The notes under the pieces: generated by a model | What the model was told of the DNA's origin: nothing | The model's input: only the letters and a program-made list of their open reading frames with translations | The model's database searches: none | DNA from: Owenia fusiformis | Taxonomy: Eukaryota; Annelida; Polychaeta; Sabellida; Oweniidae | Length of the DNA: 64,000 bases | NCBI GenBank assembly: GCA_903813345.2 | Contig: CAIIXF020000006.1 | Location: 18,669,936 to 18,733,935, forward strand | Direction: 5' to 3' | Made by a program: the position numbers and the translations under genes | In this document: one piece after another, positions 1 to 64,000 of the stretch | How positions within the stretch are numbered: the first letter of the stretch is position 1 | How the letters are laid out: every line of letters begins with the position of its first letter

Positions 1-244
1 TCTAATTTAATTACATAGGAAACACGAAAAAATACATTTTAACGACCATTTTTTAAAATAGGTCGAATTTTTTAGAAGGGTAAACTTCCCGGGAATTTTA
101 AACCTGCACATCGCCCCAAAACGCAATATGTTGACATATGTTGTTTTTACATTTTCAAGCTCTATAATATAAAGTTTATGTAATTAAAAATTGTTTTTTT
201 CTGCGTAATATCAAAGAACAATCGTTTAGTTAAAAAAATAAAAA

Positions 245-314
245 AGCGAGTACGGGATTTGAACCCGGGCCTCCAGCGTGCTAAGCGAGCATTCTAACTC
301 TATACCACCGTGGT
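245..314 (-). pseudogene. tRNA-like sequence (Ala AGC-like) or SINE head
   Basis: Read on the minus strand this shows a B-box-like GGTTCAAATCC, an anticodon-like loop CTTAGCA and an A-box-like TGGTATAGAGTTAG. A run of six T follows directly, as expected for a Pol III terminator. The acceptor and anticodon stems do not pair well at standard spacing, so a functional tRNA is unlikely. A decayed tRNA or the head of a tRNA-derived SINE fits better. Confidence 0.4.
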
Positions 315-2540
315 ATTACGAATAGTGGGAGAAATAAAACGCTACTTAAATTTAATGCTATGATTCGAGAGTGACGTCACGTTCTTCACGTTTTGTTTGA
401 GAACGAGAACGAGACTTGTGCCAGAAGCCCGACTTTTTTGTCAGTCGACCTGTTCAAAGTACATTTAGTAATAATTATCGCTTTTCAGAACAATTTAGGA
501 AACAATATTTTCTATCTACGTCGATTACAAAGCATCTAAGGTACGTATATGAACAACTGAGTCAATAGGGATAAATAGCCCAACGAGAGTCGGCGGTCTT
601 GAAAAATAGGTACGAAAAATTTCTACGGAATGCGTGACAAATACGTAATTCGCGTGAAAAGTCCGAACGAAATGCGTACGTTTTTTTTCCGGCGTTCGTA
701 TTTTTGCTGTGTATACGATCTTTTTTAGAAATTTTTCTACAGAAATATTTTTGCTTGACAATTACCAGGTAAAATGCGTATTTGCGTGACATTTTCTGTC
801 ACGCAAAAATAACTGGCGTGACTTCAAATTCTTCAGCAAATGCGTGACAAATACTCAAATTGCGGGAGAGTTGACAGGCCTGAATTGTTTCCATTGAAAG
901 AGTACGTACAAAACATTTTCCGATTAGACTAGACTCTAGGCCTAATCTAGGTAGATTAAATCCTACGGGGAGCTCAAGTTGGAACTATACATAATCATTT
1001 AGAAAACTGGACTGGGAAATCAGAGGTCGAAGGGTTTTTCAGAAAAATATGTTCTAAAAATTCTTGACACCCAGTAAGTCGTAGGGTCGAAGGGTCGTAG
1101 GTCGAAGGGTTTTTAGTACATTCCGTATTTCCTTGCTTTTTTCAGGAAAGTATCATTACACTGTCTTCTTTTAGAATATCTGGAAACAAAATGGCTGACA
1201 GGAAGTAGGTTTCGAGTTAAAATTTTTTCATCCACATCTATAGGCACTCATAAGTTATCCCTGAAAATTTGAAGGTGATATCTGTAGCGGTTTTGGAGAA
1301 AAAACCCGGACGTACGGACGGACAGACAGACGGACGGATGGACGGACAGACAGTCGGACGCGCCTAGGCCGACAATATGGCCCCACACTATGTGGTGGGG
1401 ACATAATAATACTATATTTAAAATATTGACGTGGTTTACTATGCAATTATAAATCCAGGTGCCCAAGGGGACACCTAGGTGTTATTTAGTAACACCCCAA
1501 TGGTAGCTCCTGTGTTGTCTGGAAACTTTGAAAGAAAATTTTGAAAAATAGAAAGTGTGAAATATCAGAATTTCCTGGAGTTCCCATTGACACGGGATGT
1601 CATCGCCTGATTTGGTCAATGTTAGGGAGCAGGTCGTTTTTACAATAAATTTCAATATTTTCACACAAAATATTTTTTTACTGAAATTCGGCGGAAGTCT
1701 TTTATAATCTAATACGAAGTTACTAAAAAAGGCGCGAACGCCCTACACTCAAAATGATCGTTTTTCCATTATAACTTTTTAACGTAATTTAACGAAGGCT
1801 TCTAATTATTATCCAAGATAGTCTAAATACCGATTAAAATATTTCTTACTTCAAACAAATACGCCGTCTTTTATTCAATTTTTTAAAAAATAATAAAAAA
1901 TAACTCTTGTCAATGTTAGGGAGCAGTCAATGTTAGGGAGCAAAATGATTTTATCAGAATATTAAAAATGTAGCAAATGGCCATTTAAAATATGTATGGC
2001 ATTTATAAACTGAACAATTTTGTTTGTATGATTATTTGATACCCTTTGGGGAGGAAAGCGTTAAAATTGTAAGAAAATCATTGAAAAGGTTATTTTGCAT
2101 TTTTTATTTTCAGCTAAATCCTGTTTACGTTCGTTTTAGAAATATTTAGATGCGAACCATTCCTTCTTTATTCGTTGACCTCTAACTGTAAATGAATGGA
2201 TGTATCGTTATATACACTTTTTGATGATGTCATCAGTTCACAATCCTAAATTGTGGATGATAAATTATCTGAACTGATATATAGGCTTGAGAAATCTCCG
2301 ACATCCTTCAGTTCTATGATTTGATATTTTCCTAGTATTAAAGTAAGAGAGTTAGTCTCGCACTTATCTTTACGACCGGGTATCACCTGATAGCTGGCAC
2401 AAACGCTATGAAGGGCTCATTGCGCAGTTACATGTATGATAGTAGATTTTTACACGTATACTTCAATTTGTCAATACTCAGACAATGCAGTATATAACCG
2501 ATCTCTGTTATATGTGTACCACTTGCTAATGATACTCTAA

Positions 2541-3049
2541 AGCCCGGTATACACCAATGGGACAAGTTGGGACCTCCATAGACTTAACATGGCGTGGGAC
2601 CTAGTGGGACCTTTTGGGATTTTGCCCCATGAAGTCCGTGGGAATCAATGGGACTCCGTCGGATTTTGCCCCAACTTGCATATAATCTTGCCCCATCGAG
2701 TCCCATGAGGTCCCACGTTGGACTCGATGGGATTCGATGGGGCAGGATGGGGCAAAATCCCACGGAGTCCCATCTTGCCCCATCGAGAATGAACATGTTC
2801 ATTCTTTCCATGGGGCATCGTGGGATTTCCGATCAGGTCACATGTTATGTGAAGCCCAACATACATCAATGGGGCAAGGTGGGATTTGATGGGACTCCAT
2901 GGGGCTCGATGGGGCACGTTGGGACTTGATGGGGCAAAGTCATCAACCATGGGACTCCGTTGGACTCATTGGGGCAAGTTCGGATTCGATAGGGCAAGAT
3001 CGGACTCGATGGGCAAGTGGGATTTTGCCCCATTGGTGTATACTGGGCT
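2541..3049. mobile_element. MITE with AGCCCGGTATACACC terminal inverted repeats
   Basis: The ends are inverted copies of one another over about 21 bases (AGCCCGGTATACACCAATGG at the left, its near-complement at the right). They are flanked by TAA on both sides (2538-2540 and 3050-3052), a plausible 3-bp target duplication of PIF/Harbinger type. The interior is an imperfect palindrome built of short GATGGGGCAA / TTGCCCCATC words. The reading frames across it are by-products of that repeat. It is nested inside the larger foldback element. Confidence 0.7.
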
Positions 3050-3376
3050 TAAGGCTACTTTATTTAAGTTTTGAATGAATTTAATTGTCAAAAAGCGGCT
3101 CACTTGCAGACTTGGGGACACCCTATATATTAACCTGGGATTACACATACAGTACGTGGCTGGACTGCGTCATCCATATCCACCGTGCAAGCTACTTATT
3201 TCACTTTCCAATGTACTACAGTAATTATATGAATGAATTATCATGGAATTATTGAGAATATTTTTGAAATTTACAGTTCAGGGGAGACATAATTTTTTAA
3301 ATAACAAAACATTACATTTCATGCTACTAGATCATGAGCTAGCTAGCAACTGCAGCTGCGCATTTATTACGCTATC

Positions 3377-3620
3377 TTACATGTTTGAAGAATGATTCGT
3401 TTTAATATGCCGTTGTAAGGTTGCTCGGTATTTAAACTCCTTACAACAATGTGGACATTTGAATAACGTGTTTCCATGAACAAGCTTCTTGTGAACGTTT
3501 AAGTAATGTTTTGTTTTGAAGCAGCGTGTGCCCTCCATATCTGATCCCATGTCCTGGCAAGTCTCACAAAAGAACTCAGAGTCCTTGTGGGTCATCTCGT
3601 GCCTGTTCAAACAGCTTTTC
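3377..3620 (-). CDS. Orphan C2H2 zinc-finger exon (3' exon, partial)
   Basis: The frame is open from a CTCTAG acceptor-like site to a TAA-side stop and encodes about 80 residues with C2H2 fingers. The tail of one finger (C-x2-NRHEMTHK) is followed by a degenerate finger starting FFCETC with an extended spacer to HKKLVH, then a canonical one (FKCPHC ... LQRHIKTNH). There is no initiator ATG, and the start of the frame implies a split codon from an upstream exon. I found no further zinc-finger exon on the minus strand between 3620 and 9000. Its position inside the 1.1-5.0 kb foldback element suggests a captured or stranded exon of a zinc-finger gene. It could still be the last exon of a gene with a very long intron. 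Confidence 0.45.
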
Positions 3621-5207
3621 CTAGAGAACTGTTAATAAAACTGATTTCTCGAAAATAAAGGATTCAGTGAAAATTGGACTTGACATTTCAGATTAATTTG
3701 CAAATTAGTAATTGGTGAAAAAATAACACTTTGGAAAGAATTTTTAGTTGTTCAAGAGAAGTGACGGTATTTTTTCCTAATATTCAATTTTTGTGCTGCT
3801 TGCTGAGCTATACTTGAAAGACAATCAGCTCAATTTATGTCTATATTTGGGTTGAAAATGTGTGAAGTCCCAAAATGTTTTATTATTCTAACATTTCTAA
3901 AATATGATTGGACAAAGTTTTAGACTTTCTTTAAGTGTTACCGGTCTATTTCAAAACAATAATTTATATACAAAGATGAGCTCATTTATTTAAATACAAT
4001 ATCATGAATAAAGGGAGATGTCATGTAATTATTGTATCTGGTTAAATTGTGTATATTGTGCTGAGCAATACTGTATGCTTGTAAGGTTTATACCAAGGGG
4101 TATAAAACAATCATACAATCTTGTCTAGTTTATAAATGACATACATGTTTGTAAAGGCCAATTACTCTGATATTCTGATAAAACCATTTCGCCCCACTGC
4201 ATTGTTTGCTCCGCCACATTGATCATACTTATTTTTTATTATTTAAAAAAAATTAAAGAAAGGTGTACCTGTTTGAAGTAAGAAATATTTCAATATGTAC
4301 TGAGATTATCCATGATAATAATTAACTTTCCTTCGTCAAAAATCTTTGAGAGTCCATTTTCTGAAGATAACAAAAATGCAAAACAATTTTTTTTATTGAT
4401 TTTGTTAAATTTTGTTAAGGCAAGGGGTTTAAAATAATCATTCAAACAATATTGTTTAGTTTATAAATGCCATACATATTTTAAATGGCCATTTGCTACA
4501 TTTTTAATATTCTGATAAAATCATTTTGCTCCCTAACATTGACTGCTCCCTAATATTGACAAGAGTTATTTTTTATTATTTTTTAAAAAATTGAATAAAA
4601 GACGGCGTATCTGTTTGAAGTAAGAAATATTTTAATCGGTATTTAGACTATCTTGGATAATAATTAGAAGCCTTCGTTAAATTACGTTAAAAAGTTATAA
4701 TGGAAAAACGATCATTTTGAGTGTAGGGCGTTCGCGCCTTTTTTAGTAACTTCGTATTAGATTATAAAAGACTTCCGCCGAATTTCGTACAGAAGCGTGA
4801 TTGACATTGTCATTGCATGTGCTAGTACATTTTCTCTGCGAATGAGCAGTTTTTCAGTAAAAAAATATTTTGTGTGAAAATATTGAAATTTATTGTAAAA
4901 ACGACCTGCTCCCTAACATTGACCAAATCAGGCGATGACATCCCGTGATTGAACGTCTACCAGATATTTTAAAAGAAGACAATGTAATGATACTTTCCTG
5001 AAAAAAGCAAGGAAATTGACACATTGCTTCATACTTTATTTTGTACCAGAAAATAACATGTGCAGGTATAGCAATTTTTTACAAAAATGTTACTTTCCAG
5101 CTGTACCTTAATTCACCCTCCTCCACTCTCTGTCATCCATAGAAAATAGTATTTTTCCTTGGTATACAGAGAGCAGAGTAGATTTTCATTTCGATCAATT
5201 CTTCAAT

Positions 5208-8200
5208 TGTATCAGATGCTGGCACAGTTTTGCCGGAAGTTTGCAAGAAGTAACTTTTGGCAATGCAGTATGTTAGAGCAACCTAGTAGGTGTAAGAAAA
5301 TATAAGGTGATGGCCTTTAAAGTGGTAAAAACAATTTTCACGGCCGAATTGGACTTCAATTCCTGCGATTTCAGGGGGTACTATAAGACTATTTCATAAC
5401 ATAAAGGATATAGTTGCTATTGTTCTGCTTTCTACAGCACACATTACTAGTCCAAAGATGAATAATATCCTAAAGTTATAGGCCGATATCTGTATTAGTC
5501 TCAGAAATATTGCAATTAATAGGAAAAAATATGCAATTTTTGTCATTTTTAAGTCTCACGTATCTTATATTTGTAGCTTCCAGCAAAAGATGGCAGCTTA
5601 AATAGCTCAAAATTGTTTTCTAAAAACTAATTCAAGCTTTGTTTAATATTGTAATACAATTATAATAATGATAATGTACTGTTTATGATTTTTAATATGA
5701 CTTTATAGTACCCTACCCCTGGAAAGTGGGCGTGGTCAATGTTATCATTTTGCAGCATACAATTAAAAACTTGTATTGATAGAAAGCAAATCAATGCATA
5801 TAAAACATCTTCACTTGTTACTTGACAATGTAATTCATTTATTATTAAAATATAGGACTCTACATATTTTATATATATGATTTCAATTTTGTACAATGTA
5901 TCATAATGAAATCTAATAGGCTGTTTCAATTTACCAACTTTTTCTCGGATCACCCTTACCTTTTGACAAAACGATCTACTATATGACCAATAGCCACAAA
6001 AAATAGCAGAACTGATCAAAGTTTAAACCCCCCCCCCCCCTACCCCTATGTCTGTTTTGTATGGGGTCCGCCACAATGCAACAAGTCCATTTTCAGTGCT
6101 TACTATCACATGGAATATAAGTCACAATGTTTCCACAATATCTGGGCAATGAGATAGTGCCATTAAGAATATGTATGCCCAGATTCAAGATCATGGTGTA
6201 AATGCTTGCCGATCTATCAGCTTTCAAAAATGAGGAAAGCTGTCTTGAGTGCCGTTTCAACTAATTTTGAATTAAAACTGCTACTTATGATTTTTTTTCT
6301 CAACAACTGTGATTTGGTTAGAGTTCAAACACAGGATATCAAGACATAGTGCTACCAAATTCTGGTATTGAAAATTTCAGAGCTCTAGATCAAATATTCA
6401 TATCTGCATGGACTCTTAAAAAGACCCAAAAGACACAAAATTCAGTCAGATATCGCGAAAAAAATGTGATAAAATGCACTATTCAGAACAATTTATCTCT
6501 TAAATTTTACTTTTATTTACCATAATTTCTGATTCTGCCTCTAGTTAGTAATACCAATAATACATATGAGTAGACTTAAGGTCATAGTAAGTGTAGTTAC
6601 AGATTTATTAGCATCTAAAAATGGGAGAAGCAGTGTAGCAAGTGCAATTTTTACCTATAATTCATAATATTAATCTGCAGCTTTCAGGATTTTCTTCTCT
6701 AAAACTAGAATTCTGTGAGACCCCAAAAGACAGGATTCCATATCACTGTACCACCAAATATATATGAGAGTAGTTTCAGGAGGTTACTGTACGCCCGGTA
6801 TTATTCGCGAGCTTTAATTTCGCGAATTTTGCGAAAACACGGTTTCGCGGCTATTAAATTTCGCGAATACTGTATTTTATCGTATTCGGGGATTCCCCAG
6901 TATATGATGTCCAATCAAATTGCAGGCTACAATCACGTGAACAATCGTGCGCACGTGCTCTTTCATTGCCGCGCATGCGCATAGTAAAGTCATGGAGTTG
7001 CACAGTACTATTGAAGTACTATAACTCGATCCAAACTAGTAGACAAAACGAAATGCATCAGAGCCCCGGGTAAAAACAAATTCCCGGGGATTTAATTGGC
7101 AATTTCGTGACGATAATTTTTCGCGATTTTAACACCCTCGCGAAAAGCGCAAAAGTTAATCGCACACGAATAATACCGGGCATACAGTATATCAAATAAT
7201 CATTGAACCATTGACACCTAAAAATATGCAAAATACAGTCAGAAATGGTGAAATTGTGATTGTGAAAAAATGTATGTATTCTTAACAATTAACTGTATTT
7301 TATTTAGAACTGAAACTTGAAGTGCTTACTAGGAGTTACATCTAGTTATTATTTATTAAGTGACTTCAGCATCCGAATTGATATAATATAGGAATATCTT
7401 ATGGTTTTGAAAAAATATCATTTATATCCATGAGTGGATATTGATATTTTCATGAGTGAGCGCAGCGTGTGAGTGAAGATATTTGTATCCATGAGTGGAT
7501 ATAATATATATAAAATATTTTTGAAAATAATTAAAAAATGTAAAAAGAAATTTTTTTTTAAAAATTCGAAACCATCGAATATCACTTTTCAAACCATCGA
7601 ATATCACTTTTTAAGACGCGATATTCGATAGTTTAAAAGTGATATTCGATGATTTGTGAATTGATCCCCATATCAAATATATCTTCATGTGATATTCGAT
7701 CTATATCCTTGCAACCATGGGATAATCACTGATATGCTTAAGACCAAAAAACCTATAAAGAATGTTATTATTGAATACTGAGAATACATTGTTTTTACAT
7801 TACGGAGCTTTATTTCTACCTGAAAGTATTTTGGAACATATCTCTTGCTTAAATATTTCATGCAATGTTACTTTCAAAAACTTTCTTAGAACAATAAGTC
7901 CATCCTATACTTTCACATGTTATTCTCCATTTCGTTTTTAAAAATTGTGGGAGCTTTAAACTCTAGAAGAGCTTAATTACCAATTATACCATGCACCCTC
8001 CGTCGCATTTTTCTTAGGATGGCCAGGCATATTTCAAATTGAAGAGTAAAGTCAGTTAAAGTGATATATAGCTGTATACAACAACATATCTTTCACTTGA
8101 TACTGTGATGTCAAGCTTAAGCATTCAAACAGTGTATTTTCTCCCAAGATACAATAAAGTACTGATTTCATTCATTTATCAATTCAGATGCCTTGGAATT

Positions 8201-9637
8201 AAAGTAAACACTTGGTATATATTACCAATATTATTTTTACTTATTATTGGTGGTACAATGACCAGGTTTCCTTTAATGTCTTTGGTCTTACTGTGCAGTT
8301 TGGAAAAAGAAAATTCAGAAAGTTGCAGTCTTAGTTGAAAAAAAAACTGGTGACAATCATACTTGCTACAGCTTTTCCCATTTTCAGAAGCCAATAGATC
8401 TGTACTTCCACTTACTATGACGTTAAGTCTTCTCATATGTATTATTGGTGGTACTAACTGGAGGCAGAATCAGAAATCATGTCAAATAAAAGTAACATTT
8501 AAGAGATAAATTGTTCTGAATAGTGCATCTTTCATATTTTTCACGATTTCTGACAGGTTTTTTGTCCTTTTGGGTCTTTTTAAAAGTACATGCAGAAGTG
8601 AATATTTGATCTAGAGCTCTGAAACTTCCAATATCAGAACTTGGTAGCATTATGTCTTGGTATCTTATGTTTGGGGTCTAAAAAAGTCACAGATGTTGAG
8701 AAAAATATTCATTAAGCAGCAGTTTCAGTTCAAAGTTAGTTAAAACTGCACTCAGCTTTCTCTATTTATAAACGCCGATAGATTGGTAAGTATTAGTATT
8801 AGGACCTTGAAACTGCTCATATTATGTAGTCTTTTTGGTATTTCTCATTGCAAAGGTAATTTGGAAACACTGTGACTTACATTTCATGTGTTAGTGAACA
8901 CTGAAAATGAAACAGCCTATTAGATTTCATCATGATACATTGTACAAAATTGAAAACGTATATATAAAATATGTAGAGTCCTATATTTTAGTAATGAATG
9001 AATTACAATGTCAAGTAACAAGTGAAAATGTTAAAAATGCATTGATTTGCTTTCTATCAATACAAGTTTTTAATTGTATGCTGCAAAATGATAACATTGA
9101 CCACGCCCACTTTCCAGGGGTAGGGTACTATAAAGTCATATTAAAAATCATAAATAGTACATTATCATTATTATAATTGTATTACAATATCAAACAAAGC
9201 TTGAATTAGTTTTTAGAAAACAATTTTGAGCTATTTAAGCTGCCATCTTTTGCTTGAAGCTACAAAATATAAGATACGTGAGACTTAAAAATGACTAAAA
9301 TTGCATATTTTTTTCCTATTAATTGCAATATTTCTGAGACTAATACAGATATCGGCCTATAACTTTAGGATATTATTCATCTTTGGACTAGTAATGTGTG
9401 CTGTAGAAAGCAGAACAATAGCAACTATATCCTTTATGTTATGAAATAGTCTTATAGTACCCCCTGAAATCGCAGGAATTGAAGTCCAATTCGGCCGTGA
9501 AAATTGTTTTTACCACTTTAAAGGCCATCACCTTATATTTTCTTACACCTACTAGGTTACTCTAACCTACTGCATTGCCAAAAGTTACTTCTTGCAAACT
9601 TCCGGCAAAACTGTGCCAGCATCTGATACAAATCTGT
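5208..9637. repeat. 4.4-kb imperfect palindrome
   Basis: Arms of about 1.4-1.6 kb (roughly 5208-6780 and 8235-9637) are reverse complements. The outer 450 bases are nearly identical (for example around CACGGCCGAATTGGACTTC in both arms), while the inner parts near 6600-6750 and 8240-8400 are clearly more diverged. The centre (6781-8234) holds a separate CG-rich MITE, a diverged repeat of arm sequence at about 7200-7340, and ATGAGTGAGCGCAGCGTGTG-type repeats near 7450. No convincing coding sequence was found. It may be a foldback transposon or a head-to-head insertion of two copies of one repeat. Confidence 0.7.
6786..7198. mobile_element. CG-rich MITE with GCCCGGTATTATTCG ends
   Basis: The left end (ACTGTACGCCCGGTATTATT) and right end (its near-complement, finishing CATACAGT) form terminal inverted repeats of about 24 bases. 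The interior is rich in CGCGAA words and sharply richer in CpG than its AT-rich surroundings. TA flanks both ends, compatible with a TA target site. It carries no transposase. It sits in the spacer of the 4.4-kb palindrome and so inserted after that structure formed. Confidence 0.65.
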
Positions 9638-9850
9638 TCCGCCGCCTGTAGTGATTTTCCAAAAGAAAAAAAAGAGGAAAAATATGTTTTGGAATGAAAA
9701 CTGGCAAAATATCTCCGATACGAGGACAGATTTAACCATTTCTATTCCTAAAGTATGACAACATATCTTGGTGTAATATTTTGACTAACTGTTGCCTAAA
9801 TAGTGCGTGAGATACCCAACTGTATGGCAAATGTATTGGGAAAATATCTT

Positions 9851-9882
9851 ACCGGAAGTTATCCATAGGCGCCGCCATTTTT
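9851..9882 (+). promoter_or_regulatory. ETS-type and YY1-type sites upstream of JMJD6
   Basis: ACCGGAAGTT at 9851-9860 matches the ETS/GABP consensus, and GCCGCCATTTTT at 9871-9882 matches the YY1-type element common just downstream of housekeeping start sites. They lie 140-175 bases before the JMJD6 ATG, with no TATA box nearby. A TATA-less constitutive promoter is inferred. Confidence 0.5.
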
Positions 9883-10024
9883 GAATACCCAGCTTGCAGT
9901 TCGTTTCCGGGATACATGTTTTCTATCATGTTTTGTACATTTTCATGAAAAAGCTTTTCCGCGACTCAATTCTAATCGTAATAGAATTGTAAATCGTACA
10001 TACACAAAACAAGGAACGACTGAA

Positions 10025-16484
<6,460 letters not shown>

Positions 16485-17395
16485 CACGTATCAGGACAAT
16501 AACCTTGGCCAATTTTGTAAAATATTGGTAAATACTAACAGACGCAGCTATAAAATGAACAAAATATGAACTCAACTTGAGAACTTACTACTCGAGGCGA
16601 GGCATTGAAACTAAGCAAATTATATGGCACATTTTGTGTCTTGCTTGTGCTCTATGCTTGCAATGTTCAGTCAAAGGCTTACAAATATCTGCAGCATTGT
16701 AACCATTTTATAATATAGCAATTCTTTCATAGTACAAGAAAATATCAATATGTATAGATTGAGCTGAAAAAATTTTATGGGGAGGGGATAAGAGGCCATC
16801 TTCAGTAGAATGGCAATGGCAACAAATTTAATTTCTCATCTTTTCCTGGGAGAATGCTGGGTCAATCCAAAACATAATTATATTCATCTTATATCATAAA
16901 GCATTATATAATTGTATTCTCTAATACATGTAGTCTTTTCGAAATTGTTTTATGGATTATTGAAAAATGAACTTTATAATATTTCAATATAGAGTGTTTG
17001 ATATACATGTAATATTTATTTGGGAAAATACCCTATTAAATCTTTTGAATTTACAGGTTATGTAATGTGAGCAGATGGGTGCAAAGTTCTAACAGAATAA
17101 CAGAAAAAATTACAATTTTATATCTATTTTCACAGTTAAAATGTCACTTAACAATGTCATGTAGGAGTACTATAACTAAGGAGTGTAAATTTTCAGATTT
17201 TTATAAAATGAGCTTTTTCGAAAGTATACATGTATTATTGTATGTTATTGTCCTATATTAGGACAAAAGGAAATAATGTGTTTTATTGTACAATAACAGT
17301 CAATTGATATTTGTTCATTGTAGTATTTATGTCAATATAGTTTAAAGACTCATATTCTACGTCACCACCAAAAAGTGTCCATGTATTGCTATAGC
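16485..17395. other. JMJD6 3' region, no further gene seen
   Basis: AT-rich sequence after the JMJD6 stop. It contains a candidate polyadenylation hexamer ATTAAA near 17034 and several AATA-rich tracts. I see no coding exon, RNA gene or clear repeat before the GTCACCACC element. Confidence 0.4.
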
Positions 17396-18530
17396 GACCA
17401 TTTTTATGTCACCACCAAAAGTGGTGACATATTGTTATGGTCTCCGTTTTTTTTATGTCACCACCAAAAGTGGTGACATATTGTTATGGTCTCCGTTTTT
17501 TTGTGACGGCGGTTGGTGGTTGGAGGTTGGCGTCTGGCGTCTGTAACAATTTCTTACAACTTCCTATAACTTAACAAATACTGTTTAGACTGACTTCAAT
17601 TTTTTTCTAAATCATCTACATGTTCTCAGAAGTTCAAATTTGACTTTAGATTTGACATTTGACCTTCAATGACCTTTTCAAGGTCAAAAAGGTCTTTTTT
17701 CAACTTGCTTCACATTGACTAAATTTTTTTTCAAAATCATCTACATGTTCTCAGAAATTCAAATCTGACTTTAGATTTGACTTTAGATTTGACATTTGAC
17801 CTTCAAATCTGACTTTAGATTTGACATTTGACCTTCAATGACCTTCTCAAGGTCAAAAAAGGTCAAAAAGGTCTGTTTTCAACTTGCTTCAAATTGACTA
17901 AATTTTTTTTTCAAAATCATCTACGTGTTCTCAGAAATTCAAATCTGACTTAAGATTTGACTTAAGATTTGACATTTGACCTTCAATGACCTTCTCAAGG
18001 TCAAAAAAGGTCAAAAAGGTCTGTTTTCAACTTGCTTCAAATTGACTAAAAATTTTTTTCAAAATCATCTACGTGTTCTCAGAAACTCAAATCTGACTTT
18101 AGATTTGACTTAAGATTTGACATTTGACCTTCAATGACCTTCTCAAAGTCAAAAAAGGTCAAAAAGGTCTTTTTTCAACTTGCTTCAAATTGACTAAATT
18201 TTTTTTTCAAAATCATCTACATGTTCTCAGAAATTCAAATCTGACTTTAGATTTGACATTTGACCTTTAATGACCTTCTCAAGGTCAAAAAAGGTCAAAA
18301 AGGTCTGTTTTCAACTTGCTTCAAATTGACCAAATTTTTTTTTCAAAATCATCTACATCTTTTCAGAAGTTCAAATTTGACTTTGCAAGTTCTCAGAAGT
18401 TCAAATCTGACTTAAGATTTGACCTTTGACCTTCAATGACCTTCTCAAGGTCAAAAAGGTCTTTTTTCAACTTGCTTCAAATTGACTAAAAAATTTGATC
18501 TAACTAGGTGGTGACATTTTGTCATGTTAA
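17396..18530. repeat. Tandem array inside a GTCACCACC inverted-repeat element
   Basis: The left edge carries two copies of ATGTCACCACCAAAAGTGGT followed by GACATATTGTTATGGTCTCC. The right edge has the complementary AGGTGGTGACATTTTGTCAT. Between them are about six tandem units of roughly 130-190 bases with the words CAACTTGCTTCAAATTGACT, CAAAATCATCTAC, TGTTCTCAGAA, CAAATCTGACTT, TTTGACCTTCAATGACCTTC and AAGGTCAAAAAGGTCT. Unit lengths differ because an internal GACTTTAGATTT word is itself repeated once or more. Frames are not conserved. This is a transposon-borne minisatellite. Confidence 0.75.
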
Positions 18531-19418
18531 TGCCTTGTTGTTTCTTGCGTTCAGCATCTGTTGAATTTTTAAGAGAGTGATATTTGAGCCACCTGTGCCC
18601 CTTCTACCCATGACTATATATTATACGTTTCAATTGATTTTTGGCAACATCTCTTACCATGGTAACAAATTAGGGAACTTTTAGGGTTTCATATCGTCCA
18701 TAGAATTTATATATGTTCATATTGGTATCAGTTGTAGAGGCATTAATAGCATTATTGACACCCAATAGGAAATTCAAAAGTTCTGAAACATTTTTCTATT
18801 GCATTTGTTCAACAAGTAATAAGCTAGAACTAATACTATATACATAATTAGCTGATTTTGCATATGATCCAGACAACGCGAAGACTTTATATGCATAATG
18901 CAGAGAAGATGTTACAAGTGTGTCAAAGGTTATAAGGTCCTCCATAAACTGTCTCAATATTATTTGAAACCAAGGCACCTTACTGTTATGACAGGTTTCC
19001 ATGCAATACAGAAAATGTCCATGATCGAATGCAAACATTTAAAGATGAAGATAAAAACAGCTTTAGGAATGATCGTTATACTGCACAGTAAGTCGATGTA
19101 ATCTATTTTCCATTTTCGATATGGCCTCTCAAATCAAAATGGCCGCCATTATTCTTAAAAAAGTTATCTTTGACTCAAAATAGGATCCTAGAGCCTATGG
19201 CACGGGGGTGCCATAACCTATGCCATAGGATATCACATGGCACTGTGCACCATGTCATGTTTTGTACTAACCCTATATAGTTTAAAGGCAATGGGTGTTT
19301 TAGCTAGAGACGAAGTATTATAGATCTATGTATACTATAGGCCTAGAAAGGAACATTTGATTCAGAGTAGATATTTTTCTCCTGGTTTAATAGTAAGTGG
19401 TCCCGATTGTTATGGTCT
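18531..19418. other. Intergenic, nothing recognised
   Basis: AT-rich sequence without a supported gene. A possible exon-like frame at 18898-19101 has no flanking splice logic or family similarity. Confidence 0.4.
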
Positions 19419-19423
19419 GCTAG

Positions 19424-20413
19424 ATGCTAGAAATAACTACGGAGAATGGCGCAACCTTCCGAGCATTATGCAAAGACAATTGGCTCAAACTAGCTCATAG
19501 ATTCAATGGTGATGTCGACTTCGATAAAACTTGGAGTGAATATAAGAGCGGATTCGGGATACCAAATCGAGAACATTTTCTCGGATTCGATAATGCACTA
19601 TCTGTGCTTAACCAGGGAAGCTACAGATTGAGGATTGAATTGACAACATGGACGGACGACACAAGATATGCAGAATATGGAACGTTTATCTTGTCCGATG
19701 AAGATGATTTCTACATTTGTATCAGCATCTAGAAGCAAGTTATTTGTTCTTTTCATTCATGTCTATCTAAACTTTCTCGAGTCATGTAACATTCTTGGCG
19801 TGACTAGATACAGAGGAGTCCCTGGGGTTTGATCCGCACGGGTGTGGATTGTCCCTTTCAAATCAACCCCATAGCAAATGATTTGGTTATGGTTTCATTA
19901 TTATCATATCTCCATATCAGAAATATGGGTATAATGTAGATTATGACCAGCTACATTCAGTTTTTCTAAAAGATTTAAATTTACAATTAACAAATAAAGT
20001 AAGCAAGAATGAACGAATTGTAATTGCAATTGTAAACATAATGGAATAAGTTCCACAACGTATTCAAAATAGGGTCTGACCATCAGTTTTACCTAGACCA
20101 TAATGATAATATTTTAGGAGAATACGAAGGAACAGCGAGTGATTCTTTAGAATACCAGAACAACCAGAGTTTCAGTACGAAAGACCAGGACCATGACGGT
20201 ACTAACTCCGCCTTCGATTGTGCTAAGCATCACAAAGGGCCATTCTGGTACAATGGATGTGCTGATAGTGCTCTGTTTGGAGTCTACAAAGATGGAGGGC
20301 AATGCGAGTCATACGCGACATGTGTTTTGTGGAGACTATGGCCCGAGGTGATTGGTAGCCCAACTAATAATTGGTACTCATTCAGTTGTACGAATGATGA
20401 TCCAACCGACTGA
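19424..20413 (+). pseudogene. Fibrinogen-related domain (FReD), two exons, probably broken
   Basis: The first frame (19424-19732) matches the start of a fibrinogen C-terminal domain: TTENG, HRFNGDVDF, W..YKSGFG, EHFLGFD, YRLRIELTTW and YAEYGTF. The second (20118-20413, after ATATTTTAG) continues it with GEYEGTASDSLEYQNNQSFS, TKDQDHDG, PFWYNGCADS and a stop after NDDPTD. Such domains bind carbohydrate or protein ligands in secreted lectin-like immune proteins. Problems: the usual CD-x-GGGWTV start is replaced by divergent sequence, no signal or coiled-coil exon was found upstream, and the only GT donor at the end of frame one (ATTT|GTATCA) would create TGA on joining to the GEYEG acceptor; frame one also ends CISI-stop. 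Either a pseudogene, or it splices to the later acceptor before CGAGTGATT, losing GEYEGTA. Confidence 0.6.
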
Positions 20414-22232
20414 TCGTGATCAGGGGTGAACACCACAAAATCTGTAGGAAACCAAACAAAATTTTGGTATAATAGTTATACAATTGCATATTTTATACAT
20501 TAATAAAAAGGTAAAAAAAAAGATGTCATAGCCATCAGTATAAATACGGCCCCTCGGATGGCCTAGAATCTCAAGCGCTTTGGCCAAGACAACCAAACGA
20601 TGTGAGATGTTGGATCAACTTCTAACAACAAAAAGTGCATCGATAATATCGAATTTATGATCGGACATTAGTATGATACTAGTATTACTTTATTACCTTG
20701 AAGTACACATCATACTTATGTCCGATCATAAGTTGGAATAATAGTTGTGTTTCAAATATTAATTGTATGACATACAATAAGATAACTCACTTTTTATTCA
20801 AATGTAAACAATTGGAGTATATCAGAAAATCTCATATTGAAAAACTTGAAAACCTGTGAAGTAGTTTTAAAAACATGAATGACCATCAAAAGACAATTTT
20901 TCTATAGACGAGTGAGGGGATCATATAAAAAAGATTCTGCTGACATGATACATTATCTAATGATTGGTAGAGACAGGATTCTTATATCAAAGTAACATTT
21001 TATATGTCATTTAAAGAATGTAATCCTATTTTCTTTACTTTATTGCTATATTTACTGTTATTGAAAATTGTATATCGGATGTACGTTTGGCCCTAAAAGG
21101 GCATCAGTACAAATAAAATCATATTATATATACGAGACCAAAGTTAATGTTACCAGGGGGAATTCGACCTTACTAATTATACATTTTTCTGTTTTGAAAA
21201 ATTCGATATGAGATGTACATTTCTTAGTTTTTCCAAAGAAATCTACAAATATTTCGTTGCGGTTTTATCTTTACATCGTAATTTCAATCACTGCCATCAT
21301 TTTTCAAACGAGGTACAGTACCTTGAAATATCAGAACGTCATGCTATGCTCATACTTGTAGAACTTAATGTGACTGTCACTCACCAATCCATTTATTATT
21401 AAAGCAGTAACAAAATTATATGGTGACAATATGCGTTTAGTTCCTTTTGAACTGAATGTCGAGTCTTTCATCATAAGAATGTAATTTTAGGCGATCTGTC
21501 TGCATGGGGCGAAGTACATAATACGCCATATCTTAATATCAATGGTAAATTGTTTTCAGTACGAGTCATTCAGTCATTTTTGTGCAAAGGTCATACCAGA
21601 CACAGAGAATAATTGCTTCCAAATAAAATTAAACTCATTTCGACATGGAAATGTTAACATCTGTTTATTTGCATGTATTTGTTACAATGAAAAATGTCGA
21701 ACAGCAATATTTATCGTTTAGTTTGGAATCGCGTCTTTTATCCAAGCAACCAAAAATGTCTTCTGAACACAAGATTCGAGATACAGAATAATTAATGAAG
21801 AAATATTTTTGAAAAGTGCGCTCTGATGGTGTATGACTTCAGAGATATCCCAGCAAATACCCGTTTCTGATAATAGATTGTACAGTTTAATCGATGGTTA
21901 AAATCTCATTGTTACTGAACAGTATTTGACAAATGGAATATTACTTAAATATGTGTTTCAATAAGTAATTATATTTCACAGTGTGCCCTTTAGCTTTTTA
22001 ACACTCCGGATCCAGATTGGATGATATAATATGAAAATGGAGTGTGTCCCGTTGTCAATTAAAGTTTTCTTCGTAATATCAATTATAAGTAAGTAAATAG
22101 TGTTTGTCTGTATATTAGTATAAAAGTGCTCAAAAACACAAAATGTAAATAAGATAACAATACAACATCGGCTAAAGATAAATTTTAAATCTACAGATTC
22201 ATTTAATCATATAACATGACCGTTGCATTGTG
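20414..22232. other. Intergenic with one short hairpin
   Basis: No gene was recognised. An imperfect hairpin at about 20656-20729 pairs ATGATCGGACATTAGTATGAT with its complement around a 30-base loop. The rest is AT-rich unique-looking sequence. Confidence 0.4.
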
Positions 22233-22431
22233 ATGCTCGCGTCTGTTATTTCTCTACTAGGTGTATCTGTTTGTGAAGCTGGAAAGCCAAAATGTCAGCA
22301 AAGTGATGTCGAGGCTATACAGAAATGTGTCATGGAAATCAAAACTGGACTAGGTGATCTGACATGTCTGAAGGAGAGGTTGCTACGGCTTGAGAATGGG
22401 ATGGCTGAAATAATTCAATTTATCAGAAAAG
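22233..22431 (+). CDS. Secreted coiled-coil first exon (partial gene)
   Basis: An ATG opens 66 codons beginning with a short hydrophobic signal-like segment (MLASVISLLGVSVCEA), then a Lys/Cys-containing segment (KPKCQQSDVEAIQKC) and a Leu/Met heptad-like stretch (LTCLKERLLRLENGMAEII), ending at a possible phase-1 donor AAAAG|GTGTGA. Signal plus coiled coil is typical of the N-terminal exon of fibrinogen-related or C1q-like secreted proteins. The phase 1 end would suit the GEYEG-type acceptor seen upstream. No downstream domain exon was found on this strand before 25.7 kb, so the gene is partial, eroded or uses remote exons. The donor is weak. Confidence 0.45.
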
Positions 22432-22869
22432 GTGTGATGCATTTTCAGGTTCATTTAGCAGGCCCGTAAGACACTTTTCCCCAAGGGGGGGGTGCGGTTT
22501 TTAATAAAGAGAAGATAAAATTGTCATTCCCGCGTAAATCAAATCGCGTAAGTCAGAGGGGGGGCGGGAGTTATGTCAGTCAGTCGGTTTATCTATATTA
22601 ATGCCACTCGCCTATTTTGTAGTATTTTATTGTTTTCATTTTGTTTTTAGACTAAATATTGTATGAGCAATTTGTAGAAACATTGGAATAGGGGGAGGGT
22701 GTGCTAGAAGGCAATTGAATCAATTTAAAGAAATTCTGATTTTTTAATCATTTTCTTCTTAGAGGAGCAGGTGGGCAGCACAGGAAAATTTTACAAATTC
22801 AAGATGCTGTCTGGTTAATTCTGGCAAATCAAGTGTAATAAATGAATAATAACGAGTACACAGCACTAA

Positions 22870-23767
22870 ATCAAAAATTCAAAATTCTGGGGTTTGTAGA
22901 AAAAATCGGGTACCGGGTAGTAAATCCTCCATGCTGGGTTCAAACTTGGTACCCGGTACCAGGTTGAAAAAATCGGGTACCCCAAAAAACGAAAAATACG
23001 AATAAATAACATTTAGATCATTAGAAAACGTGTAAGATTTGTTTTGAATTTACAAAAATGTATATAACTTCCTTCAAAATTGAGCTAGAAGCTTCAAATA
23101 AAAAGCATTTTAAGGCTCTTTTCTTCCTCTATCATCATGGCCATATTTTCACTGGTTATGGGGGGGGTGCGATCGCACCATTGCACCCCCTCCTGGCTAC
23201 GCCTATGACATTGTAAGACGATTTGAAAAACATGGCAAGTCAATCTTACTCTGTTTTCAATAGTTCGTATGTTGGTACGTGAATTGTTTTGATTATTTTT
23301 TAAATCTGTAAGTAGCTATCGTTACTTTAGCAGAGAGCTGACGTGTGTTAATTTACATGATGCAACGTGTAAGATTTTGATTATTAATCATAATTTAAGT
23401 TATCCCCTTTTTCGACGAAACGTCCACTGAAGTGTAAATTGTTACGTCTTACAATGTCATAGGCGTAGCCAGGAGGGGTGCGATGGTGCGATCACACCCC
23501 CCCCCCAAATTACCAATGAAAATATGATGATAGAGGAAGAAAAAAGCCTAAAAATGCTTTTTATTTGAAGCTTCTAGCTCAATTTTGAAGGAAGTTACAT
23601 ACATTTTTGTGAATTCAAATAATCTTTCACGTTTTCTAATGATCTAATTATGTTATATATTCGTTTGTTGGGTACTCGGTTTTTTCGACCGGGTACCAAG
23701 TTTGAACCCAGCATGGAGGATTTACTACCCGGTACCCGGTTTTTTCTACAAACCCAAAATTTTGCTA
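22870..23767. repeat. Inverted repeat with CGGGTACC words
   Basis: The left arm (about 22870-23220) and right arm (about 23450-23767) are reverse complements. They share ACCGGGTAGTAAATCCTCCA, CTTCTAGCTCAATTTTGAAG, a C/G homopolymer and GGCTACGCCTATGACATTG. The spacer (about 230 bases) is unique. A direct partial copy of the right arm recurs at 24124-24217. Confidence 0.7.
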
Positions 23768-25749
23768 CAATATGACTCTTGCGTGGTCTGAGATCGGCAA
23801 AAATAGCTTCTATAATATTTATTTTCTTCTTGGACACCCTATTAGTCGAAGGTGAAGGTCGAAGGTGCAGGTCGAAGGGTTTTTATGACATTCCGAATGT
23901 ATCGACTAAAATCGGGAATTTTCCATGAATATGGATATTTCCCCGGGGAAGGGCCGCTATACCAAACTTCTAATGGAGTACACATTAAGGAGGATGAAGA
24001 GCCGTGTGGTGATGGATAGGATACGATGGTAGAATATTAAACTGTGTGCACATCCTGAGAGCGGTAGCCTACAGTACTCTATATTATACAGGGTGGGCAG
24101 GAAAATAGGACACGGTATCTATTGGCGTAGCCAGGAGGGGGTGCGATGGTGCGATCACACCCCCCCCCCAAATTACCAATGAAAATATGATGATAGAGGA
24201 AGAAAAAAGCCTAAAAATCTTTAACACGTGTGTAATGTGGCGTCTATAGCCAGAAGTGAATGGTAATCCAACTAACTCACTGCTACTCATTTAAAAAAGA
24301 CGGATATACATGTTCAAAACATGTGGTTACATAAATCATTAAAGTGTTTATTAATATACGAAATACAGAACTGCTGACAAAACTAAAAAGTTAACATTGA
24401 TTAATTAACCCTAAGTGTGGTCAACTGTCAGTTAATTCGATTACGATTTAGGCACTGTTAGAAACCTGTGTCTCAAATCATTTTCGTTGATGTGTCTAGT
24501 TTCATCAAGGGTTCCATCGTAATCGTTAACATCGGGAATCGTTAACATAACTTGCTTCTAGATGCTGATACAAAGTGAAAAGAAGTTAACTTGAAACGCT
24601 TTTGATTCAAAAGCAAAATCGCCGACCATGAAAACTTGACTTAACTAAAAGGAGTCTACGTAAGTACAAAATACTATATTATACAAGTTGTAACATTTAT
24701 GCATATCTCTATTTCAGGTTTCTCTATACAATAATTCCATTCACATGTACAATATATACAAACTATTTATATGCAAAACTCAAATGTTCAATAATACAAT
24801 TTACAAAATATCACAAATCCATATCACAGATACATGTAATCTCATAAATTCAGCACAGTCATAATAAAAGTCAAAGACTTGGAAGTAAAAATAGTTATAT
24901 AATCAATCACATGTATACAAGCTTCTGATATCTTAAAAATATTTTTTCCAATAAATATAATCTCACTATGGTTTTTACGTCCAAATGGTGGCAGGTCTAA
25001 ATCTGCAAGTCATAATGGTACATGTATGTAACAATCGTGTGAAATCCATTGTCGTGTGAAATCCATTGTCAAAGGTTAAGTCAGACATATCCAACAGAAA
25101 CTCCTTTTGAAGGTACAATCTACTTTCTGAGCAGATTCAAGATGGCCAAACAGAAAGTTCATGTTCTTATTCAAATAGTCTGTCCACCAAAAGTAATGTC
25201 TGGTTTGACTTTGTCAGTTCCATCAATCATTTCATGTCTCAAAGTATGGTGTCAGGTCTTAGCATGGTAAGGTGTCATGTCTAACCAGCATCATGGTGAT
25301 TTGGTGCCAGGTCTAACTAAAATGTAGATTTAGGCACTTTACATATATCACAGATGTATCAAATAATGAGTATTATTGTGTATAAAAAAACACATGTACG
25401 GGTAACAGGGTAAGGCACTGGCGGTCCGTGTCCTCGCCCAGTTTGTGAGGAGCAAACATATTAACAATATCCGTCCTTTCTTAAATGCGTGTCTAGTACA
25501 AAATGTAATTTCCTGGTAGGTCAACTTCATCTTAAAGAGTCTAGATGCCCAGGCTTTTGTTTGGCATACCAAGTTATTGTATCAGTTACTGTAAAAGGTT
25601 TCTTACACAGAAAGCTACAAGAAAATTCAAAGAACTTCCCTCCGAAGTCCAAAGGCACAATCCATCCTTTTGAAGGCACAATCTACTTTCTGAACATATT
25701 CAGCATGACATTAATAAGAGAGCTGAGAAAATCTGCCAGTAAGACTTGT
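23768..25749. other. Intergenic and likely 3' UTR of the CH-ankyrin gene
   Basis: Up to about 24.6 kb this holds repeat fragments: the partial arm copy at 24124-24217 and a fibrinogen-domain-like remnant near 24248-24300 resembling 20340-20390. From about 24.6 to 25.75 kb the sequence has no repeats or frames and could be the 3' UTR of the minus-strand gene. A minus-strand AATAAA at 24347-24352 is a candidate polyA signal. Confidence 0.35.
24546..24573 (-). pseudogene. Inverted copy of the FReD exon end
   Basis: The minus strand repeats 28 bases identical to 19717-19744 (TTTGTATCAGCATCTAGAAG and onward), which covers the end of the first fibrinogen frame and its stop. Upstream on the same strand the frame stays open and ends CISI-stop, as in the other copy. 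It is a diverged duplicate fragment in opposite orientation. Confidence 0.5.
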
Positions 25750-28700
25750 TTACAAAGGGGGCAATATTCTAGGATAACTGCCTCGAGAATCCAAAGGAAC
25801 TGATTTTCTACCTCCAGTCTCAAAAAAATTTATCCTAGAGTCTTGCATCTGAACAACAGGGAGTGATGTTGTCGGTAGTGCCTGTATGCCCAAATTAGGC
25901 GCTGATTGAGTTAAGTGAAGATCATTCCTTATGAAGTTGTAGTTTGGTTTCACCTTCTTTGAGATTGCTCTGACTAGATCTCTGGCATGTTTTAAACTGT
26001 AGGCTGTAATAAACAAGTGATAGAAATCAAATGAAGTTATTTTCTGCTTAGCATTTTCATTCTTTGTTCAAAACATCAGATTTGAGCTAAATAATTACAT
26101 TTAGATTATACTTCCTTAGATTGCACAATTTGGCGGTATTTCTTTGACTGGTTTCTTTTTTGTATCATAAACTGTTACGCACATATACAAGGGTGTAACT
26201 TATATACCTAGAAAAAAATTTCTAAAATATCTTAAGCTCAGTGATTTTACAAAGGAAAGTATGAGCAACTGCAAATAACTTTTGTCTGTTTCATTTCTCT
26301 GTTATAATGCATGTACGAATACATGTACATACCTTTAAGTCTGGCTCTGATCTCTTCACTAAAGTAGCCGCAGTTGATCCACTCATCATAGTCAAGAATA
26401 CAGTCAAAGGCTGTTAGGCCTGAAAGTGAAGAACAACAAAGTAAGAATGTTTGTGTACATTAGGCCAATATAAAATAATTCTATGTTTACCTGCACATAC
26501 TAAAAGTCATCCTAAAACTTTTAATTCATAGTTTGCACTTTTAATCTTAGATACAACAGAATTCATACCTTGAGAATTTTTGGTTCTTACATTGGCCCCT
26601 CTCTCTACCAGGACACTAGCAGCAAACTGATTGTTAGTCTGTGTGGCAAAGAACAGTGGAGTTGAAAGGTCATCATTGTAGCCATCTATATCTGCCCCAT
26701 AGTCTAAAAGGAGATCTAGTACATCAGTATTGCCTGACATACTGGCAGCATAGTGGAGGCCACTGGAATGTAGGAAATAAATCTTTTAGACCTTTTAGAG
26801 AAGGCATTATGTATAAGATATTAGTCTGACCATTTCTAAGAAAAAACAAGGAACATTAGGTTAATACCTTTTAGTACACATAAAGGAAGAATGAAAAATC
26901 TGTTTTTAAAATACATGCTAATAATTGTTTGCTTTATCAAGCTAATTTTCTTCATTATATTTCACTTTTGAGACATACCTGTTACCATTTGGGTACCTAG
27001 GATTGGGATTAGCATCATGCTCTAACAGAAACTTGGCAGCCCCCATCCTATTATCACTGAAATAGTATAGACTCAAAGTTATAAACTACATCCTGTATGG
27101 GTGGTTCTTCAACAGGATATGTTAACGAGACATACTTCTGGAATGATCCTTTCCCGATGATAATCCAACTCACTTTTTCTGTTCAAACCAGATTTTCTTA
27201 CGATCTGCATAATTTTAGGACTACAGCCAGACATGAGGCAGAATTTGAAAGAAAAATATTCAGTTAATCAGTTTTTCAAATTAAATATATTTAAAGAAAT
27301 GTAATGGTACATGTAGCACTATATAACTTCATTTGTATTGCTTTTGTGATGAATATAGCACTATTACATCCCCTAGGGGTCTACATATAAACTTTTGAGA
27401 TGTCATGCAATAGGTTAGACAGTTTTATATGGTTATAAAAATCTCTGAGTGTCTCTGATGAATGTCTGGACATGATTAAATAGAGTGCAGTTGTCAATGA
27501 ATGAAGAATCTTTGTTTCCATGGATAATATGATTGAGAAGATTATGTCTATTGGTTACGGCTATGTTCCCTAATTCCCTGAAAAGAGTTGTTCTTCGGGC
27601 AACATAGAGGGGGCGGTCAAGAAAATAATGAAGTGGTATCTCTTGTGCGAAACCACAAGCACAAGTACTTACGGTTTGATTTGCTCGGAAAGTATTCTCT
27701 GCATCAATGTGTCTTGTTCTCCATCCTTGAATAAGAATCCTGTACTGACCAACCTATAACATTAGAAATATTCAAATCTAATCTTTGGCTTGAGCAGGTA
27801 GTTTTTTTCTTATTAATTCACCATTCTTGGGATGGCATAGTGGTCTGGCAAATGTACCCAAACCCTTTGAAATGGGTTGGACAAATGTTTTTCACATGGG
27901 TCAAAATGTTGTAGTTTAAGCACATTGCTCATATTATAAGAATCTTTAGACAATTTGTCCACACACTTTGAAACACTATTTCTTCACAAATTATTTATTT
28001 AGCTTATAATCACTCATCATTAAAAAAGTGCTACATGTATTATGACATCTGAAAAAAAATTAATTTGAGGTACTAAGGCAATACACAGAACTAACATGTG
28101 AACCTTCAAAATAATGACACAAGGCATGGTATTCTGTGAATTGAAAGACTATACATCATATAGTTATGAGACCAATCTTTAAATTAATTCCAAAGATAAT
28201 GTAAAGATTCTAATTTTGAAGCAACTAACCAGTCAGCAGCCTCAAGGTAACCATTAGCAACAGCAAGGTGGACTAGACTGGGAGGAGATTTGGCATCCTC
28301 TGAGTTGAGACACTCCATCATCTGGTCACACTTGTGAGACTTCATCATGGACTTGATCAAATCAATACGCCCCTGCATGGCTGCACAGTGTATGGGCATT
28401 AAACTCTGTAATAGAAATGTATGGGCAATGGGCATTAAACCCTGTAATAGGAATGTGTGTAATGGGCATTTAACTATGTAAAAATGCATTGTATGGGCAT
28501 TAAACTCTGTAATAGGAATGTATGGGCAATGGGCATTCAACTATGTAAAAATGCATTGTATGGGCATTATGTAATGGGCATTCAACTATGTAAAAATGCA
28601 TTGTATGGGCATTAAACACTGTAATGTGTGTAATTGGCATTCAAATATGTAAGAAATATATGAGCTTTAAATTCTGTAAGAAATGTACACAGGTTCACAT

Positions 28701-31700
28701 TGATCTTACTACTGCATTAGTTCAGAGATTGGCAAGTAAGGCTAACTACCAAAAATATGAGAGACAACTTGTATGTACTGCACAAGTATGGCTTGCCAAT
28801 CCAGTACATGTAAATACTATGACACAATCACAATAATAAAGGAGAGTTCATACTATACTCACCCTGTTGTTTCTCAAAATAAGGCTGGCCCCACATGCTA
28901 TGAGTAACTCTACAGCTTGTACCTCTGATGGTTCTCCTGTCTCACCATAACATTTCACATGTAAGGCAGTGTTACCTTCCGTGTCATCAGCATTAGTCAA
29001 TGCACCAGCATCTAGCAATATCTGTAAATGTTGAATAAGACTAATATTTATGAGATATGTTTACACGTATGATGTAGTGTAGTGCCTTACCTTCCATAGC
29101 AACACAACAGTATCTAGCTATTGTAACTACAGTTATACCTATGCATATTGAACATTTTTTGCCAAGAAAGTCAGTAGAGTACAGTATGTGCAGGGGAAGG
29201 ATGTCTTCTAGAGACAGGTGTTCACTAAAGAAGGGTGTTCACTAAGACAGGTATCATGTAGTTAGTTCGTTTAAAACCATTGTAGTTCAAAAAAAGTAAT
29301 CTGCAATATTTTTAGGACAAGTGCCCATTCAAATGTTAATTTAATACATTGTATATTAAAAGAAGTAAAAAGAATATAATATTTCACGAAATTAAGAAAA
29401 ATAAGAAAGATTCATGATAAAATTAATAGAATCATATGAAAACATTGATATCTTGATATAAATTCTTACCCTCATGATATCAACATTGCGGGCCCTGTGA
29501 AGGGGAGTTGCCCCTTTGTAATCTGAGAGATTGACATCCAACCTCAGTTGTAACAGATCTTTTACTGCAGGTACCTGGCCAAAATAGGCTGCTGTATGTA
29601 GTAATGTACTGCCATTTATCATCCTATAATAAGAACATTGTTAAAGTTGTTCACACAAAGGAAAACCAAATTTTTCCTTTTACAAGTATGATTTACTCAA
29701 GAAAACAATATAAAAAAGACATTGACATGACAAAATGCCACCTCCTGGTTTCAATATAAAAAGTGTTTTTTATTATGGACATTGAATGACATATCTCAAT
29801 TTTTGATGTTGACTGGACAACAACAAAAATGGCACCATTTGGTGGACTCTCATGCATGGATATAAGTATTGTTTCAGATGAATGGCACCATTTGGTGGAC
29901 TCCCATGCATGGATATAAGCATTGTTTCAGATGAATGGCACCATTTGGTGGACTCTCATGCATGGATATAAGCATTGTTTCAGATGAATGGTAGTTTTCA
30001 TTTGTCTGAAAATTGTTGAGAGGAGAAGATAGACAGAAGCATAGATGAATGGGTGAGCAGATAGATGAAAGGATGAGTGTGCGATTCCATAGGCTGCCCA
30101 TGTCAGCCAAAAACTGGTACAATAAAAGGTCAAATCAAAAGGGCTAGAAAATAGTTCATGTAGAACCAAAAAAAAACATTAATAAATCATCTTAGGCAAT
30201 GAGTTTATATTATTACAGACATAAAATTCAGCATATCACACTTATTCTAATATCCCTTTGTACAGTTACATACCTGCTTCTTAGATTACGAAGTTCATAA
30301 ATTCCATTGCTATGGTTACGTATAGTTTTCTCCATAGCATTCTGGTTGCCCTTCATTATGTTGGGAACCACACCAGAGTAATAGTCATATGTATCTAGAA
30401 CAAAAAATAATTTTGTGAACCTGGAGGTAGTAAACACATATTCTGATATGCATTACCCAAGACAGGCTATGTCTTGCAAATGCAAGATGCTCTGATACAA
30501 TAATCTAGAATAACAGATCAAGAATGTATTTCCCAATACAGTTTCAAATTACTGATGTTCCATTATGAAAATTGTTCATATGATAAATTGACTATTTAAA
30601 TGTCTTACCAGCTAAGAAGCGTTTGACTTCATCATTCTTTGTGGAATCTAAGACAGTCTCCTGTTTCATGTTCATGCAGTGCATGTCACACCCCCACTCT
30701 ATAAGTAACTGGAAGTAAAATAAATAATTCTGAGTGCATTCCATGTAATATATGTACTAATACAGTAAAACCTGTCTAGTCTGAATGCCACTGGGACCAA
30801 CCAAGTGTTCAAATTATCAGGTGTTCACATTTCAAGCTTTTTAGATATGTGAGTTACTGGGTGATAACAAATTTGGGAGCAAGAAAAAGTGCTCACAATG
30901 TGTTCAGAGGTACAGGTTTCACTGTATTTGGTTATCTTGAGAGGATATAAGCCAAATCTGGGAAAAGATGCATTTACATTTTAATTGGGACATTTTGCCT
31001 TCTAAATATGGAATTGCTCATACTTATATTGGACACTTACATGACATATATTCCTATGGATGCCTTCCACTGCTAGAAAAAGTGGTGTCAGCTTGTGTCG
31101 ATTCTTCAGATCAATGTTGGCAAAGTTCTCTAGTAAATACTGCACTATTTTCTGAATAACAATAATACATCAGATAGATTACTATTAAGAATAAAACATT
31201 GAATTTTTTTTAAACTAATTAATTAATTTTTGTATTTGGTGTTGGGGGTATCTTGCCGATTTTGTTTTGTCCATTGTGTATCCATGCAGTGTGCCGCTGC
31301 CATCTGTCCCAAAGTTTTCACACATTGGTAAACTGTGACCTGACACAGCCTCGTGTAACAGCTCCATGAATCAGGATTGACTTCAAGTACAGTACACTCA
31401 CCTCATAACCTAATCTACATGCCCAATGCAGAGCTGAATTCCCAGTCTTGGGTTCTCTCGCATTGATAAAGGATGGATGTGACTTGAAGAATACCACCAT
31501 TTTTTCCACAATATCAAATTCGTTAGACTTTGCAGCCATTATGAACTGATGCTGCCAGTTGATGGTGTTGCCAGGAAACACTTGGTAGAGAAAGTAGGAT
31601 CCATGTTTCAGTTGTTTGTTCCTGGATGGGGCTTCAAAGAATATCTGCAATATAAAAAGTGAATTAATTTAAATATGTTTCCAATATTGTTGAATCTAAA

Positions 31701-34700
31701 AGCACCCGCCATCCTTTATTTTTTTATTTTTCCTCCAAATCAAAATAAGGTAAGACATGTCATATGTACAGGGCATTACCATGCAAAATGTCAACACCTG
31801 CCATTTGTTACAGACATGGAACTCCAAATGCGGAACTCTTAAAGACACATAAAATCAAAATACCATAAATCTAAAGGTAAGACATCAAAAATATCTGTTT
31901 TATATAGTTTTTATGAGATCAAGCTTTCATCTTAACATTATTCAATATCTTACTATCAACATCTCTCTATTCCTGTACACTGTACAGAACATCACTTATT
32001 AACTAAACTCACTTCATATTCTGGGTAATGGTCTGGGTTTACTTCAACAACATCATATTGCTTCAGTCTCAACAGCTTACGCACACTCACTGGAAATACA
32101 ACAGAGTTGCTATGGTTAAAATATAGTTGCTTTAACAACTGTACAGTGGAGCATCTCAGTAAGTGGAACACCACCAAAAGTGGAACATTTCTCAAAATCC
32201 TAAATTATCAAATACATATTCAAATGATGTGATTCTTTTATTTTGGGTCTATGTGTCGACTGTATTCATCATCTATCCATTCAAAACTAATTTAAAAACA
32301 CCTTTAGTGAAAGGTTCATGCACCACTAACAATCTCTGAACTTCTAAAGACTTTTTACACAAAAGCTTTGTATTAAGTATTCAATCAATTGCGTCATTAT
32401 TTTTGCTCATTTTTTCATCTTCAACATACATACAAGACACAAGTACATTGTACACTTATGTACAGTTGCAAATTCATATGTTGAATTAAGCTTTGATGAA
32501 ACGTAATTGCAAAACCATGTAATAACAATATGAAATTCTAGTGAGGTGAATACCTGTGTATCTTTCAGAAATGATATTCAATGAATTAAGCGTGAAGGCT
32601 TTCAAAAAAATAAAAATACCTTTGTTTTTGGAAGTAAAGTCATCTAAAAATTCGCCTGTCTTTTTATTCCTCAATACAATCCTTCTTCCTTCTCCACAGA
32701 GTTCCTTGCTATCGCACAGGTAGAAGCCAGCACCATTGGTCAGTGTCTGAAATCAACCAGGGAGTACAGTCAAATATAATGCAGCATCCATTGCAGATAT
32801 CTTAACATACATGTGAGATCCCAAAGTATTGAATTGAAATCAATTATGGTAATGACAACCAGTTATCTAAAATGTTTGATAATTCTGAATGAAAAGTGAG
32901 CTGATTAAATCAAAAGTAGAGAGTATTTTTAACATTTATCTACTTAAGCAATTAAAACATTTTTACAAATGTTCAAGGGGTGCACTGGAGTGAATGGGCA
33001 ACTTGCAAATGAAACCATTATATTTAAAGCTTCACTTCAAGTTCAATCAGTATTCCCAAAAACAGCTGAATATTTAGTGCTGTCTCATTTTACTTGACTT
33101 ACCAAGTTGATAACCATAGAGAGGCACATATCATTTATTGTTATATTTCTTGGTACTTTCACAACATCAAATCTTTGCTGGATCTTCTCTCTCACAATCT
33201 TGTGGGTCTAAAAAACATATTCATCAATCAATTTATATTTTGATTATGTCTTGAAGAATAACGTGTGAGATTAAGGGTTTTATAATTTCAGGTATAAGAG
33301 AAACAGTCTTGAATGCCACGAAATAAGGCAGTCTTAGTATCACCTTTTCACACAATGCCTTTACACAATGCAGCTATTGACAATTTAGATGATCCTTACA
33401 AAATAACCATTCTATGAATACTTTAAATGGACTTGCAGACAACTGCAGAGATACCCAGGTACATGTGCTTGTAATTTTGAACTACTTTACTCACTTCTTT
33501 GACGACATCCTTTACATGGTCCCTCCATTTTTCACAGAAATCAACATCGTATTGTTTCCTAATGACTTCAATGTCTTCTCTGTGCATCTCAATCTCTTGT
33601 TTCAGCTCCTTACGTCTGTTCATCTCCTCCATGTTAGACACAATCTGTGGAAACTGGTCCAGTTCATGGAGGCATTCACGGACCAAACGTTGTAGCCATT
33701 CCTTAACAAAAATTCACAAGACATTAACAATTTAGCATGCAAAATGGCACCACTTGCTATTTGTTACAGATGCTGAATGCCGAGCACCAACCGCCAATGT
33801 GTCAACTGTCAATATATATTGATTGTAATAAGAACATTACAAAAGTTTATAGTTATGAGCACATAGAATTGATATTCCAAATGTAAAACTTGATACAGCC
33901 TTGTGATTCAAATTCGATTGTAGTCTTGAGATGTATGGAACATTACCAGCTGGGCAACCTTCACTTCATCTATCCACATTTAAAACACAGAGTGTTCATG
34001 CAATTTACCATTCTATTAATGACTGCTACTGCTTGTCTGTATTTATACGCCACCAGGAAGAAGAAAGTGAAGTATGAACAGACAGACATTGGGTCAGCTT
34101 CTACCAAGTCCTCTGAGTTGAATGGAGAATCAGCATAGAACATTTTCTCAGCAGTTTTTAACACAAGGTTGATTGTCCATCTAGAAATACAGAAAGTGGA
34201 TGAAGCATGAACAGAACAGATAAGCCTTTACCAAGACGTCTGCCTTGAATGAAGAACCTTCTCACTGTCTTCAAAACATGACACATTGATGTTAGTTGAG
34301 AAACATTTACACAAGGTGTATATCTAAGCAAGGTTTTTCTGTGTTTTTTTTTACTTATTTATGTTAAACAATGATTAATAAATTAAATAAACACTATTGT
34401 ACTCTTACTTCGGTGAAACCTGTTAAGGTGAACACCTCTAAAAGTGAAACACCTCTGTTAGTGGAACACTTTTCAAAGTCCAAAGACCAACTGGCTTAAT
34501 TCTAAATGAACCTCTCTGAGTTGAACACCTCCTAAATGAAACACCTTTACAGGTTTAACTGTCCTTACTTGTCATTGAGTAATACTTCAGTGGTAAATAT
34601 GTTTGGCACAAAGGAGTTGAGCAGTGCACAGAGGACACGACTGTCTACAAAATCATCAATGCTCTGAAAATAATCAAATATTTATTTTCACATGCATGCA

Positions 34701-37700
34701 CTGTATATTGACAATTTCATTCTTCAAGACAATTATTATAATTTGACAAACTATCAATAGATACAACTTTCTTTTGATGGGAAAAAATGATTTCAAATTT
34801 CTGTATGATTAGCAAATAGACATGCATGTCATCTGTATGTATGTGTTCAAATTCTAATGAACTCTTACCTCACAAACAAGCTTCCTTCCCTCTCTTGTCA
34901 TCTGAAACCAAAGAAATAACAAAGTGAAAATATATTAATTAATTCATATATTTTATTTTCTGTGCAATGAAAGCTACGTGTATTGAGATTGAAAAGGCAG
35001 TTAGAATTTATGAATTCTTTTGCATCATAACAGACACTACATGTACATTCTTATAAACTACATGTAAATTGTCTAACTTGTCAATAACCATTAGATATTT
35101 CAATATTTGAATGCAATTTTTAAATTGAATCAACATGAAATATATGAGACTAGTTCTATGTAAGTTCATCTCTCTGTTTTATATGATATCTTTTTAAACA
35201 CTTTATTCATTTCTTCATGCAAATCAATTTATTTTATCAAGACTTTTGACCTGTATCTTTTTCAAGATTGAATTTTTATAAAAAATACATAGAACAGCAT
35301 ATATAAAAATAAAATAAATTGATATTACATGAACCTGTAAATGAGACTATTTTTTTAATGGGTACCACTAGAAACCCTTTATTGACGATATATCAATTAT
35401 AATACAACAATCAAATAAACCAAACAGTATACAATGTACATAACCATTAGATAATTTCCCTTTAAGCAAAACTATGTATTTTATGTAATCCTAGTAACCT
35501 CTAGTATTAACTTGTAATATTGTAAAGTAAAATAAATATGTTATTTCTGCAAAGTGTACATACAGTAACCAATATCACTAAGATGGGTTTATGTCTCAAC
35601 CTAATACTACAAGAAAAGTGGGTTTGACATATTTGTGTCAGTTAATAATTATAATTCGAACATGACTGTATTCACGCCTTCTACCAGGGCCTTCTACCCG
35701 GGGCATATTCGAGATCAATGCCCTGGCTCTGTACTAAGTGTTTTGTTCAGTGCAAAAGCTCAACCGGAAGTAGAAATGAAAAAAATGGAAATGAACATCG
35801 AAATTGACGATTCTGCAATATTCTGGTGAGTTTTAAATGTTCCAATGGTAATATAGACCTCAGAGCAGGGCAACTATTTTCGAATACACCCCTTAGGGCT
35901 AGGCACAAAAACTTTCGAACCCCTCACTACCTGCGGTCGTTGGGGGTACAGAAAACGTTTGTGCCAAGCCCTGCGGGGTGTATTCGAAAATAGTAGCCTT
36001 GCTCTTCAGTCTATATTTCTTAATTAGCCACCATTACAAGGACCATGAAATATTGAGAATGTACTCACCTTTAGATGTGTTTGTACTAGTTCAAATATGC
36101 ACTCATCAGGTCTCGGGTAGTTACCAGGGGCAGGACGATTCTGTTTATATTGCTTCATCTTCATAGCTCCAGGGTAGGGATCCCATTTGGGAGGGGGTGG
36201 GGAATCATTCTGTTCCTATAAGATTTCTTATATTTGAAAATAATAATCCAATCCAAAAAATTAAATATAGTAAATGCACAATGCAATTCATTGTAAACAA
36301 GTAAATGACTAGATACAGTCAATTGCTTTTATTTTCTTTATCAAAATATTTAGAGTTAATATCTTGTTTGACACATATTGGACATTTAATCATTCAAATA
36401 AAGAAAATGTTTATTGTTGTTTAGCAAATTACATATAAATTTCCAAAAATCAAAGAATATAACGAATATTAACACAATGGACTTTTACCCCTGCCCCTAG
36501 AAAAATAGTTTTTTTTGATTTGGCATCAGTTGAATGACCTGTTGGGGCTTTAATTAGAATTAAAGAAATGTGTAGAGAGTCAAAAGTACTACTTACATCC
36601 CCCGAGAGTTTTTCCTCAATAAATGAAGATGCTCCAAAACCTGACAGCAATGACTGCTTCCGTCGTGTTTTCTTTTTGGCTGACTTTGGTGGAGGATCAG
36701 GGGTCCACTATGAAACCAAAAATTTATTATCACACACTTAAATGCATACATCTACCCAATACCCATGAACAGCAGAATGGCTTGTTTTTGACACTGCATA
36801 TTATGGTAAAAAAAACAATAAAAAATGATTAATTGTTAATATCATTTTATTTTAGAATTTAATCAATGTCACAGACTAAAGGGTTTTTTCTCTTCAGATG
36901 TTTCAGAGACAGTCTCCATTATCACTAAACTCATGAGTAAGTTGAGATCATAAGGTCATCATCATCTTATTACTAGGCAATACATGGACCATTTGTGGGA
37001 TGATGTTGAAGTATCGCTATAGTAATAATAATTTTGTTTGTGGCAATGATTAAATACTAAAATGAATAATAATTACCAGACTGAATCTATTTAATGAAAT
37101 CGTAGGGCATTTTCACTGCCTAACAAGATTGAAGAAGTCATACCTTAAAAGGCACTTCACATAGAATGTCATCATCTTTATGCTGCAAGAACTCAGCTCT
37201 CTCCCAGACAAACCAGATATCATGACTAACTAGTCGCCATAGTAACTCAAATATCTGAAACATGAAATTCATTGAAGTTAATGAAGTGCCACATTTAACA
37301 CATGTACAATAATGACAAAGGAGGACATATCACTTTTCAGTTAAAAAAATCTTTGATGCTCCTTATGTTACATGTGCAGTGTATGTTGCTTGTTCCTTTG
37401 CTATGAGATGTAGTTTTCTTATCTGATTCTGGTAATATTTCAACTTTTTAATAAGATTACTTTAAATTATGGACTACTGCATGAGAAGAGTATGACATGC
37501 ATTACAAAAACTATAGCAACTATAGTACATTACCTGATCTGCACTCCTCATTGCAAACAGCCTTGCATCAATGAACATGTCTCCTGGTACTATATTACTG
37601 CAATAGACCATATGAAAGGTATAGATCATGATCAATTTAAAACAATACAAATCAATAGATATATTTTGACAAGTCATTCGTATCTGCAGAATTACAGAAT

Positions 37701-39033
37701 TTAAAACATCAAATCTTTTAACTTTAAATGGCTCTTACATTTACAGAGCATTGACATATAATAATTCCCTTGACCCTATAAGACCTTGACCCAATGTTAT
37801 CAAAGTGTGATATGTGAAACTTTTTTTTTTAATTTCAAAAAGTGGTATTTGATAGACTTTTTGTTCCAAAATTTGTGAATTTATTTAAAACCAACTTTTA
37901 GAGGTCACTCATATCTTCTAATTAGCCACAATTCATACCAATGTATAGCATTCATCCTCCCATGTTTTTTGCCGAAAAAATTAAGAAAATCGTTTCATAA
38001 ATAAGCGAGAAATGAACTTATCAGTGCATGAAAATGGTTCTGAGAAAAATGCATTTCAAAATTTTAGTTCTCATAGAAACCAATGGTACAATGATATCTA
38101 AAACATAATTTAATCTTCCTTTTAACCTGGTAAGACAATCAACATTGGTTTTTTATGAAAGTCTAACATATTTAGAAAATATTGACATCGAAAAAAAAAT
38201 TTCAATTTTTTTCAAAAAGTTTTTGGTACCTTAGTGACATCACTAATGTTTCAAAATATTTTTGATATGCTAAAACATTGAAGTGGCCCATTAAATATGG
38301 CATTTTATTATTGAAATAGTGTGTCCTTTGTTCAATCTTTGCATTGGTGTTAAAAAGATAATCTTTTTTGAAATGCATTAAGAAATATTTGATGATTAAG
38401 AAATTTCAACTTTTTTTGAAAAATGGTGGGAAATTTGAATATTTGAGAAATGAAATGCTCACAACTTTTTTTTCAAAATTTTTTTTTTGTTCAAAAATCT
38501 CTAAAATCACTTTTTAAGTCCTGACAAATAGTAAATGAATGATAATAAAATATTTTCAAACTTTAGACGGGGACTTTAAGAAATCTTGATATCCCTCCCC
38601 TACTTCAAACCTTCGATCAATCTGTCTACAGTATAACCTTAGAACAATTGGTACATCATTCCAGTACTACACTCATATATTCCCTGTCCCCTATAGAGAT
38701 ATAGATACAAGTGTAGACACCCTTGACATATTACCCTCTAATTGTAAAAGATCCTCTAATCTTAGCCAGGCATTAGCACAAACAACCCCAAAGTACATAC
38801 CATGTTTGTAATTCTCTGAGGATCCATTCCACTCTTGTAATTTTCTGCATTTGGGATAATCCATCAAAACTCTGGAGTTGTTTGAAGTCCCTTCCAGTCA
38901 TGCTTTCAACCAATTCTTTCATATTTGTTCCCGTCATCAAGTCCATCAAAACATTGTTCATAAGATGGTCATGAGCTTTGAGGCGAAGGTTCACCCAGGC
39001 TGTGAAGCCTCGTATTCTCGTTCTAAGTGACAT
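25750..39033 (-). CDS. CH-CH-coiled coil-ankyrin repeat protein, 23 exons
   Basis: Exons (transcription order): 39033-38801, 37597-37534, 37254-37144, 36707-36597, 36215-36069, 34901-34869, 34663-34569, 34180-34009, 33701-33495, 33207-33103, 32746-32620, 32089-32013, 31644-31402, 31151-31041, 30708-30609, 30394-30274, 29623-29470, 29021-28863, 28405-28230, 27056-26979, 26762-26569, 26419-26333, 26003-25750. All junctions keep frame: 1052 residues. Residues 8-130 form an actinin-type CH1 (FTAWVNLRLK; DIWFVWER), then a Pro/Lys linker with PPPPKWDP; 200-310 form a CH2 (SRVLCALLNSFVP; KTAEKMF; EADPMSVCSYF). 323-391 is a charged coiled coil. 392-530 is unassigned. About 530-960 carries ankyrin repeats (GNSALHWACRLG, GSTLLHTAAYFG, GATPLH, GNTALH, GLHYAA). 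The tail is basic/Ser-rich. By family logic it would link actin to other partners through ankyrin repeats. I do not recognise a named vertebrate orthologue. No TM or signal peptide. Confidence 0.88.
27433..27753 (-). mobile_element. LINE-like reverse transcriptase C-terminal remnant
   Basis: A 106-codon frame without ATG lies between two stops on the minus strand, inside intron 19 of the CH-ankyrin gene. It reads like the tail of a non-LTR retrotransposon ORF2: a zinc-binding-like STCACGFAQEIPLHYFLDRP (the family pattern is C-x-CG-x-E-x2-x-HFLL-x-CP-x-Y), followed by LYVARRTTLFREL and a Leu/Asn-rich end. The upstream polymerase part is missing. The frame is intact over its whole length, so the insertion may be recent, or the piece may be domesticated. 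Confidence 0.55.
28386..28660. repeat. Minisatellite spanning a splice acceptor
   Basis: About eight irregular units based on TATGGGCATTAAACTCTGTA (plus-strand wording) run from inside exon 19 of the CH-ankyrin gene into the intron. On the gene's strand each unit contains a TATTACAG acceptor-like word and the first exon codons (LMPI). A perfect alternative acceptor lies 36 bases upstream of the one used in the model and is in frame. Confidence 0.75.
29829..29991. repeat. 53-bp tandem repeat, three copies
   Basis: Three head-to-tail units of 53 bases start at 29829, 29882 and 29935. Each begins ATGGCACCATTTGGTGGACT, and they differ by only one or two bases. They lie in intron 16 of the CH-ankyrin gene and contain no coding signal. 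The low divergence implies recent expansion. Confidence 0.85.
30771..30926. mobile_element. AAACCTG-family MITE, copy 2
   Basis: The ends TACAGTAAAACCTGT and ACAGGTTTCACTGTA are inverted repeats. The interior has TGTTCA/TGTTCAC words also seen in copies at 15421, 34411 and 56105. It lies in intron 14 of the CH-ankyrin gene. Confidence 0.6.
34411..34562. mobile_element. AAACCTG-family MITE, copy 3
   Basis: It starts CGGTGAAACCTGTTAAGG, ends ACAGGTTTAACTG, and is filled with GAACACCTC / AACACCTCT words. The right end abuts exon 7 of the CH-ankyrin gene (donor at 34568), so the element lies within a few bases of a functional splice donor. Confidence 0.6.
35855..36012. mobile_element. Hairpin MITE in CH-ankyrin intron 5
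   Basis: About 55 bases at each end are inverted copies, including ACTATTTTCGAATACACCCC and AGGGCTAGGCACAAA-like words with few mismatches. The loop is short, so the pre-mRNA could form a long hairpin 57 bases before exon 5 (36069-36215) on the genome and downstream of it in transcription. Confidence 0.7.
37790..38579. mobile_element. MITE copy B, left end lost
   Basis: A direct repeat of 11565-12341, nearly identical by eye along about 790 bases, from ACCCAATGTTATCAAAGTGT to CTTTAGACGGGGACTTTAA. The AGGCCCCGTG left terminus is replaced by unrelated sequence, so the copy is 5'-truncated or its end was overwritten. It lies in intron 1 of the CH-ankyrin gene. Confidence 0.75.
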
Positions 39034-42000
39034 CTTGGATCACCAATGAACCTACTGTACAAATTAAGCATTTATCAGTGAGAATACAGTATCAACCTGC
39101 AAAGTTTCAAATATTGCAAATATAACTAAGTTGTTTGTAAAAAACTAAATATGTACATGTACATGCATGTTATCAGGTTATTGTAGTGAAATGCAGAATT
39201 GACATTTTTTCAAAATACCCTCGACACGCCTAGCCTTGACGTAGGAAAGTTTGCATGTAGAATACGTTTTTCGACACGTGTGGCTAGATACAATATGGCA
39301 ATTTCCTCACAGTCTGTATGAAGTTATGATTTGGGGCAATCTGATTGGTCACAATGACAAATTTTGAAAAATTGCCCGGCAATTTTGTTTTTGAATTTTT
39401 GATGATTTAACTATCAGTAGGTGCAATCTTTGTTCAATTTCCTGTGGTATCACTACCCTGATATATTTTTACAATATTTTACTGGCAGATCTAGAAAGGG
39501 CACGCCCCCCCCCCCCCCCCAGCCCCCCTTTGGACCCAGAAAAAAGTTTTAGAGCCCCAAAAATATTGCAGGGCCTCAAAAAATGGCCCTATTTAGACAG
39601 ATTTTTGGCCATTATTGGCCAAACTACCCAAAATAGACCTTCAATTTTCAAAATTTGGGCCCAAGTTTTGGTTTTAGGGCCTCAAATATTTTTCCAAGCA
39701 ACGGCAAAATTTGCCCCCCTCCCTTTTTAGCTCCTGGATCAGCCAGTGTATTGGGACAGGTTTAGGATCATATTCAACTGTTTGATATGGAAAAATTACA
39801 AATGGGCAATTTTACGTTGTTGAACTTGGAGAGAAGAAAGTAGCCTACAGTGTATACTGTACTACTTTTTTCAAGGCCTGACTTAGACGTGGATCCACGG
39901 CTCTAGTGACTTATTTGACTCTCGGAGTTTTGATAGGGTCACTAGAGCCGTGGATGCACCTGTATTAAAATCCTCAAACTTCAGAAAATTAAATTTATTT
40001 GAACCCAGCGCTACTTTGGAGTTGATTTCTTTTGATTCCCATTTGGTTTTTTTTAAATATATTTGTCCCAATGTAATGTTATATGATAAATTGTTAAACT
40101 TACCATACATAAGTTGTTCTGCACGATGTAATTGCGCTGATACTATAGGAAAATCATCACTTTTTAAATTATTTCAAAATTTTCTATAGCGGCACGAGAC
40201 TTCGCGAGAAGAGATAGGGAATTCCATAATGTATACGATGCCATCTATTTTACTACATAAAGTTCATATCAATCAGACTGCATAGTAAGCAATATTCAAC
40301 AGTGAATCCCCGGGAGTGAATCACATATGTTGAAGTTTAATTAAGGAATTCTCATTATAGACAGTGACTTTTATTATAGTTTCTAGTTTTAATAAGGAAT
40401 ACCAAACAGAGATAGTGACTCTTAATTGTTTAGACCATATGCAGATTCATTTAGTCACGTGACTTGTGACATCACGCATGCGCATAAATTATGTAGGTCA
40501 ACTCAATTTTGAGAATTCGTTCGACTTTCTCTAACCTGAAAAATACAAAGACGCTTCTTGATATAATTTCCACTATAAACATGATTACAACTAGGGTCAA
40601 TTTGAAGACAAACAACGTCGCTACATAGTGGTCCAAAAATTTTAAAGATTAAGGTAAGGAGCTCCGAGAAAAAGCAAAAACAACCGATCGGTTGTTTTTC
40701 AGAATCTCAACTTGCCTAGGGTTTTTAATGCTTGGTGATGCGCCTCTGGGGCCATGACAAATCTCAGATATATATATAAAGGCCCAGAGGCGCATGAATG
40801 CACCTAGGCCTGACTGCGTCGCTAACATGCTAAATATAAGACTTAGCTGACGTTTGGGAGTCTGACTTACCTTCTAAAGGTTAGAACCCGAATCTTAATG
40901 AACCCATATCACCTTTGTTGCGTCGACGATGATGCATAAACATAGCATTTGATAGAAATTAGCGTAAATGCTTTTCCGACTTTTTCATTTTTCATCAATG
41001 TTGACTTCCGGGAAGGCGTTGTAGTTATCACGAAATAACGCATTGACCCTTGAACTTTACTTTGTTGACGTGTCAACCAAGCATGTCTGGTGTGAAAATT
41101 AAAAGAATATTAAGCAATGTTCTACATCCGCCAAGCTAAGTGAAGTAGTCAATATTTAAAATTACCAATTTCAAGTGAAGTACGCAACGAACGAAACTGC
41201 GTGATCTACACTCCCACTATTGGTCTGAATGAAATGCTACGTAGAAATATGAGCCGTCTGCTGTATTAGTCGATTAATAGAGTAAGACCTGTTGGTGATG
41301 CTTTATAATTTAGACCAAAACATTGAAGAACAAACGAACCTGTAAATCGTGAAAACAACGAACAAATATTCGGTTTTCACATATGTTCGGTAATTTTTCG
41401 TATTGAAACTTCCGGAACTTACAAGGAAATCATTCATTTTCTCGATCCATGATTCACCTCTTGGATGTTGTGGCAAATGCTCCATGGTTGACGGAACAAA
41501 GGTGATATGGTTTCATTAAGATTCGGGTTCTAACCTTTAGAAGGTAAGGTTTAGACTCCCAAACGTCAGCTAACTCTTATATTTAGCATGTTAGCGACGC
41601 AGTCAGGCCTTGAAAAAAGTAGTAGTCACTATTCAGATCATGATTTGGGGTTCAAATCATAACTGTGAGAGAGTTTCCTTACCCTTTTTCTTCTCTTCTG
41701 ATATTATGAAAAATTGTCAAAATTATTGCATAGCATACCTCTTATACTCAGCTAGGTTTAAAATTCATGCTTGAAGAATTTTGATCAGTAAAACCGTTGT
41801 TAACCCTAAAAGTCTATCATTTTGCACTTTGCCGACTTGGCCGCCATTTGTAAACAATTTCCTTAGAGGTCGCCAAAACATTGACAAAGTAATGTTTTTC
41901 ACAAATGTTATGAACTATTAGTAATCTTTTGATAGTTGAAAAGGGACAACGAAATCAAATTCATAAGAATTATAAATATTAATAGTGACAAATCTCGAAA

Positions 42001-42182
42001 TTAATCCTATATTCAATGTAATTTTTAATGTCTAAGCGACCCAATTACCAAACCGGAAGTTCAGATTTTGTTGTTGATGTTTTTAAATCTGATTTTCAAT
42101 TAGAGTGTTTTGGGAGTTATCTTACGAAAATCTAAAGAATAATTACTACTGAAGAAACAAGAACCTCTCTTTCTGATATACA
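39034..42182. other. Divergent intergenic region with hairpins
   Basis: This 3.1-kb gap separates the start codons of the minus-strand CH-ankyrin gene and plus-strand TAF8. It contains a poly-C tract with low-complexity flanks (39480-39745), a 22-base hairpin (39889-39910 with 39938-39959), a second hairpin (40738-40796, GCGCCTCTGGGGCC with complement) and a larger inverted repeat (about 40806-40919 with 41496-41610). No coding exon was recognised. Promoters of both genes should lie here. Confidence 0.5.
41841..42061 (+). promoter_or_regulatory. YY1-type and ETS-type sites upstream of TAF8
   Basis: CCGCCATTTG at 41841-41850 resembles the YY1 element, and ACCGGAAGTT at 42052-42061 is the same ETS/GABP word found before JMJD6. 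The ETS site is 122 bases before the TAF8 ATG. No TATA box was seen. Confidence 0.45.
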
Positions 42183-45100
42183 ATGGCTTCTGGACCACCG
42201 CACAGTCCGAGAAGTGCAAGACGTAAAGCAATGAAAGTCGCCGTTTCAGGATTGTGCTGTGAAGTTGGATTTCAAGCTGCAGATGAAAACGCAATTGAAA
42301 CACTTCTTGAAATGATGCAGAGCTGTAAGTAGTTATATTTGTCAGACATTAGCACGGACTTCAAGTACCTTCTGCGAATTTGCTTTTTTAATAAGGGAGG
42401 ATTGGTATCAGGATCCAAGATGGCTGACGCTCGGGTACATGTAGTTCAACATCGTTAGGGGGCTATTTAGCCATTTTCCCCTCTTTTTATGAACATGAGT
42501 CGCTTCGTAATGATGTATATAGAAAATATAGTATCCAAGGATTCTTCTGATATGTGGTAAGTAGTAACAAATCGTTGCAAATGTGCTTTGAACAGGTCAA
42601 ATGAGAATTATGACAACGATTTGGCATAAGGTCACGTGACCAACTCTTTATAAACATGCATCCGCTGCTATCAAATGTGATCTCAAAATGTTTGTAGTTT
42701 ATTTCTGAATAGTCTCTTAAAGTTTGGTTTCCGTCACTTAAATAGTTTTACCGTAGTTTACAATTGATGTTAGACTGAAGTGTAACTGCCATTTCCGGCT
42801 CTTGGAAAACATGTGCTTGTGATTAAACATGTGAGCATATCCTGCTATTTGATTGGACATCGTGTAGACTGATGTGCATAATTCTGTTTACGTCGTCCAT
42901 CTGGCAGAACTCCAACTTTAACTATACCAGTCGACAAAAGAAAACAGTTAAATGAGGCTAAAAATACATTTATACAATTACAATTTGCGGATGATGGGAT
43001 ACTAGACTCTGATAAATACAGCTGTTCGAGTTCAAGGCAAGAATCCGGAAATAAAAAAGTAACTTTATTTTTTGAATTCTTTTTTCCAGTCCTGTTTATA
43101 TCATGGTGGTAGAGCCCATGTTTATATACAATATTAAGAGTTTGCAGAATGTACTTGACATCCATGGACATTAGTACCTTTGTTGAAATACTTGCTTCTG
43201 ATTGGTCCACCACTGCATTATAACAGTTCACCGCACCTTCACATTCTGACGTATTCATATTAGTGAGTGCAAATCAACATGCATGTAAAACTTGAGATTT
43301 GAAATGTTGTGTGATTGTCAGATTCCAACATGGCAATCGGAAGAATTTTTTTTCAATTTCAGTTTTAGACCAAACCCTCCATGTTCATTTAATTTTAATT
43401 TTAACCAGGGTTTGTAGTCTAAAAACAGGTAAATTTGCACATTTTGGGCTGAATATAAGATATTTTTTGCATGAAAGCGCATCCTATTTCAAATTGCAAC
43501 AATCTTCAAATGTTTTATGTTTTATCTCATTCTGAGTGAGCAGTGAATAGACACTGCAGCGGGCAAATTAATAATATCGAAAATCTGGATATAATAGTCT
43601 ACTTGTATCTACAATTGAATTGATGCATTGTACTGATTAAATTATGATATATGTATTTTATTGCTTTGCTCAATTATTTTTTGTGAAAATATTTTCCAAA
43701 ATTATAAAATATTAGAAGAAATCCCTGCGAATGAATTTTGAGTAAAAGTTTTGTTGATAATAAATGTAGATATGTGTACCCTTTGCATTAGTTTGACTTC
43801 ACTTCTTAAAAGAGAGCTTCGTCTTCACTCTTTCAAACTAAAATAAACCTGTGAACTCACCGCGCCAATCAGTGTTCGTCGGCCAAATTTGACCGACGTT
43901 CTTTATATGGTCATTCCTTCTGACGTCATTGTTGAGCCCGGAATTGACCAATGACATGCGCATATTTAACTAGAACGCATTTGGCGTATGTTTCTTCAAT
44001 CAGGTCAAAAGTGATTTACCCAAACTGTCACCGGTACCCGTCGTGGGGGCGGGGCTACTAAACTGTAATATGGTCTCTACTAGGCAGAGTGTAGTTTAAC
44101 TAGACTCTGCACGCAGGGTAATATATGTGTTTCTCCTTAATTTAAATCTTCAAAGTAAAGTCATTGTTACCACGTGTGAACACACGCCCCCTGGTTATGC
44201 CTATATGCAAATGTAATGAGCTTTTAAGAGAATTTTTAAATTAATGAAAAGTTCAATCATCAGAGAAGTTTTTGAACCATGTGGGAGCCTTTAACTAAGA
44301 TTTTAATCATTACAGATGTGTGTGAGCTTGGTAGGAGTGCCAAGGCTTATACAGAGCTTGCGTGTAGAACAGAATCCATGCTGACTGATGTTGTCATGGC
44401 CATGGTAGAAATGGGTAAGAAAATAAGATAAAAACCTCAAAATTTGTGAAATTCAGAAGTTCATAAGTTTCTCAAAACAGCAGCCAGTTTTGGTTAAAAC
44501 AACTGATGAAAATTACAGATTGTCTGCTGCTCATGAAACCTTGAAATTCTAATTCTAAAATTGACAAACAGGAAGTCATTCAGCTGTTTTTGATTAAAAG
44601 TTATTTTTACATAATTTCATGGTATTTGATAATTTAATTTTGCCTATATTGAGAGTACTTTACATGTAGCTGGACTAATTCATTCAGTGGACCCCTTACA
44701 TTGTATTATTCTTCCAGGTTGCGATGTTCAGAGCCTACCTCACTATGCCAAGAGAGACAATAGAAAAGCTTTCATGCCTCGTAAGTTGTTTGTTTACTTT
44801 CACAATTCTGATATTGGAAACATTAAGAGGCAAGTGTCACTTAGCTACTGGAGGGATAATTTTGATACCCATTGTTAAATTTACATCAGCAAAATGAGAT
44901 ATACAGTTATTAACCATTTAAAGGCCACCCTATGTGTAGTCTTCTGTCACATGACTTCATGGATGATATGTGGGAGAATGGTTCGCGGGTCTTTCCACTT
45001 CAGGTTTATAATGATACTTTTAACGTAGTTTTAGACTTTTTATATCTGTGAAACTTGTCCCGTACCATCAATGTCTAAAGACAATTTAATTCTCCAAATA

Positions 45101-48100
45101 TCTCATTCATGCAATTCCTGGTTAAAGAGAAATTCACTCTTTTGTGTCTCGGAAAATGATGTGTGGGCGAATGAATCCCTAAATCGAATTTCATGAAAAC
45201 TTAATTACTTGAGTAATCCTATACATTGTGTCTTATAAGTATATTATTAGTGTTGACTTTGGGGTTGAAATCAAAAGTTACTGTTAAATTCAAACTTAAA
45301 CTTTACTTGAGTCATCCTATACGTCATGTCTTATATGTATTCTATTATATATGTACATTATATTACATGAAATCTTAAAGAACCTAACCACTTTTCACTC
45401 CTCACAAAGAATATTTTTTCTTCTGCCGAAACTCAAAATTGCCATCTCCTCAATATCTAATGAACCATCCCTTATTCAATCATTTAGTGGGATACAGTCT
45501 TTCAGATTATATTTCTATTTATTGGGAAAGCTTTTCAAAATAGATACAAAGACCTATAGGTTTGATTAGTCCATTTCAAAATGCTGATAGAGCATAGAAA
45601 TACACACTAAAAGTTGATTATAGGTACTTTGCCATCTTCCAAAATATTGTTCTCTCTGTACTCTCAATAAATAAACTGCCAATAGTGTTCATGTAGGAGT
45701 AGGTACCTGACAGTTCATTAGTAGTATATTTATTTCCTTTTCAGCATGGGGAGATAAATTATATATTACAGAACATACTATATTAAGCTGAACTATGACA
45801 TGTATGATGTACTTATTGTACATTATATGTTTTTTTGTATATTACTATATTTTCTTCATAATTTTGCACACATGTTACCTGTTTACTATGGTATATCATG
45901 CAAATTAGGTGCTTTCTTTTTTTAATATCTATCCTATTAAGAAGGCATGGCCTGTGGATTAGGCTGTTTTGGCTCGGTACACTCATTGTCCCATTTCCTA
46001 CATGACACCGCATATCTTTTCCATTCAGGTTTCCAATCTGGTCCACAAGGTTGACCATCATTGAAATCATAAGGTACAACCCCAGCAAGTTGCTTTGCCT
46101 CATGTGTCTGGGCCACTCCTGGTAGCTCACTGATGGTGTTATTATTTGTTGTATGTTCACCAGGTGGGTAGACCTCAATACCCTCAGAAGGCCAGTGTCC
46201 AGTGTTATTTATTTTCTCATATGCATCACGTTTTGTTGCCAAATCATTCTCGTCAATCCAGATTGCTGGTGCCATGGCAACAATTAGTATGTAACGCCAT
46301 CTGCCAGGATTTTTACGATCTTTTTTCGGAAGAGCATTAGCATGGATCAGTCTGGAGTCCCATAAGAGAAGACCTCCTTTAGGAACTGCAATACGCTTTT
46401 CAACAGCCCCTTTATTTTTGTACCAGGCAATGTCACTAGGCCTATCTGCTAGGTCACAGTGAGTCTGTTTTATACTTGGTTCTATGTGCTCTGGATGTGC
46501 TTCATAGAATTCAGAGTGGTAAAAGTGGGAGCCTTCTAATGCATGGAAACACCAATCATCTTCATCAGCTGTTTCTAGGTACACTGCACCCTGGTAACAA
46601 TGTAGACCAATCCTCTCTGCTGATTGGTCACAATGTAACCAATGAGAACCCTCTGTGTAGAACTCAGTGCTGCCATCTTCTGGTGGACTTCCTATGGCAG
46701 GGATGTCAAAACTAGTCAGAAGTTTATCTGTTTCCCAGATTTTTGCAAAGGAATCCTTAATTTTGAGGCGTATCTCCCAACTAGCTTCCATATGGCCAGA
46801 TCTGGAGATGAAATATCATGGTGTTATATATTGAAAGGCTGTGAAAAGGAGTTTAATGACCTAGGCCCAGATATAAGATATAAAATGTCACCATTTATTT
46901 AGTGCATTGTATACATATAACTAACCTGTACTCAGTTATCAAGCTTTTGTAGTTATGTGGAAATCCTCCATTCACTTGTTCAACATGTTTGAGCCATTGA
47001 TTGTACTTGGCAACATATCTGTCACAGTCTTCATGGTCCAATGCATTCTCTATTATCACCCACCCCTTGTCTGCCAGCTGATGTTTGATATCATCCATCG
47101 ATTGCTCAACTAAAATTGAAATTTGGTTTTATGAATGCCATGAGCAAATATGGTTTCATCAAATAAATAGAGTGAGACAAGTTTTCCTAAATCCATTTCA
47201 TATCTCTGTTCATCAGCAAATATTGCATTATATGTCTATTGTCATATTTGTTATCTATTACTATATTTACTCAGATCATTATTGTAAAATTGCTAATATA
47301 AATGCATCTCAGTCTGCAACCTTGTTAATTTTCTGTGTCATGCATAGATTATCAAAGCAACATGACATATATCATACACTATCTATCCTATACACAAGTC
47401 AGCAGAGTAAACCACAAATGTTCAAATCAATACCACATCAATAAAAAATGCAGCACAGTTCAGGTACATAATATAACTTACTTTTGATGCTCAGCTCTGT
47501 TTCTAAGTTATAAATGTTACTTTGATAACAGTTGCTCTATAGCAGTTGCCTGTTCTCACGAGCCCTGAATAGATAACCATGTAACAGCATAAATGTTTGC
47601 TAGTGTCAAGTTTGACATGACTTATCTATTGTTCACACAATGTTATAAAAATGTAGATTAAGGTTAAGGAGTTTAAAGGGCAGCTAATAACACACTTGTT
47701 TTTGCCGTATTATTTTACAAATTTTGTGTTAAACCCAGTGTACAATGACAGTGCACAATGGGTTCTCCATAGACTTAAAGTTAGAATTAGACATATGGAA
47801 AACAAAAGGTGAAGCATCTTTAAATGTTTCACCAACCATCTTTAGATAATTTTGTATAAAAAATATTTAAAAGTACAGATGAAAACTTTTTCCAAAATGT
47901 ATATTGACCTGAGGCATATCATTGTTTGTAAATTCTCTAATGTTTCTATCCAACAGCTGTTCACAGTCACCAGCCAGGTACCCCAAGGGTCCTTCAGGCA
48001 GGGAAGCGCGAGAACCACCCCACCCACGTACCTGACTACCTACCTCCATTTCCTGACCCACACACCTATGTCAGAACAGAGGTAAGTTGTGATTTGTCAA

Positions 48101-49482
48101 AAATGTTGTAAGTAATCAGGATTTCTCACTCAATCAGCTTGCGTATTGCTAGGTATTATGCCTGCTTTTCCAGAAAAACGTAGTTTCCCCCTGTTTTTCA
48201 AACAGCCTAGATACTTAAAGAAATATCCTGATTTTATTTTCTTGACAGGTATGCAGTATAGATCTTATTTGAAGAACTAGTTTTACATACATGCATTGTA
48301 TGAACCTCTAAACTACTGTATCAGATGTATATCTTAATAATTTCTGGTGTATTTTTAAAAGACATGTACTAGCTTCAATAAAAATTAAGATGAACTACTT
48401 GAGAAAAGGGTAAGCACCAGAAACTGATCATTATGTACCATTAATGTTACAAATTATTTTATTCCCTCCCCAACAAAATGAGTAAATATCAACCATTGTT
48501 TATCGTCATAATTGCTTTCAGACGCACAAACAGCCAACCAATGATTACCAGACATTACGAGAGAAGGCAGCCAATCAGAAGAGAGATATTGAAAGGGCAA
48601 CATCTAAATTCATGGCGAAAACAGGAGAAACACAAAAAATATTCAAAGACGATATTACAAAAGAATCTCAAGAGTTTTTATGTAAGCTCATACATAATAT
48701 TTATTATTATCAAATTACATGTATTTGTTTGACCCCATCCCAATAATATAACTTACATTTTGAAACCTTAATACAACTTATCAGTTTATTGTCTGTTAGG
48801 TGTCTTCTCATTCTTATATAGCTGGCGATCTGAAGAAAAAATGCAAATTCATACTACATGTAGTTTCAACTGAACTAAAATTATACATTAGATTTCATGC
48901 CTTTGATTTTTTATAAACATACTTCTTAGAAAAGCTGCTACAACAGATGTACTACAGTGTGTATCATATGTATGCACCTCCTTAAACTCACATATGTAGC
49001 ATGGCTACCCTATCATGTTATATATAATTTTATTCTTTATGGAAAGTTACATAATATTTAATATTTGAAGTACTCTTACATATGTTTGAACTTAACAATG
49101 TTTCGTATTGCCTTGTCCTATGTTTTAATTTAAATCAACTAAAATTTATTTTTATTTGATGTTTTAAGCTTTTTCCGCTAGCCATTCATGTGCATTTTTA
49201 TGATCAACAAAAAATATAATGAAATCATGTCTTTATATTGCAGTGATATCCCCAAGGCCTCAAAAGATGCCATACTTAGATGCACTTCTACCAAAGTACC
49301 ATCATGATGTTGATGGTTTAGAGATTGGCAAGGAGACAACCCCAAAGGAGCAGATATCTGGAGTCAATGTGCCTCTACCAGGCACCGTCATACCCACAGA
49401 TACTGAAGTAATAACAGACAATCCTTATCTAAGACCCATCAAAATGCCTAGGTTAAAAAAGAAAGGAGCAAAATTATTTTAG
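42183..49482 (+). CDS. TAF8: TFIID subunit TAF8, 6 exons
   Basis: TAF8 is a histone-fold subunit of the general transcription factor TFIID; it pairs with TAF10 and carries it into the nucleus. Exons: 42183-42324, 44316-44414, 44718-44780, 47957-48081, 48522-48681, 49244-49482; frame is continuous, 275 residues (human about 310). Residues 15-85 form the histone fold (ETLLEMMQS, CELGRSAKAYTELACRTE, DVVMAMVEMG). A Pro-rich TAF8 core follows with FPDPHTYVRTE and DYQTLREKAANQKRDIERA, then FMAKTGETQKIFKDD and MPYLDALLP. The C-terminus NPYLRPIKMPRLKKK matches the family's conserved nuclear-import tail. Intron 3 (3.2 kb) contains a whole antisense gene. A polyA signal AATAAA at 49685-49690 fits the 3' end. 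Confidence 0.94.
45729..45734 (-). terminator. PolyA signal of the PhyH-like gene
   Basis: Minus-strand AATAAA about 205 bases after the stop codon of the PhyH-like gene, with T-rich sequence further downstream. Position and spacing fit a 3' UTR end. Confidence 0.5.
45937..47098 (-). CDS. Phytanoyl-CoA dioxygenase (PhyH)-like protein, 2 exons
   Basis: A member of the PhyH family of Fe(II)/2-oxoglutarate oxygenases; the substrate cannot be told. Exons 47098-46926 and 46801-45937 join in frame for 345 residues. The start MDDIKHQLADKGWVIIENAL is the usual PhyH opening. Iron ligands are visible as H114-x-D116 (LHCDQ) and H211 (WDSRLIHAN), with R225/R227 in position for 2OG carboxylate binding. 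The stretch CYQGAVYLETADEDDWCF and GSH motif are characteristic of the fold. No peroxisomal PTS1 at the end (QAMPS), so it differs from human PHYH in location or activity. A TTTTAG acceptor-like site 13 bases before the ATG suggests a 5' UTR exon upstream. The gene lies wholly inside TAF8 intron 3 on the other strand. Confidence 0.9.
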
Positions 49483-51148
49483 ATATTTATATTTGAGGTT
49501 CCTGGGGTAGCTTTACATGAACTGTGTTAATGTGTTTGTTGTCATAGAGGCATGGTGAATTTAGTAGTCTGATACAAAACAATTGTATGTAAATTTTCAG
49601 TTTCAAGTGCTTTAAATATATGGCCTGTTGTAATTTAGGGAGTTTTAGCCATGATAAATTTTTTGAAAACCACAAGCAATCCAAAATAAAACAAATGTTT
49701 TTCGAAAATATGAATATATTTTTCCATGTTATATTTTATTGTTGTTCTTTAATCCTTATTATATACATATACACGGTTTCTTACTGTGAACGATGTTAAA
49801 GTAACTGGTCCTAGACAAAATAACAGGGATTAAGCACACAGACATCGCCAAGTTAATAGGCCATATATACGGAGATACAACTCAATGGAAAGAATTCATG
49901 GCTTTGGACAAAGTGAGATTCAGTGTGTTTATTTTGGTAGAATGAAAATCAGAGTAGATATCAGTGGATATGTGAACTTTGGAAAAAAGCAAAAACTTTG
50001 ATTTTACTATTGCAATTCAAACTTTTTCCTCCATTTCCAATATACATTCTTGAGAGATCTTATCGTAAATTGATACGATGAATGTATCAGAAAATAACTA
50101 TGTTGATGACTTAAGTGATAATTTCATAGGACTCCATCTTAAAGCGAATACGATTTAAAAAAAAGTACGATCAGGTTTACATAAAATACAAGAAAATATC
50201 GATTTTTTCAAATTATTTGGAGAGTAAAATTACTGTGAAAATTATTTTAAATATGTTACGCCCAGTTCATTTTGTTCATTGTAAAATGTCCACGTCCAGG
50301 CTCAAGTACTACACTTATATTGCTAAACTCGAGGCCCCTGTCACATTTGCTCTACGACGACCGTAGTTCCCTGATCGAAGTCACGGGGATCGTAGGAAAT
50401 CTGTAGCCGCCTTATGGTCGCCATATGGCATATCCCTTTTGTATGGCAACGATCATAATCAAGTGAAATCCAAGACATCAGAAGCACCGGCGCCCAGCCA
50501 ATTTTCCCAGCTGGTGAGCAGCGCAAATGCGACTTCGCCATACGGCAGCTGCATTTTTTCTATCTACTCGATATTGTTTCTCATTACTTTAAAGTTTAGG
50601 CCCACTTTTTGGTTTTAGGGGCCAGCAATTTTTTCGGACTTCAATGTGCCACCCCCCCCCCCCCCCGCTTGTTGGTTCCTGGATACGCCCCTGCAAAATC
50701 CTCTCCCTTGAGGGTCTGAAGAGTTCTCGTATTCACTTGCGACATCTTTAAATACAAAATACTTAGCAGACCACAAGTTTATTCCTGGCACAATTATATA
50801 TTCTTCTCTGGTTACGTTCCCTCTGACCTTAGAGGGTAACTAACCAAGCTGTCTACAATATTAGATTGAGATTGCTTCTGTTTGGAACGAAGAATTCCTA
50901 GTTTACATGTTGTGTGTGTATATTTGGCAAGAAGTAGTTGTTGTTAGCCATTCCTCACTGATCTTAGCTTTTCTGCCTTCTCGGATTATATAGTTCAACG
51001 CGGCCAATATCAGACTCGCCAAAATGAGGTCGAATGGGTTATTTACACCAAGAGCTCATATGTGGGCTAACGCAAGTAATGATGACGATTATTGGATACT
51101 AATAAATCTTTTTTAATTGGCAATGACTGGTGAGATCAAGACTTCAGT
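49483..51148. other. TAF8 3' UTR and intergenic sequence
   Basis: The TAF8 3' UTR runs to about 49.7 kb (AATAAA at 49685-49690). Beyond it lie a CCCCTGTCACATTTGCTC repeat end near 50337 with inverted CGACGATCGTAG-like words, and a poly-C low-complexity repeat at 50600-50690 similar to 39500-39740. No gene recognised. Confidence 0.4.
49685..49690 (+). terminator. PolyA signal of TAF8
   Basis: Canonical AATAAA 203 bases after the TAF8 stop, followed by a T-rich stretch. Confidence 0.6.
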
Positions 51149-51435
51149 ATGAATGCAACTAAAGATATAGAGCTTCTCCTTATGAGAGGGTATGAAAAGA
51201 CAGATGGATGTATACTTTCACGGGTAAGATCTTTTTTGTTTCTATTTTGTTGTTGCTTTTGTACCTTATAAGGTGCAAAAAGACAACAGACATTCATCAA
51301 TTCTGCATCTATAGCTTCATGTGCTTCGTGATTTAAGATTTATTTTATCATTTTACAGTCTCTATTCTTTGTTGACAGGTTCACTTTATAGATGGCGCTT
51401 ACGTAGATCTTGAAAGAAACATGAATGTATTATAA
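51149..51435 (+). CDS. Candidate small two-exon frame or alternative first exon
   Basis: An ATG opens 25 codons (51149-51223: MNATKDIELLLMRGYEKTDG and five more) ending exactly at a strong CACGG|GTAAGA donor in phase 0. An acceptor GTTGACAG allows a second exon 51379-51435 of 18 codons plus TAA, giving a 43-residue product. Alternatively, the phase-0 donor could splice to the phase-0 acceptor at 58496 and supply an N-terminus to the SNARE-like gene. I recognise no family. Transcript data would decide. Confidence 0.35.
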
Positions 51436-53675
51436 GATCTCTAGTTTTCCTCAAATGCTGTATAATTTCGCTATTTTTAGACGTAGGCATGTGAAGGAAT
51501 GACATGAGCCCGAAATATTCTGAAATTGAAACAGTATTTGTCAAGAGTTGTCAGTAATATCGATTAATGGCATTGGCCAGTAAAATTTTTTAATATATAA
51601 TTTGTCAGTCAATATATCAACATAGAGTGAGTTACACATATCTGACATGTTAACATATTATGTCTCCCATTTTCTACCTTTCAACAGCGATAAGTCAGAG
51701 ATACTGAGATGTCTGATACTGCATATTAGGTCAGCAGCTAGGGCTTTAGAAAAATGTATGTTGTGTCTCAACTACTCAAGTCACTCTCTGGATTCATAAA
51801 TAGAGCCATATAGGCTTGGCCCTGGGTTTATTTTTAGCTTGTTTTCTAAAACAGCGGATCTTGTTATACAACAATAGATCTATTACTTCTCCAAGGGTAG
51901 AATTAATTTGAAAGTCTAATTTGGAAGATATAGGCTGAAAACAATGGATAGCGTGAGTTTTACCAATGGGTTTTGTTGTTTTCAACTTATCGGATTTCAA
52001 CCCCGTACCACATCTCAGATAGACATACTAATATTATATGCTAAAAAATTAATGGTCGAGTAAGGAAAGGTTTTTCAGAAAATAAATCCGACATTTTAAA
52101 AATGTGTCGGCGTCCTGAACATTAATTTTTCGGAATGTGGAATCTTTACTTCGAAGTAAACGTGTGACTTTAATGAAATAGTTGGATTTATGGTCAGAAT
52201 ATAGTCGTGGTCAAAGTTATGACTGCCTTCAATCAATTGCTATACAATGCCTCTCCTATATTGGTGTGTACATACATAAATAACAATAACAATGTTTGGA
52301 TGTATCTTGTTACGTGACCTTTAACCCACAACAACAACTAAGGACCTAAATGACCGGCGGCAATGATAAGGATCATATGATAAAAAACATGAAATTTATC
52401 AAATAATTGCATGACCCTAATAATGCGTAAGTAGGGTGAAGGGTTGTCTTATTCCAATTGATAAATAATCACAAATACATAGATATTAGATTGACTGCTG
52501 GTATTTGTTTTGCTCATTAGCTTGATTGCCGTGGATGTATTGTTTTTGGACTCGTGATTCATCGCTCAACTGTCCAATCATGTCCGAGCTGTGCCCATTT
52601 CAAAATTAAAATTATTTTTAGACGTACGCGACCATAACTTTAAAATGTAATTATTAAAATGAAAACATTGCATATAGGCCTATTCAATCAATTGCAAATG
52701 ATAGCAATATTATGATTATACTGGTCCTAATGAGACTAATGATGGTTAAAATAAATACCTTTTGGTGGATGTGTTGAAAACGTTAATCAAATGGATGAGG
52801 ACATTTTAATACCATAGTAACCAAGTCAACTAACACGTGTGCCTAACAAAATTACAAATTCAAATTGGCTGGAGGGACACAAGTATGCAAGGTAGGGTTA
52901 CAGTGACTCATCTAACTTTGCTTTACAATGAAGGAAGTCGAGTAGCACCATTTAGGATTCCCATGTAGGTTGACCATTCAGTCGTTCATCTCTTAACCAC
53001 AAGTGTCAAGTTTATACCACCTCCAAGAAACCCGGATACACTAGTTATGTGTTTTAACAAAGGATTATATCACATCAAAGAAAATGACAAAATAGGAGAA
53101 ACATGGGAAACGGAAGAAATCAAGCATCTTGTATGCCTGCATATGCTGAAGTAGACAATTGTTATCTTCAAACTTCAAGAGGTAGTTGTAATGGAAAACG
53201 AGAATCAAGTAATACTATTCGAGTTACATAAACAATGCATTGCAATGAAACATCAAACTGGGTTAATGCTACATATTTTCTAGCAACAATACCTTGCACA
53301 AACTAGTCGAAAGTGAAAAACTGAACCATTATAGAAACCTCCATGAATAATGACAAGGATGCCCCCGCGTGAAATGGATACCTCATGGACCAATGAAAGA
53401 CCAGCGTTGATAAGTCGTTCTTGGAAGCTTGCAAGACTGGTTACATATTTTGTTAGCAGACTCCAAAGAAACAAGAAACAGAAAGAGGTTGGTATCTCAG
53501 AGAAGGATGATGTTCTTGTTTATTAACCACAAACTCTTAGAATAGCTGTATACGGCGAGATTGTTTATCAATTGGCATATTCTTTAGATTCACCAGCTAG
53601 TTGGGAATTTGACTTTGGAGATACGGGGAAATGGGAAATGGAATATTTTTGGTTTGTTTATTTGAAGTTGATGAG

Positions 53676-53684
53676 TATATAAAT
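53676..53684 (+). promoter_or_regulatory. TATA box for alternative first exon
   Basis: TATATAAAT lies 63 bases before the ATG of the short exon at 53739, the right distance for a start site near 53706 and a 30-base leader. Confidence 0.45.
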
Positions 53685-53738
53685 GAGAGGTTGTGCTTTT
53701 TGGTTCTTGTATTCAAAGCAGTGGAATAGTAGTAAATC

Positions 53739-53774
53739 ATGCCAGGGTTTATATTCAGCTCTCTGTGGATGGCG
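53739..53774 (+). CDS. Candidate alternative first exon of the SNARE-like gene
   Basis: ATG plus 12 codons (MPGFIFSSLWMA) stop exactly at GGCG|GTAAGT, a consensus donor in phase 0. The exon at 58496 accepts phase 0, so splicing would replace the eight-residue start MPLTSSFK by a hydrophobic one. A TATA box lies at 53676. The peptide is too short to be a full signal sequence by itself. It could also belong to an unrelated gene. Confidence 0.4.
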
Positions 53775-54135
53775 GTAAGTAACTTCTTAACCTCTTGGAA
53801 TGGAAAGGTCTCAATTGCCAATTTTTATTCGGATCAGTAAACATACCATAGGATTGAGATTAGAATAGATAGAGTTCACTTGCCCGTAGCCAGCTTTTAC
53901 CAGGAGGGGGAGCTTTTTTCCAGGGGGGGGGTTTTCACAATTTTGGCTAAAAATCATGTGAGAAATTCTCAGAATGGTGAAAAACTGCATGATTTTGAAA
54001 GAATTTCTGACCAGGTTCATATATATTGGCAAGATAGCAAATAATAGTGAGAGGAGAATATTGCCATTCAACATCACCTCTGTGCGATAGTTGGCGTTAT
54101 TATCAATAAATCAGAAAAATATTGTCTTGCTTTTG

Positions 54136-54199
54136 GAGTGTATTTAGCACGTTTGTCTCATAATGCCAGTGTCTTTGGTTCGATCCCCGCTTCTGGCAT
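54136..54199 (+). pseudogene. tRNA-derived (SINE-like) fragment
   Basis: It contains TTAGCACGTTTGTCTCATAA with a Met-type CAT loop and a B box GGTTCGATCCCC, but no matching acceptor stem. This is the usual look of a SINE head or a decayed tRNA. It sits in intronic sequence. Confidence 0.4.
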
Positions 54200-55931
54200 A
54201 GGGTTTAGCCAATTAAATAAAAAATATCACAAGTTAAAGATAGAATATAATAAGACGGGGAAATTAATTAACCTCGAAAATGAATAGCAAAAATGGATAG
54301 TACATAATATTATTTACGAGGTACATAGACTGGAGGTATCTGTTCCGATGCCTGTGCTAGAAAGCCTCGAATTCTTCTAAACCGTCCTCGTAGAATGTAT
54401 TGATTAAACGTGATAACAGTTCCCCTTTAAAAGATACGATGCTTGAAAACTGTAGATATAGGCCATATTACCCTAGCAGCATGCATTTGTCAATTAATGA
54501 CTTTTTTAGGTTAGCGAATACCTGCGCAATATATATATTGATGCTTAGTCATTTGTTAGTTTTGGGATACATTAAAATGTCCTCAGTTGTTATACCTCTG
54601 TGAATATTTTCAGGAAAGTGTTACATTCCATGTCACATCTTGCCTATAATATGGTTAGCTGGTAGGAAATTGAATGTTGTACAAATGTGTAAAATATCAG
54701 GGAGTATGTAATTACCTAAAATAACAAAGATATGAGGAAAATGTAGGGTTTCCATTTTTGACCACCCTGTATTATTATTAATCTGAAATTTTTCCTTTCA
54801 TACTATTAGAAAATAACATTGCTTGACATTTTAAGTTATTTTAAGTTATAAGGTGTTTGCACCACGACAATCCGGTCCATGTAAAAAAACCTTTTCACAT
54901 CATTATTAAACTACTGTAGCTTGATATTTTCGAGGCACGATGACACGTCGTGCCTGGTGAGAATCGATTGAATGGCCAGTTCCCAAACAAGGGATTCACT
55001 CCGATATAATCCTTCTCAACACCAAATCGATCTTAGATCAAGAACTCAATTAATCATAACCAGAATGAGTAAAATTGTTATACTCAGCTAGTAGTCATCA
55101 AAAAGTACGTGGTATAAAACATAGTCAAGTGCACTCTTCATTTCTCTTACTGTATCGAGCAGTATGCCTGCAACAACCGGTCATTGTTTGACGTTGTCCT
55201 GTTTTTTCCGATGATGTCCGGAGTTCAGGCCATCTTGCAAATTGTCCAGTGATGCCCATTGAATTAATTTGTTATTTTTCCAACGGACATATCGGACAAG
55301 TGGACAGCGACGGACAATTTCTGGCGGACAACATCAGATAAAACAGGACTGCAGACAAATTCGATAAAAAAGAGGACACATGATCGCCATGTTGCTTTAA
55401 ACTTTGACTTCAGTCCTTCAGTGCGGAACTGAATTGTGGAATTCATCAAGCACTGTACTGCACTAAAATGATTATCTAAGTGCAAAAATGTGTTTAAATT
55501 CTGCCAAATAGTGAATGTGGATATCCACATTTATAGCGAAAATAACGCATTAATAAAATAAATTGCACTTTTGGAAACGTGCTTCGATAGATCTGATTCA
55601 CCTTTAAAACTGAAATATCATTTTTGCGCCAAAGTACATTTCTCAGAATATACTTTAAGAAAAACGCGTATTACTTAAAATTACGAGACGAAATAGTTCT
55701 TACTACTTCATAATCGATTATCGCTAACCATGTTACATTTATTATGCAATAACATCTAGGAATCCTTTTTGGCTCATCACATTGTATTTTCTACTATCAG
55801 TGCAAGTATACAGAACTGCGAGCAATTTGTGCAAGTAGAATATATTCTAAAATCAGAAAATTAGAAAATCTATTGACCGTCGCGAAATTGAACCAGGAGG
55901 TATTAGATCTAGTCGGGAGCAGGATTACAAA

Positions 55932-58900
55932 ATGCCGTTGACGAGTTCATTCAAGGTAAGGACACAGATTAGGGTCCTTTGAGTATCATAATTTGGTATA
56001 TTTTGTTATAAAGCATTGATAATAGAAAAATAACAGAGATACATCGCTTTTGTACTAGTAATTGTATTTTATATTGTTAACCAAACGTTTCACGTATATA
56101 CTAAATGAAATAAAGTAGAATGTGTCTTATTCGAAAGCCAATGGGACCGGTCAAAATTGTTTGAAATACCACGTGTTCACATTCCAAGGTTCCTCAATAT
56201 GTGAATCAATGGGAGATAAAAATGGGAAAACGGATGAGTGTTCACATTGAGAGGTGTTCGGATATACATGTTTTATTGCATATTTTACTTACATTTACCT
56301 GTCATATCATATGAATTTTTGGAAAAAATCATCCAGTAAACATGCGATGGGAAGTTTATTTACTGGTCGGGATTAAAAGTGCGTTTCATTCCTATAGTCT
56401 ATTTGGCACAATATGATACTTCCCTCTGGCCTTCGAAACCAACGGGAAATATCAATTTGTCCCTCGGAATAGAACCCATATTCAATCCCTCCCAGTAAAT
56501 AATCTATTTAAGAATGTTGCAATTGTTATTTAGGTAAATTACTCAATTTACCTAATAAGATATTCATTTGAATTTTTAAATAAGCTACTCTCCTCAAGCC
56601 AGAGCAAATCGAACCATATGATAGTGATGGATCGGACATACATTGTAGATGCTGACAGGGGAAACGTATATAGTACAATCTGATCAATATATTATCATGA
56701 GTTACAAGAAGTCATGGTCTATGCTTAGTTGTTCGGAGAAATCATTGAATAAGATCTGGGCTTAGCGTCACTGAACACATTATTAGGGAGGTTAATTATA
56801 CGAGTAAGTTGGCACTGTTTTGTGGAACGTATGTACTATACGTGAAACGTACATATAATTGTGGTCCTACGTGGACTGTTTTCACCTCGCTGGCCTTTAT
56901 TAGCCCGGGCAACATAGAGAAATCTTGGCCCTCAGGCCGACTTTGGCACTGGGCAAAGATTTCACGATGTTGACCTTTGGAATGAGGTTAATGCTATGTT
57001 CCATGACTATGTCCTGGCACGGGATAAAAACCGACAACAAAGATTAACATCTATTAGAATCGAGAATTATTATCTTTAGTGAATAATAACTTGTAATATT
57101 TTGAAAAAGTAAAATGTGCTTTTCACATCATTATCGAAAGATCCTAGACTCTTTGATATTTTATCTGAAAAAACTACGGTAACCAGAGAAAGAAGAACCC
57201 GAGACAATCTACTACCTAGCTCGAGTAACTAAAAACCTTTAATTATCTAAATAGTTCAATAGTACTGGTTGTCTCGCATAGACCCTCTTCTACCATCTCA
57301 TTTTTCTCTACCACCGTGATATAGTTCATGGGGGAGTGCAGGGAATTAGTGCAAGACTAAGCTATTGTAATTTGATATTATAGAAATGTCATGCCGACTA
57401 ACAGCTCTCAGCAAAATTATTAATCATCTTGAAAACTAGAATATGATGAAAGTTGATCTAAATTAATAACTAAGCCCTCTTGGGAATCGACGATGTGATG
57501 TTCAAAAACAAAATGTGATACAGTATATTGTTCCTTTACATCAATATAAATTCACGTTCGTTCAAGTTCAATGTTTATCACAATAAACCCAAAGCAACGG
57601 GAAATTACCCAAAGCGACGACAGAAAAAATAGTCGCAATTTTTCACCCTAAATAAGTAACTTTGGGAATATCCTATTCACAAATTATTCTTTACAGCCTT
57701 GCAATGAGTCCTTTTTACTAATTTACCTCAAATTCCACCAGGCTACATTTCTATGCGTATCAAATGTAAAAGATGGCAAAAAATTCGCCAAGAGAATTTC
57801 AGAATTTCTATTCGTCTTCTATACGTGTTCTCATGTCCAGCATTTTCCAGAGTCTATGATTGTGTTTGTACATGTGCCAAAGGGTCAGTACCAAAAAATG
57901 ATTACAAAACGCAGCAAGAGAAAAAAACAGCCATAATGAATACAAACCCCAAATATCCCAAATAATAATCCAACGTGAAAAGAAACAGTGACCTGAATTG
58001 TGTTCAAGAATAACATGAATTGAATTGAAAAAAGAAAATCAAATGTCATCTTGAACACGCCTCCCCTCTCAGACTCGTATGGGAATAACAATAATTGATA
58101 AGAAAAATAACGTTTTATATTTGGTCAAGTTGACTTGATTTCTTAGGTGCGTCCTATTGATCAATACGCTCAGCTTGACCTTATTTGGCCTTAAAGTTGT
58201 TGTAATCTGCCTTCTTATTCTGGTCTTATCCGATAAAAACCGAAGCCAAGTTTCAACAGCGAAGCTGTGCCTAAGTGCCCGTGTGAAACTTTGGTAACCT
58301 CCGTGAATGACATGAATATATTATTTGAATGTCATTCATATGTCATATCTATTTATTATCATAACTTTAAAAATCGCAATATGAGCACGTTTGATCAGGA
58401 GGTGAAAGTCTACATTTTCAAGACTTGTTTGGTAAGTACATGTTGTGAGTAAAATTGTGTCACATTTTGCTAACATTTGATCGTTCACTTTCCAGAAGGT
58501 TGATGCAACGCCAGCTTCGTTTTATGATGGGACGAGTTTAGAGGATTTCATCAAAGACTGGGCATTCAGAGTCAGTAAGAAGAAGAGCAATAGCTTTGAC
58601 GTAACCATCGACTACAGTAGTTTGGGTGTCAATGTGGACATCACTGAAGTAGTAAAAGGTGAACCAAGAACTGTTAACACGACCAATCCCGTATTATTCC
58701 AAACAAGTTACCAGAATATCTCGAATGATACAAGATTGGATGAATTTGTGAATGATTATGAGGTGAACTCAAAATATTGTGTGAAGCTTGATAGCACTGT
58801 TCAATCAACATTAGGCCCCTTGAACGAAATATCATTTCCAAATGGTTTCTGCGGCCTCAATATCGTACATAAATTCAGCCTTGGTGATCCCGCTGATCAA

Positions 58901-61900
58901 GATTTCGAGGAAAACAAAAAATATGTAATCAACAAACAAATCCACACCTTCCCTTACCATCGCACCGATGTCACAGTGACATCTGTTGAGCATGAAATAG
59001 ACACAGATTTCAAGGTTGATATCAACCTTGAAGGTAAAATCAGTGTTAAACTCACAAAGAAAGATGGCAGCACGTCACCTCTTGAAATAAATGAAGAAAT
59101 TTCAAGCATACTTGCTGACTTTGAAGAAGTCTCCAAAACCCCAAAAGGAGTACATTTAGAGATTAAAGGCACGTTTAAGTGTATCCATAGAGGTCAGGTG
59201 AAACTTCAACAGCAACAAACAGGTAAAAGAATTTTTAATGTACAGTAGACCATATCTAGGCTGAAGAAAATAAGAGTGCATTCCTTCATATCGCCTATTT
59301 TAGGCCGATAAAAAATGTCGAAAATGTTTGATCGAACTTTTAAATGTAAGAAGTAATTCTAAAACGTCATTTGCAATGATAATTAGATTTTGATATATTG
59401 TTTTTCATTTAGTATTACAAGAGGAATGCAGTGGTAGAATACGAGAAGTAGAGGAACGGTTTGGGAATGATGGAAAAGTAAGATATTGCATGACTTTATA
59501 GTTGAGCTAGTTTTGTCAATGTGTAATGTTTTTATCCAAACGTCTAGTTCATAATTCATTATTTTTGTTCAAATATTATAAGATATGTTAACCTGTATGT
59601 TTGTAAGTTCACGTGAATGTAGTTACCGAAAGATTGCTTTCGTCGATCATTTGGTTTACCATCCACTCTCATTCATTTTCAGTCTTTACAAAAAGATGGC
59701 AGAATATTATACTTCGAGGGGGAGTTTGATAAAGCAACTCATGGAAAAGTCAAAAGATGGCAGCATAAACATGTATTTCTATTCGACGATATTCTTGTTT
59801 ATGGAGTTCCAGCCCATTCCGGAAACTCGGTAAGTGGCACGGAGCAAGGATCAACAACTTAAGCACTGAAAAATTCTCTAAGGAGAGTGGGATTCAAAAA
59901 ACCCAAATAAGTTAAACCTTTATTTCTATTTAGATCTACTCGTATAATATTGAACCGTTAAAATAGCAAAACCCAATCATACATAGATAAAACATCGCCG
60001 ATGAAAAGACAAACAAATAGATCCACGTTTACTTTTTAATGAAGACAAAATTGGGGCTGAAATCATGGCCCTATTGAATAGAAAGCCCATGATGAAAAAT
60101 ATGTAGGTTTTAACCTGGGAACTTCTTTTCTTCACAATTTGTATGCTTCAATTCTCATTTGGGATCATTACAAATACATATTTGAGCACTTATTTGTGTT
60201 TGTTTTTTCAAAAACTATTGAATCGGAGAAGGGAGCGGAGGTGACATTAGACATATGTTTAACTTGGAATGGCCTTATATCTTTGTGTCTGATAAAATTC
60301 TCAGTGCAAAATAGGTTTCATAACTTTAACTGATCAATCAATATAATTATATGATATTATTTTTCTCCGTTTATTAACAATGTGTTTTGTATATGTTATG
60401 ATTTTAGACACTTTTCTTTTAGATTACAAAGCAAGTCATTTTATCATTAGTGGGAGCTACTGTCTCGGAAACAAAGAAAGAGAAAGGTATGCCATTTGCA
60501 AAACATAAATACATTTTTAATAGCGTGTACATTCCAAAGGAGGTTAAGCTACCTCTCTTAAAAGAACTTGTGCGTGAATTATGGTCCATTAAGTTCTCTC
60601 TTCGTAGTATTTGACTTGGTGTGCTACATCAAGGAGGATTGGCCCTCAGAATCGAAGTCGATATTTTCCAACAATGAAAACGCCGAAATGTCGTTATTTT
60701 CTGAAATCATGACCGATTGTAAATTCAAGAGTTAAAAATATTTGAGCCAATATCTCATCATTTCATCAGGCATATTGCTCTCAGGTATGATGTCTGCTAA
60801 ATAATGAAAACGGGATGAAACATTCAAGATAATTTAGTGATCAATTTCCTTTTAAATGATTTAAAGCACCCGGGCTTTTTCAAATATAATTCTAATATAA
60901 CTGAAAACATGTTAAATTTGATCAAGGTATTGTGTCTGTGCTGACCTTACTCAACCCTTCAAAAGTTCCCTTAAAAATAATTTTTTTAGTGATACTGTGT
61001 AAAATCTTCTGCCATTTGTGAAAAGAATTGAAGACCAGAACTCAAGGCAATGTGTTTTGATTCATTCATCTAATGCGTTATTTTCTAGACTTTGCAATCA
61101 AGGTCTGGAAAATACACCTTCGAATGAATCACCCCACAATGCAATGAGGATGAGGATACCGCGTGACCAAATCAATACCAACAATGAATTTGGGAGACCC
61201 CCTGACATTGGAAATAAATCAATGATGACATAAATATCATAATGCTATAACCCTTCCTTTTTTAGATGGAACAAGAAATTTTGTGATTAAAACAGAAACA
61301 AATGAATTGGAGTTGAAAGCGAAGACTCCTGAAGTAAAAGAAGCCTGGATGCAGCGCATACGAAACACACGTGTGAACAAACAGGTATCGACATTATTCT
61401 GACTAGGGTTCTTGATGGATTTGCCTAAAATATGGATCTCATATAACATGATGTTCGATGCACTAGATCTAGTGGCTTGAATCGTAAATGCTAAAAAGCC
61501 TGGTTAAACTGAAAAATGAATGATGATAATGTAAATGAATGATAACCATTTTTTCTCTTCATCTCCTTCCCTATTTTTATGTGTAAATATTGCTCAGACA
61601 TGAGTCTAACTGACATTTTCTCATATATAATTCTTTCCTTTTGTATATTTCATAAAATAAAGGACATGTAAAGGATCCATACAATGTAACTATATGTGTA
61701 TATATACCATTATTGGCACTCTATAGACTTCTTAAAAGATCCTGGTCCTTTTACACTTAGAATATATACGTGGTCTCTTGCATGTTCAAATCTACTGCTG
61801 TTCGACTTAACCAGAATATGTATCCATAACTTTGAAGTTCCTCCAATGTAACAGATTATATGGCCAAAATCTCATAATGACCGGTCAACTTTCCTAAAAT

Positions 61901-62849
61901 CGAAGAAGTGCATTGGATATTTTAGAAATTATCAGAAAGTTACGAACATGGGGAATTCAAACAACAATTGAAACCAAAGCTCGTATTTTATACAGATGCA
62001 TGAGCTGGCGTGCCAAGTTGAAGAGGTGAAAGACGTTGTGAAACAGAATGTGGTTAAGCTCGAGGACAGGGGAGCTTCAGTGGAAAACTTGACAGAGAAG
62101 GGCGAGAACTTGAATAAACAGGTACCTGCCCTATATATTTCTTTACTGGTTCAGACTTACTGTTGATCGGATGGTTATTTCAAAAACGTAGAAAGGGAAA
62201 GAGCTCCATGTAAGCGTATATATAAGGGTTTAAGAGTAGATGCTAGTCTAAATCTAGCTGAAAAGGTTATCTCTCGTTATTCTTAACCATGATTATGCCG
62301 TTGATTTTGCTACCTTTCCAATAGTTTTTTGTGATTATGCTTTACCTAAAGATCCTCAGCTAAAGTGGGTTCCATCATCGGTTGTAATATAGCCAGGTGG
62401 CGCAAATGTGATCTCATGAAATTCATCATAACGCCTAATTAACAGATAATAATCTCATAGCCATGTAAAACATAATGAAAATATTAATTTTTTTATTAAC
62501 CATTCTTTTTCAGTCGGAAAGCTTCCACAAAACAACAAAGAATTTAAAGGAGGAGATAAGGCTACCCTGGTATAAAAAACTTTGGAGGTGGTGTCTCCCG
62601 AACTGTTGTTGTTGCTTTCAAGTATGTTACAAATCTAAACTTTGTAACCCTTGTTGCGCACGCATGTGTTCATGTTGCATTGATGACGACACACGGAAAG
62701 AACAATATGAACAATCCATGCAAAATGAAATGAAACCCTTGAAAAAAGGTCAACGAATAAAGAGGGGGATCGGAAAAGGTGTGGATGATATTAAAGAAGA
62801 AGACATTGAACTGGCATTTAAGCAACACGCAGAGTCTGATAAAGTATGA
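55932..62849 (+). CDS. Beta domain-PH-R-SNARE-Cys-rich fusion protein, 8 exons
   Basis: Exons: 55932-55955, 58496-59222, 59413-59477, 59683-59829, 60423-60486, 61266-61384, 61996-62121, 62514-62849; frame is continuous, 535 residues. Residues 9-250: one long exon, Asn/Thr/Ser-rich alternating beta pattern without signal peptide; its layout resembles the aerolysin/ETX-MTX2 pore-forming fold (as in worm LIN-24), moderate confidence only. About 272-378: PH domain (RILYFEGEFDK, FLFDDILVYG, closing EAWMQRIRNTR). 384-435: R-SNARE motif aligned layer by layer with synaptobrevin; R407 is the zero-layer arginine, F428 and L435 are layers +6 and +8. 451-479: twelve cysteines instead of a transmembrane helix, suggesting palmitoyl anchoring. 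The tail is basic then acidic. PH plus R-SNARE without a membrane span recalls amisyn. A polyA signal at 63160 supports the stop; a GTATGA donor-like site overlaps it. Confidence 0.8.
56105..56281. repeat. AAACCTG/TGTTCACATT family, copy 4
   Basis: It carries CCAATGGGACCGGTCAAA, CGTGTTCACATTCCAAGG and GTGTTCACATTGAGAGGTGT, the same word set as 30771-30926. The terminal repeats are decayed. It is in intron 1 of the SNARE-like gene. Confidence 0.45.
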
Positions 62850-64000
62850 TCTATTACATACTACAATAGTTGACATAAATAATCAAATACAAGTATAAAC
62901 AATTTAATCATAAAATCCTCCCATTGTTTATGAATATTTTTAAACGGGATAATCAGCAGATCATTTTGGAGGATATGTCTTGTATCTTTTAAGAATTCTC
63001 AAATGTAATTTTACTCAACCTTTTCAATACACGGATTGAGCAATGAAATATTGATAGCGAATATGACTGCTAGATGGATTACATGATTGTTTTGTATGCT
63101 TCTCAAAATATGGTCTTGGTGAATCCTTAACCCTTGAGCTGCTTTGCAATATATTCTCAAATAAAGAAATAAATGTGATGAATAAATAAATAAATACATA
63201 CGAAAATGACAATTAAACCAAAGCAATCGGCTCTTTAATTGTAACCCTACTGTCACCATCTTGCTTCATCAAGCCTCGGACCTATTCTCATGTGTGCATA
63301 TCGACATGGTGCGACCTGAACGAACTGCGATGGACGTATCGAAGACTGCTTATGAACGAAGTAGCTAATTATTTTAGACACATTTCCCGACCACAGCCAC
63401 AATTGCCCCATTTTACGACTTTTTATCGGACCTAAAATAGGTACGATCGATATTGTCGTCAGCTTGGCGGTCGGACGGCGTCTCTTTTCGGAAGTCATCT
63501 TGCATTCTGGTGGCCATTTCGGAAGTTCTTAGATAAATCTTGTCATCGCGATTACAGGAAAACCACTTGAACGATTTACTTCAAATTTTTACACATGTTA
63601 CATGATAAGACGTTCTAGAGCTGTGGAACTTATATGTGGCCATCTTAAAGTACGTCCTATCCGTTCGTACAAAGTTTAAGCCCGTTTTCGAGAATGTAGT
63701 GAGAACTAGTTTGGTGTGAGAGTAGAGTTAGAAAATGTTGATAAGCCTCTAAGTTCTGTAACACCTTCCCGGGCGTCAGAACATATCCATGAAATTCTTC
63801 AGAAGATCGTACGAAATTTAATCCACGCCAAGCTCGTTCTGGCTTGAGCAGTGTCGTCTGATGTACTTTTGATAATTACAGGGTGGGCCAAAAAGCAATG
63901 GGAATGAAAAAAACATGGGATTTTACATGAATTTATTCAGTCAAGTTTATTGAGTGCAGCTATGCAACCTCGCTACTGCAATATGGAGGGAAAGGATGGG
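62850..64000. other. 3' UTR and downstream intergenic sequence
   Basis: The SNARE-like gene's 3' UTR probably ends near the AATAAA at 63160-63165, followed by an (AATA)n stretch. From 63250 on the sequence is noncoding. CAGGGTGGGCCAAAAAGCAA near 63880-63899 resembles the terminus of a DNA transposon that continues out of the window. Confidence 0.4.
63160..63165 (+). terminator. PolyA signal of the SNARE-like gene
   Basis: AATAAA 311 bases after the stop at 62849, the first strong hexamer on this strand after the last exon. Confidence 0.5.

What the first reader, a model, noticed from the sequence alone, without database searches (positions are those of the whole stretch)
55932..62849. Fusion of a beta-rich possibly pore-forming domain, PH domain, R-SNARE and Cys-rich anchor
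Eight exons with fully consistent phases join four modules that I do not know together in any family. Seen: the PH pattern, a complete synaptobrevin-like heptad register with central Arg, and the cysteine cluster. Inferred: the N-terminal 240 residues share the layout of aerolysin/ETX-MTX2 beta pore-forming proteins. With no signal peptide the whole protein should act on the cytosolic face of membranes, so a membrane-active domain would be tethered by phosphoinositide binding and SNARE pairing.
Basis: partly seen in the sequence, partly recalled or inferred. Interest (0 to 1): 0.9.

Follow-up and report, generated by a model that had tools for sequence, protein, structure and literature searches.

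The report
R-SNARE with PH and orphan domain
A gene in an apparently animal genome encodes a vesicle-fusion (SNARE) type protein that also carries a lipid-binding-type module and a large unknown beta-rich domain in front, and a very old second copy elsewhere in the genome supports that this unusual combination is real.

Summary
The gene is very probably real and its four-module layout holds. Eight exons with GT-AG borders and compatible phases give 535 residues. Pfam confirms PH (283-376, 1.4e-9) and R-SNARE (380-440, 5.6e-12). The last 95 residues hold 12 Cys, and no transmembrane-like stretch was found.

New evidence: 6.2 Mb away on the same contig lies a second gene (B) with the same four modules, 24% identical over a colinear alignment. 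Its five modelled introns match window introns in phase, four in the same alignment column, and three exons have equal lengths. 'Two separate genes' is therefore very unlikely.

The front domain alternates strongly in both copies. The window copy matches nothing in Pfam, NCBIfam, PDB or the 5.8-billion-protein set, and its AlphaFold model failed. 'Aerolysin-like' stays a lead.

Best reading: a lipid-anchored, phosphoinositide-directed R-SNARE related to VAMP8/VAMP4, whose front domain is an orphan effector or tether. It is a new variant of a known kind. Other animals could not be searched.

The parts
55932..55955 (+). Exon 1 (8 aa, MPLTSSFK), candidate start codon
   Evidence: GT donor, phase 0; no other Met before residue 371
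58381..58431 (+). Alternative first coding exon (17 aa, MSTFDQEVKVYIFKTCL), GT donor, phase 0, 64-bp intron to exon 2
   Evidence: use not testable here
58496..59222 (+). Exon 2: orphan beta-rich domain, residues 9-250
   Evidence: open frame; beta-alternation 49 windows vs 13.8 in shuffles; homologous exon in paralogue B, z 8.1; no Pfam or NCBIfam match at E up to 10
59413..59477 (+). Exon 3: linker residues 251-272 leading into the PH domain
   Evidence: GT-AG, phases fit; homologous stretch fused to the next exon in B
59683..59829 (+). Exon 4: PH domain, first part (residues 273-321)
   Evidence: Pfam PH 283-376, E 1.4e-9; SOS1/NGEF-type PH also above its cut-off; nearest PDB sequences FGD5 (0.018) and FARP2 (0.028)
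60423..60486 (+). Exon 5: PH domain, middle (64 nt, same length in B)
61266..61384 (+). Exon 6: PH domain, end (119 nt, same length in B)
61996..62121 (+). Exon 7: first part of the R-SNARE motif with zero-layer Arg407 (126 nt, same length and phases in B)
   Evidence: Pfam Synaptobrevin 380-440, E 5.6e-12; VAMP4 3.7e-6 and VAMP8 5.8e-6 in PDB; layers
62514..62849 (+). Exon 8: end of the SNARE motif, LPWYKKLWRW juxtamembrane-like stretch, Cys-rich segment (12 Cys) and polar tail, stop
   Evidence: B has LPCWKRFCCCCC at the same place
63160..63194 (+). Cluster of four AATAAA poly(A)-like signals downstream of the stop
   Evidence: 63160, 63168, 63181, 63189

Best explanation
A single gene makes a peripheral membrane R-SNARE. 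SHOWN by sequence: one gene model with four modules; a complete R-SNARE register with Arg at layer zero, closest in the PDB to VAMP4/VAMP8; a PH domain; a Cys-rich segment where VAMPs have their transmembrane helix; and a second gene with the same plan. INFERRED: the Cys cluster is S-acylated and holds the protein on the cytosolic face of a membrane; the PH domain (with the basic tail) chooses a phosphoinositide-marked compartment, most likely endolysosomal or phagosomal since the SNARE and one of its introns match the VAMP8 type; the SNARE motif joins Qa/Qb/Qc partners there. The front beta-domain is thereby placed at the docked or fused membrane, where it acts as a membrane- or partner-binding effector or tether. 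My likelihoods: one gene with this architecture 0.95; lipid anchor instead of TM 0.8; SNARE-complex forming 0.8; beta-domain of aerolysin type 0.4; real pore formation 0.15.
For: Gene model and phases. Pfam PH and synaptobrevin above cut-off. VAMP4/VAMP8 best in PDB. SNARE layers in both copies. Paralogue B: blastp 46-447 on 76-475, E 7e-18, 23.7% identity; shuffle z 8.1 (beta), 14.3 (PH), 8.6 (SNARE), 33.9 (whole), with 0 of 1000 shuffles reaching any of these. The five introns modelled in B share the phase of window introns 2, 4, 5, 6 and 7; four fall in the same alignment column and one is one residue off; three exon lengths are equal. Cys cluster and LP-x-W-K-type stretch in both. No TM-like stretch. 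The VAMP8-like gene of the same genome shares the 3' intron of the SNARE exon in column and phase. When B is searched against the whole genome, the only place outside B is exon 2 of the window gene (E 9.5, not significant alone).
Against: No transcript was seen; first exon ambiguous; the small codon-bias test favoured the frame in only 3 of 8 exons. Two borders in B (exon 5 and the donor of the last PH exon) were chosen with the window gene in mind. B's PH scores only 17.9 bits against a cut-off of 25.1, so B may have lost lipid binding. No relative was found in any collection searched; as far as I can judge those collections hold few animal sequences, so this says little. Acylation, PH ligand, partners and compartment are all untested. 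The window protein searched against its own genome did not find B (7 matches, all from the window gene, 12 of 12 candidates scored), so the homology shows only when the two are aligned directly.
Confidence: 0.55

Rival explanations
1. Inhibitory (amisyn/tomosyn-like) SNARE: the R-SNARE motif occupies Q-SNAREs without driving fusion, and the PH and front domain place this brake at chosen membranes.
For: PH plus C-terminal R-SNARE without TM is the layout recalled for amisyn; [quoted passage not shown]
Against: Best SNARE matches are VAMP4/VAMP8 (only chains in the PDB were compared). The Pfam scan lists 9 families at E up to 1, among them PH families but not the Sec3-type PH recalled for amisyn. 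A Cys cluster in both copies suggests a firm anchor.
Confidence: 0.25
2. Intracellular pore-former: the front domain is a true aerolysin-fold domain which, delivered by the SNARE and PH modules, perforates phagosomal, endolysosomal or parasite membranes.
For: Strong beta alternation in both copies, in B also in the region between the early and late strands; a long alternating stretch shared by both (window 170-198, B 208-232) that from memory resembles the later strands of aerolysin-type proteins; aerolysin domains occur in many eukaryotic fusions (PMC3110756, section 5 and part 1 of section 7 read).
Against: No match of the window domain to Pfam at E up to 10, NCBIfam or PDB; B's domain gives only weak, unrelated Pfam matches (PCNA_C 0.025, RavZ_C 0.11, both below cut-off); fold model uninformative; no alternating stretch above threshold in window residues 115-169; apparently cytosolic, so oligomerisation would threaten the cell itself.
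Confidence: 0.15
3. Two neighbouring genes were joined by eye: a beta-domain protein (exons 1-2) and a PH-SNARE protein (exons 3-8).
For: Exon 2 has an in-frame stop eight codons after its donor; no transcript data.
Against: B has the same order with a homologous beta-to-PH junction in phase 1; no Met in exons 2-5 of the window gene, first internal Met at 371; no poly(A)-like signal from 59223 to 61212.
Confidence: 0.04

Closest known systems
VAMP8 (endobrevin) / VAMP4 R-SNAREs
   Same: R-SNARE register with layer-zero Arg; best PDB matches (3.7e-6 VAMP4, 5.8e-6 VAMP8); intron inside the SNARE motif at the same column and phase as in the VAMP8-like gene of this genome
   Different: No TM helix; Cys-rich segment and polar tail instead; PH and orphan beta domain in front; apparent 5' border of the SNARE exon differs
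Amisyn (STXBP6)
   Same: PH-type domain followed by a C-terminal R-SNARE, no TM (passages of PMC8066043, and recall)
   Different: PH closest to Dbl/FGD-type PH domains rather than Sec3 type; Cys cluster and beta domain present; amisyn is called vertebrate-specific in the title of a reference seen
Ykt6 and SNAP-25/23 (lipid-anchored SNAREs, recalled)
   Same: SNARE held by lipidated cysteines rather than a TM helix (recalled)
   Different: Ykt6 has a longin domain and a CAAX end, SNAP-25 two Q-SNARE motifs; neither has PH or a beta domain (recalled)
Aerolysin / ETX-MTX2 / natterin-like proteins
   Same: About 240 residues of alternating beta sequence; loose pattern resemblance from memory
   Different: No profile or structural match; insertion hairpin not evident in the window copy; none of the fusions described in the part of PMC3110756 section 7 that I read (part 1 of 2) has PH or SNARE

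Membership tests
R-SNARE (synaptobrevin, PF00957) | Family score above the curated cut-off | tested here: met
   45.8 vs 26.4 bits; B 42.5
R-SNARE (synaptobrevin, PF00957) | Arg at layer zero and 15 other core layers in heptad register | tested here: met
   MLVVVNL R VLGLSFTL; B VLVTMQL R VLALSFAL
R-SNARE, VAMP type | C-terminal transmembrane helix | tested here: not met
   best 19-residue hydropathy mean 0.77 and 0.84 in B; Cys cluster instead
PH domain (PF00169) | Family score above cut-off | tested here: met
   38.9 vs 25.1 bits; not met by B, 17.9
PH domain (PF00169) | Phosphoinositide binding | not testable with these tools
   needs lipid-binding assay
Aerolysin / ETX-MTX2 | Profile match | tested here: not met
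   exon 2: no Pfam family at E up to 10; B's domain: only weak unrelated matches below cut-off
Aerolysin / ETX-MTX2 | Five-strand core with alternating insertion hairpin between strands 2 and 3 | tested here: inconclusive
   fold model pLDDT 35.7; alternation absent from window residues 115-169 but present in the matching region of B
Aerolysin / ETX-MTX2 | Oligomeric membrane pore | not testable with these tools
   needs purified protein
Amisyn (STXBP6) | Sec3-type PH domain (recalled) | tested here: not met
   not among the 9 Pfam families with E up to 1
Amisyn (STXBP6) | Inhibits fusion by occupying syntaxin | not testable with these tools
   needs reconstitution

The most novel reading that the evidence does not exclude
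An R-SNARE that carries its own membrane-perforating (aerolysin-fold) domain on the cytosolic side, so that SNARE pairing and phosphoinositide sensing decide which organelle or internalised microbe's compartment is opened: a SNARE-aimed intracellular pore-former, kept as two ancient paralogues.
Probability: 0.12. Interest if true: 0.93.

Novelty: new variant of a known kind. Interest (0 to 1): 0.62.

Why it matters
SNARE proteins have few known domain plans (recalled). One that swaps the transmembrane anchor for a Cys cluster and adds a PH module and a large orphan beta domain, kept over a duplication old enough to leave 24% identity, points to a membrane-trafficking function that I saw described in none of the listings of my literature searches. 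If the front domain proves membrane-active, it would link SNARE targeting with organelle perforation.

Tried and rejected
Structure of the front domain: AlphaFold on exon 2 alone gave pLDDT 35.7. Foldseek on that model gave no match with E up to 0.001 and, in the 50 rows shown, query TM-scores of 0.08-0.15, among them fibronectin, arrestin-type and Vps26 chains; I give these no weight. Homologues: three protein searches, PDB (for the front domain; 9, 52, 53 for the rest), viral and genome contigs, NCBIfam and PHROGs: nothing for the front domain (PHROGs one match, 0.11 over 20 residues, taken as chance). Tandem copies: none within the window or in 110 kb on each side (best E 2.0). The codon-bias test was indecisive (in-frame best for 3 of 8 exons) and I do not use it. 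Rfam: nothing at gathering score. A comparison with aerolysin-type genes of the same genome (PF03318) was planned but did not complete. Passages of PMC8913654 and PMC8402412 were seen and not used.

Full report
WHAT WAS CHECKED. I rebuilt the gene from the DNA. The eight exons have GT-AG borders, compatible phases and no internal stop, and give 535 residues. The only methionine before residue 371 is the first one, so an upstream start exon is required. Two candidates exist: 55932-55955 (8 residues) and 58381-58431 (17 residues), both phase 0; I could not choose between them. A codon-bias test with a very small training set favoured the frame in only 3 of 8 exons and is not used.

MODULES. Pfam places a PH domain at 283-376 (38.9 bits, cut-off 25.1) and synaptobrevin at 380-440 (45.8 bits, cut-off 26.4); the SOS1/NGEF-type PH model is also above its cut-off. 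Against PDB sequences the SNARE part is closest to VAMP4 (3.7e-6) and VAMP8 (5.8e-6). The PH part is weakly closest to the PH domains of FGD5 and FARP2 (0.018 and 0.028). The sixteen layers read MLVVVNL-R-VLGLSFTL. The C-terminal 95 residues contain 12 Cys; the best 19-residue hydropathy mean in the whole protein is 0.77. No signal-peptide or acylation predictor was run. The front domain (exon 2) is rich in alternating polar/apolar stretches: 49 ten-residue windows above a beta-moment of 1.7 against 13.8 on average, 0 of 2000 shuffles. The PH-SNARE half shows no such excess (10 against 12.8).

THE SECOND GENE. A whole-genome look for synaptobrevin exons (12 matches at E up to 0.001, 38 of 38 candidates scored) returned one, at C6:12474669, whose exon has the same 42-residue length and phase 0 borders as window exon 7. 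Ten kilobases around it (L043) hold a relative, gene B, on the minus strand: beta exon 12476320-12477166, PH exons 12475815-12476017, 12475592-12475655 and 12475091-12475209, SNARE exon 12474669-12474794, tail 12472796-12473002, in one frame. The five introns between them have the phases of window introns 2, 4, 5, 6 and 7 (1, 0, 1, 0, 0). In the alignment four fall in the same column and the counterpart of window intron 4 is one residue off. Window intron 3 is absent from B. Three exons are equal in length (64, 119, 126 nt). Two of these borders are weaker evidence: exon 5 of B was picked among candidates by phase and a wide length range (it also had the best splice score, and 64 nt was not imposed), and the donor of the 119-nt exon was picked over a nearby out-of-phase GT. 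The first exon(s) of B are not known.

HOW CLOSE. blastp aligns 46-447 of the window protein with 76-475 of B at 23.7% identity, E 7e-18 for a two-sequence comparison. Shuffle z-scores are 8.1 (beta), 14.3 (PH), 8.6 (SNARE) and 33.9 (whole), none reached in 1000 shuffles. B's SNARE layers are VLVTMQL-R-VLALSFAL, its tail has LPCWKRFCCCCC, and its front domain also exceeds shuffles in alternation (51 against 18.3, 0 of 1000). B's PH falls below the Pfam cut-off (17.9 bits). Searching the whole genome with B gives six matches to B itself and, as the seventh and last up to E 10, exon 2 of the window gene at E 9.5 (13 of 13 candidates scored). The reverse search with the window protein returned only its own exons up to E 1 (7 matches, 12 of 12 scored). 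So these two are the only members seen, and more diverged ones could be missed. In these calls one residue of B (372) was typed wrongly.

ORIGIN OF THE SNARE PART. The VAMP8-like gene on C9 (L024/L025) ends its first SNARE exon at the same column and phase 0 as the window gene and B. In L027 and L029 the apparent break lies about six codons earlier, in phase 1. With the VAMP8/VAMP4 sequence matches this suggests a VAMP8-type origin. The name VAMP8-like for the genome locus rests on motif recall, not on a tree.

THE FRONT DOMAIN. The window copy has no match in Pfam or NCBIfam up to E 10, PDB (with the two-sequence profile), the 5.8-billion-protein set (210 candidates) or viral and prokaryote contigs. 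PHROGs gave one 20-residue match at 0.11. B's copy gives PCNA_C 0.025 and RavZ_C 0.11 in Pfam, both below cut-off. AlphaFold without relatives failed (pLDDT 35.7), and a fold search with that model is worthless. [quoted passage not shown] Window residues 115-169 contain no stretch above my threshold, while the matching region of B (about 147-202) contains three or four, so this is inconclusive. The same paper states in its abstract that the family's borders cannot be set by sequence, so the negative profile result does not exclude membership either.

HOW IT PROBABLY WORKS. Shown: four modules in one gene model, twice. Inferred: the Cys cluster is acylated and, with the PH domain, keeps the protein on the cytosolic face of a phosphoinositide-marked membrane; the R-SNARE pairs with Q-SNAREs, most likely in the endolysosomal route; the front domain is held at that site as effector or tether. 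Whether the SNARE drives or blocks fusion is open. Lipid-anchored SNAREs can do either (recalled), and amisyn, the nearest PH-plus-R-SNARE protein known to me, is described as a negative regulator (passages of PMC8066043).

NOVELTY. Of ten literature searches, three aimed at the combination found no paper and three listed 1, 1 and 2 papers whose listings do not describe it; some searches were for context. The library lacks most subscription papers, and unannotated predicted proteins in other animals could well carry this combination. I rate it a new variant of a known kind (R-SNARE), with an orphan domain.

LIMITS. No transcript, no named organism (that it is an animal is inferred from the gene content, not tested), no relatives from other species, no structure. 

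Noticed in passing
L043 (G000:C6:12472001-12482000, minus strand): Diverged paralogue B of the window gene, same four-module plan; used as main evidence.
   Followed up: yes
window 58381-58431: Alternative first coding exon, phase 0, separated from exon 2 by only 64 bp.
   Followed up: partly
window 19424-19729 and 20042-20410, + strand: Two open frames matching parts of a fibrinogen C-terminal domain (E 7e-18 and 4e-12).
   Followed up: no
window 45940-46815, - strand: 292-codon open frame; the piece 46000-46815 is weakly like phytanoyl-CoA dioxygenase (PhyH, E 0.0072, below cut-off).
   Followed up: no
window 28187-28540, - strand: Ankyrin-repeat open frame (E 2e-5); another open frame at 31321-31668 (-) looks similar by eye.
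   Followed up: no
window 12591-12914, + strand: 108-codon open frame that by eye resembles the start of a JmjC/JMJD6-type protein; no Pfam match at E up to 10.
   Followed up: no
G000:C9:18237926-18238463 (L024, L025): VAMP8-like gene sharing the SNARE-internal intron with the window gene and B.
   Followed up: partly
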